NCBI GenBank assembly: GCA_024275825.1
Contig: JAJRYK010000020.1
Span: 62,001-126,000, forward strand
Source of the DNA: Alphaproteobacteria bacterium
GTDB taxonomy: Bacteria > Pseudomonadota > Alphaproteobacteria > Micavibrionales > Micavibrionaceae
Direction: 5' to 3'
Length of the DNA stretch: 64,000 nucleotides
Positions 1 to 64,000 of the stretch are shown here, piece by piece (the first letter of the stretch is position 1; each line of letters opens with the position of its first letter). The position numbers and the translations under genes were made by a program. The notes under the pieces are model-generated. The model did no database searches. It saw nothing but the letters and a program-made list of their open reading frames with translations, and was not told where the DNA came from.

Positions 1-72
1 TATTTATTAATGACGTATCTTTCATACTCGAACAGTCAAGGTCAACCCTAGAAAGCTTGAGAAGGTTTGTAA

Positions 73-1374
73 ATGGCAGATTTATTTGTTGCAGAGCAAA
101 CAGCGCAAGAGCCAGCCAATCGTCCATTGGCGGATCGGCTGCGGCCGAAGGCGCTGGATGAGATTGTCGGGCAGGATCACCTGGTCGGCGAGGATGCACC
201 ATTGATGCGCATGCTGGCGGGCGGACATTTATCCTCGCTGATTCTCTGGGGTCCGCCGGGATGTGGCAAGACGACGATGGCGCGCATTCTGGCCAATCAT
301 ACGGATCTGCATTTTGAGCAGCTATCGGCGATTTTTTCGGGAGAGAAAGAGCTGCGCAGCGTTTTTGATGCAGCGAAGATCAGGCGGCAAAACGGGCAAG
401 GGACGCTGCTGTTTGTGGATGAGATTCATCGCTTTAATAAATCGCAGCAAGATGCGTTCCTGCCGGTGGTTGAGGATGGCACGATTATCTTGATCGGTGC
501 CACGACGGAAAATCCGTCTTTTGAGCTGAATGCGGCGCTGCTCTCGCGGGCGCAAGTTTATGTGCTTAAGCGATTGGATGATGCGGCGCTGGAGAAATTA
601 TTGGTGCGGGCGGAAGGTGACACGGGCAAGACTCTGCCGCTGGATGACCATGCACGCATGACGCTCAAGGCGATGGCCGATGGTGACGGGCGCTATGTTT
701 TGAGCATGGCGGAACAGCTTTTCGCGCAAGGCTCATCAGGGGAAATATTAGATACGGAAGCGCTGCTGGCACTCGTGCAGCGCCGCGCGCCGCTCTATGA
801 TAAGGGCAATGAGGCGCATTATAATTTGATCAGCGCGTTTCATAAGGCGCTGCGGGCATCGGACGCGGATGGTGCGCTTTACTGGATGGCGCGCATGCTT
901 GCGGGCGGTGAAGACCCGGATTATATATTGCGGCGCATGACGTGCGTGGCCTCGGAGGATATATCAAATGCTGATCCGCATGCGCTGCCGCTGGTGATGG
1001 CGGCGTGGCAGGCTTATGAGCGCTTGGGTCTGCCGGAAGGCGAGCTGGCGATGGCCCAGGCCTGCACGTATCTGGCTTGCGCGCCGAAATCAAATGCGAG
1101 CTATATGGCGCTGAAAGCTGCGAAGCAGGCGGCGCAGGATACAGGATCATTAATGCCGCCAAAACACGCAATGAACGCACCGACGAAATTGATGAAGCAA
1201 GAGGGGCATTCTCTGGGCTATCAGTACGACCATGACACGCCGGAGGGATTTTCCGGGCAGAGCTATTTCCCGGAGAGTTTGCCACGGCAGGTATTCTACC
1301 AGCCGGTTGAGCGCGGTTTTGAACGGGAAATTAAGAAGAGGTTGGAGTATTGGGCGAAGCGTCGGAAGGGGTAG
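73..1374 (+). CDS. rarA: Replication-associated recombination protein A (RarA/MgsA), AAA+ ATPase
   Basis: RarA is a clamp-loader-like AAA+ ATPase acting at stalled replication forks. The 433-residue protein shows Walker A GPPGCGKT at about residues 60-67, Walker [10 protein letters not shown] at about 112-121 and a sensor-1 segment [11 protein letters not shown]. The C-terminal half carries the MgsA tetramerisation region, ending in typical family sequence ([10 protein letters not shown]..., [11 protein letters not shown]). Length matches the family (about 440). The ATG at 73 is preceded by GAGAAGG. Its 3' end overlaps the convergent transporter gene by 44 bases. No LexA-type box is evident in the 72 bases upstream. 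The assignment is secure; nothing unusual is seen. Confidence 0.95.
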
Positions 1375-2239
1375 CGTGCTCACTTCTAATCAAATAAATA
1401 CCGCTCGCAATAATGATGGCGGCGCCAGTGAGCATCCACAGATCGGGAAGATCATCAAAAAGCAGTGCCCCTAGAATCACGCCCCAGATCATTTGCGTAT
1501 ATTGAACCGGCGCAACAAGGGAGGCATCAGCCATGTGATAGGCGCGCGATACTGTGATGAAGCCAATGACAATCGCAACGGCTGAAATCACCAAGGGGAT
1601 AATGTGCGCCGGAGCAAACGGGACGTAGTCCCCAATCGTAAATGTTAGCACTGTCATGGGTAAAACGGCGATGGCTAACGGATAAAAACCGGTCGCGATG
1701 TCGCTAGGGTTTTTCATGGTGCGCATCATGCTGTGCATAACGGAAAAGCACAGCGGGGCGCCGAGCAACATAAGAAATGTCAGAATGCTGATATCGCTTT
1801 CCCATGGTCGAAAGGCGATGAGGACGCCGGTGAAGCCAGCGGCCATTGCGATCCATCTGTTCCAGCTTACGTGTTCCTTAAACATAGGAATGGCGATCAG
1901 GGTCATCATAAAGGGAGAGAGGAAGATCACTGTATAGACGCTGGTCAGCGGCATGATGGAGAAAAAATAAACAATCAGCATGCTGCCAAGGAAATTCATA
2001 GCGCCGCGTATGAGGTGCGCTTTAGTATTAAGCGGGTCTTTGAGCTGTTTTATGCCCCCCAGTTTTGGCGCAAGCAAAAGAAAAATCACACTAGCGATTC
2101 CTAAATCACCCCAAACAATTTGGTAAACTGAATAATATGGTGTGATGACTTTTACAGCCGCATCTGACACAGAGAAGGCGATATAGGCCACTAAGCCTAA
2201 AAGAAGGGCTTTATATGTATGGGATAAACGCGTAAACAT
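1331..2239 (-). CDS. EamA/DMT-family inner-membrane transporter
   Basis: A 302-residue, very hydrophobic protein with about ten predicted membrane segments in two EamA-type halves (for example GLVAYIAFSVSDAAVKVI near the start and PVQYTQMIWGVILGALLF in the second half). This is typical of drug/metabolite exporters of the RhaT/YdcZ superfamily; the substrate cannot be told. The open frame extends 66 codons further upstream, but that extension is hydrophilic, not family-like, and would run through the divergent crcB, so the ATG at 2239-2237 (MFTRLSHTYKALLLG) is chosen. The gene lies back to back with crcB, 24 bases apart, so both promoters must sit in or near that short gap. Confidence 0.85.
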   Translation of the reverse strand: MFTRLSHTYKALLLGLVAYIAFSVSDAAVKVITPYYSVYQIVWGDLGIASVIFLLLAPKLGGIKQLKDPLNTKAHLIRGAMNFLGSMLIVYFFSIMPLTSVYTVIFLSPFMMTLIAIPMFKEHVSWNRWIAMAAGFTGVLIAFRPWESDISILTFLMLLGAPLCFSVMHSMMRTMKNPSDIATGFYPLAIAVLPMTVLTFTIGDYVPFAPAHIIPLVISAVAIVIGFITVSRAYHMADASLVAPVQYTQMIWGVILGALLFDDLPDLWMLTGAAIIIASGIYLIRSEHATPSDASPNTPTSS

Positions 2240-2263
2240 ATCGAAGAGATATAAGAGGTTATA

Positions 2264-2647
2264 ATGATCAACACAATAGCCATGATTGCCGCTGGTGGCG
2301 CGCTGGGCGCGGTGATGCGCTACGGCGTTAATGTCTGGAGTTTTAAGGTGTTTGGGGATGGCTTTCCCTGGGGCACGTTGGGCGTGAATGTGATTGGCTC
2401 GTTTGTGATGGGTTTGCTGATTGCTGTATTTGCGCATTTCTGGCAGCCCTCGCCAGAGGTTAAAGCGCTGCTCGTGACGGGGTTTCTGGGCGCGTTTACG
2501 ACCTTTTCGACCTTTTCACTGGATGTGGCGGTGATGTGGGAGCGTCACGCTTTGGCGCCGATGGCGCTTTATATCGCGGCCTCGGTTATCCTATCTATCA
2601 CCGCATTGTTTGCAGCCATGAGCTTAATACGATATATAGCCGCATGA
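2264..2647 (+). CDS. crcB: Fluoride exporter CrcB/Fluc
   Basis: A 127-residue Fluc channel half that exports fluoride across the inner membrane as an antiparallel dimer. Family hallmarks are present: the N-terminal GGALGAVMRYGV, the GTLGVNVIGSFVMG motif with its conserved Asn and Gly residues, and GFLGAFTTFSTFS with the Phe/Thr/Ser residues that line the pore. Four membrane segments are evident. It overlaps the next gene by ATGA, so translation is probably coupled. No fluoride riboswitch was recognised in the 24-base gap upstream; it would not fit there. Confidence 0.93.
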   Translation: MINTIAMIAAGGALGAVMRYGVNVWSFKVFGDGFPWGTLGVNVIGSFVMGLLIAVFAHFWQPSPEVKALLVTGFLGAFTTFSTFSLDVAVMWERHALAPMALYIAASVILSITALFAAMSLIRYIAA

Positions 2648-3723
2648 GCGAAAATACAGACATCACAGACAAGCCTAAATCAGGCGTCACACACATCACG
2701 GTCAGCGATGATGATGACGGGCAGCGGCTTGATCGCTGGTTGAAGCGCTATGTGCCGGATATCCCCTATGGCCTTGCGCAAAAGCTGATCCGTAAGGGGC
2801 AGTTCCGCGTGGATGGTAAGCGCGCGCGCGGCGAGACGAAATTGGTCGCTGGGCAGAGTGTGCGCATTCCCCCCATAAAGCCTGATAAGCCCGCAGAGCA
2901 TCGTTTTAAGCCGGAGAAACAGATTCTCAGTAATGCCGATATCGGTTTTATCAAATCATTGGTGATTTATGATGACGGCGATATTATCGCGCTGAACAAG
3001 CCTCACGGGCTGGCGGTGCAGGGCGGTACGAATACGACGCGCCATGTTGATGGTATGCTGGATGGCTTGATCAATAAGGATGGCGTGCGGCCGCGCCTCG
3101 TGCACCGTTTGGACAAGGATACGAGCGGGGTGCTATTGCTCGCGCGCTCTAGTCATGTGGCAAGAAAGCTCGGTCAAATGTTTAAGGGTAGGGATATCAA
3201 AAAGCTCTATTGGGCGATTGTCACGCCGCGGCCAGAGCTGTTTCGCGGCGCAGTGAATGCAGCGTTGATTAAGGCGGGTGGGGCAAATAAAGAGCGCATG
3301 GTGGTCGATACCAAGAACGGCAAGCGCGCGCTGACTGAATATATAATTTTGGAGCATATGGGTGATCAGGCGGCCTTCGTTGCTTTTTGGCCGCGCACCG
3401 GGCGCACGCACCAAATCCGTGTGCATGCGGAAGTGATGGGCAGCCCTATTTTGGGCGATGTGAAATATAGAGGTGCGCTGGCGCCCGAAGAGCGTCAACA
3501 TGGCAGTGGGTCAGACGTTGTGACGGGCCTTGCCGGACTAGACCATGTTGATTATGCGCGCCGTTTGCATTTGCATGCGCAGCGCCTGATGTTCAACCAT
3601 CCAACGCAAAAGGGCATGGTGGATATTGCCGCGCCCTTGTCGCCAGAGCTGGCAAAAAGCTGGAAAGCCTTTGGCTTTAGCACATCCTATAAAGATGATC
3701 CGTTCGATGATGTTGATGCGTAG
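2644..3723 (+). CDS. rluC: 23S rRNA pseudouridine synthase, RluC/RluD family
   Basis: A 359-residue RNA-modifying enzyme converting uridines of 23S rRNA to pseudouridine. An N-terminal S4 RNA-binding domain (RLDRWLKRYVPDIPYGLAQK, about residues 25-75) is followed by the synthase domain with the RluA-family motif HRLDKDTSGVLLLAR; the catalytic Asp is about residue 157. RTGRTHQIRVH is also present. The start is ATG 2644 in the ATGA overlap with crcB; the frame is open further upstream but runs through crcB. RluC, which makes Psi955/2504/2580 in E. coli, is more likely than RluD by overall layout, but the exact target sites are inferred. Confidence 0.9.
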   Translation: MSENTDITDKPKSGVTHITVSDDDDGQRLDRWLKRYVPDIPYGLAQKLIRKGQFRVDGKRARGETKLVAGQSVRIPPIKPDKPAEHRFKPEKQILSNADIGFIKSLVIYDDGDIIALNKPHGLAVQGGTNTTRHVDGMLDGLINKDGVRPRLVHRLDKDTSGVLLLARSSHVARKLGQMFKGRDIKKLYWAIVTPRPELFRGAVNAALIKAGGANKERMVVDTKNGKRALTEYIILEHMGDQAAFVAFWPRTGRTHQIRVHAEVMGSPILGDVKYRGALAPEERQHGSGSDVVTGLAGLDHVDYARRLHLHAQRLMFNHPTQKGMVDIAAPLSPELAKSWKAFGFSTSYKDDPFDDVDA

Positions 3724-3732
3724 TTGTTTTTT

Positions 3733-3833
3733 ACCACAGAGAACACAGGGGACACGGAGAAAAGGCACAGAGGTTTTTTGAATGTTTCTTCTGTGAAAAC
3801 GCCGTGATCTTTGTGCCCTCTGTGGTGCCCCTC
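3733..3833. repeat. Heptamer-like CACAGAG/ACACGGAG repeat with inverted arms
   Basis: Between rluC and the AsmA-like gene lies an about 100-base block built of near-7-base units (ACCACAG, AGAACAC, AGGGGAC, ACGGAGA...). Its second half reads as the inverse (TTTGTGCCCTCTGTGGT), so the block can fold back on itself. The same word family recurs at about 50380-50415 in front of ligA. It is not coding. Similar CACAGAG-rich intergenic repeats are known from several bacterial phyla; their function is unknown. Confidence 0.6.
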
Positions 3834-3915
3834 TTTTTCTGAGTGATTGCGCTAATGTGAGAGGTGACAGTGTGCTTCAGACATGGTTATAATCATGCCC
3901 GAAAAGAGAGAAAAA

Positions 3916-5700
3916 ATGAACGAAGATACAAAACCCGAAATTTCAAAAGCCCCGTGGTATACGCGGCTGTTTAAATGGGTGTTTTTTATTAGTGCTTTTG
4001 TACTGATCATGCTCACTGTTTTGGCCAATATTGGCGGGAATGGTGAGTTTTACAAAGAGTCGATTGAGAGCTATGTGCGCGGCGCGACGGGGTATCATGC
4101 GCGCGTTGAAACGCTCAATAACGTCTCGTTTTTCCCCAGCATTGAATTTGATTTCGAAGGATTAACGCTGCATCAAAATCTGGAGGAAGAGGTGCCGGTT
4201 GGCGGCCTCGCCTCTGCGCGGTTTAGGGCCGGGTTTTGGGATGTGATGTTTAAGACCGGCAAGATAAAAACGCTGGAGCTGCGCGGTTTTTCTGCGCTGC
4301 CCAGTGTGTTCACAAACAAGGCGCTACAAATTGAATCTGTCACGATTGATGAAAATTACCTGGATGAAAGTCCTCAAGCTGCGCTGTTGCTTAAGGGAAA
4401 GATCGGCGATGACACGCTGGCGGTGCGGATGAATCTCGATGTTTTTGGGCAGGGGCAGGGCAAAAAATATCGCTTTAGCACAGCCAGTGGGTTTGAGGGA
4501 TCTGTTGGCGCGCTGCGCCTGTCCGGCGCAGTGAAGGACGGCGTTTTTGAACAGTTGACGCTGGCGCTCGGTGACAAGCCTGTTATCACGGGCAAACTAG
4601 CACTTAAGCGCAAAGCGGCTTCAGAGCTTGTTGTGCAGGGTGAGTGGGAGGTTTCCGAGCATCAAACACAGATCAAGCATAATCTGGTTTTTATTACTGG
4701 CGAACATGGGCGCGGGTTGAAGGGTGATATTCAAAGCGCCGCGTTTCATATGTCTGACTTTGGCAAGGACTCGCAGCTGCAGGCTTTGATCGCCGCGTAT
4801 GAGGCTGTATTGGGCGAGGGCAAAAAGTCATTCACACTGCCGCTGGCCTTCATGGATGTGGATGCACGATTTGAGCATTTTATGCTCGGCAAGGCGGATC
4901 TTGGAGATTTAACGCTAACCGCTAAAATTGTTGATCAGGCGCTGAGCCTAACAGCCGATGAGCCTTTCGCTTTTTCTGATGCGCATGTGAATATCGCGCT
5001 AAAGGCGCTGGAAGACGGGCCGGAACTGGATGTTAATATAACGCTTAAGGATTTTGATTACGGCGCGCTGCAGAAGAAATTTAATGAACAGGCCGAAGTG
5101 TCCGGCACGGCAGAGGTTATTTTAGCGCTGCGCGGCCAAGCTGCTGATTTATCCGGGCTTACTTCTAGCTTGAATGGTAAATTTACCTTTATTGGCGGCG
5201 AGGGAAAGCTGCGTACCGATTTGATTAATCTGTGGGGCGGCGGGCTGGTGAATGCGATTTTGCCGGACACGCAGCCATTGGAGCGCACGCAGGTTAATTG
5301 TGCGATCATGGATTTCACGATCAAGGATGGGCTGGCGAGCAGTAATGCGCTGTTCATGGATACTGGGCGGCTGACATTGGCGGGTGAGGGGAGCTATGAT
5401 TTGACAAAAGATGACCTGAATATCACGCTAACTCCCAAGCCCAAAGATGTTGCGCTGGGCGATATTGCCGCCAGTGTGAAGATTAGAGGCCCGCTGGGCA
5501 GTCCTTCTATCGGTCCGGATTTACGGGGTATTGGACGCAAGATTGGCGGGTTGTTGCTGGGCGCGGTTAATCCGGTATTTCTGGCTTATTCACTGACTGA
5601 TTTAGGCCTGAATGAGGACCATCCGTGTGCGGCGTATATGGCCGCAGAGGAAGAGGTGCGCGAAGTGCCGGCCGTTGGGCGCGGCGAGGCTGGTGAATAA
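3916..5700 (+). CDS. AsmA-like membrane-anchored protein
   Basis: About 594 residues. One N-terminal membrane segment (residues roughly 15-37, WVFFISAFVLIMLTVLANI) is followed by a large periplasmic region of beta-rich repeats, ending in AsmA C-terminal-type sequence (LRTDLINLWGGGLVNAILP, then LAGEGSYDLTKDDLNITLTPKP and LGSPSIGPD). AsmA-superfamily proteins are bridge-like lipid-transfer or outer-membrane biogenesis factors; a specific role is not shown here. Three in-frame ATGs exist (3883, 3895, 3916). The last is favoured because AAGAGAG lies at good distance before it. The stop overlaps the next start (TAATG), so it is co-translated with the ATP12 gene. Confidence 0.75.
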   Translation: MNEDTKPEISKAPWYTRLFKWVFFISAFVLIMLTVLANIGGNGEFYKESIESYVRGATGYHARVETLNNVSFFPSIEFDFEGLTLHQNLEEEVPVGGLASARFRAGFWDVMFKTGKIKTLELRGFSALPSVFTNKALQIESVTIDENYLDESPQAALLLKGKIGDDTLAVRMNLDVFGQGQGKKYRFSTASGFEGSVGALRLSGAVKDGVFEQLTLALGDKPVITGKLALKRKAASELVVQGEWEVSEHQTQIKHNLVFITGEHGRGLKGDIQSAAFHMSDFGKDSQLQALIAAYEAVLGEGKKSFTLPLAFMDVDARFEHFMLGKADLGDLTLTAKIVDQALSLTADEPFAFSDAHVNIALKALEDGPELDVNITLKDFDYGALQKKFNEQAEVSGTAEVILALRGQAADLSGLTSSLNGKFTFIGGEGKLRTDLINLWGGGLVNAILPDTQPLERTQVNCAIMDFTIKDGLASSNALFMDTGRLTLAGEGSYDLTKDDLNITLTPKPKDVALGDIAASVKIRGPLGSPSIGPDLRGIGRKIGGLLLGAVNPVFLAYSLTDLGLNEDHPCAAYMAAEEEVREVPAVGRGEAGE

Positions 5701-6407
5701 TGAAGCGCTTTTACAAAATTGTGAGCCATACAAAAGAGCAGGGCGGTTACGCGATTTTGCTTGATGGCAAGTCTGTTCATACACCGGCGAAGAATAAGCT
5801 GATTTGCGCGCATGAGGCTTTGGCCGATGCGGTCATGCAGGAATGGGCGGCGCAGGACGAGGCGATTGAGCCGGATAGCATGCCACTGACCCAGCTGGTG
5901 AGCACCAAAATTGATCGCGTGGGTAAAGAGCGTGCGGCGATGAGTGCGGCGATCCTGAAATATCTTAATACTGATCTTTTATGCTACCGCACCGATGAGC
6001 AACGAATGGCACAGGTGCAAAATGATGCATGGGACAAATGGCTGGATTGGTTTGCGCAAAGCCGCGGCATTCGCCTGCCCACTACCACCACCTTCAACGC
6101 CCTTCAGCATTCTGAAGAGGCTCACACCTCTATTTTGCATTATGTAAAATCAATGTGTGATGATCAGTTTACGGTTTTTCAATTGGTAACAAGCTTGAGT
6201 GGGTCGCTTGTTCTGGCGCTGGCCTTTATGGAGGGCGCGGCGAGTGCTGAGGATATCTTTAGCGCCGCCCGCGCAGAGGAGTTGTATAACGCCAAGCGCT
6301 ATAATGAAGAAAAATACGGTCCCGACCCGCTGCAAGAGAAAAAGGACATTGCCGTGAAAGCTGATTTAGCCGCGGCGGCGGTGTATTTGGCGCTGCTTTC
6401 TTCCTGA
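5700..6407 (+). CDS. ATP12-family F1-ATPase assembly chaperone
   Basis: A 235-residue soluble protein of the ATP12 family. In mitochondria ATP12 binds the F1 alpha subunit during assembly, and alphaproteobacteria carry the ancestral form. Recognisable segments are the N-terminal MKRFYKIV with YAILLDGKSVHTPAKN, the PLTQLVSTKIDRV region and the C-terminal ARAEELYNAKRYNEEKYG. The length is usual. The gene starts inside the stop codon of the AsmA-like gene. The rluC-ATP12 neighbourhood is common in alphaproteobacteria. The ATP synthase genes themselves are not in this window. Confidence 0.88.
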   Translation: MKRFYKIVSHTKEQGGYAILLDGKSVHTPAKNKLICAHEALADAVMQEWAAQDEAIEPDSMPLTQLVSTKIDRVGKERAAMSAAILKYLNTDLLCYRTDEQRMAQVQNDAWDKWLDWFAQSRGIRLPTTTTFNALQHSEEAHTSILHYVKSMCDDQFTVFQLVTSLSGSLVLALAFMEGAASAEDIFSAARAEELYNAKRYNEEKYGPDPLQEKKDIAVKADLAAAAVYLALLSS

Positions 6408-6420
6408 TCAGTCGTTAAAA

Positions 6421-6521
6421 TCCCTCCTCCCTGAGGGAGGGGGTTAGGGGGAGGGGTGAAAATCGCATATTCATCAAACATCATCACCCCCCACCTTAAT
6501 CCTCCCCCTCAGGGGGAGGAG
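6421..6521. repeat. Inverted pair of G-rich palindromic repeats (BIME-like)
   Basis: Two REP-like units in opposite orientation lie between two convergent genes: unit A at 6421-6458 and unit B at about 6485-6521, separated by about 26 bases. Each has a short palindromic head (CCTCCCTGAGGGAGG; CCTCCCCCTGAGGGGGAGG) and a G-rich tail of the form GGGTTAGGGGGAGGGG. The same head-plus-tail design is found inside murB (37616-37737). It may serve as a bidirectional terminator for the two convergent genes. No RAYT-type transposase is present in the window. Confidence 0.75.
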
Positions 6522-6523
6522 AC

Positions 6524-7081
6524 TTAGAGCCAGCGTTTTACATTTGTGATTTTTGCGTTATTTAGCGTAGCTTTTGTGCCGGTAAATAAGCGGTAGGAGA
6601 AATAGGCAACGGGCGCGCCGGCGCAGATGATGCCGCCGATAATGAACACCATTAAATTGACTTTGATATAGCTATCAAAGCAGCTGCCAAAGAGTTGTTT
6701 TAGTCCGCTCATGCTTTGCGCCTGCATGAGGGTGCTTGAGTCTACAAAACGCTCAAGACAGGGCATAAGCGGTGCATTATCAACGCTGGCATATAAATAA
6801 ACGCTGCCGACCAGTGTGGTGACGGTCATGATTAAACTGCCGATCCAGATGGTGCGGATGAGGTAGGTCATGTGGTTTTGCGTGAGGCTATCCTCATCAG
6901 CGCCGCCGCGCATGATATAGGCCGCAATGAGAACGACGAAGAACAGGATAAACGCGGCGCTTGCAAAAATGAGGGATGGCAAGAAAGAACCAAGAAGCGC
7001 GGCAATAAACAGGCCGTAAATGGTGAGCGTTTTCTTTTGCTCTGGAGCTTTTGTGTGGGCTGTTAGATCGTCATTCATCAT
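6524..7081 (-). CDS. Membrane protein of unknown function
   Basis: A 185-residue protein with a hydrophilic N-terminus (about residues 1-18) and three or four membrane segments: a long hydrophobic stretch at about 20-55 that could hold two helices, then about 72-95 and about 138-163. Two Cys residues in the loop between helices (at about PCLER and GSCFDS) could pair in the periplasm. No family was recognised; it loosely resembles DUF4870-like small membrane proteins. It overlaps mutL by ATGA, so it is the last gene of the pentapeptide-mutL-orf operon. Confidence 0.7.
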   Translation of the reverse strand: MMNDDLTAHTKAPEQKKTLTIYGLFIAALLGSFLPSLIFASAAFILFFVVLIAAYIMRGGADEDSLTQNHMTYLIRTIWIGSLIMTVTTLVGSVYLYASVDNAPLMPCLERFVDSSTLMQAQSMSGLKQLFGSCFDSYIKVNLMVFIIGGIICAGAPVAYFSYRLFTGTKATLNNAKITNVKRWL

Positions 7082-8889
7082 CGTCTCCCGAAGAGTTTTT
7101 CGATATCGGTTAAGCTTAGCTCAATGTAGGTTGGGCGGCCATGATTGCATTGGCCGGAATGGGGGGTTTGCTCCATTTGGCGCAGCAGGGCGTTCATTTC
7201 CTCGCCGTTCATTCGGCGGCCAGAACGTGCGGAGCCGTGGCAGGCCATGGTAGAGAGGATTTCATTAATTTTTTCCTCTAAATTCTGCACATCGCCGCGC
7301 TCTAGCACATCATCGGTGAGATCGAGGATGAGCTGCCGGATATTGGCTTTTCCGCCGAGAATGGCCGGAACGCTCTGCACCGCAATCGCGCCGTTACCAA
7401 AGGGTTCGATCTCTAGCCCAAGCTTTGAGAGCTGCTCCGTATGTTCCAGTAAAAGCGCGGATTGCTGCTCGTCCAGCTCGATAATTTCGGGGCTGAGCAG
7501 GCCTTGCTTTTCAATGCCACGCTCGGCGATTTGCGCCTTAAACCGCTCATAAACCAAACGTTCATGCGCGGCGTGGCCGTCAACGATGACTAAGCCATCT
7601 GCGGTTTGCGCGACGATGTAATTTTCGTGCAATTGTGCGCGGGCGGAGCCGAGGGGGAAGTTTTGTGCGGCCGGATCGTGCACCTCTTCCATCTTTGCGG
7701 CGGGGGCGGTTTGCGACATCAGCGGGCTGAAGGCTTGGAATTGCATGTGTTGCACTTCGCCCATCCCGCCGCCATAGGCATAGCTGCGTGGCACCGCGGC
7801 GGCGCTACCTCTGTGCATCGGTAGCGATGGGCCGTTATTGTTGGTGTAGCCTTCGGGGCGCATGACATCCAGCGCGCGGTCGGCGACGCTGGAGGAGCTT
7901 TGAAACCCGCCGGCATGCAGCGCGTGTTTCAGCGCGCTGATGATCATGCCACGCACCATAGCGGGGTCGCGAAAGCGCACTTCGGCTTTGGCGGGGTGGA
8001 CGTTGATGTCGACCTGCTCGCCAGGGACATTGAGGAACAGCGCCAGCATTGGGTGACGCCCGCCATGCAAAACGTCGCTATAGGCTGCGCGGACGCAGCC
8101 ATGCAGGAGCTTGTCCCGCACAGGGCGACCATTGACGAACAGATATTGATATTGGCTTGTCCCGCGATGCAGGGTCGGCAGGCCCGCAAAGCCGGAGAGT
8201 GTCATCCCTTCGCGCTCGGCCTCTATGCTCAGAGAATTCTCCCCAAATTCCCGTCCTAAGATCGCAGCGAGGCGGCCTTGCGGGTCGAGCAGGGCAGGTA
8301 GGTTTAGTGAAGTTTTCCCGTCATTGGTTAGGCGGAAAGCAATATTTGGATGGGCCATAGATAGGCGGGTGAGCGTGTCTTTCACCGCCATAGCCTCAGC
8401 GCGCTCTGTCTTAAGGAATTTTAGCCGCGCAGGTGTGGCGTAGAACAGGTCACGCACTTCGATTTTTGTACCCTTGGGGTGCGCGGAGGGGCTGGGTTCG
8501 CTCTTTTTCCCGCCTTCACAGGTGATTTCCCACGCTTCACCGCTTTCGCGATCATGGGTCATGATCTTGACGCGTGCGACAGCGCCGATGGAGGGCAAGG
8601 CCTCGCCGCGGAATCCCAGATGTTTGATGTTGAGCAAATCATCGCCCGGAAGCTTGGAGGTGGCGTGACGGTCGAGTGCGGCGCTCAGCTCTTTGCGGTT
8701 CATGCCATGGCCATCGTCATTGATGACGATTAGGCTTTTACCACCATTGCGAATATCAATCTCGATTTTGGTGGCGCCCGCATCGATTGCATTTTCGACG
8801 AGCTCTTTTACAGCCGCAGCAGGTCGCTCAATGACTTCGCCAGCGGCGATTTGGTTGACGAGTATATCTGGTAAATAACGGATACGCAT
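7078..8889 (-). CDS. mutL: DNA mismatch repair protein MutL
   Basis: A 603-residue GHKL ATPase linking MutS mismatch recognition to strand removal. N-terminal ATPase motifs are NAIDAGAT (about residues 33-40), DDGHGM (about 58-63) and GFRGEALPSIGAV (about 93-105). The C-terminal dimerisation/endonuclease domain has DGHAAHERLVYE, corresponding to the endonuclease motif DQHA-x2-E-x4-E but with Gly for Gln, and ends with ACHGSARSGRRM and CNHGRPT. The metal-ligand-type Asp, His and Glu residues are kept, so nicking activity is plausible. It lies 15 bases after the pentapeptide-repeat gene and overlaps the following membrane-protein gene. Confidence 0.96.
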   Translation of the reverse strand: MRIRYLPDILVNQIAAGEVIERPAAAVKELVENAIDAGATKIEIDIRNGGKSLIVINDDGHGMNRKELSAALDRHATSKLPGDDLLNIKHLGFRGEALPSIGAVARVKIMTHDRESGEAWEITCEGGKKSEPSPSAHPKGTKIEVRDLFYATPARLKFLKTERAEAMAVKDTLTRLSMAHPNIAFRLTNDGKTSLNLPALLDPQGRLAAILGREFGENSLSIEAEREGMTLSGFAGLPTLHRGTSQYQYLFVNGRPVRDKLLHGCVRAAYSDVLHGGRHPMLALFLNVPGEQVDINVHPAKAEVRFRDPAMVRGMIISALKHALHAGGFQSSSSVADRALDVMRPEGYTNNNGPSLPMHRGSAAAVPRSYAYGGGMGEVQHMQFQAFSPLMSQTAPAAKMEEVHDPAAQNFPLGSARAQLHENYIVAQTADGLVIVDGHAAHERLVYERFKAQIAERGIEKQGLLSPEIIELDEQQSALLLEHTEQLSKLGLEIEPFGNGAIAVQSVPAILGGKANIRQLILDLTDDVLERGDVQNLEEKINEILSTMACHGSARSGRRMNGEEMNALLRQMEQTPHSGQCNHGRPTYIELSLTDIEKLFGRR

Positions 8890-8904
8890 GCAATGAAAAT
8901 AGAC

Positions 8905-10206
8905 CTAGAGCGCGCTTAAATCAATAATTGCATCGTCTAGTTGTGCGTTATCCAGAACTGCGCCGGTGAGGATGGTGCCGGACAGATCGGCTCGGCGGAG
9001 ATTGCAGCCTGTGAGAACGGCGTTGGTCAGGTCTGCGCCCATCAAAATACAGTCGCGCAGATCGGCATTTTTGAGGTTGGCGTAGCGTAGATCTGCGCCG
9101 CTGAGGTTACATCGCATGAGGCGCGCTTTGGGATCATCGCGTTTGAATTTCAGCGGACAAAGCTGCACGCCCTCCAGATTAGCCCGCGCGAATTTGGCGT
9201 GTTTGAAGCTGGAGCCGCGCAGATCGGCGCTTTCCATGTTGCAATCGCGGAAATCGGCTTTGTCGAAGATCGCGCTTTGCATTTCCGCATCGCTCAAATC
9301 TTGATGGAGGAAGGTCGTGCCAATCGCCTTTATAGCGGTGAGCGGGAAGCGTCGCAGGTCGATGACGTCGCGCAAATCATAGCCGCTTAAATCCAGCCGT
9401 TTGCCGGTTTTGCCAGCCGTGGCAACCCACACGGTGTGTTCCTCCAGCAGCTCGGGCAGAGTCTTGCCCAGGCTCTCTAATTTATCGCCCATGCTTTGTT
9501 CGGTGATGGCTTCGGACAGGTCAATGCCGTGTTTCTCTGCGCCATCCATGGCCACGCCTGCGATGATGGTGCCGCGCAGCTTGATGTTGGAAAGATTAGA
9601 GCCGGTGAGATCGGCATCGGTCAAGTTCGCGCCGCTGAAATCCGCCTCGCTGAGATTGGCGTTGTTCAGGTTCACGCCAGTGAGATCTGCGTCGGTTAAA
9701 TCAACGCGGCGGGCTTGCAGGCCGCTCATATTTGCGCCTGTTAGCTTTGCGCCCAGGAAGATTGTACGGCTGCCTTCGCCGCCGCTGCGCGCGCGGTCAT
9801 AGAGCTTGCCGTCATCGTCAGCGAGCATGATTTTGCCTTCGCGCAAATCAGCGCCGCTCATATCCGCGCTGGAGAAGTCTGCGCCCGCAACGTATGCGCC
9901 GCGGAAATCAGCGCGCGTGCAATTGGCGCGTTTTAGGTTAGCATTGCGCAGATCACAAGCAAAAAAGTTACAGCTATGTAGGGTGGCATTCTCCAAATTA
10001 CATTGGAGCAGGATAGAGCCGGTGAAGTCAGCTTGTGAGAGGTCTTGTTCGTTAAAATCCAGATTGGATAGGTTTTTATATTGGAATACCGCTCGCGCCC
10101 CGCCCTTACGACCGGTCAGGTAGAAGCTGTGCTTTTCCATGGCATCATTTAGCTCGCCTTGTGAGATGACCTCTAATCGATCCGGATCTGGTATGCCGTG
10201 CTGCAC
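8905..10206 (-). CDS. Pentapeptide-repeat protein
   Basis: A 433-residue protein made almost entirely of A(D/N)LxX pentapeptide repeats, in two blocks at about residues 48-215 and 300-430. They are separated by an about 80-residue non-repeat linker containing an acidic helix-rich part (MGDKLESLGKTLPELLEEH). Such repeats fold as a right-handed quadrilateral beta helix. The first about 45 residues are not repeats. No signal peptide or membrane segment is seen, so it is cytoplasmic. Function is unknown; some relatives mimic DNA and bind gyrase, but nothing here proves that. It is the first gene of an operon with mutL. Confidence 0.85.
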   Translation of the reverse strand: MQHGIPDPDRLEVISQGELNDAMEKHSFYLTGRKGGARAVFQYKNLSNLDFNEQDLSQADFTGSILLQCNLENATLHSCNFFACDLRNANLKRANCTRADFRGAYVAGADFSSADMSGADLREGKIMLADDDGKLYDRARSGGEGSRTIFLGAKLTGANMSGLQARRVDLTDADLTGVNLNNANLSEADFSGANLTDADLTGSNLSNIKLRGTIIAGVAMDGAEKHGIDLSEAITEQSMGDKLESLGKTLPELLEEHTVWVATAGKTGKRLDLSGYDLRDVIDLRRFPLTAIKAIGTTFLHQDLSDAEMQSAIFDKADFRDCNMESADLRGSSFKHAKFARANLEGVQLCPLKFKRDDPKARLMRCNLSGADLRYANLKNADLRDCILMGADLTNAVLTGCNLRRADLSGTILTGAVLDNAQLDDAIIDLSAL

Positions 10207-10270
10207 TCGTCACTTCCTTTTGTCGTTTCTCTCATTATAGTGATTTGAATTAATAATTCATCCCCCTATT

Positions 10271-10323
10271 TCCGTCATGCCCGCGGCTCAGCGAAGCTGA
10301 GCTTAAACAGTGGGGGTGACGGA
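10271..10323. repeat. Palindromic intergenic repeat (GTCATGCCCGC...GGGGGTGAC)
   Basis: In the 125-base gap between pgi and the pentapeptide gene, an imperfect palindrome opens with CCGTCATGCCCGC and closes with GTGGGGGTGACGG. Inside it is a perfect small hairpin, GCTCAGC-GAA-GCTGAGC. It belongs to the broad GTCATCCC-type repeat class common in alphaproteobacteria (compare 38511, 50266 and 54072). It probably acts as a terminator or is simply mobile repeat DNA. Confidence 0.6.
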
Positions 10324-10331
10324 GGTGGCGT

Positions 10332-11891
10332 TCACTCTTTACGCAGGCTTATATGTTTGATTAGGTTTTGCGTAGAAGAATCGGCCTCTAGCACTGCCTT
10401 TGTCTCTAGCGCATCTGTGATGTTTTGCGCAAGCTTTTTACCAAGCTCTACGCCCCATTGATCGAAGCTGTTAATGTCCCAGATGCAGCCCTGTACGACC
10501 GCTTTATGCTCATAAAGTGCGAGGAGCATACCCAGATGATAAGCATCAAGCTGGTCGAGCATGATCATAGAGCTGGGGCGATTACCGGGGAAATCTTGAT
10601 GCGGCGTCTCGCCATCGCCATTGCCTTGCATGAGGGCTTGGGCCTGTGCCAGCGCGTTGGCGAGCAGTGTGGTGTGATGATTGTCTAAGCCGTGCTCATG
10701 ATTAATCACAGCAATAAAATCGGCCGGGATGATGTCTGTGCCCTGATGGAGGTGCTGGAAAAACGCATGCTGCGCATTTGTGCCTTGCCCGCCGAAAACG
10801 ATCGGGCTTGTGGCGTGCTCTATCATTTTTCCATCACGCGTCACATGTTTGCCGTTGGATTCCATGTCGAGCTGCTGCACATAGGCGGGCAGGCTTTCGA
10901 GCGCTTGCGCATAGGGCAAAATCGCTTGCGCGGTAAAGCCAAAAAAGTTGCGATACCATATACCGAGCATGCCCATCAGCACAGGGATATTTTTTTCTAG
11001 CGGCGCGGTTTTAAAATGCTCGTCCATGGCTTGCGCGCCGCTGAGGAGTGCCTTGAATTCTCTGAAGCCGAAAGAAATTGCGATGGGCAGGCCGATGGCG
11101 GACCAGAGGCTATAGCGGCCACCGATCCACTCGCGCATCGGCAGGGTGTTATAATCGCTGATGCCGAAGGCTTTTGCGGCTTCACTGTTTTGCGTGATGG
11201 CGATGAAATGTTCCGGCCAGGCCTTTTCGCTTAAGGTGTCCATCAGCCAGGCCTTGGCGGTTTCGGCATTGGTGTTGGTCTCCACCGTGCCGAAATTTTT
11301 GGAGGCGATGAGGAAGAGCGTATGTTCGGGCTTTAGCTGGTCGAGCAGGGCGGAAAGCGGTCCGCCATCGACATTAGAGATGAAATGCATGTGCGGGCCG
11401 CTGGCATTGTCCGCCAGCGCGTCACAGACCATGCGTGGTCCAATATCTGATCCGCCGATACCAATGCTGATAATATCGGTGATTTTATCATGGCCGCGAA
11501 CCTTGTCGCTGAGGCTCTCAATGCGCTTCAGGGTTTGATTGACGAAGCTGTCGATATTCTCGCCATCAATCTCCAGCCGGGGTTGTGCAGAGCCACGTAG
11601 CGCGGTGTGCAGGACGGTGCGGTTTTCGGATGTGTTAATGGCTTCGCCAGCAAACATATCATCGCGATAGCGCTCAAGAGCGCAAGAGCGGGCGAGCGTC
11701 ATCAAAAGCTCTTGTGTCTCACCGGTTATACGGTGTTTGGAATAGTCAAAGAGCATACCATCGAGCGCAATATGAAACTCATCAAAACGCTTTGGATTGT
11801 CATCAAAAGCATCACGCATGTGAAGCGTGCTTAAGGTTTTTTGATGTTCCTTAAGGGCGGCCCAGCTCTGCGTTTTTTTGTTATTCGACAT
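10332..11891 (-). CDS. pgi: Glucose-6-phosphate isomerase
   Basis: A 519-residue enzyme interconverting glucose 6-phosphate and fructose 6-phosphate. Family motifs: IGIGGSDIGPRMVCDAL (phosphate-binding SIS-domain loop), GGRYSLWSAIGLPI (signature 1), the His-containing NHEHGLDNHHTTLLAN, and GCIWDINSFDQWGVELGK (signature 2 with the catalytic Lys near its end). It overlaps the upstream M16 peptidase gene by 11 bases, so it is the third gene of an M16-M16-pgi operon on the minus strand. Start ATG at 11891. No anomalies. Confidence 0.96.
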   Translation of the reverse strand: MSNNKKTQSWAALKEHQKTLSTLHMRDAFDDNPKRFDEFHIALDGMLFDYSKHRITGETQELLMTLARSCALERYRDDMFAGEAINTSENRTVLHTALRGSAQPRLEIDGENIDSFVNQTLKRIESLSDKVRGHDKITDIISIGIGGSDIGPRMVCDALADNASGPHMHFISNVDGGPLSALLDQLKPEHTLFLIASKNFGTVETNTNAETAKAWLMDTLSEKAWPEHFIAITQNSEAAKAFGISDYNTLPMREWIGGRYSLWSAIGLPIAISFGFREFKALLSGAQAMDEHFKTAPLEKNIPVLMGMLGIWYRNFFGFTAQAILPYAQALESLPAYVQQLDMESNGKHVTRDGKMIEHATSPIVFGGQGTNAQHAFFQHLHQGTDIIPADFIAVINHEHGLDNHHTTLLANALAQAQALMQGNGDGETPHQDFPGNRPSSMIMLDQLDAYHLGMLLALYEHKAVVQGCIWDINSFDQWGVELGKKLAQNITDALETKAVLEADSSTQNLIKHISLRKE

Positions 11892-13230
11892 TTGGAATTG
11901 TGCTCAGTATTTCAAGGTTTTTCAAACCTTCTGGCTGTCCCACCAGAACGGTCGTAAAATGCGCGGGATTGAGGAGGTCTTGGGCTAGTGCTTGCACTTC
12001 TTCAGCCGTAACAGCCTGAATTTCAGCCTCGCGGATATCAAAATAATTGATAGGCAGATCGTCCAGCTTCAGAGATAAAAGTGCACCGGAAATTTTATCT
12101 GTTGAGGTTAAGGAGAGCGGAAGTGAGCCAATTAGATAGGATTTGGCGTTGGTGAGTTCTTTCTCAGAAATGGGCTCATCGCGCATGCGCGCCCATTCTG
12201 CGCGAATGAGTTCGAGCATCTCTGCAGCGCTTTCATTTTTGGTGGAGCTGGAAATGGCGAGTAAATCAATATGGTTCATATCTTGGAGATAGCTGTAAAT
12301 GCCGTATGTCAGCCCGCGTTCTTCGCGGATGGTTTTGGTCAGGCGTGATCCAAAACCGGAGCCGCCAAGGACAAAATTCATCACTTGCGCAGTGCTATAT
12401 TCTAAGGCCTTGCGATCAATGCTGGGTTGAAGAATCTCTATAATGGTCTGCGGAATATCTTTTTTAAATAGATAGGTTTTACCCTGATTTTGAAGTGTTA
12501 AAGCGGCGGGCGTTTTAATTTCTGAACTTTCGGGCAGGCCCGCGAATATGTGATCGAGCGCGCTGGCGAGCTCTGCGGCGGTGATATCACCGCTGACCGC
12601 AACCACTAAACGATCACGGCTGAGTTTTTTGTGAAAACTGCGCAGATCGCCGGGCGTTATGTTTTCCAATGTAGAGAGCGTTCCGCCGCTATTTTGCGCA
12701 TATGGATGCCCTTCAAACGCCCGGTCATTGAGCACGCGCGCGGCGATCCAGTTGGGCTTGGAGAGGGAGGAGCGAATGCGCGCTTGATTGGCTTTGCGCA
12801 TGCGCGAAACGGGCTCTTCGTCAAAGCGCGGCTGTGTCAGGGCAAGCGTGAGCAGCTCAAACGCACGGGTTTTATTTGTGCTTAGCGTTTTGAGATTCCC
12901 CATGAAATGGTCGCGCCCGCTGCCGAAATTTAGAGTGATGGAGAGATCTTGCAGCTCTTTTTGGAATGTTTGAGAATCTAGCTCACCCGCACCCTCATCC
13001 AATGTATTGGAGAGCATGCGCGACAGACCTTGCTTGTCTTTTGGATCAAGCGCCGTACCAGCGTTCTTGAACGCGAATTTGAGAGAGATGACCGGGATAG
13101 AATGATCTTCAACCAGCCATGCTTCAATACCGTTGGGGCTGGTGACGGCTCTGATGTCCAGAACAGAATTACGCGCCTGAGCCGGGGCGGTGAGGATAAG
13201 CGCAAAGCATAGGATTAAAACGTGTTTCAT
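11881..13230 (-). CDS. M16-family peptidase-like subunit, catalytically inactive type
   Basis: A 449-residue exported protein with a cleavable signal peptide (about residues 1-19, ending AQA). The peptidase M16 fold is clear, but the zinc motif HxxEH is replaced at about residues 69-82 by GLSRMLSNTLDEGAG, as in the non-catalytic partner of heterodimeric M16B enzymes. The C-terminal domain has the R/Y pair region (SGFGSRLTKTIREERGLTYGIYSY) that binds substrate in such partners. It is translated by ATGA overlap after the active subunit gene, so a heterodimer in the periplasm is very likely. Confidence 0.88.
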   Translation of the reverse strand: MKHVLILCFALILTAPAQARNSVLDIRAVTSPNGIEAWLVEDHSIPVISLKFAFKNAGTALDPKDKQGLSRMLSNTLDEGAGELDSQTFQKELQDLSITLNFGSGRDHFMGNLKTLSTNKTRAFELLTLALTQPRFDEEPVSRMRKANQARIRSSLSKPNWIAARVLNDRAFEGHPYAQNSGGTLSTLENITPGDLRSFHKKLSRDRLVVAVSGDITAAELASALDHIFAGLPESSEIKTPAALTLQNQGKTYLFKKDIPQTIIEILQPSIDRKALEYSTAQVMNFVLGGSGFGSRLTKTIREERGLTYGIYSYLQDMNHIDLLAISSSTKNESAAEMLELIRAEWARMRDEPISEKELTNAKSYLIGSLPLSLTSTDKISGALLSLKLDDLPINYFDIREAEIQAVTAEEVQALAQDLLNPAHFTTVLVGQPEGLKNLEILSTIPNVE

Positions 13231-14654
13231 TCTGCGGCCTCCTCCTCTTTTTCTGTATTTGGCGGCGGGGCGGGCAGGAGATAGCCTGTGGCGGCGTTCT
13301 TAAATCCTGCGCCGTCCGGCATCAAGTATTTTTGCGCGACCTCTTGAATTTGCTTAGCGCTAACGAGCGCGATATTTTGTGGCCAGCGTTCAACATCATC
13401 CATTCTGGAGCCGGTGATCAGGGAATAGCCAAAGATCATCGCTGGGCCGGTGAGGCTGTCGCGGGCGTAGATGGCTTGGTTTTGCAGGCGGCTGATCGCG
13501 CTTTTCAGTTCTTCTTCGCTTATGCCCTCTTTCGCTATTTTTTGTAGCTCTGCATTCATGGCGGTCTCCAAAAAGTCATGCGTAATGCCCGGTAAGGGCT
13601 GCGCATAGATGGTCAGTTCCGCACTGTCCCACGCATTGCCGCGATAGGATAGGCCCGCCCCGCTGGCGAGCTTTTGGTCAATGACGAGGGCTTTATAAAG
13701 GCGCGATGTTGAGCTGGCCCCGACGATTTCCTCAAGCACCTGCAGAGCCAATGAATCGAGCGGGTTCTGGCGATAGCTGGGGACGATGAAGCTGCGCTGG
13801 ATGGTGGGTTGGCGCACGGCCGGGTGTGAGACAGTGACGAAGGGCTCTGCCGGTTTATCAAAAGATTTGACGCGTTTGCGCTCTGGCACGGGGCGCTGCT
13901 CAAACGTGCCGTAAATCTCTTGTGCGAGCGTTAGAACGTGCTCGCCAGTCACATCGCCGGACACAACCAGAATAGCGTTATTTGGCGCGTAATATTGATC
14001 GTAAAAACCCTTTGCATCTTCCCAGCTCAGCGCCTCCATCTCGCCGCGCCAGCCAATGACGGGATCGCCATATGGGTGGTCGCGATAGAGGGCTTCGGAG
14101 AGTTTGACATTTAAAAGGCTCGGCGGGTTATTATCAATGCGCTGGCTGCGCTCTTCCAGAATAACATTTTGTTCGGACAGGAAGTCTTTTTCTGAAAGTG
14201 TGAGCCCGCGCATACGGCCAGCCTCCATCCGCATCACGGTTTCCAGATGCTCCGCCGCGATGGATTGGAAATAGGCGGTGTAATCCTGCGAGGTGAAGGC
14301 GTTGTCATTACCGCCCAAGGCGCGAATGATTTCCGAAAACTCACCAGGCGCAAGGCCGTCAGAGCCCTTAAACATCAAATGCTCTAGAAAATGCGCAATG
14401 CCGGATTTCCCCTCCGGCTCATCCGCCGCGCCTACGCGATACCACACCATGTGCGTTACAACGGGTGCGCGGTGGTTAGGGATAACTACGATCTCCATAC
14501 CATTATCCAGCGTAAAATGCGCCGCGTTGAAGGTTTTTTCAGCGGTTTGCGCGTTCGTTGTTTGTGGCTCTTGTGCATAGAGCGCTTGTGGTGTGAGTAC
14601 GCCAAACACCAAAATAGACAAACAAAATAAAGCCGCGCCCCACTTAAATTTCAT
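13227..14654 (-). CDS. M16-family zinc peptidase, active subunit
   Basis: A 475-residue periplasmic metallopeptidase. The signal peptide is about residues 1-27 (cleavage near LYA-QEP). The inverted zinc motif HFLEH is at residues 88-92, and the downstream Glu ligand region HLETVMRMEAGRM is present. The C-terminal half includes the GASSTSRLYKALV segment typical of M16B processing-peptidase-like enzymes. It is paired with the inactive subunit encoded next. The same pair beside lspA and a DUF3035 gene is a common alphaproteobacterial arrangement. Substrates are unknown; relatives degrade short peptides. Confidence 0.92.
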   Translation of the reverse strand: MKFKWGAALFCLSILVFGVLTPQALYAQEPQTTNAQTAEKTFNAAHFTLDNGMEIVVIPNHRAPVVTHMVWYRVGAADEPEGKSGIAHFLEHLMFKGSDGLAPGEFSEIIRALGGNDNAFTSQDYTAYFQSIAAEHLETVMRMEAGRMRGLTLSEKDFLSEQNVILEERSQRIDNNPPSLLNVKLSEALYRDHPYGDPVIGWRGEMEALSWEDAKGFYDQYYAPNNAILVVSGDVTGEHVLTLAQEIYGTFEQRPVPERKRVKSFDKPAEPFVTVSHPAVRQPTIQRSFIVPSYRQNPLDSLALQVLEEIVGASSTSRLYKALVIDQKLASGAGLSYRGNAWDSAELTIYAQPLPGITHDFLETAMNAELQKIAKEGISEEELKSAISRLQNQAIYARDSLTGPAMIFGYSLITGSRMDDVERWPQNIALVSAKQIQEVAQKYLMPDGAGFKNAATGYLLPAPPPNTEKEEEAAE

Positions 14655-14766
14655 TTTACATAGCCCAACATTGAGGGGCGGACCAAAGAGGGTGCGGTTG
14701 TGTTTTGTAAGGGGTGCGGCGTAATGGACTGTGGAGCATTAAGGTGAGTGTGCATCATTCGCGTTT

Positions 14767-15288
14767 TTAATCCTCAATCGACGGGGTTTCGCCTTCGGTG
14801 GGGGCGAGGCCTGCATCTTTGTTTTCTTTTAGGCGCTGGGCTTCAGCCTTGGCATCAACCACGCTGGCGGAGATTTTATCCTTGCCGCCGCCAATGCCGA
14901 GCAGTTTTTGTGCGACTGGTTTATTGCGCTCGCTAAGCTCAATCGTCTCCGCGTTGATTTTTTCACGAATGCTTGGATCTGCGATTGAGGTGCCGGCGTG
15001 TTGGAGCAGTAGCATTTCGCCCTCAGATTGGTTTGTTTTGCGCTCAGAACTTTGCGTGCCCAGAACGCTTTGTCTGGCTTGTTCTTCCGGGCTTTGTTCT
15101 TGCGGGCGCGGTGTGCCTGGTTTCGGCGGGCGCAAGCCATAGGCTGGCGGCATTTCCAGCGGTGCACGCTTGACGACCTTAAACTCATCCGGCGCTTGTT
15201 TGTTCAGCCCCAGCTGTTCTTTTGCGCCGGAACATCCGGCAATCATCAACACCGAAAAACATAGCAATATTACATTCTTTTTAATCAT
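14767..15288 (-). CDS. DUF3035 (BamF-like) outer-membrane lipoprotein
   Basis: A 173-residue lipoprotein: a signal peptide with lipobox ending at Cys19 (MIAGC). The mature protein carries the DUF3035 core (APDEFKVVKRAPLEMPPAYG, then LRPPKPGTPRPQ) and a long, polar, alanine/glutamate-rich tail. In Caulobacter a DUF3035 lipoprotein, BamF, is part of the outer-membrane beta-barrel assembly machine, so the same role is inferred. It begins nine bases after lspA ends, and its maturation would need the LspA encoded upstream. Confidence 0.8.
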   Translation of the reverse strand: MIKKNVILLCFSVLMIAGCSGAKEQLGLNKQAPDEFKVVKRAPLEMPPAYGLRPPKPGTPRPQEQSPEEQARQSVLGTQSSERKTNQSEGEMLLLQHAGTSIADPSIREKINAETIELSERNKPVAQKLLGIGGGKDKISASVVDAKAEAQRLKENKDAGLAPTEGETPSIED

Positions 15289-15297
15289 GTCGTTACT

Positions 15298-15849
15298 TTA
15301 CCCAGAAGCGCCCTCGTGATGAAGGCTTTTTTCAAAAAAGAGTGAATGAATGATGAGGACAAAAACGCCGATCACAATGGCGCTGTCGGCGATATTAAAG
15401 GACGGATAGTGCCAATCGCCGATATGAATGTCTAGAAAGTCAATCACAGCGCCAAAGCGCACCCGATCAATCACATTGCCCAACGCCCCGCCAATGACCA
15501 TCGCGATGCCGGTGAGCTTCGCGCTATGTGTTTCCTTAAACAGCCAGGCACCGAACCAAATGGTGATGAAGAGTGATAGAGCAATCAAAAGCCACGGGCC
15601 GTAATCGGTATCGCCGCTAAACAATCCAAAGCTCACCCCTTGGTTCCAAACCATATTGATGTTGAAAAAGGGCAGAACTTCAATTTCGGTGAAGGGCAGG
15701 CGCTGGGTTACATCTATGTACCATGTGATCAGGCCGTGAGGCTGCTGACCAAGTGCGGGCCGGATTATATGTTCAGTGATAAACCACTTGCTCAACTGAT
15801 CAGCGATAATGATCAGGTTTGATAGCATTAAAAATAAAATTTGCCGCAT
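15298..15849 (-). CDS. lspA: Lipoprotein signal peptidase (signal peptidase II)
   Basis: A 183-residue inner-membrane aspartyl peptidase that removes signal peptides of diacylglyceryl-modified prolipoproteins. Four membrane helices are visible. The catalytic dyad is most likely Asp137 (GAVIDFLD) and Asp155 (FNIADSAIVIG), within the standard LspA motifs NVIDR and FNxAD. A longer first periplasmic loop (about residues 30-62) is typical of alphaproteobacterial forms. It lies directly upstream of the DUF3035 lipoprotein gene. In many relatives ileS precedes lspA; here ileS is 3.7 kb away on the other strand. Confidence 0.95.
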   Translation of the reverse strand: MRQILFLMLSNLIIIADQLSKWFITEHIIRPALGQQPHGLITWYIDVTQRLPFTEIEVLPFFNINMVWNQGVSFGLFSGDTDYGPWLLIALSLFITIWFGAWLFKETHSAKLTGIAMVIGGALGNVIDRVRFGAVIDFLDIHIGDWHYPSFNIADSAIVIGVFVLIIHSLFFEKSLHHEGASG

Positions 15850-15918
15850 TCCGGTCCCTCATTATCACAGTATCACAAGACTTTAGACACTGTGCATTCC
15901 AAGGACAAGAGGCGTTTT

Positions 15919-16389
15919 TTATTCTTTTCTCAGATATTTTAGAAGCAGGTAATCCAGCGAAAATTTCCCGGCGCCTTTGATAAAGATCGTGCCCGCCAGG
16001 AAGGCCCATAAAATATGGACATCATAATGGCCATAGGTGAGCTCAATGACGGCGGTCATGATCAGCATGCCGGCCGCGCCCATCCGGCCAAACAGGCCAA
16101 AGGCAACAAGGATAGGCAGCACAAGCTCGGCCACCGTTGTTGCGTAGGCGGCGACTTCGGGAGAGAGGCCGGGGACGGGGTGCTCTAGGTCAAAGAGGAA
16201 GATTTGATTGTCAAAATTGCCGTTTTTCCAATCGGTAAAACGGGTCATGCCAGAGCTCCAGAACATTTCGGCGATATATAGCCGCGCCGCTAGATCGTAG
16301 AGGGGCGCGCCAACGCAGCTTGCGAGCTTTCGCAAAGGCTCGATCATTGTATCAATTTTAATCGCTAAGCCTTGCGTTAGGGCTAACAT
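15919..16389 (-). CDS. doxX: DoxX-family membrane protein of the bufferin operon
   Basis: A 156-residue DoxX/SURF4-like membrane protein with about four helices (LYDLAARLYIAEMFWSSG; VAELVLPILVAFGLFGRM; AAGMLIMTAVIELTYG; ILWAFLAGTIFI). The frame is open 16 codons further up, but ATG 16389 has a very good GGAGAGAGG site and gives the family-like N-terminus, so it is chosen. It follows bufC by 14 bases. DoxX proteins are frequent last genes of bufferin operons; a redox role in handling the metallophore is possible but not proven. Confidence 0.85.
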   Translation of the reverse strand: MLALTQGLAIKIDTMIEPLRKLASCVGAPLYDLAARLYIAEMFWSSGMTRFTDWKNGNFDNQIFLFDLEHPVPGLSPEVAAYATTVAELVLPILVAFGLFGRMGAAGMLIMTAVIELTYGHYDVHILWAFLAGTIFIKGAGKFSLDYLLLKYLRKE

Positions 16390-16403
16390 GACCTCTCTCC
16401 TGT

Positions 16404-17213
16404 TTATTCTTCTATTGATATATTCGCACGAAGGCACAAAAAAGTTTCAAGCTGAATTTGAGATTGTAAAAAAGCTTGAAAATCAAAGCCTTCATGCGTG
16501 TTTATAACATCTTCTACCGCTTGCCCAAGGGGCATATTTTGCTCAAAATTTCTTAGCATGGCGAAGGTGGCTTCGTTAATTTCCAGCACCTCAACCTTTA
16601 AAGCGGGGCGATGGATGAGTAAGTGCACGCCGCCTTGATCAAGGTCGAGCATGTCATCGCCCTTATCCTCAGCCCCGCAAAACTCACGAATAGCGGTGAG
16701 GGGATAGGGGGAGGTGATGAGCGCTACGCTGTCGCGCAGGCGGAGCTTTATGTTCTCCAGCTCTCTCGGTGCAATGGATGCGAGCTTCTTCGCCTTAAGC
16801 GCAGAATCATCACGTGCGTAATAGGCCGCATGACGTGCCCATTCAAACCGCGCAACATCCGGCAGATAGGGCAGAGAGGCGGCGGGCGCAAAGGCGGCAA
16901 TAAAATCGGCGAAGCCTGCGCCGTAATCGTTTAAACAGCCATCTTCCGGCGGGCCTTCGATAATGAATTTTCGGGCCATGCCGGTCATAAAGTCTTCGCC
17001 AACCAAATTTTCGATAAGGGGGAAGTTGCTTTTCATGATGTCGCTCAAACTGCCAATAACATTGCCGCGATAGATGGAAAGTCGTTCATTCAGGGGGATG
17101 TTGCCTGTTTGAACAAGACTGGCAAAATTGTCTCTGGCATTTTGCGCGCCCGGCTCAGGCTCTGCATTAAACAGCAAATCTTTAAAGCAGTTTTGGAAAT
17201 CATTTAGCTGCAT
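16404..17213 (-). CDS. bufC: BufC (DUF2063/HvfC family), partner of the bufferin-modifying oxygenase
   Basis: A 269-residue DUF2063 protein. The N-terminal domain is LNDFQNCFKDLLFN..., LSIYRGNVIGSLSDIMKSNFP and DFMTGMARKFI; then LNDYGAGFADFI and LPYLPDVARFEWARHAAYYA, all standard family landmarks. The C-terminal half is the RRE-like region that in MbnC/BufC binds the precursor peptide and the DUF692 enzyme. Its start lies 14 bases inside the 3' end of bufB, so its translation is normally coupled to bufB. The premature stop in bufB, about 350 bases upstream, could therefore lower bufC expression as well. Confidence 0.85.
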   Translation of the reverse strand: MQLNDFQNCFKDLLFNAEPEPGAQNARDNFASLVQTGNIPLNERLSIYRGNVIGSLSDIMKSNFPLIENLVGEDFMTGMARKFIIEGPPEDGCLNDYGAGFADFIAAFAPAASLPYLPDVARFEWARHAAYYARDDSALKAKKLASIAPRELENIKLRLRDSVALITSPYPLTAIREFCGAEDKGDDMLDLDQGGVHLLIHRPALKVEVLEINEATFAMLRNFEQNMPLGQAVEDVINTHEGFDFQAFLQSQIQLETFLCLRANISIEE

Positions 17214-18102
17214 CGGCCTGCCCTTCGTTTTGGACGCGCTTTATAATGGCGCGCGCTTTATCCGCTTCACCGACCAGTTCGGATAGCGCCGGAAAATCCT
17301 GATCCCATTCAATTAGCGTCGGCACCACGCCGATTGTGCGCACGGCGTGCTCATATAAATCCCAGACATCTTTTTTGACCGGGCGGTTATGCGTGTCGAC
17401 CAAAATTGTGCTGCCGCTTTCGGTTTCGCGCTCCGTATGGCCCGCCAGATGCATCTCGCCTACGGCGCTGGCATTAATATTGTCAATATATTCAAAGGGA
17501 TCTAGTCCATGATTAACCGATTGAACAAAGATGTTGTTAATGTCCAGAAGAATTCCGCAACCGGTCGTTTAGGAAAGGGTGTTCATCAGCTCATATTCGG
17601 TCATTTCATTAGTGTTAAAAGCCATATAGGTCGATGGGTTTTCAACCAGAATGGTGCGCCCGAAATATGCCTGTGTTTGTTCGATATTGCGGCAGAGCCG
17701 CTCCAGCGTTTCTTTATTATAAGGCAGCGGGAGTAAATCATTTAAATGTGCATTGCCGCTGGCGCTCCAGGAGGCGTGGTCAGAAATGCTAAAGGGCTGG
17801 AAAATATCGATCAGCTCTTTAAAGCGCCGTAAATGCTCTTCGCTAACCGGCTGATCAGAGCCGAGCGAGAGGCCTACTGCATGCAGGCTGAGCTGAAATT
17901 TCTTGCGGAATTCTGAGAGGAAATGGCGGTGTGCGCCGCCGCCAAAATAATTCTCTGGATGAACCTCTATCCATCCTAAATTTAAATCTGTCTCCAGCGC
18001 CTCTTCGTAGTAAGGATGTCGAAGGCCGATTCCCACCGGCTCCTCAGGGAGGGTTGCCGGTGGGAATGAACCATATGCATGTTCGTTTGAACAGCGCTGC
18101 AT
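17200..18102 (-). pseudogene. bufB: BufB (DUF692, MNIO oxygenase) interrupted by an in-frame TAA
   Basis: Read straight through, this frame gives a complete about 300-codon DUF692 multinuclear iron oxygenase of the MbnB/BufB type. One TAA at 17571-17569 splits it into a 177-residue N-terminal part and a 122-codon remainder in the same frame. Family motifs are intact on both sides: VHPENYFGGG, LSLHAVGLSLGSDQP and VENPSTYMAF before the stop; TGCGILLDINNIFVQS and GEMHLAGHTERE after it. No frameshift is needed. Metal ligands come from both halves, so neither part alone should be active. A single base change from CAA, GAA or AAA would explain it; a sequencing error is possible. The N-terminus overlaps an 11-bp-stem hairpin. 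Confidence 0.85.
18030..18066 (-). repeat. 11-bp-stem hairpin at the start of bufB
   Basis: A perfect inverted repeat (TTCCCACCGGC, 15-base loop, GCCGGTGGGAA) lies in the first codons of the annotated bufB frame, just after bufA. On the coding strand the loop contains CCCTCCCTGAGGA, like the head of the repeats at 6421. A possible GTG start (PVGIGLRHP, where family similarity begins) lies in the 3' arm just after GAGGAG. It may separate high expression of the peptide gene from low expression of the enzyme genes, or be a repeat insertion lengthening the N-terminus. Confidence 0.65.
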
Positions 18103-18111
18103 TGTTTTATT

Positions 18112-18459
18112 TTAGTGCTTTTTCATCATGTCGTCGGCCATGCCTTCGGCTTTACCAACGGCGCCTTTAACTGCGTCAGGCGCAGCTGTTTCGCCGGGCG
18201 CTATTGTAGAACCGCCTGCAAGCTTGTCACATGTACCGGCTGGTAGGGCTACCCATTCATTCGCGCTGCCATCAACTTTGGCGTAGCCTGCACATGAGTG
18301 CGATTTATCAGCGCTGGCACAGTCATTGTGACCGGCTTTGACAACGCCGTAGCATTTTTCTTTGTCTTTTGACATTGCTTCAGCCGTGCCAACGCCACCG
18401 GCGATTGTTAAAGCAACAGCGCTTGCGAGCAATGTGTTTACTGTTTTTCTTGAAACCAT
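18112..18459 (-). CDS. bufA: BufA, DUF2282 bufferin precursor peptide
   Basis: A 115-residue exported peptide of the DUF2282 family. The signal peptide is about residues 1-28 (cleavage after AEA). The core holds four cysteines, C36 (EKCYGVV), C47 (HNDCA), C56 (SHSCAGYA) and C77 (PAGTC), the class hallmark; a low-complexity Ala/Gly-rich tail follows. Bufferins are ribosomal peptides whose cysteines are modified by the DUF692-DUF2063 enzyme pair and which bind copper in the periplasm. AAGGAG lies eight bases before the ATG. It is the first gene of bufA-bufB-bufC-doxX, with a sigma-F-type promoter about 55 bases upstream. bufB starts nine bases after its stop. Confidence 0.88.
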   Translation of the reverse strand: MVSRKTVNTLLASAVALTIAGGVGTAEAMSKDKEKCYGVVKAGHNDCASADKSHSCAGYAKVDGSANEWVALPAGTCDKLAGGSTIAPGETAAPDAVKGAVGKAEGMADDMMKKH

Positions 18460-18514
18460 GAGGTTCTCTCCTTAGATTAAGTTGATTATGTTTTAAAGTG
18501 TAGTTACTGCTCAT

Positions 18515-18540
18515 TTCGAGCAATGCGGGTGAATGGTTAC
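18515..18540 (-). promoter_or_regulatory. ECF sigma-F-type promoter of the bufferin operon
   Basis: On the minus strand GTAACC (18540-18535) and CGAA (18518-18515) are separated by exactly 16 bases. As I recall it, this is the GTAACC-N16-CGAA promoter of the Caulobacter ECF factor SigF, which controls heavy-metal-induced bufferin operons there. The expected start point falls about 50 bases before the bufA ATG, leaving a leader with a strong AAGGAG site. No ECF sigma or anti-sigma gene lies in this window. Confidence 0.75.
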
Positions 18541-18593
18541 ACAGCTTGATAAAAAAATGGAGTCTAATTTGAATTTTTTTGATGACATGCGTT

Positions 18594-19511
18594 ATGCAAC
18601 TATTTGAAACATATGAAAATATTAAGGCTGACACGCAGGGGTGTGTCCTGGTGATTGGCAACTTTGATGGGGTGCATCGTGGTCATAGGGCGCTGATTGA
18701 GTGTGCGAAAACACTGGCGGCGCGCGATGGCTTGTTAGTCGGAGTGCTAACATTTGAGCCTCACCCGCGTGCTTTATTTCGCCCTGATGAGCCTGCTTTT
18801 CGTATCACCTCATCGGCGATAAAGGCCCGCCGGCTACAGGAGGAGGGTGTTGATATGCTCTTTTCGCTGCCCTTCGATTGGGACTTTGCCAGCCAAGCGG
18901 CCGAGGGTTTTGTACAAAATATTTTGCTAAATGGTCTAAAGCCCGCTCATGTCATTGTCGGCTATGATTTCCGCTTTGGCCAGATGCGCAAGGGCGATCC
19001 CGGGACGATCAAGGCCGCTGGCCTGCCTGTCACCATCATTGATGAGATCGGTGATGAGGGCGGTAAATACTCCTCTAGCACTATTCGTCAACATTTATGT
19101 CATGGCCATATAGATAAGGCGAATGACCTTTTAGGCTGGGACTGGTTCATTGAGGGGCGCGTAGAGCAGGGCGATCAACGTGGCCGCGATATCGGTTACC
19201 CCACCGCAAATTTCCCGCTGGGCGACAGTATCCACCCCGCCTACGGCGTTTACGCCGCCCGTGTGCAAATTGAGGGTGAAGATGAATGGCGCGCCGCCGC
19301 CATCAATATCGGCATCCGCCCCATGTTCGAAATCCCCGAAGCGCAAATGGAGGCCTATATCCTCGATTTCGATCAAGATATCTACGGTAAAATTTTGCGC
19401 GTTCAACCTGTAGAGTTTCTGCGCGGCGAAGCGAAGTTTGATAGCCTGGAAGAATTGATTGCGCAAATGGATAAGGATTGTGCAAAGGCGCGCGAGATAT
19501 TGAGCGCTTGA
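18594..19511 (+). CDS. ribF: Bifunctional riboflavin kinase/FAD synthetase
   Basis: A 305-residue enzyme making FMN from riboflavin and then FAD. The N-terminal FAD-synthetase nucleotidyltransferase domain has GNFDGVHRGHRAL, the EPHPRALF motif, VGYDFRFG and YSSSTIRQHL. The C-terminal riboflavin-kinase domain has GRDIGYPTANF, the metal/flavin-binding loop, followed by YGVYAARV and AAINIGIRPMF. Upstream in-frame TTG (18579) and ATG (18582) exist; ATG 18594 fits the family N-terminus best, though no clear ribosome site favours any of them. It is 33 bases ahead of ileS, the usual order. Confidence 0.92.
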   Translation: MQLFETYENIKADTQGCVLVIGNFDGVHRGHRALIECAKTLAARDGLLVGVLTFEPHPRALFRPDEPAFRITSSAIKARRLQEEGVDMLFSLPFDWDFASQAAEGFVQNILLNGLKPAHVIVGYDFRFGQMRKGDPGTIKAAGLPVTIIDEIGDEGGKYSSSTIRQHLCHGHIDKANDLLGWDWFIEGRVEQGDQRGRDIGYPTANFPLGDSIHPAYGVYAARVQIEGEDEWRAAAINIGIRPMFEIPEAQMEAYILDFDQDIYGKILRVQPVEFLRGEAKFDSLEELIAQMDKDCAKAREILSA

Positions 19512-19544
19512 TTTCTCTGTGATCGATAGCCATAGTACTTTCCC

Positions 19545-22379
19545 ATGACAAAAGAGCTTAAAGACAAATATAAAGACACCGTTTTCCTGCCGAAGACTGA
19601 TTTTCCTATGCGTGGCGGGTTGCCAGTCAAGGAGCCTGAGATTCTGGCCAAATGGCAGGATATGGATCTGTATGGCGAAATGCGCAAAAGCGCGGCGGGC
19701 AAGCCGAAATGGGTTTTGCATGATGGGCCGCCTTATGCCAATGGCGATATTCATATGGGCCATGCGGTGAATAAAATCCTCAAAGATGTGACGGTCAAAA
19801 GCTGGCAGATGATGGGCTATGATGCGCCCTATGTGCCGGGCTGGGATTGTCATGGCTTGCCGATTGAGTGGAAGATCGAGGAGCAATATCGCGCGAAAGG
19901 TCTGGATAAAGACGATGTTGATATTATCAAATTCCGCGATGAGTGCCGCCAGTTTGCCAAAGAATGGGCTGATATTCAAAGCGCGCAGTTCGAGCGTTTG
20001 GGCGTAACCGGTGATTGGGGTAATCCGTATCTGACCATGCACACCCGCGCCGAAGGCAAGATCGTGCGCGAGATTCACAAATTCGCCATGAATGGCGGCC
20101 TATATATCGGCGCAAAACCCGTCATGTGGTCTGTGGTGGAAAAAACCGCACTGGCCGAAGCGGAGGTGGAATATAAAGAGCATAAATCCGTCACGATCTG
20201 GGTAAAGTTTCCAGTGAGGGAAACGAATGTTGAGCTGCTTAAAGGCGCCTCCATCGTCATATGGACGACGACCCCATGGACCATGCCGTCTAACCGTGCG
20301 CTGGGTTTTGGTGAAGGAATTGAATATGGCGTGTATGAGATTAAGGCCGTGGCCGAAGATGGCCGCGCGCAGGTTGGTGATAAAATAGCTGTCGCGACCT
20401 CGTTGGTTGAGGACGTAATGAAAAGCGCGAAGGTGGAAGAGCATATCTGTCTCGGCACTTTTAATGGCGTAGATGTCGCGGGCACAATCTGTCAGCATCC
20501 GCTGAATGGCCAAGGTTATGATTTCGACGTACCGCTCCTCGCTGGTGATTTTGTCACCGATGAAGCGGGTACAGGCTTTGTTCACATCGCCCCCGGCCAC
20601 GGCGCGGATGACTTTTACTTGGGCACCGCCAATGGGATTGAAGTCACCGATAACGTCGCTGATGACGGAAAATTACGCGATCACGTGCCGCTGTTTGCCG
20701 GGCTTGAGGTCTATACCCAAGAGGGTAAAATGGGCCCTGGTAACTTTGCGCCGCTTAAGGCAATTGATGAGGCTGGGAACCTGCTCGCGAAGGGCTCGCT
20801 GCGTCACGAATACCCGCACTCATGGCGCTCAAAGGCACCGATCATTTTTCGCACGACCCCGCAATGGTTTATCTCGATGGACACCAACGATTTGCGTCAA
20901 AAGGCGCTGGAGCAAATTGATAGCACGGTGTGGGTGCCCGCGAAGGGGCGTCAGCGTATCACCGCGATGATCGAGCAGCGCCCGGATTGGTGTATCTCGC
21001 GCCAGCGCGCCTGGGGCGTGCCGATTGCGCTGTTCGTGCATAAGGAAACCGGTGAGATCTTGCGCGATGAAGCGGTGCTGGACCACATTGCTGATACGTT
21101 TGAAGAAGAGGGCGCGGATGCTTGGTGGGCGCGTGATGCGGATTATTTCCTGGGGCGTGAATATAGCGCCGAGGATTACGATCAAGTGTTCGATATCGTC
21201 GATGTCTGGTTTGAATCCGGCTCTACGCATGCCTTTGTGGTGGGTGATGACGAAACCTGGCCGTGTTATAAGGGCGTGGAGAAAATTGATCTGTACCTCG
21301 AGGGATCTGACCAGCATCGTGGCTGGTTCCATTCTTCCTTGCTGGAAAGCGTTGGCACAACTGGCGAAGCGCCCTATAAATGCGTGCTGACCCACGGGTT
21401 TGTGCTGGATGATAAGGGCTATAAAATGTCGAAATCAGAGGGCAATGTTGTTGATCCGCTCAAAGTGATGGAAGATTCTGGCGCGGATATTCTGCGCCTC
21501 TGGACGATGACCTCTGATTTCGCTGATGATATTCGCATCGGCAAGGACACCATTAAACAAACGGGCGATCTTTATCGCCGCATTCGCAATACGCTGCGCT
21601 TTTTGTTGGGCTCGATCGATGGGTTTAGCGCCGATGAAGCGGTTGATCTAGGCGATCTTTCTGCCCTTCCAGAGCTGGAGCAACTCATCCTGCATCGCCT
21701 TTATGAAGTTGATCAAAAAATGCGTGCGCATATTGAGGCATTTGAGTTTCTAAAGCTCGCCAAGATGCTCCATGATTTTTGTAACGAAGATCTCTCTGCC
21801 TTTTATTTCGACATCCGCAAGGACCGCCTTTATTGCGATGCGCCGGATATGTTTGAGCGCCGCGCCTGCCGCACAGTGATGGCGGAGATTTTCAGCTGCC
21901 TTACCGCCTGGCTCGCACCGATCTTGAGCTTCACGGCCGAAGAAGCCTGGGCGCAAAAGCCGGAGGGTGTGTTTGAAGATGCCGTCAGTGTCCATCTGCG
22001 TGAATTTCCCGATGTGCCTGCGAAATGGCAAAATGATGAGCTGGCGGAGAAATGGGCGAAGATTAAGCTCGTGCGTAAATCGGTGCTCGAAGCGATCGAG
22101 CCGCTGCGGGCAAGCAAAGAGCTTGGTTCATCGTTGGAGGCTAAGCCGATCATCACGACGGATTCTGAGGCTGTAAAATCTATCGCTAATGACCTCGCTG
22201 ATGTCTGTATCGTCTCTAATGTAGACATCAAAGATGGTGCGCCCTTTGTAGAGATCGAAAAAGCCGAGGGCGAAAAATGCGTCCGCTGCTGGAAAGTCTT
22301 GCCAGAGGTCGGCGCGCAGGAAGAGGGCTTGTGTAACCGTTGCAGTGATACCGTTGAAGGGCGCAGAGAAGCAGCTTAA
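19545..22379 (+). CDS. ileS: Isoleucyl-tRNA synthetase
   Basis: A 944-residue class I synthetase. The HIGH-type motif is HMGH at residues 70-73 (PPYANGDIHMGHA), and KMSKS is at 627-631. The CP1 editing domain lies between about residues 190 and 390 (TTPWTMPSNRALGF, TAPGHG-like VHIAPGHGADD). The C-terminal zinc site CVRCWKV...CNRC is at about 907-932, so this is the bacterial type with a C-terminal zinc finger (IleS1). The start is ATG 19545. No T-box or other leader element is seen in the 33-base gap after ribF. Confidence 0.97.
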   Translation: MTKELKDKYKDTVFLPKTDFPMRGGLPVKEPEILAKWQDMDLYGEMRKSAAGKPKWVLHDGPPYANGDIHMGHAVNKILKDVTVKSWQMMGYDAPYVPGWDCHGLPIEWKIEEQYRAKGLDKDDVDIIKFRDECRQFAKEWADIQSAQFERLGVTGDWGNPYLTMHTRAEGKIVREIHKFAMNGGLYIGAKPVMWSVVEKTALAEAEVEYKEHKSVTIWVKFPVRETNVELLKGASIVIWTTTPWTMPSNRALGFGEGIEYGVYEIKAVAEDGRAQVGDKIAVATSLVEDVMKSAKVEEHICLGTFNGVDVAGTICQHPLNGQGYDFDVPLLAGDFVTDEAGTGFVHIAPGHGADDFYLGTANGIEVTDNVADDGKLRDHVPLFAGLEVYTQEGKMGPGNFAPLKAIDEAGNLLAKGSLRHEYPHSWRSKAPIIFRTTPQWFISMDTNDLRQKALEQIDSTVWVPAKGRQRITAMIEQRPDWCISRQRAWGVPIALFVHKETGEILRDEAVLDHIADTFEEEGADAWWARDADYFLGREYSAEDYDQVFDIVDVWFESGSTHAFVVGDDETWPCYKGVEKIDLYLEGSDQHRGWFHSSLLESVGTTGEAPYKCVLTHGFVLDDKGYKMSKSEGNVVDPLKVMEDSGADILRLWTMTSDFADDIRIGKDTIKQTGDLYRRIRNTLRFLLGSIDGFSADEAVDLGDLSALPELEQLILHRLYEVDQKMRAHIEAFEFLKLAKMLHDFCNEDLSAFYFDIRKDRLYCDAPDMFERRACRTVMAEIFSCLTAWLAPILSFTAEEAWAQKPEGVFEDAVSVHLREFPDVPAKWQNDELAEKWAKIKLVRKSVLEAIEPLRASKELGSSLEAKPIITTDSEAVKSIANDLADVCIVSNVDIKDGAPFVEIEKAEGEKCVRCWKVLPEVGAQEEGLCNRCSDTVEGRREAA

Positions 22380-22385
22380 AAAAGC

Positions 22386-23018
22386 CTATCCCTTCTTTGT
22401 CTTTTTCAACATCACCCGGATATGCGGCTTGCCGGTTTTTTCTTCATATTTCTCGTAATATTGTTGGTGGTAATCTTCGCCTAGCCAGAAGGTACTTTCA
22501 GGCTCTAGCGTTGTAACGATGGGTTTTTCCCAGACCTTATCGGCCTCAACTTTATCAATCGTATTTTGCGCTTTTTCCTTTTCCGCCTCATCCGCATAGA
22601 AAATGACGGAGCGATATTGCGTCCCAACATCAACGCCTTGCCGGTTTAGCTGCGTTGGGTCATGCGCCTTGGTCAGAAAAAATTTGATGATCGTCTCGTA
22701 TGAGGTTTTTTCGGGATCAAATGTGACCTCCACCACCTCCGCATGGCCGGTCTTGCCCGTCGTGATATCGCGGTAGCCGGGATTATCCAGCGCGCCGCCC
22801 ATATAACCAACGCGGGTGAACAGCACGCCGTCAATGGCGCGATATTCGCTTTCTGTGCACCAAAAACAGCCGCCGCCCAGCACAAGGGCGGGGTATCCTT
22901 CGGGTTTTGTCTCCATCAAATCTGCTCCATTCTCCATGGCGGCGTTTGATCGCCCTGTGATAAACTGAGCGCCAAAAATGGTGGCGGCGATCACGGCGAG
23001 GGCAACGAAAATGCGCAT
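22386..23018 (-). CDS. msrA: Peptide methionine sulfoxide reductase MsrA, with N-terminal anchor or signal
   Basis: A 210-residue enzyme reducing the S-epimer of methionine sulfoxide. The active-site motif GGGCFWCTES has the catalytic Cys at residue 51. YRDITTGKTGHAEVVEV, DVGTQYRSVIF and the C-terminal EDYHQQYYEK are present. An N-terminal hydrophobic segment (about residues 2-20) indicates export to the periplasm or membrane anchoring, unlike cytosolic MsrA. It converges with ileS, six bases apart. A sigma-F-type promoter motif lies 45-70 bases upstream, suggesting induction with the bufferin operon under metal or oxidative stress. Confidence 0.94.
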   Translation of the reverse strand: MRIFVALAVIAATIFGAQFITGRSNAAMENGADLMETKPEGYPALVLGGGCFWCTESEYRAIDGVLFTRVGYMGGALDNPGYRDITTGKTGHAEVVEVTFDPEKTSYETIIKFFLTKAHDPTQLNRQGVDVGTQYRSVIFYADEAEKEKAQNTIDKVEADKVWEKPIVTTLEPESTFWLGEDYHQQYYEKYEEKTGKPHIRVMLKKTKKG

Positions 23019-23062
23019 GGTTTATTATCCTTTTGTAATGACATAGACTGCTTATCTATAAA

Positions 23063-23088
23063 TTCGAGACTAGCGCAGAAAGTGTTAC
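23063..23088 (-). promoter_or_regulatory. ECF sigma-F-type promoter of msrA (one mismatch)
   Basis: On the minus strand GTAACA (23088-23083), then exactly 16 bases, then CGAA (23066-23063). It differs from the bufA promoter motif by one base in the -35 element and has the same spacing. It lies immediately beside the divergent amidase start codon at 23089. It suggests msrA and the bufferin operon answer to the same ECF sigma factor. Confidence 0.6.
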
Positions 23089-23811
23089 ATGCAAATCACG
23101 TCCCATTCATCACCAAATTTTAATGAGCGCAGGGGCGGCGCGACGCCCTCAATGATTGTGCTGCATTATACGGGCATGAAAACGGCGAAGGGCGCGCTGG
23201 ATAGGCTCTGTGACCCGGCGGCGGAGGTCAGTGCGCATTATTTTATCGATGAGGATGGGGTGTGTTTGCAGCTGGTTGATGATGATAAGCGCGCTTGGCA
23301 TGCTGGCGCGTCTTATTGGGCTGGCGAAACGGATATTAATTCGCATTCTATCGGCATAGAGATCGTCAATCCCGGTCATGAGTTCGGTTACCAACCATTT
23401 CCTGAAAAACAACTCACCACCCTTGCTGCGCTATGTAAGATTAAAATAGAGGAATGGAGCATTTCTCCGGCGAGCATTTTGGCCCATTCTGATATCACCC
23501 CCGCCCGCAAGCAAGATCCCGGCGAGCTGTTCCCTTGGCAGCGCCTGGCTGAACAAGACATAGGTCTATGGCCCGCGCCGCAAGAGATGGATGTTGAGGC
23601 GGCGGTGGATCTGGTGAATAATCAGGATGCGCTGCACGAGCTTTTTGTAAGTTTTGGCTATAATCCGATGGGGGATTTTGGTGATATTGTTACTGCTTTC
23701 CATCGCCGCTATGCGCCGGGTACCTTCAAAAAGGGCGCTGATCCCGCCAGTCCAACTGCTGAAACGGTTGCCAAGCTCTTGTCTTTGTTGCGTTTGCATC
23801 ACGAAACTTGA
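23089..23811 (+). CDS. N-acetylmuramoyl-L-alanine amidase, AmpD/AmiD type
   Basis: A 240-residue zinc amidase (Amidase_2 fold) cleaving the bond between MurNAc and L-Ala. Zinc ligands are His26 (MIVLHYTGM), and the His and Asp of AHSDITPARKQDPG near residue 140; SAHYFIDEDG and HSIGIEIVNPG are also present. A C-terminal helical segment (about 190-238, FVSFGYNPMG... AFHRRYAPG) resembles a peptidoglycan-binding domain. There is no signal peptide, so a cytoplasmic AmpD-like role in recycling anhydro-muropeptides is more likely than a secreted one. Confidence 0.88.
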   Translation: MQITSHSSPNFNERRGGATPSMIVLHYTGMKTAKGALDRLCDPAAEVSAHYFIDEDGVCLQLVDDDKRAWHAGASYWAGETDINSHSIGIEIVNPGHEFGYQPFPEKQLTTLAALCKIKIEEWSISPASILAHSDITPARKQDPGELFPWQRLAEQDIGLWPAPQEMDVEAAVDLVNNQDALHELFVSFGYNPMGDFGDIVTAFHRRYAPGTFKKGADPASPTAETVAKLLSLLRLHHET

Positions 23812-23889
23812 ACTCTTTTGCGATTTCCGTCATATTACCACCATATTTCAAAAGACTGGATGGCCGCTTTTTTGAAGGATAGTGGTTTT

Positions 23890-24358
23890 AAAAGACCTTC
23901 GGGGATTTTAAAATTGTACCGAGCAAGTGCGAGGCGCCCGTTAGGGCGATCTTTTTAAAGGAGAGGAAAGTCCGGGCTTCATGGAAAAACGGTGCCGGGT
24001 AACGCCCGGGCAGGTCTTTTGGGCCTGACAGATAGTGCAGCAGAGAGGAGACCGCCTCATTTATGAGGTAAGGGTGAAAGGGTGTGGTAAGAGCGCACCG
24101 GGCTTTTGGTAACAAAAGTTGCAAGGCAAACCTCACCGGAAGCAAGCTTAAATAGGGATCGCATATGAGGGTTTCCGCCTCGCGATCCGGGTAGAGCGCT
24201 AGAGATATGTGGCAACGCATATCGCAGATGAATGGCCATCCCGCTTTCGCAGCTTTGCTGCTTCAGCGTGGCAGGCACTCTTTTCGAAGAGTAAGGCTTG
24301 TCACGCCGTAGCCCCGTAAGGGGCGTAGGCGGAACAAAACCCGGCTTATAGGTCTTTT
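23890..24358 (+). ncRNA. rnpB: RNase P RNA (bacterial type A)
   Basis: The catalytic RNA of RNase P, which matures tRNA 5' ends. The universal core GAGGAAAGTCCGGGCTTC begins near 23962 and the 3' consensus AACAAAACCCGGCTTATAGG near 24332; CAGATGAATGG precedes the 3' domain. The ends are set by a perfect P1 pairing, AAAAGACCT (23890-23898) with AGGTCTTTT (24350-24358). At about 469 nt it is longer than usual (about 380-420), because an about 65-base segment with a GCAGC/GCTGC hairpin (24241-24269) sits between the conserved GATGAATG and the last hairpin. A strong terminator follows. Confidence 0.95.
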
Positions 24359-24374
24359 GAATTATACTATGATC

Positions 24375-24404
24375 AGCCGTCAGGGAGACCTGGCGGCTTT
24401 TCTT
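24375..24404 (+). terminator. Rho-independent terminator of rnpB
   Basis: A 10-bp stem (AGCCGTCAGG with CCTGGCGGCT, one G-U pair), a GAGA loop and a following T-rich run (TTTTCTTTTCT), placed 16 bases after the mature rnpB end. Confidence 0.85.
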
Positions 24405-24502
24405 TTCTGTGGCTAACTCTCTCTCAAATCGCCGGATTCATTGACGATTCTTGCGGTGCTATGGTATTTCTTAAAGGGTCGGACTGGCATTCTGCTGGTT
24501 TT

Positions 24503-24532
24503 TTGAATTCTCGCCCAGTTTTATTCTATACT
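24503..24532 (+). promoter_or_regulatory. Candidate sigma-70 promoter of the dcw cluster
   Basis: TTGAAT (24503-24508), 18 bases, TATACT (24527-24532), in the 210-base gap between rnpB and rsmH. It is the best match in that gap and is 40 bases ahead of the chosen rsmH start. No mraZ gene and no obvious MraZ-box array (TGGG-type direct repeats) is present here. Confidence 0.35.
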
Positions 24533-24571
24533 TACCGTTTCGAAATCACTTTTTCTAGTGGAGTCAGATAT

Positions 24572-25516
24572 TTGAGTCATTACCCTGTTATGCTGCCTGA
24601 GGTGCTTGATGCGCTTTCGCCCATTGATGGCGGGGTGTATGTTGATGGCACATTCGGCGCGGGCGGGTATAGCGCGGCGATCCTTGAGCAAGCGGACTGC
24701 ACGGTGGTGGGCATAGATCGCGACCCGGCTGCCGCGGTGCGGGCGATGGCGCTTAAGGGTAAATACGGCAAGCGCATGGTGTTTATTCAAGGGCGCTTTG
24801 GCGATGTTGAAAGCCTGCTGCGCGGTGCGGGGTTTGAGGCGGTTGACGGGTTTGTGCTCGATCTCGGTGTCTCCAGCTTTCAGATCGATGAGGCTGATCG
24901 TGGTTTTTCTTTTCGTTTTGATGGCCCGCTGGATATGCGCATGGATAATGCGCGCGGGGCGACGGCGGCAGATATTGTGAACACCTACGATGAAGGCGAT
25001 TTGGCGGATGTGATTTATCGCTATGGTGAGGAGCGTAAAAGCCGCTGGATCGCGAAAGCGATTACCCAGCGCCGTGCGGAAAAGTTGTTTGAAACCACTG
25101 AAGATTTAGCAGATCTTGTGCGCGATGTTGTCCCCAAATCCCGCGATAAAATCGATCCCGCAACGCGCACATTTCAGGCATTGCGCATTGCGGTGAATGA
25201 CGAGCTAGGCGAACTTGAGCGCGCACTGGCGGCTGCGCCAAAAATTTTAAAACCCGGCGGGCGTTTGGCGGTGGTGTCGTTTCACTCTCTGGAAGATAGC
25301 GCGGTGAAGGCGTATTTGCGCAGTGCATCAGGGTCGGAGCCAAAGGGCTCGCGTCACATGCCCATGCAGGAGGATGATCGTGCGGCGCTGTTTGCGCTTG
25401 AGGGTAAAAGGGCGATTAAACCTTCCGTGCAGGAGGTGGCAGAAAATTCTCGTTCTCGCTCTGCGCGGCTGCGCTATGCCATTCGCACGGATGCATCGCT
25501 GGAGGTTTTGGTGTGA
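24572..25516 (+). CDS. rsmH: 16S rRNA m4C1402 methyltransferase RsmH (MraW)
   Basis: A SAM-dependent enzyme methylating N4 of C1402 in 16S rRNA. Landmarks: SHYPVMLPEVLDAL, the SAM loop YVDGTFGAGGYS, FVLDLGVSSFQIDEADRGFSFR, LDMRMD, and the C-terminal VVSFHSLEDSAVK. The frame is open from 24461, but the first 37 codons do not resemble the family. TTG at 24572, with GTGGAG eight bases before it, gives 314 residues and the normal N-terminus, so a TTG start is proposed. It opens the dcw cluster and overlaps ftsL by GTGA. mraZ, which usually precedes it, is missing. Confidence 0.93.
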   Translation: MSHYPVMLPEVLDALSPIDGGVYVDGTFGAGGYSAAILEQADCTVVGIDRDPAAAVRAMALKGKYGKRMVFIQGRFGDVESLLRGAGFEAVDGFVLDLGVSSFQIDEADRGFSFRFDGPLDMRMDNARGATAADIVNTYDEGDLADVIYRYGEERKSRWIAKAITQRRAEKLFETTEDLADLVRDVVPKSRDKIDPATRTFQALRIAVNDELGELERALAAAPKILKPGGRLAVVSFHSLEDSAVKAYLRSASGSEPKGSRHMPMQEDDRAALFALEGKRAIKPSVQEVAENSRSRSARLRYAIRTDASLEVLV

Positions 25517-26007
25517 GAAAGCTTAAGCTGCAAACATTGATGATTTATGGTTTTGCTATCTTGAGCGGCGTTGTGTTGCTCTATACTTCGCAGAATGTGC
25601 AAAAGGCTGAGGATCGGCTGGCGGAGGTGCGCCGCGCGAGCGCAAATGAAGCGGAGGCGATCCGCGTGCTGCGCGCGGAGTGGGCGTATCTGAATAGCCC
25701 TGCGCGGCTAGAGGCCTTGGCGGAGAATTTTTTAGCGCTTGAACCTGCTGATCCGGAAGGCGTTATGCTGGAGGCTGATATGTTGCCCGATGCGCGTGAG
25801 GCTTTTGATGTTGATGAGGGTGCGATCGTCGGTCAGCCTGTTGCCGCAACATTTCCGCCAACTTCGGCGCATGAGGTGGGGTCAACGCCAGCGCTTGTAT
25901 CAACACCCCCAAGAAAGCCGGCTGCGCCCAGGCGTGTTCAAAAAGAAAAAGCCTTCGATTCCTTGCTGGATGCCTTGTCTTCTCAAGAGAGTGGGGGCGG
26001 ACAATGA
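25513..26007 (+). CDS. ftsL: FtsL-like divisome protein
   Basis: A 164-residue bitopic membrane protein in the ftsL position between rsmH and ftsI. One membrane helix at about residues 10-27 (MIYGFAILSGVVLLYTSQ) is followed by a coiled coil (VQKAEDRLAEVRRASANEAEAIR) and the FtsL-typical end LRAEWAYLNSPARLEALA. The long tail (about 85-164), rich in Ala, Pro and Val, is an alphaproteobacterial feature. The GTG start at 25513 overlaps the rsmH stop and has GGAGG seven bases upstream. FtsL bridges FtsQ and FtsW/FtsI in the septal complex. Confidence 0.88.
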   Translation: MRKLKLQTLMIYGFAILSGVVLLYTSQNVQKAEDRLAEVRRASANEAEAIRVLRAEWAYLNSPARLEALAENFLALEPADPEGVMLEADMLPDAREAFDVDEGAIVGQPVAATFPPTSAHEVGSTPALVSTPPRKPAAPRRVQKEKAFDSLLDALSSQESGGGQ

Positions 26008-27728
26008 TTTTTCATCGTCATTTACGCCGTAACGCGATCAAGCTAGAGGGGCAGCGCAGTGCGACGCTCGATCTGGCGCGTGGGCGGTTGGTTTTGATCA
26101 GCGGATTTTTTGTGCTGGTCTATGTGCTGTTTGCGCTGCGGGCATTCGATCTGACGATCATTCAATACAAGCCGATTTCCTCGGCGGAGGATCTGGCGCA
26201 GTTAGAGCAGGGCGCAGGCGAGGTTGTAGCGCATGTGCCGCGCGGGGATGTCGTGGATCGCAATGGGGTGCTCTTGGCCACGACGCTGAAAACGGCGTCG
26301 CTTTATGTCGACCCGTATTTGATTTCTGATCCGCAAGCCGCGGCCAAGAGACTCTCGGCGATTTTCTCTGATTTGAAATACGGCACGGCGTTGCAAAAAC
26401 TCCAAAGCGCAAAGCGCTTTGTCTGGCTCAAACGCGGTATTTTACCGGATGAGCAATATAAAGTTTTGGAGATCGGTGAGCCGGGCTTGGGTTTCCGTTA
26501 TGAAGAGCGCCGCGTCTATCCGCAAGGGTCATTGCTCGCGCATTTGCTCGGCTATACCACGATTGATAATGCAGGGCAGGCGGGCATTGAGCGCAGCTTT
26601 GACGGATTGCTCGGCGCGGGAGGCGGGGGGCAGGATTTAGCCCTCACCATCGATACGCGCCTGCAACACGCGCTGCGTCGAGAGATTGAGGCAACGATTG
26701 ATGAGTTCAGCGCCAAGGCGGGCTTTGGCGTGATCATGGATGTCAGGACTGGGGAGATTTTGGCGGGCGTGTCGCTGCCGGACTTTGATCCGCATCATGC
26801 CGGGAAGGCGCCGAATAATGCGCTGTTTAATCGCCTTAGCCTCGGCGTGTATGAGCTGGGTTCAGTGTTTAAAATATTCTCGACCGCAGCGCTGTTTGAA
26901 ACGCTGAATGTGCCGATGAGCACGACATTTGATGCGCGCGAGCCGATCAAAGTTGGGCGCTTTGCGATCAATGATTACCACGCCGAAGATCGTGTTCTAA
27001 CGGTGCCTGAAGTGTTCATGTATTCATCCAATATAGGCTCGGCGATGATGGGGCAAGCGGTGGGCGCGACGGCATTGCGTGATTTCTATCGGGATCTCGG
27101 GCTGCTCGACAGGCTCGATTTTGAAATTCGTGAGGTCACAAAGCCGTTGGTGCCCAACCCTTGGGGCGAGGTTAGCACGCTGACGGCATCCTACGGTCAC
27201 GGCATCGCCACCACGCCGCTGCAGGTGGTGGCGGCAGTGTCTTCCATCGTTAATGGCGGGTATCTGGTCAAACCAAAATTGGTTAAGAGCGATATCGTTC
27301 CGCCGCGCGAAGAGGTGCGTGTGGTCTCCGATAAAACTGCGCACCGCATGCGTCAACTTTTGCGCCTGACTGTGACAGATGGCACAGCGAGGAAGGCTGA
27401 TGTGCCGGGCTATCTGGTCGGCGGCAAAACGGGAACTGCGGAAAAGAGCGTGGCTGGGAAATATGACCGGAAAAAGCTTATCTCATCCTTTGTTGGCGTA
27501 TTTCCGATGGATGCGCCGCGCTATGCGGTGTTTATTGGGGTTGATGAACCCAAGGGCACGAAAGCGAGCTTTGGCTACGCCACTGCGGGCTGGACGGCCG
27601 CGCCAGCAGTGCAGCGGACAATCTCGAGTATGGTGTCTATTCTGGGCTTAGAGCCGAAACACATTGTGGCGGAGCAAGATATAGCCGCGCCGTTGAAGCA
27701 TTACATTGCCGTGAAGGGAGCACATTAA
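26004..27728 (+). CDS. ftsI: Septal peptidoglycan transpeptidase FtsI (PBP3)
   Basis: A 574-residue class B penicillin-binding protein that cross-links septal wall. One N-terminal helix (about residues 30-50), then the pedestal domain with ARGDVVDRNGVLLA-like sequence (VPRGDVVDRNGVLLAT). The transpeptidase domain has S287-V-F-K290 (SxxK), S341-S-N343 (SxN) and K475-T-G (KTGTAEK), all intact. It overlaps ftsL by four bases and is two bases from murE. Beta-lactam binding is expected. No anomalies. Confidence 0.96.
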   Translation: MIFHRHLRRNAIKLEGQRSATLDLARGRLVLISGFFVLVYVLFALRAFDLTIIQYKPISSAEDLAQLEQGAGEVVAHVPRGDVVDRNGVLLATTLKTASLYVDPYLISDPQAAAKRLSAIFSDLKYGTALQKLQSAKRFVWLKRGILPDEQYKVLEIGEPGLGFRYEERRVYPQGSLLAHLLGYTTIDNAGQAGIERSFDGLLGAGGGGQDLALTIDTRLQHALRREIEATIDEFSAKAGFGVIMDVRTGEILAGVSLPDFDPHHAGKAPNNALFNRLSLGVYELGSVFKIFSTAALFETLNVPMSTTFDAREPIKVGRFAINDYHAEDRVLTVPEVFMYSSNIGSAMMGQAVGATALRDFYRDLGLLDRLDFEIREVTKPLVPNPWGEVSTLTASYGHGIATTPLQVVAAVSSIVNGGYLVKPKLVKSDIVPPREEVRVVSDKTAHRMRQLLRLTVTDGTARKADVPGYLVGGKTGTAEKSVAGKYDRKKLISSFVGVFPMDAPRYAVFIGVDEPKGTKASFGYATAGWTAAPAVQRTISSMVSILGLEPKHIVAEQDIAAPLKHYIAVKGAH

Positions 27729-27729
27729 T

Positions 27730-29166
27730 ATGGCGATGGTCCCCTCTGATCTCAACATCAAAGCCTTGAGCGGCGTCACGCAGGATAGTCGCCGTGTGAA
27801 AGCCGGCTGTCTGTTCGCCGCTCTGCCCGGCGCGAAGGCGGATGGACGCAATTTCATTCAGGCCGCGATCAATAATGGCGCATCCGTTATTCTCGCCCCG
27901 ACCGGCACATTGTTGCCAGAGGGCGTTAAGGCGGGCGTAGTGCAGCTGATCACTGACGATTACCCGCGCCGTGCATTCGCACATATCGCCGCCGCGTTTT
28001 ATGGCCGCCAGCCAGAGCATATCGTTGCGGTGACGGGCACGAATGGCAAAAGCTCGACTGTGCATTTCGTTAAGCAGCTTTGGGAGGCGCAGGGCAAGCG
28101 TGCGGTTAGCTATGGCACGCTGGGCGTTCATGGTGGCGGGGTTGAAAAAGCCAGCGCGCTGACCACGCCGGGCCCGGAAATGCTCCATGCTGATCTGGCT
28201 GATTTGACGGCGGGCGGCGTGACGCACTTAGCGCTGGAGGCTTCTAGTCACGGCCTTGATCAGCGCCGTTTGGATGGTGTGAAAATCAGCGCGGCGGCTT
28301 TTACAAACCTCTCGCATGATCATCTGGATTATCATGAAAACATGGAGATCTACCGCGAAGCAAAGGCACGTTTGTTTGATGTGATGGAGAGCGGTACGGC
28401 AGTTTTAAACGCCGACAGCGATTATTTCGATGCGATGAAGAACGCCGCAGAAAAAGCGGGTCACAAGATTATATCCTATGGTTTCAAGGGTGATGACCTG
28501 AAAATTGTTGAGATCACGCCCGCACCGCATGGGCAGCAGGTTGCGTTGGAGGTTTTTGGCAAAGCCTATGATGTTGCCCTGCCGCTGGTGGGTCAGTTTC
28601 AGGTGAAAAATGCTTTGGCGGCGTTGGGGCTTGTTTTGGCGGAAGATTGTGGCGCGCAAGACGAGCTTGTGAAATCTTTGGAGCATTTAAGTGGTGCGCC
28701 GGGCCGTCTTGAGCTTATTGGTGGTCATCCGAAGGGCGCGGCGGTTTATGTTGATTATGCGCACACGCCGGATGCGTTAGAGAGTGTTTTAACCGCGCTG
28801 CGCCCCCATACGGCAGGGCGGCTGGTGTGTGTGTTTGGCTGCGGCGGGTCGCGTGATCGATCAAAACGTCCGGTGATGGGCGAGATTGCCGCCCGCCTTG
28901 CTGATCATGTGATGGTCACGGATGATAATCCGCGCAGTGAAAATCCGGCTGATATTCGCGCGGAAATTTTGGCCGCTGCTGATGGGGCGCAGGAAATTGC
29001 AGAGCGCCGCGAAGCGATCCAAAGCGCCATAGAATATTTAAACGCTGGCGATGTTTTGGTGATCGCCGGAAAGGGGCACGAGCAGGGGCAAGTTTATGCC
29101 GCCCAAACGCTGCCCTTTGATGATTGTGAAGAAGCCAGAAAAGCCATAGAGGAATTAGCATCATAA
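27730..29166 (+). CDS. murE: UDP-MurNAc-L-Ala-D-Glu:meso-diaminopimelate ligase
   Basis: A 478-residue Mur ligase adding the third residue of the stem peptide. Domain 1 has SGVTQDSRRVKAGCLFAALPG; the ATP loop is VTGTNGKSSTVHF; HDHLDYHENMEIYREAKARLF carries the carbamylated Lys. DNPR at residues 399-402 marks meso-DAP specificity. Start ATG 27730 with GAAGGGAG upstream. It overlaps the next gene by one base (TAATG). It provides the tripeptide on which a MurF must act, which matters because the neighbouring murF looks inactive. Confidence 0.96.
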   Translation: MAMVPSDLNIKALSGVTQDSRRVKAGCLFAALPGAKADGRNFIQAAINNGASVILAPTGTLLPEGVKAGVVQLITDDYPRRAFAHIAAAFYGRQPEHIVAVTGTNGKSSTVHFVKQLWEAQGKRAVSYGTLGVHGGGVEKASALTTPGPEMLHADLADLTAGGVTHLALEASSHGLDQRRLDGVKISAAAFTNLSHDHLDYHENMEIYREAKARLFDVMESGTAVLNADSDYFDAMKNAAEKAGHKIISYGFKGDDLKIVEITPAPHGQQVALEVFGKAYDVALPLVGQFQVKNALAALGLVLAEDCGAQDELVKSLEHLSGAPGRLELIGGHPKGAAVYVDYAHTPDALESVLTALRPHTAGRLVCVFGCGGSRDRSKRPVMGEIAARLADHVMVTDDNPRSENPADIRAEILAAADGAQEIAERREAIQSAIEYLNAGDVLVIAGKGHEQGQVYAAQTLPFDDCEEARKAIEELAS

Positions 29167-30431
29167 TGAGCAGTAATAATGACATCATCTGGACATCAAC
29201 GGAGGCGGAGGCTGTGACCGGGGGGCGCAGCACGCAGGACTGGTGCGCGTCTGGCGTGTCGATCAATATTGATGATGTGAGGCCCGGTGATCTTTATATC
29301 GCCACGCGTGATGATGATTTGTCCAAGGTGTTTGCTGCGGGCGCTGTCGCCGCTGTGGTGGCGGTTGGTCGGCACGCAGATTGCCCGTGGCCGTTGCTGG
29401 AGGTCGGGGTCGTGTTTGAAGCGCTGCAGGATTTGGCCAGAGCAGCGCGTTATAAAACCCATGCGCATATTATCGCGGTGCAGTCCCGTGATGCGCGATT
29501 GAAAATTCATGATGTCCTGCGCCGTGTTGGCAGCGTGCATGAGGGCGGGCGGCATCTCTCGCTTGGCCTTGCGGGTGTGCCGGAAAATATTGATTACGGG
29601 CTGTTTGGGTTTTCACCCTTTGCGCAGTCCGATATTGCGGTGATTACGGGCGCGGCCTCTACGCGCTGTGACATGCTGTTTGAAACGATGCCCGTTCATG
29701 GCACCGTTTTACTTGATCGTGATAGTGATGAGTTTTTGTCGCTTGTGGCGCGGGCGAAGGCGGCGGGCGTTCAGAATATTCTAAGCTTCGGTCATCATGC
29801 ACAGGCTGATGCGCGCATCATAGAATTGTTTAGCGCCAGTAATGCCACGCGCGTTGTCGTAAAAATTTTGGGTAAGCCGCATAGCTTTACCCTGGGGCCT
29901 GATCAACGCTTTACGCCAGCCATGCTCGCGGGGTTGTTGATTTCAAAAATCACAGGCAAGACATGTGCCCGCGCTGTGAGAAGCTTTGAGGCCGATCGCG
30001 TGCATTCAGCGATAGTGCCGGGACAGGTTTCACTGATTGATCCTGCGCTTCAGCAAAATCTGTTGCCCGAAGCGGTGTTTAAGGTCACCAATATGATAGA
30101 TCTGGGCTTTGGCCGCCAAACGGCCATTCTTGATAATCTCGGGAATTTTAGCCAAAAAGCACTGTGTTTTCCAAAGAAAGAGCTGGCTATCCCGAAACGG
30201 GTTGATAATCTAAATCTCATGTATACGAACAAAACAGTTGGCGCGGTGCGCAATGCCCATGATGCGATCCGTAAAAACCAGCGGCAGGGGCAGTTAGAGG
30301 CGATCTCGCCCGATGTCCTCGCGCCCGGTGATTTTGTGGTGTTTAAGGATATCCGCAAGCACTCAAGGGCTGTATTTTCAGAGGCGCTGCGCCTTATTCC
30401 AACATTAAAAAAGGCTTCCAATGCTGTATAA
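29166..30431 (+). CDS. Degenerate MurF-like protein lacking the ATP-binding loop
   Basis: 421 residues in the normal murF place. The N-terminal 1-70 matches MurF domain 1 ([31 protein letters not shown]), and the rest follows MurF in order and length. The GxxGKT loop should be at about residues 103-113; instead the protein has [17 protein letters not shown]. The DDAYNANP signature is replaced by [12 protein letters not shown] at about 290-301. No frameshift or stop is present, and start and stop couplings to murE and mraY are kept, so it is probably maintained as a non-ATPase protein. It may bind UDP-MurNAc-tripeptide or serve as a partner of the membrane MurF-like ligase at 38596-40230; this is inference. 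Confidence 0.8.
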
Positions 30432-31503
30432 TCTCCTCGTTCCTTTGGCCGAAGACGTGCAGATTTTCAATCTGTTTCGCTATTTAACCTTCCGCACCGG
30501 CGGGGCGATTATGACGGCGCTGGTGATCAGCTTTATCATCGGCCCGCGTATGATTGACTGGCTGCGCGCGAAGCAGAAAAGGGGCCAGCCGATCCGCGAA
30601 GATGGCCCAGCGCATTTCGCAAAGGCCGGCACGCCGACGATGGGCGGGCTGATGATTTTGATCTCGGTGACGGTCTCGACGCTGCTCTGGTCAGACTTAA
30701 CCAATCCGCTGGTCTGGTACACGGTGCTGGTGATGGTTGGCTATGGCGCGATTGGGTTTCCTGATGATTATTTGAAGGTCAGTAAGCACAATACGAAGGG
30801 CCTGTCCGGCAAATTAAAGCTGCTGTTCCAAACCATCATCGCCCTTGTGGCGACTTATGGTATGGTACAGGCGATGCCGGATAATATCAGCCATCATGTC
30901 GCTATTCCGTTCTTTAAGGATTTCATGATTTATCTGTCTGGCGGGTTTTTCGTCTGGGCGGTTTTTGTGATGGTTTGCGCGTCGAATGCGGTGAATTTGA
31001 CTGATGGCCTCGATGGTTTGGCGATTGTCCCGGTCGCGATCGCGGCCGGGTCGTTTGGCTTGATTTGTTATCTGGTGGGTAACGAGGTGTTCTCGAGTTA
31101 TCTCCAAATCTCATACGTGCCCGGCACGGGCGAGCTGGCGATCTTGTGCGGCGCGCTGATTGGCGGGGCGATGGGGTTCCTCTGGTTCAACGCACCTCCG
31201 GCGATGATTTTCATGGGCGATACAGGCTCGCTCGCCATGGGCGGCGTGCTTGGCGCGATTGCCGTGGCGACGAAGCACGAGCTGGTGCTGGCCATCATCG
31301 GCGGCCTGTTTGTGCTTGAAACCGTTTCAGTGATTATTCAGGTCGTGTCCTTCAAATTAACCGGCAAGCGCGTTTTCGCCATGGCCCCCATCCACCACCA
31401 TTTCGAGAAAAAAGGCTGGTCCGAGCCAACGATCGTGATCCGCTTCTGGATCATCGCGATGATCCTGGCGCTGGTGGGGCTGGCGACGTTGAAGCTGAGA
31501 TGA
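30421..31503 (+). CDS. mraY: Phospho-MurNAc-pentapeptide translocase MraY
   Basis: A 360-residue polytopic enzyme joining phospho-MurNAc-pentapeptide to undecaprenyl phosphate to form lipid I. Motifs: the TMGG loop ([11 protein letters not shown]), [17 protein letters not shown] with the paired Asp residues, [27 protein letters not shown], and the C-terminal [21 protein letters not shown]. About ten membrane helices. It overlaps the murF-like gene by 11 bases and murD by four. Normal length, all catalytic residues present. Confidence 0.96.
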
Positions 31504-32756
31504 TTGATTGTTCTGCCTTTGCTGAGTCGCTCAATGGAAAACCGGTCGCCGTGTTTGGGCTGGGCGTATCCGGGCAGGCAACGGTAAGGGCGTTGGAGGC
31601 TGCGGGCATTAAGGTGATTGCTGCCGATGATGAAACACCGGACGTTATACTAGATGAGGAAACTTTAGCCAGTTGCGCCTGTCTTATCCTTTCCCCCGGC
31701 GTGCCGCTTTATCACCCCGCGCCGCACCCTGTCGTAACGGCCGCGCGCGCGGCGGGAACAGAGATTATCTGTGACATTGAACTTTTCGGCCGCATTTATC
31801 CCAACGCTAAAACCATCGGCATCACTGGTACGAATGGCAAGTCGACGAGTGCGGTGTTGCTCCACCATGTGCTTCAGGAATGCGGCGTGATATCACAGCT
31901 CGGCGGGAATATCGGCCGCGCCGTGATGGATTTGAACGCCCCGACTGAGGATGAGGTGATTGTGCTCGAGCTTTCATCCTATCAGCTCGATCTTTGCCCA
32001 ACTTTCTCGCCAGATATCTCCGTTCTCCTCAACATCACGCCAGATCATCTGGATCGTCATGGTTCCATGGATAATTACGTATCTTCCAAAGCCCATATAT
32101 TTGAAGGCCCGGGCACGGCCGTGATTGCAACGGATGACGGTTTCACCAAAGCGATCGCGGCGACAACGCAGAGCAAAGGCGCGCGCGAGGTTATGTGCGT
32201 ATCTGCCAAGGATATCAATTTTGAAACACGCGCCCTGTGCGGTGCACATAACAAGCAAAACATCGCCGCCGTGATGGCTGTGGCGAATGTTTTAGAGCTG
32301 GGTGAGGGTAAGGTGCGCGCGGCAATCGAGAGTTTCCCCGGCTTGCCGCATCGCCAGTTTTTAGTGCGCGAGATTGATGGTGTGATTTTTATCAATGACA
32401 GCAAGGCAACCAATGTTGAGGCCACGTCGAAAGCGCTCGCAGCGTTTGATGATATCTATTGGATTGTCGGTGGGCAGGCAAAAGAAGGCGGTTTAAATGG
32501 CTTGGAATCTTATGTGACACGGATAACTCATGCTTTTTTGATCGGCCAATCGAGCGGGAGTTTTGCATCGTGGCTTACGCAGAATGATGTTGACTTTACA
32601 ATGTGCGATAGTTTGGAGCACGCTGTTAAGGCCGCGCATACTCTAGCGCAAAGCGGCGCGACGGTTCTTCTTTCTCCCGTTTGTGCTTCATGGGATCAGT
32701 TTAAATCCTTCGAGGATCGTGGTGAACAATTTGCAGTGTTGGTGAATGCTTTATGA
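31500..32756 (+). CDS. murD: UDP-MurNAc-L-alanine:D-glutamate ligase
   Basis: A 418-residue Mur ligase. Domain 1 is a Rossmann-like UDP site ([22 protein letters not shown]). The ATP loop is [40 protein letters not shown] carries the modified Lys; [16 protein letters not shown] is the MurD family signature. It overlaps mraY and ftsW by ATGA. Slightly shorter than E. coli MurD (438), within the normal range. Confidence 0.95.
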
Positions 32757-33886
32757 GCCTTTTTTCCCGCACAGATAAGTCCATATTTGGTGAATGGTGG
32801 TGGACGGTGGATCGGGGGATGCTTTCGGCATTTCTTGTGCTGATTGTTTTTGGTGTGGTGTTGGTGGCCACTGCCAGCCCGCCCGTTGCGGAACGCATTG
32901 GGCTTGGCTCATTTTATTTTCTTAAGCGTCATGTGCTGCTGCTGGTGCCCGCTACGATGATGTTGATTGGCGTATCCATGCTCGATCGGCGGCAAATTTG
33001 GCGATTATCTTCGCTGGTGTTTGCGGGGTCTATTGTGGCGCTTATCCTGGTGCTGGCGACAGGGACGGAGATTAAGGGGGCGCAGCGCTGGATCAGGATT
33101 TTTGGGTTTTCCCTGCAGCCCAGTGAATTCACCAAGCCCGCCTTTTTGATTGTCGCAGCTTGGTTGATGGGCTTGCAAAAAACCAAAGAAAATGTGCGCG
33201 GGAATTTGATTGCAGCGGGGCTGTATTTTCTCGTGATTACGCTCTTCTTGCTCCAGCCCGATTTGGGCATGACGGTGATTTTGACCGCTAGCTGGGCGGC
33301 GCAGATCTTTCTTGCTGGCCTGCCGTTTCGTTGGCTCTTTGCTTTTGGCGCTGCCGGCATTGCGGGGCTGGTGGCGGTGTATTTCAGTTTTGATCACGTC
33401 AAAAGCCGGATTGATCGCTTCATTGACCCTTCCAGTGGTGATAATTTTCAGGTGGAGCGTTCGCTTGATGCGTTCCAAAATGGCGGGCTGTTCGGCACCG
33501 GGCCGGGGCAGGGTAGTGTGAAGCTCGGCCTGCCGGATGCGCATGCGGATTTTATTTTCTCTGTATTGGGCGAGGAGTTTGGGCTCTTTTTCGTCCTGAT
33601 TCTGATGCTCATTCTCGGCTTTATTTTGCTGCGCGGATTTAACCGTTTGATGGATCATGATGATATGTTCACTGTGCTTGCGGCGGGTGGGCTGTTGACG
33701 ATGTTTGGGCTGCAAGCCATGGTGCATATGGGCTCTACGCTTAATCTATTGCCGACCAAGGGCATGACGCTGCCCTTCATCAGCTATGGCGGATCATCGG
33801 CGCTGTCGATGGGGTTTGCGATGGGGGTGGTGCTTGCGCTGACGCGGCGGCAAAGACGTTCCAGCATTTCCAAAGGTGGAATGTGA
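32753..33886 (+). CDS. ftsW: Septal peptidoglycan polymerase FtsW (SEDS)
   Basis: A 377-residue SEDS glycosyltransferase with about ten membrane helices, working with FtsI. Typical sequence: GAQRWIRIFGFSLQPSEFTKPAFL, QPDLGMTVIL, then GGLFGTGPGQGSVKLGLPDAHADFIFSV with the catalytic-type Asp, and FISYGGSSALSMGFAMG near the end. It overlaps murD (ATGA). A cytoplasmic N-terminal segment of about 25 residues precedes the first helix. No anomalies. Confidence 0.95.
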   Translation: MSLFSRTDKSIFGEWWWTVDRGMLSAFLVLIVFGVVLVATASPPVAERIGLGSFYFLKRHVLLLVPATMMLIGVSMLDRRQIWRLSSLVFAGSIVALILVLATGTEIKGAQRWIRIFGFSLQPSEFTKPAFLIVAAWLMGLQKTKENVRGNLIAAGLYFLVITLFLLQPDLGMTVILTASWAAQIFLAGLPFRWLFAFGAAGIAGLVAVYFSFDHVKSRIDRFIDPSSGDNFQVERSLDAFQNGGLFGTGPGQGSVKLGLPDAHADFIFSVLGEEFGLFFVLILMLILGFILLRGFNRLMDHDDMFTVLAAGGLLTMFGLQAMVHMGSTLNLLPTKGMTLPFISYGGSSALSMGFAMGVVLALTRRQRRSSISKGGM

Positions 33887-33920
33887 TTGTCATCTTGATA
33901 TAATTCTGCGAGAAATACAT

Positions 33921-35030
33921 ATGAATAACGCAAAACTCATTTTATTAAGCTGTGGCGGCACTGGCGGACATATGACCCCGGCGCAAGCCTTGGGTCATGA
34001 TCTGCTCTCACGCGGGTTTCGGGTGGAGGTGATCACCGATAAGCGCGGTCTGAAATATGCCAGCATGTTTGAGGGCATGAAAATGCACGAGGTTAAGGCA
34101 GGCACGCTCGGCGCGGGTCTTCTTGGTAAGCTCAAAGGTGCGTTCGCTCTGGGCGCTGGTTTGTTGCAAGCAGGCGCGCTGATCAAATCCCTCAAGCCAG
34201 AGGTCGTGATCGGGTTTGGTGGATACCCGTCTGTGCCTGGTGTTTACGCCGCGCAGCGCCAGAAGATCAAAACGATCATTCATGAACAAAATGCAATCAT
34301 TGGCAAGGCTAATGGTTTTTTGGCGACGAAAGCTGATCGTATCGCCCTCTCGTTGCCTCTGATCGCTGGCCTTGATGAGGTGGACAGAGTGCGCTCTGTT
34401 CTTACTGGAAATCCGGTGCGCCCGGATATCGCTGCGCTCTATACCCAGCCCTATCCGAGTTTGGAGCAAGATGGCACAATGCGCATTCTCGTGATGGGCG
34501 GATCGCTCGGTGCGCGGGTGTTTAGCCAGGTGTTGCCAGAGGCTTTGATTAAGCTTTCGAGCGCCTATCGCAGCCGCCTGCACATCGTCCAGCAATGCCG
34601 CGAGGAAGATTTAGAGACCACGCGTAAGATCTACGGTGAGAACGGCATTAAGGCTGATCTTTCTATCTTTATCGATGATGTCGCGCAGGAATTAGAGCAT
34701 GCACATCTGGTCATTGGCCGTTCTGGTGCCAGCACGGTTGCTGAAGTCGCCACCGCTGGCCGCCCCGCGATTTTCGTGCCTTATCCGCATCACAAAGACA
34801 ATCAGCAAAAAGTAAATGCCGAGGCGCTGGCCGATTCTGGCGGCGCGTGGGTAATGACAGAGGCCGGTTTCACCGCTGAAGCCTTGCTTGTGCGCCTGGA
34901 GACGTTCTTGCAAAACCCACAAGTTTTGTTTAAAGCTGCTGAAAAGGCGCGCGCATGCGGTAAACCTGATGCCGCGCGCAAGCTAGGGAATTTGGTGACC
35001 GCGCTGGCCAGCGGATGGGATAACGAGTAA
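33921..35030 (+). CDS. murG: Lipid II synthase MurG
   Basis: A 369-residue GT28 glycosyltransferase adding GlcNAc to lipid I. N-terminal LLSCGGTGGHMTPAQAL, then VVIGFGGYPSVPGVYAAQ, HEQNAIIGKANGF, MGGSLGARVFSQVLPE and the UDP-GlcNAc site VIGRSGASTVAEVATAGRPAIFVPYPHHKDNQQ. The open frame begins at 33876, inside ftsW; ATG 33921 gives the family N-terminus with a weak GAGA upstream and is preferred. It is followed by a 212-base gap with a large inverted repeat before murC. Confidence 0.94.
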   Translation: MNNAKLILLSCGGTGGHMTPAQALGHDLLSRGFRVEVITDKRGLKYASMFEGMKMHEVKAGTLGAGLLGKLKGAFALGAGLLQAGALIKSLKPEVVIGFGGYPSVPGVYAAQRQKIKTIIHEQNAIIGKANGFLATKADRIALSLPLIAGLDEVDRVRSVLTGNPVRPDIAALYTQPYPSLEQDGTMRILVMGGSLGARVFSQVLPEALIKLSSAYRSRLHIVQQCREEDLETTRKIYGENGIKADLSIFIDDVAQELEHAHLVIGRSGASTVAEVATAGRPAIFVPYPHHKDNQQKVNAEALADSGGAWVMTEAGFTAEALLVRLETFLQNPQVLFKAAEKARACGKPDAARKLGNLVTALASGWDNE

Positions 35031-35032
35031 GT

Positions 35033-35220
35033 TTTTAAACGCAAAGTAAAACAAAGTTAGATAAAGTTTTGTTGAGACAGCAGTAGCGAAGTCGCAAGAA
35101 TAAAACCAGTTTTTAATGCAGGCTACTATAGAATTAACGGTAAAATATTTTATATATTTCTGTAGTTTTTATAGAGCGTAGAACGACTTTGTCTAACTTT
35201 GTTTTACTTTGCGTTTAAAA
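35033..35220. repeat. 188-bp element with 35-bp terminal inverted repeats
   Basis: Between murG and murC, 35 bases at 35033-35067 are repeated inverted at 35186-35220 with one mismatch. The ends start TTTTAAACGCAAAG. The 118-base interior is AT-rich and non-coding. The arms are made of AAAG-spaced words (GCAAAG, ACAAAG, ATAAAG), resembling the AACGCAAAGGGCACAAAG text at 50225. It looks like a MITE or large fold-back repeat. Transcripts from murG to murC would form a long hairpin here. No target-site duplication was identified. Confidence 0.7.
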
Positions 35221-35242
35221 AATAAAAAGGAATAGGCAAACA

Positions 35243-36703
35243 ATGAAATCAATGCCCACAGACATAGGCACCCTCCATTTCGTCGGGATTGGCGGGATTG
35301 GGATGAGTGGGATTGCGGAGATTTTGCATTCGCTGGGCTATTGCGTGCAGGGCTCTGACATGGCCAAAAGCGCAAATGTGGAGCGCCTGATCGAGAAGGG
35401 TATCCGCGTATCCATCGGTCATGAAGCTGATAATATCAAGAATGCGCAAGGGGGCTTGCCCGCCGCGATCGTTATATCCTCCGCCGTGTGTAATTCCAAT
35501 ATAGAGTTGCAGGCCGCGCGCAAGGCCAAAAGTCCCATCGTGCGCCGCGCTGAAATGCTGGCGGAGCTGATGCGCCTGAAATGGGCAATCGCCGTTGGCG
35601 GCACGCATGGCAAAACCACGACCACCTCGATGATTGGTGAAATGCTGGAGGCTGGCGGCTTTGACCCCACCGTCATTAATGGCGGGATCGTCAATGCCTA
35701 TGGCAGCAACACGCGCCTGGGCGCCAGCGAATATATGGTGGCCGAAGCTGATGAGAGCGACGGCACTTTCACCCGCCTGCCCGCCAGCGTCGCGGTTGTG
35801 ACCAATATGGATGCCGAGCATATGGAGCAATATGGCAGCTTCGATAATGTCCGTAAGGCCTATAAACGCTTCATTAAAAACCTGCCCTTCTATGGCTATG
35901 CCGTGCTGTGCATTGATCATCCAGAGGTGCAAGCCCTCGTCCCCACGGTTTCGGACCGGCGCGTTATTACCTATGGCTTTAACCCGCAGGCTGATGTGCA
36001 GGCGCTAAACGTAAAAAGCGGCGCAGGCGGCAGCAAGTTTGACGTGCGCTACGCCCCCTGGCTTTGCGAAAATGGTCAGGCATTAATCGTGCGCGATATT
36101 CACCTGCCGATGCCGGGCCGTCATAATGTACAAAACGCGCTGGTTGCTCTGGCAATCGCGCATGAGATGAAAACCCCCGTTGCGCTGATGAAAAAGGGGA
36201 TGGAGAATTTCTCCGGCGTGCGCCGCCGCTTCACCAATGTCGGCAGCGTTAATGATATCACCATCATCGATGATTACGCCCATCACCCGATTGAGATTGA
36301 AACCGTGCTAAAAGCCGCGCGCAGCACTGTTACCGAAACTGGCGGACGCGTGATTGCGGTGATGCAGCCCCATCGCTATTCCCGCCTTAATGATTTATTC
36401 GAAGAATTTTGCAAATGCTTCAACGATGCCGACAGCGTCATCATAACGGATGTCTACGAAGCCGGAGAACAACCCATAGACGGCGCGAGCAAGGCCGCCC
36501 TGGTCGCAGGCATTAAATCCCACGGCCACCGCGAAGTCATAGCCCTGCCCGCACGCAGTGATCTCGCCATGGCTCTGTCCAACATCACAAAAACCGGCGA
36601 CACCATCATCTGCATGGGCGCGGGCGATATTACAAGCTGGGCCTACGCCCTGCCCGCAGAGCTGGAAGAAATTTCGGCCAAGCGTGAGGGCCGGGTTGCT
36701 TAA
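35243..36703 (+). CDS. murC: UDP-MurNAc:L-alanine ligase
   Basis: A 486-residue Mur ligase adding L-Ala to UDP-MurNAc. FVGIGGIGMSGIAEILH (UDP-binding N-terminus), ATP loop VGGTHGKTTTTSMIGE, EADESDGTF and TNMDAEHMEQYGSFDNV, IIDDYAHHPIEI (MurC-specific) and MQPHRYSRL. Start ATG 35243 after AAAAAGGA. Length normal. The 212-base upstream gap holds a fold-back repeat, so murC may use its own promoter or depend on read-through from murG. Confidence 0.96.
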   Translation: MKSMPTDIGTLHFVGIGGIGMSGIAEILHSLGYCVQGSDMAKSANVERLIEKGIRVSIGHEADNIKNAQGGLPAAIVISSAVCNSNIELQAARKAKSPIVRRAEMLAELMRLKWAIAVGGTHGKTTTTSMIGEMLEAGGFDPTVINGGIVNAYGSNTRLGASEYMVAEADESDGTFTRLPASVAVVTNMDAEHMEQYGSFDNVRKAYKRFIKNLPFYGYAVLCIDHPEVQALVPTVSDRRVITYGFNPQADVQALNVKSGAGGSKFDVRYAPWLCENGQALIVRDIHLPMPGRHNVQNALVALAIAHEMKTPVALMKKGMENFSGVRRRFTNVGSVNDITIIDDYAHHPIEIETVLKAARSTVTETGGRVIAVMQPHRYSRLNDLFEEFCKCFNDADSVIITDVYEAGEQPIDGASKAALVAGIKSHGHREVIALPARSDLAMALSNITKTGDTIICMGAGDITSWAYALPAELEEISAKREGRVA

Positions 36704-36712
36704 TCAAATAGT

Positions 36713-36741
36713 TTGACAGATTTGTTTTTTGTATGTAAACA
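36713..36741 (+). promoter_or_regulatory. Candidate sigma-70 promoter of the TPR gene
   Basis: A perfect -35 TTGACA (36713-36718), 17 bases, then TAAACA (36736-36741). Transcription would start at about 36748-36750, at the first ATG of the TPR gene (36750/36753), so the message may be leaderless. The -10 box is weak. Confidence 0.4.
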
Positions 36742-36749
36742 ATCTTTCC

Positions 36750-37265
36750 ATGATGAATGTACATGAATTAGTAAAAAAAGCGCTCAAGCTCTATAATGAA
36801 GATGATTGTTCTGAAGAGGCTTTTAGGCTTGCACAGGAGGCTTATTGTTTAGATTGTGAAAGCACCTGTGCAAACAGCATCATGGGCAAATGTTTGTATG
36901 CTCGAGAGCAGTATCAAGAGGCAGAAAAGCATTGTCGTTTTTCTTATGAAAAAAAACCAAAATCAAAAGAAGTGTTGTTTAGCCTTGGTGTTTGTTTGCG
37001 TGAGCAAGGCAAATATAGTGAAGCTGAGATTTATTTAGAAAAAATGTGGTTGTTGGATGAAGAAAATCCTCGCTATTTAATGGAGTTAGCATTTCTATAT
37101 TTAGACTGGGGGGTTAATTTGCGCTTAGCCTTAGAGTTGGTTAACAGCGCTTTAAAAAAAGAGGTTGATATGGAGGGTAAGGCGTATCTTTTTGATATCA
37201 AGAGCGAGATAGAAGAAGAGCTGAAAACTTATGATATTGATGCACCTCGTCCAGAGTGTGGTTGA
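36750..37265 (+). CDS. Small tetratricopeptide-repeat protein
   Basis: About 171 residues with two or three TPR-like helical pairs (EEAFRLAQEAYCLDCEST; YQEAEKHCRFSYEKKPKS; KYSEAEIYLEKMWLLDEENP). No signal peptide or membrane segment. The frame is open from a TTG at 36729, but tandem ATGs at 36750 and 36753 are more likely starts; no clear ribosome site lies ahead, consistent with a leaderless transcript. It is noticeably more A+T-rich than the surrounding mur genes, with many AAA and TTA codons, which suggests recent acquisition. Function unknown; it lies between murC and murB, where no gene is usual. Confidence 0.7.
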   Translation: MMNVHELVKKALKLYNEDDCSEEAFRLAQEAYCLDCESTCANSIMGKCLYAREQYQEAEKHCRFSYEKKPKSKEVLFSLGVCLREQGKYSEAEIYLEKMWLLDEENPRYLMELAFLYLDWGVNLRLALELVNSALKKEVDMEGKAYLFDIKSEIEEELKTYDIDAPRPECG

Positions 37266-37396
37266 TTTTAAGTACGAGTCTTGACGAAAAAGGAATTTTT
37301 TCCTATTATTGTTTGTAAACGCGACCCTGTGATTATATGGATTTTTAAATAGGGGTGAGAAAAGTGGACTAACTGGGCCCACTTTGGGGTAAGGCA

Positions 37397-38506
37397 TTGA
37401 CTAAACAGCAAAAATATCAGGCCCACAGGGGCAAAAAAACCAGGCTAACTGGACCCACAAAGCTGGGCCCACTCGGCGCGGTTCGTGGCACATTGACCGA
37501 AAATGCACCGCTGGGCGCGCAGAGCTGGTTTCGCTGTGGCGGGGCGGCGGATTTGCTTTTTGAACCTGCTGATATTGATGATCTGGCGGCGTTTCTTTCT
37601 CATCACAATACTGCGCCCTCTCCCCTTGGGGGAGAGGGTTGGGGTGAGGGGGGTCCTGATGAGTGTGAGGGGGATAAAGATTCCAAGCATAGAGAAGCGC
37701 CCCCTCACCCTACCCCTCTCCCCGAGGGGAGGGGGGGCATTACTGTGCTCGGCGGCTTGGCCAATACCATCATTCGCGATGGTGGTGTGCGCGGCATTGT
37801 GGTGCAGCTCGGCAAGCCATTTGCAGCAGTTAGCGTGATGGATGAGCGCTATATTCACGCTGGGGCGGGCGCTCTCAATGGCACGGTGGCTGCGGCTGCG
37901 GCGAAGGCGGGTATTGGTGGGCTAGAGTTTCTATCCGGCATTCCGGGCACTGTCGGCGGCGCGCTGGCGATGAATGCGGGCGCGTATGGCACGGAGGTAA
38001 AAGATGTTCTGATTGGCGCTGAGGCGCTGAATAGTTCTGGCGAATCACAAAAATTCACAGTTGATGATCTAAATATGAGCTATCGTCACACGGATGTGCC
38101 CGATGGCACAGTTTTCATGGGCGCTATTTTTAAAGGCCAGTGTGAAGATAAAGTCGACGTAAAGGCTCGCCTGAAAGACATCAAGAAAAAGCGCAATGAC
38201 ACTCAGCCGATCAGCGAAAAAACTGGCGGCTCCACCTTCGCCAATCCATCCGCGATAGAGTTAGAGGCTGCGGGCTTGCCTGAAGGCACGCGGGCCTGGC
38301 AAGTGGTGGAAATGGTCGATGGTCGCGGCTTTTCAATAGGCGGCGCGCAGATGAGCGAGAAGCATTGCAATTTTATGATCAATACTGGTGATGCTACCGC
38401 GAATGACTTAGAAATGCTCGGCGATGAGCTCCGCACCCGCGCGCGTGCTAAATTTGGCTTAGATCTGCATTGGGAGATTAGGCGGATAGGAGAGAGAAAG
38501 GGTTAA
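37397..38506 (+). CDS. murB: UDP-N-acetylenolpyruvoylglucosamine reductase with an in-frame repeat insertion
   Basis: A 369-residue FAD enzyme reducing enolpyruvyl-UDP-GlcNAc to UDP-MurNAc. MurB landmarks: LTENAPLGAQSWFRCGGAADLLFEP, VLGGLANTIIRDGG, FLSGIPGTVGGALAMNAGAYG, SYRHTDVP, KTGGSTFANP, GRGFSIGGAQMSEKHCNF. Between AAFLSHH and ITVLGG, where relatives have a few residues, about 44 extra residues (rich in Pro, Gly and Glu) are encoded by two inverted G-rich repeats at 37616-37737. The likely start is TTG 37397; the upstream region and first codons share a 14-base near-duplicate (CTAACTGGGCCCAC). The insertion lies in a surface loop of the FAD domain, so the enzyme may still work. Confidence 0.9.
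   Translation: MTKQQKYQAHRGKKTRLTGPTKLGPLGAVRGTLTENAPLGAQSWFRCGGAADLLFEPADIDDLAAFLSHHNTAPSPLGGEGWGEGGPDECEGDKDSKHREAPPHPTPLPEGRGGITVLGGLANTIIRDGGVRGIVVQLGKPFAAVSVMDERYIHAGAGALNGTVAAAAAKAGIGGLEFLSGIPGTVGGALAMNAGAYGTEVKDVLIGAEALNSSGESQKFTVDDLNMSYRHTDVPDGTVFMGAIFKGQCEDKVDVKARLKDIKKKRNDTQPISEKTGGSTFANPSAIELEAAGLPEGTRAWQVVEMVDGRGFSIGGAQMSEKHCNFMINTGDATANDLEMLGDELRTRARAKFGLDLHWEIRRIGERKG
37616..37737. repeat. Inverted pair of G-rich palindromic repeats inside murB
   Basis: Unit 1 (37616-37653) has the head CCTCTCCCCTTGGGGGAGAGG and tail GTTGGGGTGAGGGG. Unit 2 (about 37698-37737) is the same design inverted (CCCCTCACCCTACCCCTCTCCCCGAGGGGAGG). They are separated by about 44 bases. The whole pair keeps the murB reading frame open and is translated. 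It matches the intergenic pair at 6421-6521. Unit 1 also fits a G-quadruplex pattern on the coding strand. Confidence 0.85.
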
Positions 38507-38510
38507 AAAC

Positions 38511-38589
38511 CGTCATCCCGGACTTGATCCGGGATCCATTGTGATTCAAATTTACGTCCTATAGATTTCGGCCTTCGCCGGAATGATGA
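38511..38589. repeat. GTCATCCCGGACTTGATCCGGGATCC-class intergenic repeat
   Basis: It begins with the widespread alphaproteobacterial palindrome CGTCATCCCGG-ACTTGAT-CCGGGATCC and ends about 50 bases later with TTTCGGCCTTCGCCGGAATGATGA. It fills the gap between the convergent murB and membrane MurF-like genes and probably ends transcription from both sides. Confidence 0.75.
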
Positions 38590-38595
38590 TTAGGG

Positions 38596-40230
38596 TTACA
38601 ATTTAGGAATGCGCTCATAAATATCGGGCAGGTCATTTTCGAGCAAGACGATATCACCAACACGCTTGAAATCGCTGAGGCGGTCGGCGGCATCAGCAAA
38701 GCTTTTGACCTCCACCAGCGTTTTTCCGGTTCCGGTCTCGTAGAAGCCATCGATAAAGGTCGGAATGCGATCCGGATTGACCACGATGGTGATATCACAG
38801 ATCTTTCCGGCATGTCGTCCGGCGGTGTGATGGGCCTTATCATGCGCCCCACCCAGCTCCACCATACCGGGCGTTATGAGAATTTTCCGACCGTTTTTAT
38901 TTTGTTTTTCGGTCAGTGTGTTGAGCAAATCCAAAGCCATCGCAAACCCGGTTGGGTTGGAATTATAAGCATCGTCAATAATCGTTGTACCATCAGCTTG
39001 TGGTTTGACTTCTAGGCGATGCGGAATTTGCGGAATGCTTTTGAGCGCTGTTTTGATGAATTCCGGATCAATACCAAGCTCGATCGCAGTGGCAAAGGCG
39101 AGCGCGATATTATGGCCGTGATGAAGGCCAAAAAGCGGCGCGCGAAGGCTGTAGAATTTCTCTTTCCAATTAATGTTCACTTCCAGCTCGTCGACGAGCT
39201 GTTCAACATCAAGGATCTCTAAATCATCTTTGGTCAGATAGTGCTCTTCTTTTGTCTTGTGAATTTGGGGATCAAAGCTTTCGCCGCAAACGGTGAAGAA
39301 ATGCGAGTTTGTATCGCGGATATGACGTGGATGATCATAGCGCAAAGTGCGTTCATGAACGATCACCTTGCCCTTGCGTGAGAGCACATCTTCGGCAAGC
39401 TCATACTTGGCTTGAGCGACATTCTCCATCGTGCCAAAGCGCTCGTAATGTGCATGACCGATGGCCGTGATAATGCCCATATTTGGCGGCGTAAGCGCGC
39501 AAAGCCGCGCAATCGATCCTGGTCCATATGCACCCATTTCAACCACGAAATAGCGGTGCGATTCGTTTAAATCTTCGCGGATCACGCGCGTGATTCCCAT
39601 CGGCGTATTGACGCTTCCGGGTGTGATCAAGGTCGCGCCTTGGGTTCTTAGAATGTGGCCGAGAATGTGTTTGACGGAGGTTTTGCCAAACGATCCGGTG
39701 ATGGCGATGATTTTGGGGTTGAGATCCTGGATTTTGTTTTTAGCTTCTTGCATAAAATCATTTTGGATTTTCTTTTCTGTCATGCTGAGCAGCATGTTGC
39801 TGAGCACGAGAATAAAGGGGATCAGCTGGACGCTGATAATCCAGCTCCACGGCATGAGGAATATGTTGGGAATGGCGAGTAGCGCGAGGATGATAATCGC
39901 CGGTGTTAATGTGCGTTTGACGCGGTTGGTCAAAGCGAGTTTTTTCTTGGCTTCCTTGCGCGGATCTTTTTCGAAATAGGCGATGAGCAGGAATGCGGCG
40001 AAGGTAGCAAAATTACTCGCGAGCGGTGGAACGATGAGGGATGCGCCGCCAATTATGATGAGCAGAAGGCTCATCCGCGTATCAAAAACCTTGTGCCGGA
40101 AGATCCAGGCGAGGAAGCGTCCATTATCGTATTCCTCTTGCTGGAAAGCGTGCATATAGGTGAGTAAGCGTTTGCTGGCGAAGGCCAGGTATGCGAGGAG
40201 AACAAATGCGGTGGTGATATGTTCGATCAT
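38596..40230 (-). CDS. Membrane-anchored MurF-like ligase
   Basis: 544 residues. The first about 150 contain four or five hydrophobic helices (about 5-24, 50-75, 76-88, 108-126, 127-150) in place of MurF domain 1. After that comes a full Mur ligase catalytic unit: GSFGKT loop at 179-184, NTPMGITRVI, VVEMGAYGPGSIARL, GHAHYERFG with Lys275 (AQAKYELAE) as the probable carbamylated Lys, and DDAYNSNP at 419-426, the MurF signature. It therefore keeps exactly the motifs missing from the protein at 29166-30431. It may add D-Ala-D-Ala at the membrane, or act on a lipid-linked or other substrate. It forms a two-gene reverse-strand unit with the hydrolase, four bases away. Confidence 0.82.
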   Translation of the reverse strand: MIEHITTAFVLLAYLAFASKRLLTYMHAFQQEEYDNGRFLAWIFRHKVFDTRMSLLLIIIGGASLIVPPLASNFATFAAFLLIAYFEKDPRKEAKKKLALTNRVKRTLTPAIIILALLAIPNIFLMPWSWIISVQLIPFILVLSNMLLSMTEKKIQNDFMQEAKNKIQDLNPKIIAITGSFGKTSVKHILGHILRTQGATLITPGSVNTPMGITRVIREDLNESHRYFVVEMGAYGPGSIARLCALTPPNMGIITAIGHAHYERFGTMENVAQAKYELAEDVLSRKGKVIVHERTLRYDHPRHIRDTNSHFFTVCGESFDPQIHKTKEEHYLTKDDLEILDVEQLVDELEVNINWKEKFYSLRAPLFGLHHGHNIALAFATAIELGIDPEFIKTALKSIPQIPHRLEVKPQADGTTIIDDAYNSNPTGFAMALDLLNTLTEKQNKNGRKILITPGMVELGGAHDKAHHTAGRHAGKICDITIVVNPDRIPTFIDGFYETGTGKTLVEVKSFADAADRLSDFKRVGDIVLLENDLPDIYERIPKL

Positions 40231-40234
40231 GCTT

Positions 40235-41005
40235 TTATGATGTTAATTGTTCAATAAATTTTTTCAAATGCGGCGTTACCTGATGTCTGGAGGCACCCAA
40301 AATAGTGTAATGGTCTAATCCCTCAAACTCAATAAAATCGGCATCTTTAATAAGTTTACTCAGTCGTTTGCCAATTTCCGGCGGCGTTTCAGTGTCTTTC
40401 GTGCCATAGGCGAGCTTTACAGGACAGGTAATTTGGCCAACGGTGTTTGTTAAATCCTCCGCGTTGACTTTGAGCATGATTGGGCGCATTGGGCCGGCAT
40501 TGCGGTAATCCGGGCTGCCGAATTTACTTTTGATCCAGTTTTCATTCAGGCCGAGCGGGACGAGTTTTTTGCAGGCTTTGAAAGTGTAAACTTTGGAATA
40601 GAGTGAAATATTTTCAAGGAGGCTCCGTTTCCGCCTTAAACCAGCGCCACCAATGAGGAAGAGGCCGGAGATGAGATCGGGATGGTTGATGGCCATTTGC
40701 AAACCAACACGGCAACCAAAGGAATGACCTACCCAAATGATTGTGTCTGTCTTTAGAGATTTTATAAACTCTGCCATCGCATCCGCGTAATCGGCCGTTG
40801 ACCAGGCAGCGTGCGGCACGGGCGAAGCGCCAAAGCCGGGAAAATCTATGGTGATATGGTGCGCGATGGATTGGAATGACTGGGTGAACGGCAGAAATGC
40901 GGCGTGGCTTTGTCCCCAACCATGCGCCCATAGAATAGTTGGGCCATCCGGGTTTCCAGATGCCCTGTAATGGATTTCGGTGCTGTCGCTTTTATAGATC
41001 TGCAA
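40235..41005 (-). CDS. Alpha/beta hydrolase paired with the membrane MurF-like ligase
   Basis: A 256-residue alpha/beta hydrolase without signal peptide. Oxyanion-hole region LWAHGWGQSHAAF, nucleophile elbow GHSFG (the Ser at about residue 94), an acid on a late strand (GTKDTETPPE) and catalytic His in LDHYTI. The fold fits carboxylesterase or thioesterase-like enzymes; the substrate is unknown. It lies four bases upstream of the MurF-like ligase gene on the same strand, so the pair is co-transcribed against the direction of the dcw cluster. A link to peptidoglycan or lipid-carrier chemistry is a guess from position. Confidence 0.75.
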   Translation of the reverse strand: MQIYKSDSTEIHYRASGNPDGPTILWAHGWGQSHAAFLPFTQSFQSIAHHITIDFPGFGASPVPHAAWSTADYADAMAEFIKSLKTDTIIWVGHSFGCRVGLQMAINHPDLISGLFLIGGAGLRRKRSLLENISLYSKVYTFKACKKLVPLGLNENWIKSKFGSPDYRNAGPMRPIMLKVNAEDLTNTVGQITCPVKLAYGTKDTETPPEIGKRLSKLIKDADFIEFEGLDHYTILGASRHQVTPHLKKFIEQLTS

Positions 41006-41098
41006 TGGGTCTTAATCTCTTTCTTTAGGCCTCTTTCACGATTGTGTGTTTCGTGATTAAATGGTTATTACTTTAATTTCTAGCGTATTTGAGCGGTT

Positions 41099-42352
41099 AT
41101 GTCCCAGTCAAAAAACACAAAGTCCAAAAAAATAGTTGCCGTTTTCTTTGGCGGACGTTCGCCTGAGCATGATGTGAGCGTCATTAGTGCGCTGCAGGTG
41201 ATGCAGGCAATTGATGCCAGCATGTATGAGGTTTTGCCTGTTTATATCACGCCGGACGGGCGATGGGTGACGGGGGATATCCTGCGGGAGCGCTCTAATT
41301 ATCTGCTGGACAAAAATGGCTGGAAACAGGTGCAAGAGGTAACGCTGGACGTTGCGCTAGCGGATGGCACGCGGCGTAAAGGTGCGTTGCTTCCGAAGAG
41401 AGGTGGTTTGTTCGGCGGAGGTAAGCCTATTGAGTTTGATGTGGCGCTGCCGGTTTTTCATGGGCTGTTTGGTGAGGATGGAAATGTTCAAGGGCTGTTT
41501 GAATTAGCGGGCGTGCCGTTTGCTGGGCCGCGCGCGAAGGATGCGGCTGTGTTTATGGATAAAGTCACAACAAAGCAGGTGATGAGCACGCTCGGCATTC
41601 CGAATTTGCCTTATGCGGTTTTGCAGCGTCCGGATGAGGGATATATGATTGCGGCTTCTGTCATTGAGGATGCGCTTAAAACTGGCGGCGTACGTTATCC
41701 GTGCATTATTAAGCCGGTGCATCTGGGGAGCTCTATTGGTGTCGCGAAATGTCAAAATGTGGAAGAAATTGCGGCGTGTTTGCCTACGATTTTTGAGAGT
41801 GATGACTGCGCGATTGTCGAGCCGGCCGTTCAGAATTTGGTGGAGTATAATGTGGCGGTTTGCCGTGTTGAGGGTGAAACCAGAACCTCGGCCATTGAGC
41901 GCCCAAAGGCGACAGAAGAGTTGCTGGACTTTAAGCGAAAATATCTCTCTGGTGGTGACAATAAGGGCGGCACGAAGAGCGGCACGAAAGCGCCGGGACA
42001 GAGCAGTGAGGGGATGTTGTCGCTGACGCGGGAGCTGAATCCAAAGCTTGAGGTGGCGATGGAAGAGAATATCAGAACGTGGTCAGCGCGGCTATTTGAT
42101 GGCATTGGCGCGAGCGGCGCGCCGCGGATTGACTATCTTTGTGACAGTAAAACCGGCGAGATATGGATGAATGAGGTTAATCCCATTCCCGGCTCTTACG
42201 GATATTTTTTATGGGAGGCGGCGGACAAGTCTTTACTCTTTAGCGAATTTCTATCACTCTTAATAGATGAGGCGTGCCGTGAGCGCCGGAAGAAAACATT
42301 GCCGAAAGATCCTGTTCCTGTGGACGCGCGGCTTCTTAAACGACCTGTATAA
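41099..42352 (+). CDS. ddl: D-alanine:D-alanine ligase, long variant
   Basis: A 417-residue ATP-grasp ligase in the ddl place of the dcw cluster. It has VFFGGRSPEHDVSVISA, FHGLFGEDGNVQGLFELAGVPFAGP, CIIKPVHLGSSIGVAK and IDYLCD...NEVNPIPGS. It is about 100 residues longer than the usual cluster DdlB (about 305). Its late motifs (ELLDFKRKYLSGG..., NPIPGSYGYFLWE) look like the form common in Clostridia rather than the NTxPGFT form. An insert of Gly/Ser/Lys-rich sequence follows at about residues 282-300. Product specificity (D-Ala versus D-Lac or D-Ser) cannot be proven by eye. Confidence 0.88.
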   Translation: MSQSKNTKSKKIVAVFFGGRSPEHDVSVISALQVMQAIDASMYEVLPVYITPDGRWVTGDILRERSNYLLDKNGWKQVQEVTLDVALADGTRRKGALLPKRGGLFGGGKPIEFDVALPVFHGLFGEDGNVQGLFELAGVPFAGPRAKDAAVFMDKVTTKQVMSTLGIPNLPYAVLQRPDEGYMIAASVIEDALKTGGVRYPCIIKPVHLGSSIGVAKCQNVEEIAACLPTIFESDDCAIVEPAVQNLVEYNVAVCRVEGETRTSAIERPKATEELLDFKRKYLSGGDNKGGTKSGTKAPGQSSEGMLSLTRELNPKLEVAMEENIRTWSARLFDGIGASGAPRIDYLCDSKTGEIWMNEVNPIPGSYGYFLWEAADKSLLFSEFLSLLIDEACRERRKKTLPKDPVPVDARLLKRPV

Positions 42353-42372
42353 TTTCGAATAGATTTTACATT

Positions 42373-43239
42373 ATGGCCCTGACCGGTACACGAAAGAAAA
42401 CATTGCAGAAGAAACGGCGTGGTAAGCGCGCGGTTTTTCTGGTGCGCGTTAAGCGTTTTGGGCTGATTTTTGGTGCGTTCGTTTTGACGCTTTGGGTCGG
42501 GGCGTGGCTGCATTTCTCGGATAGTTTCACTAAAGCGGCGCATTGGACCAAGCAGGAGATTATCACCGCCAGCGCGGATCTTGGCTTTGTGACACAGAAT
42601 ATTTTGGTTGAGGGGCGCGTGAATACGGATGCGGATGTGCTGCGCGCGCTGATCAATGTGGGGAAGGGCGATCCGCTATTTTCCTTTGATCCAAGTGAGG
42701 CGCAGAGCTTGATTGAGCGTATCGCTTGGGTGCGCAGCGCGCACGTGGAGCGGCAATTGCCTGGCACGATCTATATTGGGCTGGAGGAGCGCAGGCCGCT
42801 GGCGCTGTATCAAGAGAGCAAAAAGCTGAGCTTGCTGGATGAGCGCGGGGATGTGATTACGCGCGATGGTTTGTCAAAGTTTAAAGATTTGGTGATTGTG
42901 ATGGGGAAAGGGTCGCCGGAGAGGGCGCCGGGGTTTTTCAAAAACCTTGAGGCTGAGCCGGTTTTGTTTGAGCGGGCGCGCAGTGCGAAATGGATTGATG
43001 AGCGGCGCTGGGATCTGAGGATGGCGGGCGGCGCGGTTGTGAAATTGCCAGAGGGTGATCTTGGTCTCGCGCTACGGCGTTTGGCAGTGGCGCAGGAGGA
43101 TGACGGGCTGCTGGATAAGGGTTTGGCTAGTATAGATCTGCGCGAGGCGGACCGGATTGTGGTGCGCACAAAGCCCGGCGCGGTGCAGGAATATAAGGCG
43201 GGATATGTCGCTGGATCTAAATCGGGCAATAATATCTAG
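42373..43239 (+). CDS. ftsQ: Cell division protein FtsQ
   Basis: A 288-residue bitopic divisome protein. A basic cytoplasmic start (about 1-30, rich in Lys/Arg), one helix at about residues 33-50 (GLIFGAFVLTLWVGAWLHF), then a POTRA domain (TQNILVEGRVNTDADVLRAL...SLIERIAWVRSAHVERQLPG) and the FtsQ beta domain (LEERRPLALYQ, LLDERGDVITRDGL). It is 20 bases after ddl and 11 before ftsA. FtsQ recruits FtsB/FtsL. Confidence 0.93.
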   Translation: MALTGTRKKTLQKKRRGKRAVFLVRVKRFGLIFGAFVLTLWVGAWLHFSDSFTKAAHWTKQEIITASADLGFVTQNILVEGRVNTDADVLRALINVGKGDPLFSFDPSEAQSLIERIAWVRSAHVERQLPGTIYIGLEERRPLALYQESKKLSLLDERGDVITRDGLSKFKDLVIVMGKGSPERAPGFFKNLEAEPVLFERARSAKWIDERRWDLRMAGGAVVKLPEGDLGLALRRLAVAQEDDGLLDKGLASIDLREADRIVVRTKPGAVQEYKAGYVAGSKSGNNI

Positions 43240-43250
43240 AGTGCATTATC

Positions 43251-44522
43251 ATGAAACACACACATAAACCAAAAGGCGCGCTGGTGGCGGCGCTTGATAT
43301 CGGGAGCAGCAAAATATCGTGTTTTATCGCGCGGGTGATTGATGATGAGGGCACGTTTGAGGTTCTGGGGATTGGTCATCAGCCTTCCGCCGGGATCAAG
43401 GCGGGCACGATTACGGATTTGGGACAGGCTGAAACCGCCATTCGTAATACAGTGCATGCGGCGGAGAATATGGCGGCGGGCGTGATGAAGGGCTATCCGC
43501 TGCGTGAGGTCGTGGTGAATTTACCGGGCGTGCATGCGACCAGTCATGGTCATACGGCGGAGGTGCAAATCGCCGGACATGAAATTACAGATAATGATGT
43601 AAGGCGCGCGCTGGCGAAGGCGCAGGACGAGGTGGTGAGCGATGAATATGAGCTGATCCACACCATTCCCATGGGGTATCGCGTGGATGGGCATGAGGGG
43701 ATACGCGAGCCGCGCGGGATGTTTGGCCAGCATATGAGCGTCGATATTCATCTGGTAACAGGCGATATGGGCGCATTGCGCAATATGGCGGGCGCGATTG
43801 AGCGGTCGCATCTGGATATTACAGCGCTGTGTAGCTCGGCCTATGCGGCGGGGCTAGCCTCGTTGGTGGAAGATGAGATGGATCTGGGCTGCACGGTCAT
43901 TGATATGGGCGGCGGCGTGACGTCTATTGCGGTGTTTCATGGCGGGAAGATGATTTTTAGCGATGCGCTGCCGGTTGGTGGGGCGCATATCACGAGCGAT
44001 ATCGCGAAGGGTTTGACGACATCGATTGTTGATGCGGAGCGTCTCAAAATTTTATATGGTAGCGCGATGGGCTCCAGCACAGATGAAAATGAGCTGATCG
44101 ATGTGCCGCGCTTGGGCGAAGATGAGCGGCATGGCGAGCCGAACCATGTGCCGCGCTCTATTTTGGTGGGTATTATTCAGCCGCGTGTTGAGGAGATTTT
44201 TGAGATGGTGCGCGCACGATTGGCTGATAGCGGTCTGGGCGGCGCGCTGGGGCGGCGGGTGATTTTAACCGGCGGATCGAGCCAGCTGCAGGGCATTCGT
44301 GATTTGGCGCAGCATGTGCTGGATAAGCAAGTACGGCTGGGCAAGCCTATTCGTTTAGGCGGCTTGCCGGATGCTGTGAATGGTCCGGCCTTTGCGACGA
44401 CGGCGGGGCTGCTCACCTATATATCTGAGCGCGCAGATGAAATGCCGGCAGAGATTATGGCGACTGTAGAGCCCGGCACGTTTTGGGAACGCACAAAAAT
44501 GTGGCTCCATCAAAACTGGTAG
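43251..44522 (+). CDS. ftsA: Cell division protein FtsA
   Basis: A 423-residue actin-like protein that ties FtsZ filaments to the membrane. Phosphate 1 loop ALDIGSSKISCFIARV, the 1C subdomain (VVVNLPGVHATSHGHTAEVQI), phosphate 2 VIDMGGGVTSIAVF, adenosine motif LTGGSSQLQGI. The C-terminal amphipathic helix TFWERTKMWLHQNW would bind the membrane. Normal length. A 321-base gap with regulatory signals follows before ftsZ. Confidence 0.96.
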   Translation: MKHTHKPKGALVAALDIGSSKISCFIARVIDDEGTFEVLGIGHQPSAGIKAGTITDLGQAETAIRNTVHAAENMAAGVMKGYPLREVVVNLPGVHATSHGHTAEVQIAGHEITDNDVRRALAKAQDEVVSDEYELIHTIPMGYRVDGHEGIREPRGMFGQHMSVDIHLVTGDMGALRNMAGAIERSHLDITALCSSAYAAGLASLVEDEMDLGCTVIDMGGGVTSIAVFHGGKMIFSDALPVGGAHITSDIAKGLTTSIVDAERLKILYGSAMGSSTDENELIDVPRLGEDERHGEPNHVPRSILVGIIQPRVEEIFEMVRARLADSGLGGALGRRVILTGGSSQLQGIRDLAQHVLDKQVRLGKPIRLGGLPDAVNGPAFATTAGLLTYISERADEMPAEIMATVEPGTFWERTKMWLHQNW

Positions 44523-44547
44523 CCTTTGTCCAATCCTTATACAAAAA

Positions 44548-44754
44548 TTATCCACAGCTATTGGTGCGTAAGGTTCTCCACAGCGTGAGCGGCCTGCGCA
44601 TTTTCGAAAAAGCTAAGCCTTATGAGTCATTTAGCGGATCTTTTTGAATCTCTTTGTTAGGTGGTGATAGTATTGGATGAGGAGAAAAACCGCATAACCT
44701 TGTGAATCCTTCACTTTTTCTCCTTTTCTGTGTGTGCGAACTCCCCTAAGATTC
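44548..44754 (+). promoter_or_regulatory. ftsZ upstream region: DnaA boxes, GANTC sites, candidate promoter
   Basis: The 321-base ftsA-ftsZ gap (44523-44843) has no gene. It holds a consensus DnaA box TTATCCACA (44548-44556) and a one-mismatch box TTCTCCACA (44574-44582), in the same orientation 26 bases apart. Four GANTC sites (44624, 44646, 44704, 44750), the CcrM methylation target, are there against about one expected. A candidate promoter is TTGAAT (44644-44649), 18 bases, TAGTAT (44668-44673). In Caulobacter DnaA activates ftsZ and GANTC methylation affects its promoter, so cell-cycle control is inferred. Confidence 0.6.
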
Positions 44755-44843
44755 TACATGAACCTACCGCGCGACAATCATTGGTGGCGCTTAACATCAG
44801 AACGAACATCAACCCCAGGAAACGTCATAAGGGATTTGAAATC

Positions 44844-46529
44844 ATGATCAATATCAAAATGCAGCCAACAGAAGTGCAAAAGCTTTCGCCGAAAATCACC
44901 GTTATTGGTGTGGGTGGCGCAGGCGGAAACGCGGTCAATAACATGATTTCTTCCGGGCTGGAGGGGTGTGAGTTCTTGGTGTGTAACACAGATGCGCAGG
45001 CGCTTGGTGAGTCGCTGGCTGAGAATAAGATCCAGCTGGGCGAGCATGTAACGGGCGGCCTTGGCGCCGGATCAAAGCCGGAAGTTGGTAAGGCTGCGGC
45101 GGAAGAGTCTCTGGAAGAGGTGATGCAGTATCTGGAGGGCTCTAACATGGCTTTCGTTACGGCCGGCATGGGCGGCGGGACAGGGACGGGCGCAGCGCCG
45201 GAAATTGCAAAAGCATGCCGTGAGCGCGGAATTTTGACCATTGGTGTTGTCACGAAGCCCTTCCACTTTGAGGGTTCGCACCGTATGAAATCGGCGGAAG
45301 CTGGCCTTGAGGAAATGCAGCAATATGTTGATACGCTGATTGTTATTCCAAATCAAAACTTGTTCCGCATCGCGAACGAAAAAACGACTTTTGCTGAGGG
45401 CTTTAAGATGGCCGATAGTGTGCTCCAGTCTGGTGTGCGCGGGGTGACGGATTTGATGGTTCGCCCTGGTCTTGTGAATTTGGACTTTGCCGATATCCGC
45501 ACCGCGATGCTGGAAATGGGCAAGGCGATGATGGGTACGGGCGAGGCGAGCGGCGAGAAGCGCGCCGTTGAAGCGGCTGAGTCGGCGATTAACAACCCAT
45601 TGCTTGATGACATCTCGATGAAGGGCGCGCATGGCGTCATTATTAACGTCACAGGCGGTTATGATATGACGCTGTTTGAGGCTGATGAAGCCTGTAATCG
45701 TATCCGCGATGAGGTTGATCCAGATGCTAACATTATCTTTGGGGCGACCTTTGATGAGAGCATGGAAGGCACCATGCGTGTTTCTATCGTGGCGACGGGC
45801 ATTGAAAAGGAAGCTATGCGGAAAACTAGCAGTGGAAGTGGCGGTTTTAAAGCGGATACCTCTGGTAAAAAAATGCTGGAACGTGCTGCTCCAAATACAG
45901 AAAAAATGCAACAGGAAACATATGCGGCGCAAACGCAGGTGCCTGGCCCGGTTTCTGCCGTGCCGGCAGCGACGAACACATATGCGCCTTCTGCTCCTGC
46001 AGTGCCAACTATTCAGGCGCGCAAGCCCGATAGTGAGGTTGATATGTTTGATCAACGTGAGTTTACGGTTGCGGAAGGGGTCTCTGAGCCAACAGTTGCG
46101 CAGAATACGGCGCTTCGCGGTGCGCGTTACAAGGATTCCTTTATTCCGCCTAAACCTGCTGAGGTTGGTGCGTATGATGCGACAAGAACAGTGACTGGTG
46201 GTTTTCATGGGGCGCCTGTGTCGGCAACAGCTTCAAAGCCTACGCATGTTACCTCTCCAGGATTGCAGCTTAATCCACCGAAGCTTCCGAGCGCAGAGAA
46301 TAAGCCAGCACCGTCTTTGTTTGAGCGGATTACAGGCACAGTTCAGCAGAAGATAGATGGTTTTCGCGAGGATACACATCAACCGCAAGCGCGTGGGCGC
46401 GTTGCACCATCACCGATGGGTGGTGCGGCGCCTGCACAAGGCAGCTTGGCGATTGATACTCCTTCTGCAGCGCCTAAGGCTGATGATCAGCTCGATATTC
46501 CGGCGTTTTTACGCAGGCAAGCTAACTAA
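44844..46529 (+). CDS. ftsZ: Cell division GTPase FtsZ
   Basis: A 561-residue tubulin homologue forming the Z ring. [18 protein letters not shown], the GTP-binding tubulin signature [26 protein letters not shown], and the T7 loop [11 protein letters not shown]. After the GTPase core (to about residue 325) comes a long Pro/Ala-rich linker of about 215 residues, then the conserved tail [11 protein letters not shown] that binds FtsA. The open frame starts at 44730, but ATG 44844 has AAGGGA nine bases upstream and the family N-terminus. A terminator follows. Confidence 0.97.
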
Positions 46530-46552
46530 ATTAATCTTTCCAATATTTTTCG

Positions 46553-46580
46553 AAAAAGCCCTGATTTCCGGGGCTTTTTT
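46553..46580 (+). terminator. Rho-independent terminator of ftsZ
   Basis: Stem AAAAAGCCC with GGGCTTTTT around a nine-base loop, followed by a T run, 24 bases after the ftsZ stop. It separates the dcw operon from lpxC. Confidence 0.8.
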
Positions 46581-46687
46581 GCATTGTGCGCTTATATGTA
46601 ACAAAGCGTAATAAAGAGTTATTTGTTGTTGTGGCGCTGAGTTCCTATATTTAGAGGGCAAGAAAGCTTTTTAAAGAATAGAGAATT

Positions 46688-47614
46688 ATGCAACGCACGC
46701 TAAAAACAGAGATGACGATCACCGATATCGGACTTCATTCCGGCAAGGACATTACGATGACTTTGCGCCCGGCTGCTGTTGATTTTGGCATTGTATTTGT
46801 GCGCACTGATTTGAGCGAGCAGGGTAATCGCATTCCGGCGTTGTGGAGCAATGTGGTTGATACGCAGCTTTGTACTGTTGTTGGAAATGACGCTGGTGCA
46901 ATTGTGGGGACAGTTGAGCATCTCATGTCTGCGCTGCGCGGGTGCGGTGTTGATAATGTGCTGATCGAGATTGATGGCGGCGAAGTGCCTGCCATGGACG
47001 GTAGTGCGATCGCATTTTTGGAGCTGATTGAGGAGGCGGGTTTAGTGGCGCAATCTCAGCCGCGTCGTGCGATTCGTATTCTAAAGGACATCGTGATCGA
47101 GGATGGTGATAAACGTGCCAGCCTTAAGCCATCAAATAGCAGTATCTTTGGCGGAGAGATTGATTTTGAACATGAGGAAATCGGGGCGCAGCGTTATAGC
47201 ACTGAATTGGTGAATGGTAATTTCAAACATGACATCGCCAAAGCCCGCACATTTGGTTTTTTGCATGAGGTTGAATATATGCGCGCGCAGGGTTTAGCTC
47301 TGGGTGGATCGCTGGATAATGCGATTATTCTGGATCAAGATGGTGTGATGAACCCGGATGGTTTGCGTTTCCAAAATGAATTTATTCGTCACAAATTGCT
47401 TGATGCGATTGGTGATCTTTATCTGGCCGGTGGGCAGGTAATTGGCGAATATGACAGTTTTAAGGCTGGTCATGCGATGAATAACAAGTTGCTTCACGCT
47501 TTGTTTGCTGACGACAGCGCGTGGGAAATGGTTGATTTGTTCGTGGATATGAAGGAATTAAGCACCGGATTGCCGACAGCCGCAAAAGCTGAGCAGAGCG
47601 CCGTGTTCGTTTAA
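46688..47614 (+). CDS. lpxC: UDP-3-O-acyl-N-acetylglucosamine deacetylase LpxC
   Basis: A 308-residue zinc deacetylase, the committed step of lipid A synthesis. MTITDIGLHSGKDITMTLRPA, then VGTVEHLMSALRGCGVDNVLIEIDGGEVPAMDGSA with the zinc His and the catalytic Glu region, ARTFGFLHEVEYMRAQGLALGGSLDNAI, and C-terminal RHKLLDAIGDLYLAG and KAGHAMNNKLLHAL with the remaining His/Asp ligands. It shows that the organism makes lipopolysaccharide or a related lipid A. Own promoter likely, since a terminator precedes it. Confidence 0.96.
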   Translation: MQRTLKTEMTITDIGLHSGKDITMTLRPAAVDFGIVFVRTDLSEQGNRIPALWSNVVDTQLCTVVGNDAGAIVGTVEHLMSALRGCGVDNVLIEIDGGEVPAMDGSAIAFLELIEEAGLVAQSQPRRAIRILKDIVIEDGDKRASLKPSNSSIFGGEIDFEHEEIGAQRYSTELVNGNFKHDIAKARTFGFLHEVEYMRAQGLALGGSLDNAIILDQDGVMNPDGLRFQNEFIRHKLLDAIGDLYLAGGQVIGEYDSFKAGHAMNNKLLHALFADDSAWEMVDLFVDMKELSTGLPTAAKAEQSAVFV

Positions 47615-47719
47615 GCTATTTTTCTTTGCACAGACTGCTATAACTTCACTCTTAGCCCTTTCTTTCTTATGCTCAGGCGTTTATTTTAGAGTCTCTAGCT
47701 TTAACAGGAGATCTCTGCC

Positions 47720-48541
47720 ATGCGCCCATATCGCATTATATTATCAGCCCTCATGATTTTGTTTTTGGCGTCGTGCTCGACGGGCAATGATGTTGATCAA
47801 GCGCCTGAGGAAGAGGGCGTTGAAGTGCTCTATAACAAGGCGGCTGAGGCCTTGGATGGCAAAGAATACAGCAATGCGACGAGACTGTTCGAAGAGGTGG
47901 AGCGCCAGCACCCCTATTCAAAATGGGCGACGCAGGCGCAATTAATGTCGGCCTATTCCTCATATCTCGCGCAAAATTATGATGAGGCTGTGCTGGCAAT
48001 TGATCGCTTCATCGAGCTTCATCCCGGTAATGATGATGTTGATTACGCCTATTATCTGAAAGCGCTGTCTTTCTATGAGCAAATATCTGATGTCCGCCGT
48101 GATCAATTTATGACCGAGCAGGCGATGTTGTCGCTGGAGACGATTATTCGCCTTTACCCCGATAGCGAATATACGCGCGATGCAACATTTAAGCGCGATT
48201 TGACGCTGGATCACTTGGCAGGCAAAGAGATGGAGATTGGGCGTTATTATTTGAACCGTGGAGAGGTGAATGCTTCGATCAACCGCTTTCGCGTTGTCGT
48301 GAAAGAATACCAGACGACATCACATACAGCGGAGGCGCTTCACCGTTTGGTAGAGGCGTATTTGACGCTGGGCCTCAAGCAAGAAGCGATGCGCATTGCG
48401 GCTGTTCTTGGGCATAATTATCCGGGCAGTAAGTGGTATAAGCGCAGCTATGATTTGCTGGACGATGAAGCGCGTCAGCAACTTATTGATGGTCGAGATC
48501 TTCTGGATCGTACGATCGATTCTATTTTTAAACCCGATTAA
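47720..48541 (+). CDS. bamD: Outer-membrane assembly lipoprotein BamD
   Basis: A 273-residue lipoprotein (lipobox LASC, Cys19) of the beta-barrel assembly machine. Five TPR-like repeats follow (VEVLYNKAAEALDGKEYSNA; FEEVERQHPYSKWATQAQLM; YDEAVLAIDRFIELHPGN; SLETIIRLYPDSEYTRDA; INRFRVVVKEYQTTSHTAEAL). AGGAGAT lies seven bases before the ATG. Neighbour of lpxC and recN as usual in alphaproteobacteria. Together with the DUF3035 lipoprotein it supports an alphaproteobacterial BAM complex. Confidence 0.94.
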   Translation: MRPYRIILSALMILFLASCSTGNDVDQAPEEEGVEVLYNKAAEALDGKEYSNATRLFEEVERQHPYSKWATQAQLMSAYSSYLAQNYDEAVLAIDRFIELHPGNDDVDYAYYLKALSFYEQISDVRRDQFMTEQAMLSLETIIRLYPDSEYTRDATFKRDLTLDHLAGKEMEIGRYYLNRGEVNASINRFRVVVKEYQTTSHTAEALHRLVEAYLTLGLKQEAMRIAAVLGHNYPGSKWYKRSYDLLDDEARQQLIDGRDLLDRTIDSIFKPD

Positions 48542-48562
48542 ACGCTAGAAGCGGTAAGGTCG

Positions 48563-50218
48563 ATGTTAATTAGTCTGAGTATTCACAATATTGTTTTGAT
48601 AGAGCGCCTGGAGATTGCGTTTCAGGTCGGGCTTTGTGCGCTGACCGGGGAAACGGGCGCAGGAAAGTCTATATTGCTGGATTCGATGGGGCTGGCCCTT
48701 GGTGGACGGTCTGAGGTCAGGCTTGTGCGCAGAGGCGCGCAGCAAGCGCACGTCACAGCGGTGTTTGAGCCTGCGGCGAATCATCCGTGCGCGGCTATCT
48801 TGCAAGAGGCGGATATCACATTTGAACCGGGTGAACAGTTGATTTTGCGGCGCTCACTTGGTGCAGATGGCCGCTCTAAAGCGTTTATCAATGATCAATC
48901 GGTGAGCGTGGGACTCCTGCGTGAGGTTGGTGATTCTCTGGTGGAAATTCACGGTCAGTTTGAAACGCAGGGGCTGCTTAATGCGGCGATGCATCGTTTG
49001 ATGCTGGATGATTATGCTGGGGTTGATAATGGCTTGGCGGCGCAGTGGAATGGATGGCGTAAGACTGAAGATGAGCTGAAGCGTTTAAGAGCAGAATCGG
49101 CGCAAGCGCGGGAGCAGGAGGAGTATCTGCGGCAATCGATAGAGGATTTGGATTCGCTGTTGCCGGAGGTCGGTGAGGAAATTGAGCTGGCGGCGTTGCG
49201 GGAACGCTTGATGAGTCGCGAGCAGGTATTGGAGGGGCTCAACGCGGCCTATCATGCGCTGAGCGGTGATGAAGATCAGGTCCGTAAGGCGTGGGGGGCG
49301 ATTGATCGGGTGGCGGATAAGCTGGGCGCTGCGGGCGCTGAGATTACTGCGACATTGCAGCGGGCAACGCATGAAGCGGAAGAAGCGTTGCATGCCATTC
49401 AGGCGGCTTCGAGCGATTTGCAGGATACAGAACATAGCCTTGAGAGCATTGATGATCGGCTGTTTGGTCTGCGGGTGCAGGCGCGCAAACATGGATGTGA
49501 GGTTGATGATTTGCCTGCGCTGCGCGCGGAGCTGGCGACGAAGCTGAATATGATTGAGCATGCAGATGAGGCGCTGGCCGATGCGATGACCGCGGTGAAA
49601 AAAGCGCGCGCGTATTATATTGAGGGCGCGCAGATGGTGCGCGTTATGCGTCAAACGGCAGGGGAAAAGTTGGATAAATTGGTGGGGCAAGAGCTTGGTC
49701 CGCTTAAGTTAGAGAAGGCGCGCTTTGTGACTAGCGTGGAGCCGCTTGAGGAACCTGAGTGGGGGCCAGCGGGAATGGATCGCGTGTGTTTTCTGGTGGC
49801 GACTAACCCGGGCGCGGAGCCGGGGCCACTGAATAAGATTGCCTCAGGCGGAGAGATGGCGCGCTTTATGTTGGCGCTGAAGGTCGTGATGGCGGAAGTC
49901 GGCATGGCGGGCACGTTGGTGTTTGATGAGGTTGATGCCGGCCTTGGCGGCGGCGCAGCCGATGCGGTGGGGGAGCGTCTGGCGAAGCTCGGCACTTCGC
50001 GGCAAGTGCTGGTGGTTACCCACGCCCCGCAAGTGGCGGCGCGCGCCGGGCATCATTATATCGTGCGCAAAGATGGCGGGGCAGAGATTAAGACGAGCAT
50101 TGTAGAGCTGGAAAGCCCGCAAGAACGTCGCGAAGAAATCGCGCGGATGCTGGCCGGGGCAAGTGTTACTGATGAGGCGCGTGCGGCGGCGGAGCGGTTG
50201 TTAGAGACGGGGAGTTAA
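48563..50218 (+). CDS. recN: DNA repair protein RecN
   Basis: A 551-residue SMC-like ATPase acting in double-strand-break repair. Walker A GETGAGKSILLDSM near the start, a long coiled-coil middle (about residues 150-370, with many charged heptads), the ABC signature SGGEMARFMLALKVVM and Walker B LVFDEVDAGLGGGAA. Start ATG 48563 after TAAGG, 21 bases after bamD. No LexA box is obvious in that short gap, so SOS control would have to act on a promoter further up. Confidence 0.95.
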   Translation: MLISLSIHNIVLIERLEIAFQVGLCALTGETGAGKSILLDSMGLALGGRSEVRLVRRGAQQAHVTAVFEPAANHPCAAILQEADITFEPGEQLILRRSLGADGRSKAFINDQSVSVGLLREVGDSLVEIHGQFETQGLLNAAMHRLMLDDYAGVDNGLAAQWNGWRKTEDELKRLRAESAQAREQEEYLRQSIEDLDSLLPEVGEEIELAALRERLMSREQVLEGLNAAYHALSGDEDQVRKAWGAIDRVADKLGAAGAEITATLQRATHEAEEALHAIQAASSDLQDTEHSLESIDDRLFGLRVQARKHGCEVDDLPALRAELATKLNMIEHADEALADAMTAVKKARAYYIEGAQMVRVMRQTAGEKLDKLVGQELGPLKLEKARFVTSVEPLEEPEWGPAGMDRVCFLVATNPGAEPGPLNKIASGGEMARFMLALKVVMAEVGMAGTLVFDEVDAGLGGGAADAVGERLAKLGTSRQVLVVTHAPQVAARAGHHYIVRKDGGAEIKTSIVELESPQERREEIARMLAGASVTDEARAAAERLLETGS

Positions 50219-50265
50219 AGGGGTTTTAACGCAAAGGGCACAAAGTTACGCGAAGTTTTTTATCT

Positions 50266-52934
<2,669 letters not shown>

Positions 52935-53020
52935 TTTTGTCTCCTGAAGGTGGAATATCGCCTAACACTGTGCCTGTTTATCAGCGGCGTTGCAAGTTCT
53001 CTACGCGCCATTGGTTGTGA

Positions 53021-54043
53021 TTAGGTGATGTTTTTGTCAATAAAGGTGAAAAATTGAGAGAGAAACCTGTCCCGGATGGTATCTGATTCCATCAAAATTT
53101 CATGCTGCGCGCCCTGTATTTCGATTAGCTCAGCGCTGAGTAATAGAGACACAGTGTTTTGTGTAGCGTGATTGCTGACGATGGTTTCGTGCTCGGCAGT
53201 GGCGATCAGGCAATGCGTGTGTATGGTATTTAAAGTTTTAGGATCTTGCAGCGCAAGACAGGATCGCAGAGCATGATAGACCCAGCCAAAGGTGACATCG
53301 CCAATGCGCAAGTCTTTGTTAAATGCCATCCAGCTTGAGGTGAGCGCGAAGCGTTTTGGGTCGCTGGAGAGCGGATTACCGTTGAATATTTTATTCTGGC
53401 GCGTTGTCTTGTGCCCGTGGAAGGAGGTAAAGAGCGTACCGATACAGAGATTAAGGGCCGCAGAAAGTGCGCGGGCTAAAGATTCCGGCCAGGATTGCAC
53501 AGCCTGAATGCCGACCATTGGCGCAGAAAACCCGGCAGCTTTGAAAATATCGGGATGCTGCGCAAGATAGCGCAGGCCAATATTTCCGCCCATGGAATGG
53601 CCAAGCATGATCAGGGGCGGCGCTGCTCTCCCCTCTTTTTCCATCTCTCTTCTTTTTCCTCCCTCTTCTTCTTGCCCCCCCCCACTTAATTTCACATAAC
53701 CCATTATCAGGTGATGGAAATCGGAGATATCGTGGTTGAAACCCTCGCTATGGCGCTTTAATGGATTGGGCAGGTAGCGACCGGAAAGCCCCTGCCCGCG
53801 CCAATCAATCACCCAAACGCCGTAATTTTGTGCGAGGAAATCTTGCGATAGCTCAAAATATTTCTCTGCAAATTCATTGAGGCCGGGCAGAATAACGATA
53901 ATCGCATCCGCCGCGCCGCGCCCTTTCGGCATGACGCAGCCTGCGCGCATTGTGTATCCATCGCGCTTTATCATGTGCCAGCGCCAATTTGGCGGTTGAA
54001 GAAAGCGTTCTTCAATATCCGAGTGCTGGGCGCTTTGGTTCAT
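53021..54043 (-). CDS. Alpha/beta hydrolase, lysophospholipase or monoacylglycerol-lipase type
   Basis: A 340-residue Hydrolase_4 protein: ILPGLNEFAEKYFELSQDF, GVWVIDWRGQGLSGRYL, nucleophile motif GHSMGG, and IEIQGAQHEILMES with the catalytic His. An about 22-residue Gly/Glu/Lys-rich run (GGGQEEEGGKRREMEKEG), encoded by the C+T-rich stretch 53630-53692, is inserted just before the PPLIMLGHSMGG strand and breaks the usual YVKLxxxxPLxMLGHS spacing. No signal peptide. The substrate is probably a lysophospholipid or monoglyceride, inferred from family. Confidence 0.82.
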   Translation of the reverse strand: MNQSAQHSDIEERFLQPPNWRWHMIKRDGYTMRAGCVMPKGRGAADAIIVILPGLNEFAEKYFELSQDFLAQNYGVWVIDWRGQGLSGRYLPNPLKRHSEGFNHDISDFHHLIMGYVKLSGGGQEEEGGKRREMEKEGRAAPPLIMLGHSMGGNIGLRYLAQHPDIFKAAGFSAPMVGIQAVQSWPESLARALSAALNLCIGTLFTSFHGHKTTRQNKIFNGNPLSSDPKRFALTSSWMAFNKDLRIGDVTFGWVYHALRSCLALQDPKTLNTIHTHCLIATAEHETIVSNHATQNTVSLLLSAELIEIQGAQHEILMESDTIRDRFLSQFFTFIDKNIT

Positions 54044-54071
54044 TTTTATTCACAAGGTTATATTTCAATTT

Positions 54072-54140
54072 TCGTCATTGCACGGCTTGTCCGTGTAATC
54101 CAGAATGTGGATCACACGCATAAAGCGTGTGATGACGGTG
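54072..54140. repeat. Palindromic repeat with GATCACACGC-ataaa-GCGTGTGATGAC end
   Basis: The gap 54044-54172 holds TCGTCATTGCACGG-CTTGT-CCGTGTAATCC followed by a perfect hairpin, TCACACGC (54112-54119) with GCGTGTGA (54125-54132). It belongs to the GTCATxxC/GATGAC repeat class also seen at 38511. No gene is seen in the gap. Confidence 0.65.
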
Positions 54141-54172
54141 ATAAAAGTGGTTTAACGTTTTATTTTTCAATT

Positions 54173-54751
54173 TTACTGGCGATGGGAAATGTGATTAATC
54201 AACCATTTATTATCAAGCTTTACGAAGCGTAATTCAAGTTTATTGGCTGGCAGGGCGCTGATGAGTTTGAACTTTTCTGTGCCGGTGGCTGTGTTGCCTG
54301 ATATTTCAATGTTTTTCAGCGTGCGGTCGCTATATTGTAGCTTTTCAATTGTGATCGGGTGGGTCGCATATATTTCCAGCAGATCAGCCAGCGCAGCGGC
54401 AAGGTCGGCTTGTTGAAACGCCATGCGCGAGCCGCCGAGCAATTCGTGCTTATTCAGCGTTTCATTGACGAGCGGCAAGAAATCCGGGCTTTTTTGCTGT
54501 CCCTTTAAATCCTTAAGGCTGTCAATAAAATGCGCCCCCAGCACGGCATAGGAAATGAGAGCCTTCTGCGCCGTGGGGGTAAGGCACGCCCCGATCTTAG
54601 CGCGCGCGATTTTTGGCGGCGTTGTGAAATCAACGGCAGCATAGCAGGTGTCGTAGGCGCTCTGCGGCGTGGAGAGGTCGAGGCTATCTGCTCGGCTAGG
54701 CCCGGCGCTCATTAAGATTGAGAGGGCTATGAGAAAAATTAAACGCATCAT
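54173..54751 (-). CDS. Exported protein of unknown function
   Basis: A 192-residue protein with a signal peptide (about 1-21, cleavage near SRA-DSL). The mature part is helical then beta-rich (IEKLQYSDRTLKNIEISGNTATGTEKFKL... LELRFVKLDNKWLINHI), a pattern like an NTF2-like or MlaC-like helper domain, but I do not recognise a family. Two Cys residues (DTCYAAV, IGACLTP) could form a periplasmic disulfide. It is probably co-oriented with, but separate from, the downstream hydrolase gene, with a repeat between them. Confidence 0.65.
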   Translation of the reverse strand: MMRLIFLIALSILMSAGPSRADSLDLSTPQSAYDTCYAAVDFTTPPKIARAKIGACLTPTAQKALISYAVLGAHFIDSLKDLKGQQKSPDFLPLVNETLNKHELLGGSRMAFQQADLAAALADLLEIYATHPITIEKLQYSDRTLKNIEISGNTATGTEKFKLISALPANKLELRFVKLDNKWLINHISHRQ

Positions 54752-54809
54752 GAGGAAGAGTTTAACGCGAAGATGCGAAGGGGCGAAGGGGTTTGTTATA
54801 ATTTTTTAA

Positions 54810-54839
54810 TTGACATATGGCTATAGTGAGGGGTAGTGT
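54810..54839 (+). promoter_or_regulatory. Candidate promoter of the acidic orphan gene
   Basis: TTGACA (54810-54815), 18 bases, TAGTGT (54834-54839), about 28 bases ahead of the chosen start of the next gene. The -35 box is perfect, the -10 box weak. Confidence 0.3.
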
Positions 54840-54867
54840 CTCTAGAAACCTAAATATGGAGTATAAA

Positions 54868-55407
54868 ATGGCGAAAAAACAGTTTGATGTAACGAGTTCA
54901 GAACCAACAGATTTAGAGCGAGAGGCTTTTTCAGATAATCTTCTGCTGCTGGGCATACTAGAGGGTGATGATGATACAGGCTTTGAATATTCCGATGAAG
55001 AGATAGAAGATGCAGGGCGAGCATATATGGTTGAATTTATCATTAGAAACAAAACATTACCATCTGATGCGTTTTTGAAAACGCGCAATGTTGAGCTCGC
55101 TGTTGAATGCAGTACTGCCTTTTATTCATTGTGTTGGTCTGGTGAATTTATGGATGATGTATTAGTCAAGATATCAGAGATGGATGATGAGAGCGCAGAC
55201 TCGTTAATATTGGAAATATCAAAAGCGATGGTCGATGGGGGCGTTTGCATCGATTGTGAAGGAGAGAATACAGTTTACGGACTAGGGGATATCTTGAATA
55301 ATGATGACCTTGTTGAGGTGATTGAGCGTAAACTTGGCGAAAGAGTTAAGGCTATTAAAGCTGAACAAAACAAAGCTGCGGGAAATGCTAACTCTCCATC
55401 GCTTTAA
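54868..55407 (+). CDS. Acidic soluble protein, no recognised family
   Basis: About 179 residues, strongly acidic in the first half (EGDDDTGFEYSDEEIEDAG) and mostly helical, without signal or membrane segments. The frame is open from 54817; ATG 54868 is chosen because GGAG lies seven bases before it, though ATG 54856 is possible. It is A+T-richer than its neighbours, like the TPR gene at 36750, suggesting separate origin. It overlaps the convergent pntB by 20 bases. No function can be assigned. Confidence 0.6.
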   Translation: MAKKQFDVTSSEPTDLEREAFSDNLLLLGILEGDDDTGFEYSDEEIEDAGRAYMVEFIIRNKTLPSDAFLKTRNVELAVECSTAFYSLCWSGEFMDDVLVKISEMDDESADSLILEISKAMVDGGVCIDCEGENTVYGLGDILNNDDLVEVIERKLGERVKAIKAEQNKAAGNANSPSL

Positions 55408-56785
55408 TAATATTCTCCGTCATTTTCTTCGCATCGCCCAGCAGCATCATGGTTTGGTCTTCGAAGAATAGGGGGTTGTCGATACCGGCGTAGCCTGCGC
55501 CCATTGAGCGTTTGACGAACAGGACGGTGCGGGCTTTTTCTACGTCTAGCACCGGCATACCGTATATAGGCGAGGCTGTGTCGGTTTTGGCGGATGGGTT
55601 GGTGATGTCGTTTGCACCGATGACATAGGCCACGTCGGCTTGGGCAAAGTCGCGATTTATATCCTCCATCTCGAATACTTCATCATAGGGGACATTGGCT
55701 TCGGCCAGCAGGACATTCATGTGGCCGGGCATGCGGCCAGCGACGGGGTGAATGGCGTATGCTACCTCTACGCCCTGCGCTTTTAGGATATCTGCCATTT
55801 CGCGCAGCGCGTGCTGGGCTTGCGCCACCGCCATGCCGTATCCGGGGATGATGATGACTTTGGATGCATTTTTCATGATATAGGCCGCGTCTTCCGCCGC
55901 GCCGATTTTGGCTGTGCGATCGCCCATATCGGTGGTCGCTGCTGCGCTGTCGCCCTGATCGCCGCCAAACCCGCCCAGAAGGACGGACAGGAAGGAGCGG
56001 TTCATGCCCTTGCACATGATATAGGACAGGATCGCGCCGGATGCGCCAACAAGCGCGCCGGTGATGATCAGCAAATTATTGTGCAGTGTAAAGCCGATGC
56101 CAGCGGCGGCCCAGCCGGAATAGCTGTTGAGCATGGAGACAATCACGGGCATATCCGCCCCGCCGATGGGGATGATCATCAATACGCCAAGCGCAAAGGC
56201 CAGCAGGGCAATCATCCAGAAAACAACGCTGCTGCCGCTGATGCACAGGATGATGATAAGCAAAATAAGCACAGCGCCAAGCGCGGCGTTGAGGGTGTGC
56301 TGCCCACCGAAAATGATGGGCTTGCCGGAGATCGCGCCCTGAAGCTTGCCCCAGGCGATGATCGAGCCGGTGAAGGTGAGCGCGCCAATGGCCAGGCCGA
56401 TTGACATTTCAATCAGGCTGACAAGGTGGATGTCACCGATTGTGCCAATGCCGAAAGCTTCGGGGTTGTGGAAGGCCGCGCCAGCGACAAAAACGGCGGC
56501 CAGGCCCACCAGAGAATGGAAGCCCGCCATGAGTTGCGGTAGAGCGGTCATCTCGATTTTATTCGCAATGGCCGCGCCGATCCCGCCGCCGAGGCCAATG
56601 CCGAGGATGATCAGGAAATAGCCACTGACATCAGGCAGCAGTAGCGTCGTGAAAATCGCCAGCGCCATGCCGGTGATACCGAAATTAAGGCCTTGGCGCG
56701 CTGTTTCAGGGTGCGAAAGGCCGCGCAGCGCAAGGATAAAGAGCACGGCGGCAATGACGTAAATGAGGGCTGCAAAGTTTTCCAT
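55388..56785 (-). CDS. pntB: NAD(P) transhydrogenase subunit beta
   Basis: A 465-residue proton-translocating transhydrogenase subunit: about eight membrane helices (residues 1-270), then the NADP-binding domain III (VIIIPGYGMAVAQAQHAL, AIHPVAGRMPGHMNVLLAEA, YVIGANDITNPSAKTD, GMPVLDVEKARTVLFVKRSM). It transfers hydride between NADH and NADP using the proton gradient. It is last in the operon pntA1-pntA2-pntB. Its end overlaps the convergent acidic gene by 20 bases. Confidence 0.95.
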   Translation of the reverse strand: MENFAALIYVIAAVLFILALRGLSHPETARQGLNFGITGMALAIFTTLLLPDVSGYFLIILGIGLGGGIGAAIANKIEMTALPQLMAGFHSLVGLAAVFVAGAAFHNPEAFGIGTIGDIHLVSLIEMSIGLAIGALTFTGSIIAWGKLQGAISGKPIIFGGQHTLNAALGAVLILLIIILCISGSSVVFWMIALLAFALGVLMIIPIGGADMPVIVSMLNSYSGWAAAGIGFTLHNNLLIITGALVGASGAILSYIMCKGMNRSFLSVLLGGFGGDQGDSAAATTDMGDRTAKIGAAEDAAYIMKNASKVIIIPGYGMAVAQAQHALREMADILKAQGVEVAYAIHPVAGRMPGHMNVLLAEANVPYDEVFEMEDINRDFAQADVAYVIGANDITNPSAKTDTASPIYGMPVLDVEKARTVLFVKRSMGAGYAGIDNPLFFEDQTMMLLGDAKKMTENIIKAMES

Positions 56786-56788
56786 GGG

Positions 56789-57202
56789 TTAGCTGTCCTT
56801 CTTTTTAAACATATGCAGCATGCGGCGGGTGATGATGAAGCCACCGAAGATGTTGACTGAGGCAAGCGTTACGGCGAGAAAGGCGAGCAGTCTTGAAAGA
56901 CCGGAAGCCTCCATCGCGCCTAGCGCAATGACCGCGCCAACGATGATGACGGAGGAAATAGCATTGGTTAGGCCCATGAGCGGAGAGTGCAGGGCGGGCG
57001 TAACGCGCCAAACGACGTGATAACCAACGAAACAGGCCAGCACGAACACGGTGAGGCCGGTGATGATGAAGGGCTGCGTATGTGCAGCGGAGGCGATTGA
57101 GGTGCTTTCTGCGGCGAGGTCTGCCGCTGTTTCAGCGAGTTCCTGAAGGCGCGAGGCGAAGTCTGAGGCGCTTTCGCTTACTGTTCTTTCATTGTCAGCC
57201 AT
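56789..57202 (-). CDS. pntA2: NAD(P) transhydrogenase subunit alpha, membrane part
   Basis: A 137-residue protein holding domain II helices of the alpha chain: [38 protein letters not shown]-type sequence, then [14 protein letters not shown] and [25 protein letters not shown]. The separate reading frame is typical of the three-subunit alphaproteobacterial enzyme (as in Rhodospirillum rubrum). The first about 45 residues are hydrophilic and Ala/Glu-rich. Three bases separate it from pntB. Confidence 0.93.
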
Positions 57203-57214
57203 ATTTTTTACGTC

Positions 57215-58495
57215 CTATGCTGTTTTTGATGTGGTTGTTTTTGTTGCTGTTTTCTTTTTTGCGGCAGGTTTTTTTGTCGTTGTTTTCTTTGGTGCGGCTT
57301 TTTCCCTGGGCGTTTTTTTTGACTCTGTTTTTGCGGACGGTGATTTTGCCAGGAGCTCTTTTGTGGTGAAATTGGGGTGAATGACTTTACCGTCTTTGGT
57401 TAGGGTTATGCCCTGAATGATTTCGTCGTCCCAATCGATGTTTAACTTGCCGCTTTCTTTGTCGATGACGAGTGTGAGTAAGTTTAGCAGGTTCTTGGCG
57501 TAGAGCAGTGATGTGCTGGCGGCGAGGCGGCTGGGGACGTTGAGGTGGCCCAGGACTTTTACGTTGTGCTTTTCGACGATTTCGCCAGGTTTTGACGGGG
57601 CGCAGTTTCCGCCATTTTCAACAGCCAAATCAACGATGACGGAGCCGGGCTTCATGGACTTGACCATGGCTTCGGTGATCAGCTCTGGTGCGGGTCTGCC
57701 GGGGATGAGCGCGGTGGTGATGACGATGTCCTGGTTTGCGATGTGTTTTTCGATAAGCGCAGTCTGTTTCTTTTGGTATGCAGCGGACATTTGCTTGGCA
57801 TAGCCGCTGGCGGTTTCGGCTTCTTTGAACTCGTCGTCTTCGACAGCGACAAAGGTGCCGCCGAGGGATTCTACTTGCTCTTTTGCAGCAGGGCGAACAT
57901 CGGTAGCAGAGACGACAGCGCCTAAACGTTTGGCTGTGGCGATGGCCTGGAGGCCGGCAACGCCCGCGCCCATGACGAAGACTTTGGCTGGCGGCACTGT
58001 GCCGGCGGCGGTCATCATCATCGGCATGGCTTTGCCGTATTCGGTCGCAGCATCAAGGACGGCTTTGTAGCCCGCAAGATTGGATTGAGAGGACAGCACA
58101 TCCATGGATTGCGCCCGTGAAATGCGCGGGACAAGCTCCATGGAGAAAGTCTGGAGGCCCGTTTTCGCGCAGAGCTCAATAAGGGCGCCGTTTTTATGGG
58201 GGTCGAATAGTGCTGTGACAAGCGCCCCTTTTTTCATGAACTTAAGTTCGGCATCGTTTGGGGCCTGGACCTTTAAAATGATATCTGCAGTTTTGAGAGC
58301 AGATTCTGCGTTTGCAGCAATTTTTGCGCCAGCGCCTTTGAACATGTCATCGGTGATTGAGGAGCCTTCTCCTGCACTAGTTTCGATGGTAATTGTACAT
58401 CCTAGAGCGGTCAGTTTTTTAACGGTTTCGGGAGAAGCGGCAACCCGCTGCTCATGAGGCTGTGTTTCTTTGATGATGCTGATTTTAAGACTCAC
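57215..58495 (-). CDS. pntA1: NAD(P) transhydrogenase subunit alpha, NAD-binding part, with Lys/Ala/Thr-rich tail
   Basis: A 426-residue domain I protein: KETQPHEQRVAASPETVKKL, then RISRAQSMDVLSSQSNLAGYKAV-type sequence, the Rossmann loop VMGAGVAGLQAIATAKRLGA and the mobile loop QTALIEKHIANQDIVITTA. Homologues end near residue 380. Here an extra about 44-residue tail follows (EKAAPKKTTTKKPAAKKK and similar), histone H1-like in composition. It is the first gene of the pnt operon; 12 bases separate it from pntA2. The tail's role is unknown; it might bind DNA, RNA or acidic membrane surfaces. Confidence 0.92.
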   Translation of the reverse strand: MSLKISIIKETQPHEQRVAASPETVKKLTALGCTITIETSAGEGSSITDDMFKGAGAKIAANAESALKTADIILKVQAPNDAELKFMKKGALVTALFDPHKNGALIELCAKTGLQTFSMELVPRISRAQSMDVLSSQSNLAGYKAVLDAATEYGKAMPMMMTAAGTVPPAKVFVMGAGVAGLQAIATAKRLGAVVSATDVRPAAKEQVESLGGTFVAVEDDEFKEAETASGYAKQMSAAYQKKQTALIEKHIANQDIVITTALIPGRPAPELITEAMVKSMKPGSVIVDLAVENGGNCAPSKPGEIVEKHNVKVLGHLNVPSRLAASTSLLYAKNLLNLLTLVIDKESGKLNIDWDDEIIQGITLTKDGKVIHPNFTTKELLAKSPSAKTESKKTPREKAAPKKTTTKKPAAKKKTATKTTTSKTA

Positions 58496-58618
58496 AGGTA
58501 AAATCCTTTGGCTAAAGTGTCGCTTGGTTTAGATAGGGTACGACTTTGCCTTATCTTATGTGCTTTGTGAAGCCCTCAAAATAAAATCGGTATAGAAAAA
58601 CCTTTTTTGAGCAAAGGC

Positions 58619-58647
58619 TTGAATGCATGCGTAAATTTATCTAGATT
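58619..58647 (+). promoter_or_regulatory. Candidate promoter of the type I secretion operon
   Basis: TTGAAT (58619-58624), 17 bases, TAGATT (58642-58647), 55 bases before the tolC-like start, in the 206-base divergent gap between pntA1 and the secretion operon. Confidence 0.35.
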
Positions 58648-58701
58648 CAGTGGGTGGGGATATCTTTTATATTCTGTTTTTAGCGTAAGCGACCTCATTA
58701 T

Positions 58702-60048
58702 ATGACTTATTTGAAATTCCATTTATGCAGCTTGGCTGTTTTGTGTGCTCTAGCTTGTTCGGCGCCGGCCTCTGCTGATACGTTGTATGGCGCGGTTCAT
58801 GCGGCGATTAAGGTGCACCCCAGTGTGGGGTCTGCACGTGCGGCGCTTGATGCGGCGGAGGAGACGCGAGTGGAGCAGGCTTCTGGATATTTCCCGAGCA
58901 TTTCTGCGTCGGTGTCCGGCGGGCGTATGTTTGGTGATAACAGCACGACGCGCGGGTTTAATACGACGCGCGGTGTTGGGTATTCCTATCTTTGGGAGGG
59001 GAATGTTACGGCGCGCCAAATGATTTTTGATGGATTTGAAACGCAAAGTCGCGTGGGTTCGGCTAAGGCGCAACTGAAGTCTGCGGATTTTAGTTTGGTG
59101 GGCGTGCGGGAGAGCTTAGCCCTTCGTACAGTGCAGGTGTATGTGGAGGCGATGCGAGCCTATGAGGGACTTGCGATGCTTAAAGGTCATGAGGGGAGAG
59201 TCTTGGGCTATTTGGAGCGAATTAAGCTTTCCGTTGATGAAGGCACGGCTGATCATACGCAGTATCATCAAGCGCTTGATATTAAGGTTATTCTTGATGG
59301 ATTTGTTGCTGATTACGGTGCGCGGGTGCGCAATGCAGAGGCGCAGTATTTAGAGCTGACGGGCGCTTTGCCTGAGGGGAACATGTCTGTGCCTGCGCCA
59401 GATTTAACGATTGTGCCAAAGGATGCGGAAGCCGCGCTGCGTTACGCGGAGAAAAATCACCCAAGTTTGGTGTCGGCGCTATATACGGCGAGATCTGCTG
59501 AGCTGGATGTTTCGAGTGAGAAGGCGCAGCTTTACCCAAATGTGAATGGGGAGCTGTCTTATCTTAAAAGCGATAAGGAGGATGTTCTTGGTGGTGAGGC
59601 TGAGGATAAGCGTGCTCTGGTGCGGATGAATTGGAGTTTTGATACTGGCGGCGCGCAACTGGCACGTGTGCAAAAAAAGAAGTATGATTACCAAGCGAGC
59701 CAAAGTCGTTTGGATGAGTTAAGGCAGCAAATCGCAACGGGCGTTCGTTTTGCCTATACCGAGCTTGATGTCGCCACCGCGCAGTTGAGGAATAAAAAGA
59801 AGCGTGAAGCCCTGAATGCCAAGCTGTTTGAAACTTATGAGGTGCAGTTTGAGGGGGCGCGGGTGAATTTAATGCAGCTGATGCAGGCCGATAACCAAGC
59901 CTTTAATACGCGCCTTGAAAAAATGCTGGGGGAATATCGCGTTTTGGCGGCGCAATATGGTATTTTAGCCAGTATGGGGCGGCTGCAAGAAGGGGTGAGC
60001 GCACAAGATTCGCAAGTCGCTACCTTAGGGGCGCATGACCAAAAGTGA
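58702..60048 (+). CDS. TolC-family outer-membrane efflux/secretion channel
   Basis: A 448-residue TolC-like protein with a signal peptide (about 1-25, cleavage near ASA-DTL) and two outer-membrane-factor repeats of alternating helices (AVHAAIKVHPSVGSARAALDAAEETRVEQASGYFP-type start of the first; AALRYAEKNHPSLVSALYTARSAELDVSSEKAQLYP-type start of the second). It should form the trimeric exit duct for the adjacent ABC-HlyD pair. Its end overlaps the ABC gene by 14 bases, so the three components form one operon. Confidence 0.9.
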   Translation: MTYLKFHLCSLAVLCALACSAPASADTLYGAVHAAIKVHPSVGSARAALDAAEETRVEQASGYFPSISASVSGGRMFGDNSTTRGFNTTRGVGYSYLWEGNVTARQMIFDGFETQSRVGSAKAQLKSADFSLVGVRESLALRTVQVYVEAMRAYEGLAMLKGHEGRVLGYLERIKLSVDEGTADHTQYHQALDIKVILDGFVADYGARVRNAEAQYLELTGALPEGNMSVPAPDLTIVPKDAEAALRYAEKNHPSLVSALYTARSAELDVSSEKAQLYPNVNGELSYLKSDKEDVLGGEAEDKRALVRMNWSFDTGGAQLARVQKKKYDYQASQSRLDELRQQIATGVRFAYTELDVATAQLRNKKKREALNAKLFETYEVQFEGARVNLMQLMQADNQAFNTRLEKMLGEYRVLAAQYGILASMGRLQEGVSAQDSQVATLGAHDQK

Positions 60049-62215
60049 TGACCAAAATCAGGGCGTAAAAGCAAAAGAAGAGCGTGCCGATTTGAGCAGA
60101 GGCGCTGATGATGACCCGCTCGTCGCATGTCTGGCGTTTTTAAGCGCGCGCTATGGGCGTGCGAAATCGGTGGAAGCGCTGACGGCCGGCCTGGCCTATG
60201 ATGAAAAGGGTATGGGGCCGGATCTGTTTTGTGAGGCGGCGGAACGGCTGGGGCTGAAGGCGCAGATTGTTAAGCGTGCGCGTGTGAAGAAGATTGCTGC
60301 TGTGGTTTTGCCCGCTGTTCTCATTCTTGATGATGAGCAAGTTTGTGTTCTGGTTGAAGTTAAGGGTAAGACGGCAAAGATTTTTACGCCGGAAACCGGT
60401 AGTGTTCGTGACGTTTCCGTTGATGTTCTTGAAGAGGGGTATACGGGTTACGCAATTTTCGTGCATCCGGAAGTTACGCTTGATCATTCTGAACCTGTTG
60501 CTGCAGATGATACGGATCGGCATTGGTATTGGAGTTTAATTAAGCGGAATCGCGGGATTTACGGGATGGCGTTGCTTGGGGCGCTGTTTATTAATCTATT
60601 TGCGCTGACCAGTCCGCTTTTTATCATGAATGTTTATGATCGCGTGATCCCGAACAATGCGATTGAGACGGGCTGGATTTTGGGTATTGGCGCGCTGACG
60701 GTTTTTGTGTTTGATTTTATTATGCGCAGCTTGCGGGCCTATCTGATTGATTTAGCGGGGCGGCGTACGGACGTTATTGCGAGTAAGCGGATTTACGATC
60801 AGCTGCTGAACATGAAACTTTCCGGTCGTCCGGCCTCTAGCGGATCATTTGCCAACATGCTTCGTGACTTTGACTCTGTGCGGGAGTTTTTTACCTCTGC
60901 GACGATTACCGGACTGGTTGATTTGCCGTTTACGGTGTTTTTCCTGTTTATCATCTACAAGCTCGCCGGGCCGATTGTGTATGTTTTGGCGGCGCTAATT
61001 GTTGTTGTGATTATTGTGGGCATTATTTTGCAAGTGCCGCTCAAGCGCTCGGTTCGCCGCGCGACAAAATCTTCGGAGGCCAAGCACGGGCTGTTGATCG
61101 AGACTATTTACGGGCTGGAGACGATTAAGGCTGTGGGCGCAGATCGACGTTTTCGGGCGCGCTATGGTGCTTATGTCGGGGAGAATGCGGCGCATGGGCA
61201 GCGCTCTAGCTTTATCTCCGGGCTTGGCATTAATATCGCATCGTTCTTGCAGCAGATAGCGTCGATCCTGGTTGTGCTTTTTGGGATGTATATGGTGGCC
61301 GATGGAACGCTGAGTGTTGGCGGGTTGATTGCGGCTGTGATTTTAGGCGGGCGGGCTATTGCACCGATTGGGCAAATTGCAAATTTGATGACGCGTTATC
61401 ATCAGGCGAGTGGGGCGCTAAAGACCCTTGATAAGATTATGAGCCAGCCGGTTGAGCGGCCGCCGGAAAAGCAGTTTTTACATCGCCCGGACCTGAGTGG
61501 TCAGATTGCCTTTGATAAGGTTAAATTCAGTTATCCACGTGTGCAGCGCACCGTTTTGGACGGCGTGTCCTTTACCATCAAGGCTGGTGAGAAGGTTGGT
61601 ATTATCGGCCGGATTGGGTCCGGCAAGAGCACGATTGCGCGCTTGCTTATAGGGCTGTATGAGCCAGATGGCGGCGCGATTTTGATGGATAATACGGATT
61701 ACAGCCAGATTGATCCCGCAGATTTACGGCGTAATATTGGTTATATCGCGCAGGATGTGGTGTTGTTTAACGGCAGCGTGCGCGATAACATTACCGCCAG
61801 TGTGCCACATGCCAGTGAAGAAGAAATTCTGGCGGCCTCTAAGCAAGCGGGCGTACATGATTTTGTCTCTCGTCATCCTATGGGTTATGACGCACCGGTG
61901 GGTGAGCATGGCGGTGCGTTGTCTGGTGGACAGCGGCAGGCTGTGGCGCTAGCGCGTGCGATGCTCTTAAATCCCAATGTCCTGCTGTGCGATGAGCCAA
62001 CCAATTCGATGGATGTACAGGCGGAGGAATCGTTTAAGAAATATGTTGCCGAGCAGATTAAAGGGAAGACCTTTATTTTGATCACGCATAAACAAACCAT
62101 GCTGCCGATGCTTGATCGCTTAATTCTGATGGATCAGGGTAAAGTGATCATGGATGGTGCACGCGATGAGGTGATTAAGGCGCTGCAGGGCGGCAAGATC
62201 GGGGCGACAAAATGA
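60035..62215 (+). CDS. Type I secretion ABC transporter (LapB/RtxB type)
   Basis: A 726-residue fused exporter. The N-terminal about 25-160 is a peptidase-C39-like domain without the catalytic Cys (DPLVACLAFLSARYGRAKSV...), typical of RTX or adhesin exporters. Five or six helices follow (about 175-445), then the nucleotide-binding domain: Walker A GRIGSGKST, signature LSGGQRQAVALARAM, Walker B VLLCDEPTNSMD, H-loop THK. The substrate, probably a large RTX adhesin, is not encoded in the visible part. It overlaps hlyD-like by ATGA. Confidence 0.92.
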   Translation: MTKSDDQNQGVKAKEERADLSRGADDDPLVACLAFLSARYGRAKSVEALTAGLAYDEKGMGPDLFCEAAERLGLKAQIVKRARVKKIAAVVLPAVLILDDEQVCVLVEVKGKTAKIFTPETGSVRDVSVDVLEEGYTGYAIFVHPEVTLDHSEPVAADDTDRHWYWSLIKRNRGIYGMALLGALFINLFALTSPLFIMNVYDRVIPNNAIETGWILGIGALTVFVFDFIMRSLRAYLIDLAGRRTDVIASKRIYDQLLNMKLSGRPASSGSFANMLRDFDSVREFFTSATITGLVDLPFTVFFLFIIYKLAGPIVYVLAALIVVVIIVGIILQVPLKRSVRRATKSSEAKHGLLIETIYGLETIKAVGADRRFRARYGAYVGENAAHGQRSSFISGLGINIASFLQQIASILVVLFGMYMVADGTLSVGGLIAAVILGGRAIAPIGQIANLMTRYHQASGALKTLDKIMSQPVERPPEKQFLHRPDLSGQIAFDKVKFSYPRVQRTVLDGVSFTIKAGEKVGIIGRIGSGKSTIARLLIGLYEPDGGAILMDNTDYSQIDPADLRRNIGYIAQDVVLFNGSVRDNITASVPHASEEEILAASKQAGVHDFVSRHPMGYDAPVGEHGGALSGGQRQAVALARAMLLNPNVLLCDEPTNSMDVQAEESFKKYVAEQIKGKTFILITHKQTMLPMLDRLILMDQGKVIMDGARDEVIKALQGGKIGATK

Positions 62216-63528
62216 GCAATGTGAAAGACACAGATTTCATGTCTGAACTGGACGCGGCTACGCGGATGCGGCCGACGACGCCCGCGATTTTGATGCTGTT
62301 TTCGATTGTCGCGCTGGTGGTATTTGTGATTGTCTGGGCGGGGGTTTCGGAGATTGAGGAGATAACGCGCGGGCAAGGACAGGTTGTGCCGACCAAGGAA
62401 ATTCAAGTTATTCAGAGCCTGGAAGGCGGGATTTTGTCTGAGCTGCTCGTGAGTGAAGGGGAGACGGTTAAGGCGGGCCAAATTCTGCTGCGGATTAGTG
62501 ATGTGCAGTTTTCCTCAGAAGAGCGCAGCACCGAGGCCCGCACGGCTTCTCTGCGTGCAAAAAAGGCGCGTTTGAACGCGGAAGCGGCGGGTGAAGACTT
62601 TGTTGTGCCGGAGGATGTGCGCACAGACTATCCGCAGATTGCCGAGAACGAGCTGGCTCTTTATAAGTCGCGGCAGAAGGAACTGAAGAACGTCTATGCG
62701 ATTTTAGAGGATCGTATTAATAAAGCGCAGGCGGATCTGTCTGAAACGAAGGCGCAGGTGAATCGGCTGTATCAAAGTCGGAAGCTGCTGAATGAAGAGC
62801 TGGCCATTACCAAAGAAATGGTGCGCAAGCGCGCGGTGCCGAAGCTGGAGGAAATGCGCCTGGCGCGCGAGGTCGCCGATATTGGCGGGCAGATGAATGC
62901 GCTGGCGCAGGGGCAGAAATCTCTGGCGGCGGAGCTTGAGGTCGCGCGGAAGGAACGCACATCGCAGGATGATAAGTTCCGCTCTCAAGCTCTGGGCGAA
63001 CTGAATGAGGTTGAGGCGGAGATTGCAGGGCTTGAGGAAAGCCTGAAATCCATCGGGGATCGTGTGGACCGGGCAGAGGTACGCTCGCCCGTGGACGGGA
63101 TTGTGAACGATATTACAATCACGACGATTGGCGGTGTGATTGAGCCGGCCAAGCCGTTGGTGGAGATTGTACCGCTCGATGATGAACTGAAAATCCGCGC
63201 GCGTATCGTGCCGGGTGATATTGGGTTTATTCGTGAGGGCTTGCCTGTGAAGGTAAAAATTAGCGCATATGATCCGCAGAAATATGGATCGCTGGATGGC
63301 ATATTAACGCGCCGCGCATCGAACAGTGTGACGGATCAAGAGGGTAATATTTATTTTGAAATCGAGGTGGTGACGGAGAAGAACTATATGGGCAGCGCGG
63401 ATAACCCTTTGCCCATTACGCCTGGTATGGTTGCTGAAATTGAAGTAATTACGGGCAAGCGTACGATTTTGGAATATTTGTTGAAACCTGTTTTGCGGGC
63501 GCGCGATCGAGCCTTTACGGAGAGGTGA
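62212..63528 (+). CDS. HlyD-family membrane fusion protein of type I secretion
   Basis: A 438-residue periplasmic adaptor. One helix (about residues 26-45, AILMLFSIVALVVFVIVWAG), then a lipoyl/barrel-sandwich half (GQVVPTKEIQVIQSLEGGI; VSEGETVKAGQILLRI), a long coiled-coil hairpin (about 95-290) and the second half (VRSPVDGIVNDITITTIGGVI, VEIVPLDDELKIRARIVPGDIGFI). It ends ITGKRTILEYLLKPVLRARD, the LapC/HlyD tail. It connects the ABC and TolC proteins. Confidence 0.93.
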   Translation: MSNVKDTDFMSELDAATRMRPTTPAILMLFSIVALVVFVIVWAGVSEIEEITRGQGQVVPTKEIQVIQSLEGGILSELLVSEGETVKAGQILLRISDVQFSSEERSTEARTASLRAKKARLNAEAAGEDFVVPEDVRTDYPQIAENELALYKSRQKELKNVYAILEDRINKAQADLSETKAQVNRLYQSRKLLNEELAITKEMVRKRAVPKLEEMRLAREVADIGGQMNALAQGQKSLAAELEVARKERTSQDDKFRSQALGELNEVEAEIAGLEESLKSIGDRVDRAEVRSPVDGIVNDITITTIGGVIEPAKPLVEIVPLDDELKIRARIVPGDIGFIREGLPVKVKISAYDPQKYGSLDGILTRRASNSVTDQEGNIYFEIEVVTEKNYMGSADNPLPITPGMVAEIEVITGKRTILEYLLKPVLRARDRAFTER

Positions 63529-63535
63529 TCCTGCT

Positions 63536-64000
63536 ATGCTGCGTCTTATTATAAATCCATATATACGATTTATTTTTCTGGTCAGTATTTTGGGCGCTTT
63601 CGCTTTTGTGATGACGCAGGGTAGCGACCTTAAGGCGCGCATTAGCAATATTGTGTTTGAAACATATATAGAGCTTGCGCCGCGTGCGGCCTCTGAGGCC
63701 ATTGTATTTGTTGATATTGATGATCAATCATTGTCTCGTGTTGGCCAGTGGCCGTGGCCAAGGCCATATATCGCGGAGATTATCCGCAATATAAAACAGA
63801 GTGGTGCGGCCGTTATTGTTTTTGATGGCGTGATTGCGGAGCCGGACAGGACATCGCCGGAGAATTTGGTTTCGATGCTAGAGGAAGGCCATCCTGCGCG
63901 CGCAGCTTTGGCAGGGCAGGAAAGTCATGATATAATTCTCGCACAAGCGATCCGCGATGTTGGGAACTTTGTGACAGGATTTTCTGGTGGGTCACAGGTT
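63536..64000 (+). CDS. CHASE2-domain membrane sensor protein (cut by window end)
   Basis: ATG at 63536, seven bases after the hlyD-like stop, with GGAGAGG upstream. The visible 155 codons stay open to the window end. A first helix (about residues 8-25, PYIRFIFLVSILGAFAF) is followed by CHASE2-type extracellular sequence: IVFVDIDDQSLSRVGQWPWPR, then IKQSGAAVIVFDGVIAEPD. CHASE2 proteins usually continue into three helices and an output domain such as adenylate cyclase, diguanylate cyclase or histidine kinase; which one cannot be seen. Position suggests it senses or regulates the secretion system. Confidence 0.8.
   Translation, partial: MLRLIINPYIRFIFLVSILGAFAFVMTQGSDLKARISNIVFETYIELAPRAASEAIVFVDIDDQSLSRVGQWPWPRPYIAEIIRNIKQSGAAVIVFDGVIAEPDRTSPENLVSMLEEGHPARAALAGQESHDIILAQAIRDVGNFVTGFSGGSQV

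Follow-up and report, generated by a model that had tools for sequence, protein, structure and literature searches.

The window, i.e. the whole stretch of 64,000 nucleotides that we analysed, encodes a membrane form of the Mur ligase MurF (membrane MurF hereafter), two genes that travel with it and a dead murF between murE and mraY. The features are as follows, with their coordinates in the window and their strand.

27730..29166 (+): murE, intact, the upstream neighbour of the MurF relic
29166..30431 (+): dead MurF relic, 421 aa, between murE and mraY, with the catalytic and uridine-site motifs lost
30421..31503 (+): mraY, intact, the downstream neighbour of the relic
38596..40230 (-): membrane MurF, 544 aa, the only MurF-like ligase of the genome with catalytic motifs
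39736..40230 (-): N-terminal membrane module of membrane MurF (aa 1-165), about five transmembrane helices at the place of MurF domain 1
39085..39702 (-): Mur ligase central domain of membrane MurF (aa 177-382), with the P-loop TGSFGKT and K275xE277
38641..39021 (-): Mur ligase C-terminal domain of membrane MurF (aa 404-530), with HRLEV, IDDAYNSNP and PGMVELG
40235..41005 (-): alpha/beta hydrolase, 4 nt upstream of membrane MurF and in the same operon
41099..42352 (+): Ddl', 417 aa, a divergent D-Ala-D-Ala ligase of a distinct subfamily and the only Ddl in the genome

Membrane MurF has the catalytic part of a MurF ligase behind an N-terminal membrane module. Pfam assigns Mur_ligase_M to residues 177-382 (3.4e-31) and Mur_ligase_C to residues 404-530, and the Pfam search did not find the N-terminal UDP-binding domain 1 (Mur_ligase), at the place of which there are about five hydrophobic segments within the first ~165 residues. 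The top NCBIfam match is TIGR01143 (murF) with 203 bits at model positions 62-403 of 418, below the cut-off of 288.6 bits and without spanning the full model. The original prediction of a MurF-type ligase with domain 1 replaced by membrane helices thus holds. All membrane forms scored against TIGR01143, in the 58 close relatives and in other genomes, gave 158-247 bits, and those of the close relatives start near model position 65. The motifs said to be intact (GSFGKT, the carbamyl-Lys region and DDAYNSNP) could all be read in the ORF, namely the P-loop TGSFGKT at 178-184, K275xE277 and IDDAYNSNP at 418-426, and the core residues of the P-loop, the Lys/Glu region and DDxYN are invariant in an alignment of 17 homologues from two phyla.

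Its closest relatives by fold and by phylogeny are MurF proteins. The AF2 model (pLDDT 87) has a MurF-like ligase body, and its top fold matches are the MurF structures from Thermotoga, Acinetobacter and Pseudomonas; the best PDB sequence matches are MurF as well. A quick tree of the Mur ligase core domains, with support by SH-aLRT and no bootstrap, separates membrane MurF and canonical MurF into two clades, which are joined as sisters (SH-aLRT 98) and lie apart from MurC, MurD and MurE. Judging from these sequence comparisons, membrane MurF descends from the MurF branch of the Mur ligases.

The membrane module has a predicted positive-inside topology, with K/R-rich loops on the catalytic side (4 and 9 such residues) and none in the outer loops. 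The conserved residues of the cytosolic loops are R21, Q30 and Y34 in one group, and K95, K96, L98, T101 and R103 in the other. The membrane MurF proteins of Actinomycetota do not have the TM2-TM3 hairpin, and both conserved loops are retained there in fused form. That the loops are kept despite the loss of the hairpin fits a putative substrate-binding module at the membrane surface.

Our HMM searches, with each candidate of the first look taken on to scoring, found no canonical murF in the host genome (1.92 Mb, 99.8% complete). The six proteins with a Mur_ligase_M domain are MurC, MurD, MurE, membrane MurF, an Mpl-like protein and FolC, and none of them is a canonical MurF, in agreement with the expectation that a third, canonical murF would not be found. 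The Mpl-like protein is a MurC paralogue encoded elsewhere in the genome (G000:C14:54569-55057, L005).

The MurF relic at 29166-30431 has no Pfam match and its NCBIfam MurF matches are weak. It had been described as a domain 1 without catalytic motifs. The catalytic motifs are indeed missing (the P-loop, NNHxGVP and DESYNA), but domain 1 has also lost its D-[TS]-R motif, which lines the uridine site in MurE. The relic is not a pseudogene, since its between-species pN is well below pS with ratios like those of murE, indicating purifying selection; we used only pN versus pS here because dN/dS is close to synonymous saturation. Across the relatives the relic is long (370-430 aa) in seven genomes, reduced to a C-terminal piece of 141-154 aa in eight and absent in three (G037, G043 and G055), and it is also absent in Azospirillum halopraeferens.

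The original prediction proposed that the two proteins work as a split MurF, in which the relic would hold UDP-MurNAc-tripeptide for activation by the membrane protein. The presence of both genes in the host genome, the purifying selection on the relic and a domain 1 that is ~50% alike between species among the full-length relics, as in canonical MurF, would all be expected of such a pair. Yet D-[TS]-R is missing in 15 of the 15 relics aligned, the central and C-terminal domains are complete within membrane MurF itself, and domain 1 is not the part retained where the relic has shrunk, so the split model fails, and we regard it as extremely improbable. With the relic gone from four genomes and cut to its C-terminal piece in eight, a degenerate murF does not always accompany membrane MurF, and we rejected the relic as an obligate partner.

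In the eight genomes with a C-terminal piece, just the last ~120 residues of the relic survive, as an ORF between murE and mraY. These ORFs are also under purifying selection, e.g. L049:13816-14265 and L047:13813-14277. One possibility is that the surviving C-terminal part has a scaffold role beside MurE and MraY.

Membrane MurF is rarely found beside an intact canonical murF, as the original prediction had supposed. Among 58 close relatives classified with TIGR01143, 32 have canonical MurF only, 21 the membrane form only, none has both and five have neither. The canonical MurF of the 32 is full-length and above the cut-off, except for one copy at a contig end that covers positions 1-322. In the five genomes with neither, the dcw contig is missing or cut, because they lack a full mraY too. 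On a tree of murE and mraY, the MurF state requires six changes by parsimony, three of which are forced by well-supported branches.

The membrane form occurs well beyond the order of the host. We found it in 20 of 336 other Alphaproteobacteria sampled and, judged by score and span, in 24 of 296 sampled Actinomycetota; among the 398 Pseudomonadota sampled it is confined to Alphaproteobacteria. An intact canonical MurF is missing in 67 of the 73 genomes with membrane MurF in Alphaproteobacteria and Actinomycetota, although many genomes are MAGs and some absences may be assembly gaps. Of the 30 genomes that lack the membrane form and served as controls, 29 encode canonical MurF. Both enzymes are intact in the remaining six of the 73, with the motifs of canonical MurF read in four (G063, G064, G182 and G264) and intactness judged by score only in G971 and G993. 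Given these six genomes, the two forms are not mutually incompatible. The decay of murF can be followed stepwise in its own slot, from an intact gene (G182) through a decaying one in the same family (G285, where the canonical MurF of the dcw slot is dead, DTR, NNHxG and DESYNA having disappeared, and membrane MurF is present) to a dead full-length gene, a C-terminal scrap and finally no gene.

One genome (G232) encodes a 1027-aa MurE-MurF fusion (L143:1411-4494) along with membrane MurF. The MurF half of the fusion is dead, having kept domain 1 and the P-loop and lost the other catalytic motifs.

The genes that do travel with membrane MurF are the alpha/beta hydrolase and the distinct Ddl, which the original prediction had not linked to it. 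In the relatives, membrane MurF abuts or overlaps the hydrolase gene on the same strand with a typical gap of -4 nt, and Ddl' adjoins the pair, usually divergently. The three genes lie between murB and ftsQ in the window, which is the place of the ordinary ddl in canonical relatives, and most of the relatives have them in dcw. The same three genes are found together in Actinomycetota. A search of a plasmid database gave no match of the module in plasmid records.

A palindromic element is inserted in frame in the neighbouring murB ORF (37397-38506), at 37616-37736 of the window and inside the FAD-binding domain, with arms of 37 nt that are 81% complementary. At 369 aa, MurB is longer here than in most relatives, where it has 284-335 aa. 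The element recurs at about ten sites of the host genome, and the insertion is reminiscent of the palindromic elements in coding sequences of Rickettsia.

The alpha/beta hydrolase is an intact serine hydrolase, with Ser95, Asp204 and His232 invariant in 31 homologues. Its fold search matched esterases and dehalogenases in general and did not point to a substrate.

Ddl' is a Ddl with an altered end. Both Ddl domains are present (PF01820 with 106 bits and PF07478 with 99 bits), and Ddl' is the sole PF07478 protein in most genomes with membrane MurF, including G182, G264, G285 and G063. Its identity with the Ddl proteins of canonical relatives is 21-33%. The usual motif of the second D-Ala site in those relatives, PGxTxxSxxP, is missing; the window has PGSYGYFLWE, and PGSxx[YF][FY]LW is found in all the full-length homologues inspected, from two phyla. 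The Ser of PGxTxxSxxP binds the carboxylate of the second D-Ala in DdlB, and the product of Ddl', which lacks this Ser, may differ from plain D-Ala-D-Ala.

An alternative hypothesis could be that the stem ends differently in these bacteria: Ddl' would join D-Ala to another D-residue or a hydroxy acid, membrane MurF would attach the product, and the hydrolase would edit or remove the wrong dipeptide. The replaced motif throughout the full-length Ddl' proteins and the strict linkage of an intact serine hydrolase are consistent with such a scheme. However, Ddl' retains K and Y as a pair in its omega loop (KRKYLS, as in D-Ala-D-Ala ligases), its closest solved relatives are D-Ala-D-Ala ligases, and genomes of the G182 type pair Ddl' with an intact canonical MurF, suggesting a D-Ala-D-Ala-like product. 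We consider a different stem end unlikely.

A cultured bacterium shows the same replacement. In Azospirillum halopraeferens DSM 3675, dcw has murE-mraY without murF and murB-ftsQ without ddl, and the three genes of the module lie on another contig. The sole MurF-type match in its genome of 6.5 Mb is the membrane form. In the remaining 59 genomes of the sample from this order, the membrane-MurF profile gave nothing but canonical-type matches, at about 141-172 bits and starting at profile position 171 or later, and all four order-mates that we tested have a full canonical MurF.

Our data suggest that a membrane paralogue of MurF quite probably replaced the soluble enzyme, as part of a module with Ddl' and the hydrolase that replaces MurF plus Ddl. 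Membrane MurF would add the terminal D-Ala-D-Ala or a similar dipeptide to the peptidoglycan stem, with the dipeptide supplied by Ddl' and the coupled hydrolase taking part in the module. The module would have been gained first, making the native ddl and then murF redundant, and the two genes would have decayed in that order. It could be asked whether the membrane ligase instead serves another polymer or a peptidoglycan modification, in cells with tripeptide stems or an unrelated MurF, as some remote members of the Mur ligase family work in other pathways (FolC, cyanophycin synthetase and Mpl). We find this very unlikely: in several lineages the loss of murF and ddl goes together with acquisition of the module, membrane MurF is a close sister to MurF rather than to the FolC- or Mpl-type ligases, and the module lies in dcw in most relatives. 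Membrane MurF is very likely a ligase that acts on a MurNAc-tripeptide.

Which form of the tripeptide is used is a more balanced matter. By analogy with MurT, we give a roughly even chance to a lipid-linked natural acceptor, i.e. the tripeptide form of lipid I or II, to which the dipeptide would be added after MraY while the basic cytosolic loops hold the acceptor near the membrane. We name this acceptor as the most likely one because MurT, the Mur ligase of the MurT/GatD lipid II isoglutaminyl synthase, is also without the UDP-binding domain and amidates lipid I/II and no UDP precursor (PMC6085368, PMC6113224). Addition of D-Ala-D-Ala after lipid linkage, which the original prediction had offered as its second option, is plausible. 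The fuller scheme, in which MraY and perhaps MurG work on the tripeptide form, the polytopic MurF adds the Ddl' dipeptide to lipid I/II at the inner membrane face and the hydrolase has an editing or accessory role, could be correct with a chance just short of even.

The other reading is that of a tethered enzyme with ordinary chemistry, which uses UDP-MurNAc-tripeptide and hands the pentapeptide form to MraY, its basic loops having taken over the pyrophosphate or uridine site. This reading is a tentative one, with a chance somewhat less than half. It would account for the repeated swaps between canonical and membrane MurF without a visible change in MraY, and for the six genomes with both enzymes, which are easy to understand if the substrate is shared; the conserved R/K of the loops could also bind the UDP pyrophosphate. 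On the other hand, the UDP-binding domain of all soluble Mur ligases is missing in membrane MurF, and MurT, the one well-studied relative without that domain, refuses UDP precursors (PMC6085368). No conserved alignment column in MraY separates the genomes with membrane MurF from those with canonical MurF, and the columns of MurG, FtsW, MurC, MurE and FtsI gave a few variable separating positions, which look like noise. MraY thus shows no sign of having adapted to a tripeptide substrate, which for the lipid-stage idea is neutral or slightly unfavourable. Overall, a lipid-linked acceptor and a tethered enzyme working on UDP-MurNAc-tripeptide are about equally probable.

MurF and Ddl are considered to be near-universal soluble steps, and they are antibiotic targets. 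If the replacement by the module is true, the last step of stem-peptide synthesis would be one that can shift to the membrane and be inherited as a module, and MurF and Ddl would have been displaced repeatedly in two phyla. Such bacteria would also be insensitive to inhibitors of soluble MurF. The idea is directly testable in the cultured A. halopraeferens DSM 3675, whose order-mates keep the canonical enzyme.

Pfam and NCBIfam hold no family model that covers the membrane form. Our search of open-access full text, with subscription journals and preprints outside its scope, gave no account of a membrane or MurF-like ligase of this kind, of an Azospirillum MurF or of a non-orthologous replacement, and the available excerpts of a survey of the Mur domain family (PMC11915815) describe known members with no membrane MurF among them.

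Canonical MurF (TIGR01143; PDB 1gg4, 4cvk/4cvm, 4qdi and 3zl8) shares with membrane MurF the central and C-terminal domains, the P-loop, the carbamyl-Lys region and DDxYN. It differs in having the UDP-binding domain 1 where membrane MurF has about five transmembrane helices with conserved cytosolic loops, and in its C-terminal motif, which is LVKGSxxxxM in canonical MurF and LLENDLPDxYE in the membrane form. The genes differ in location too, as that of membrane MurF is not between murE and mraY and is linked to the hydrolase and Ddl'. MurE-MurF fusions are known (PRK11929), and the one in G232 has a dead MurF half beside a membrane MurF. Ddl' resembles the D-Ala-D-Ala ligases (PF07478/PF01820; DdlB and S. 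aureus Ddl, 2i87) in both domains and in the paired K and Y of its omega loop, but ends in PGSxxYFLWE instead of PGxTxxSxxP and is always beside the hydrolase and membrane MurF in the relatives examined. MurT is like membrane MurF in being a Mur ligase without domain 1, in fold (Z 25.6) and in working with a hydrolase-type partner subunit. However, MurT is a soluble protein whose N-terminus is short and flexible, and it transfers ammonia from GatD, whereas membrane MurF has a transmembrane module, is closer to MurF and has as its neighbours Ddl' and an alpha/beta hydrolase, which is no glutaminase, rather than GatD.
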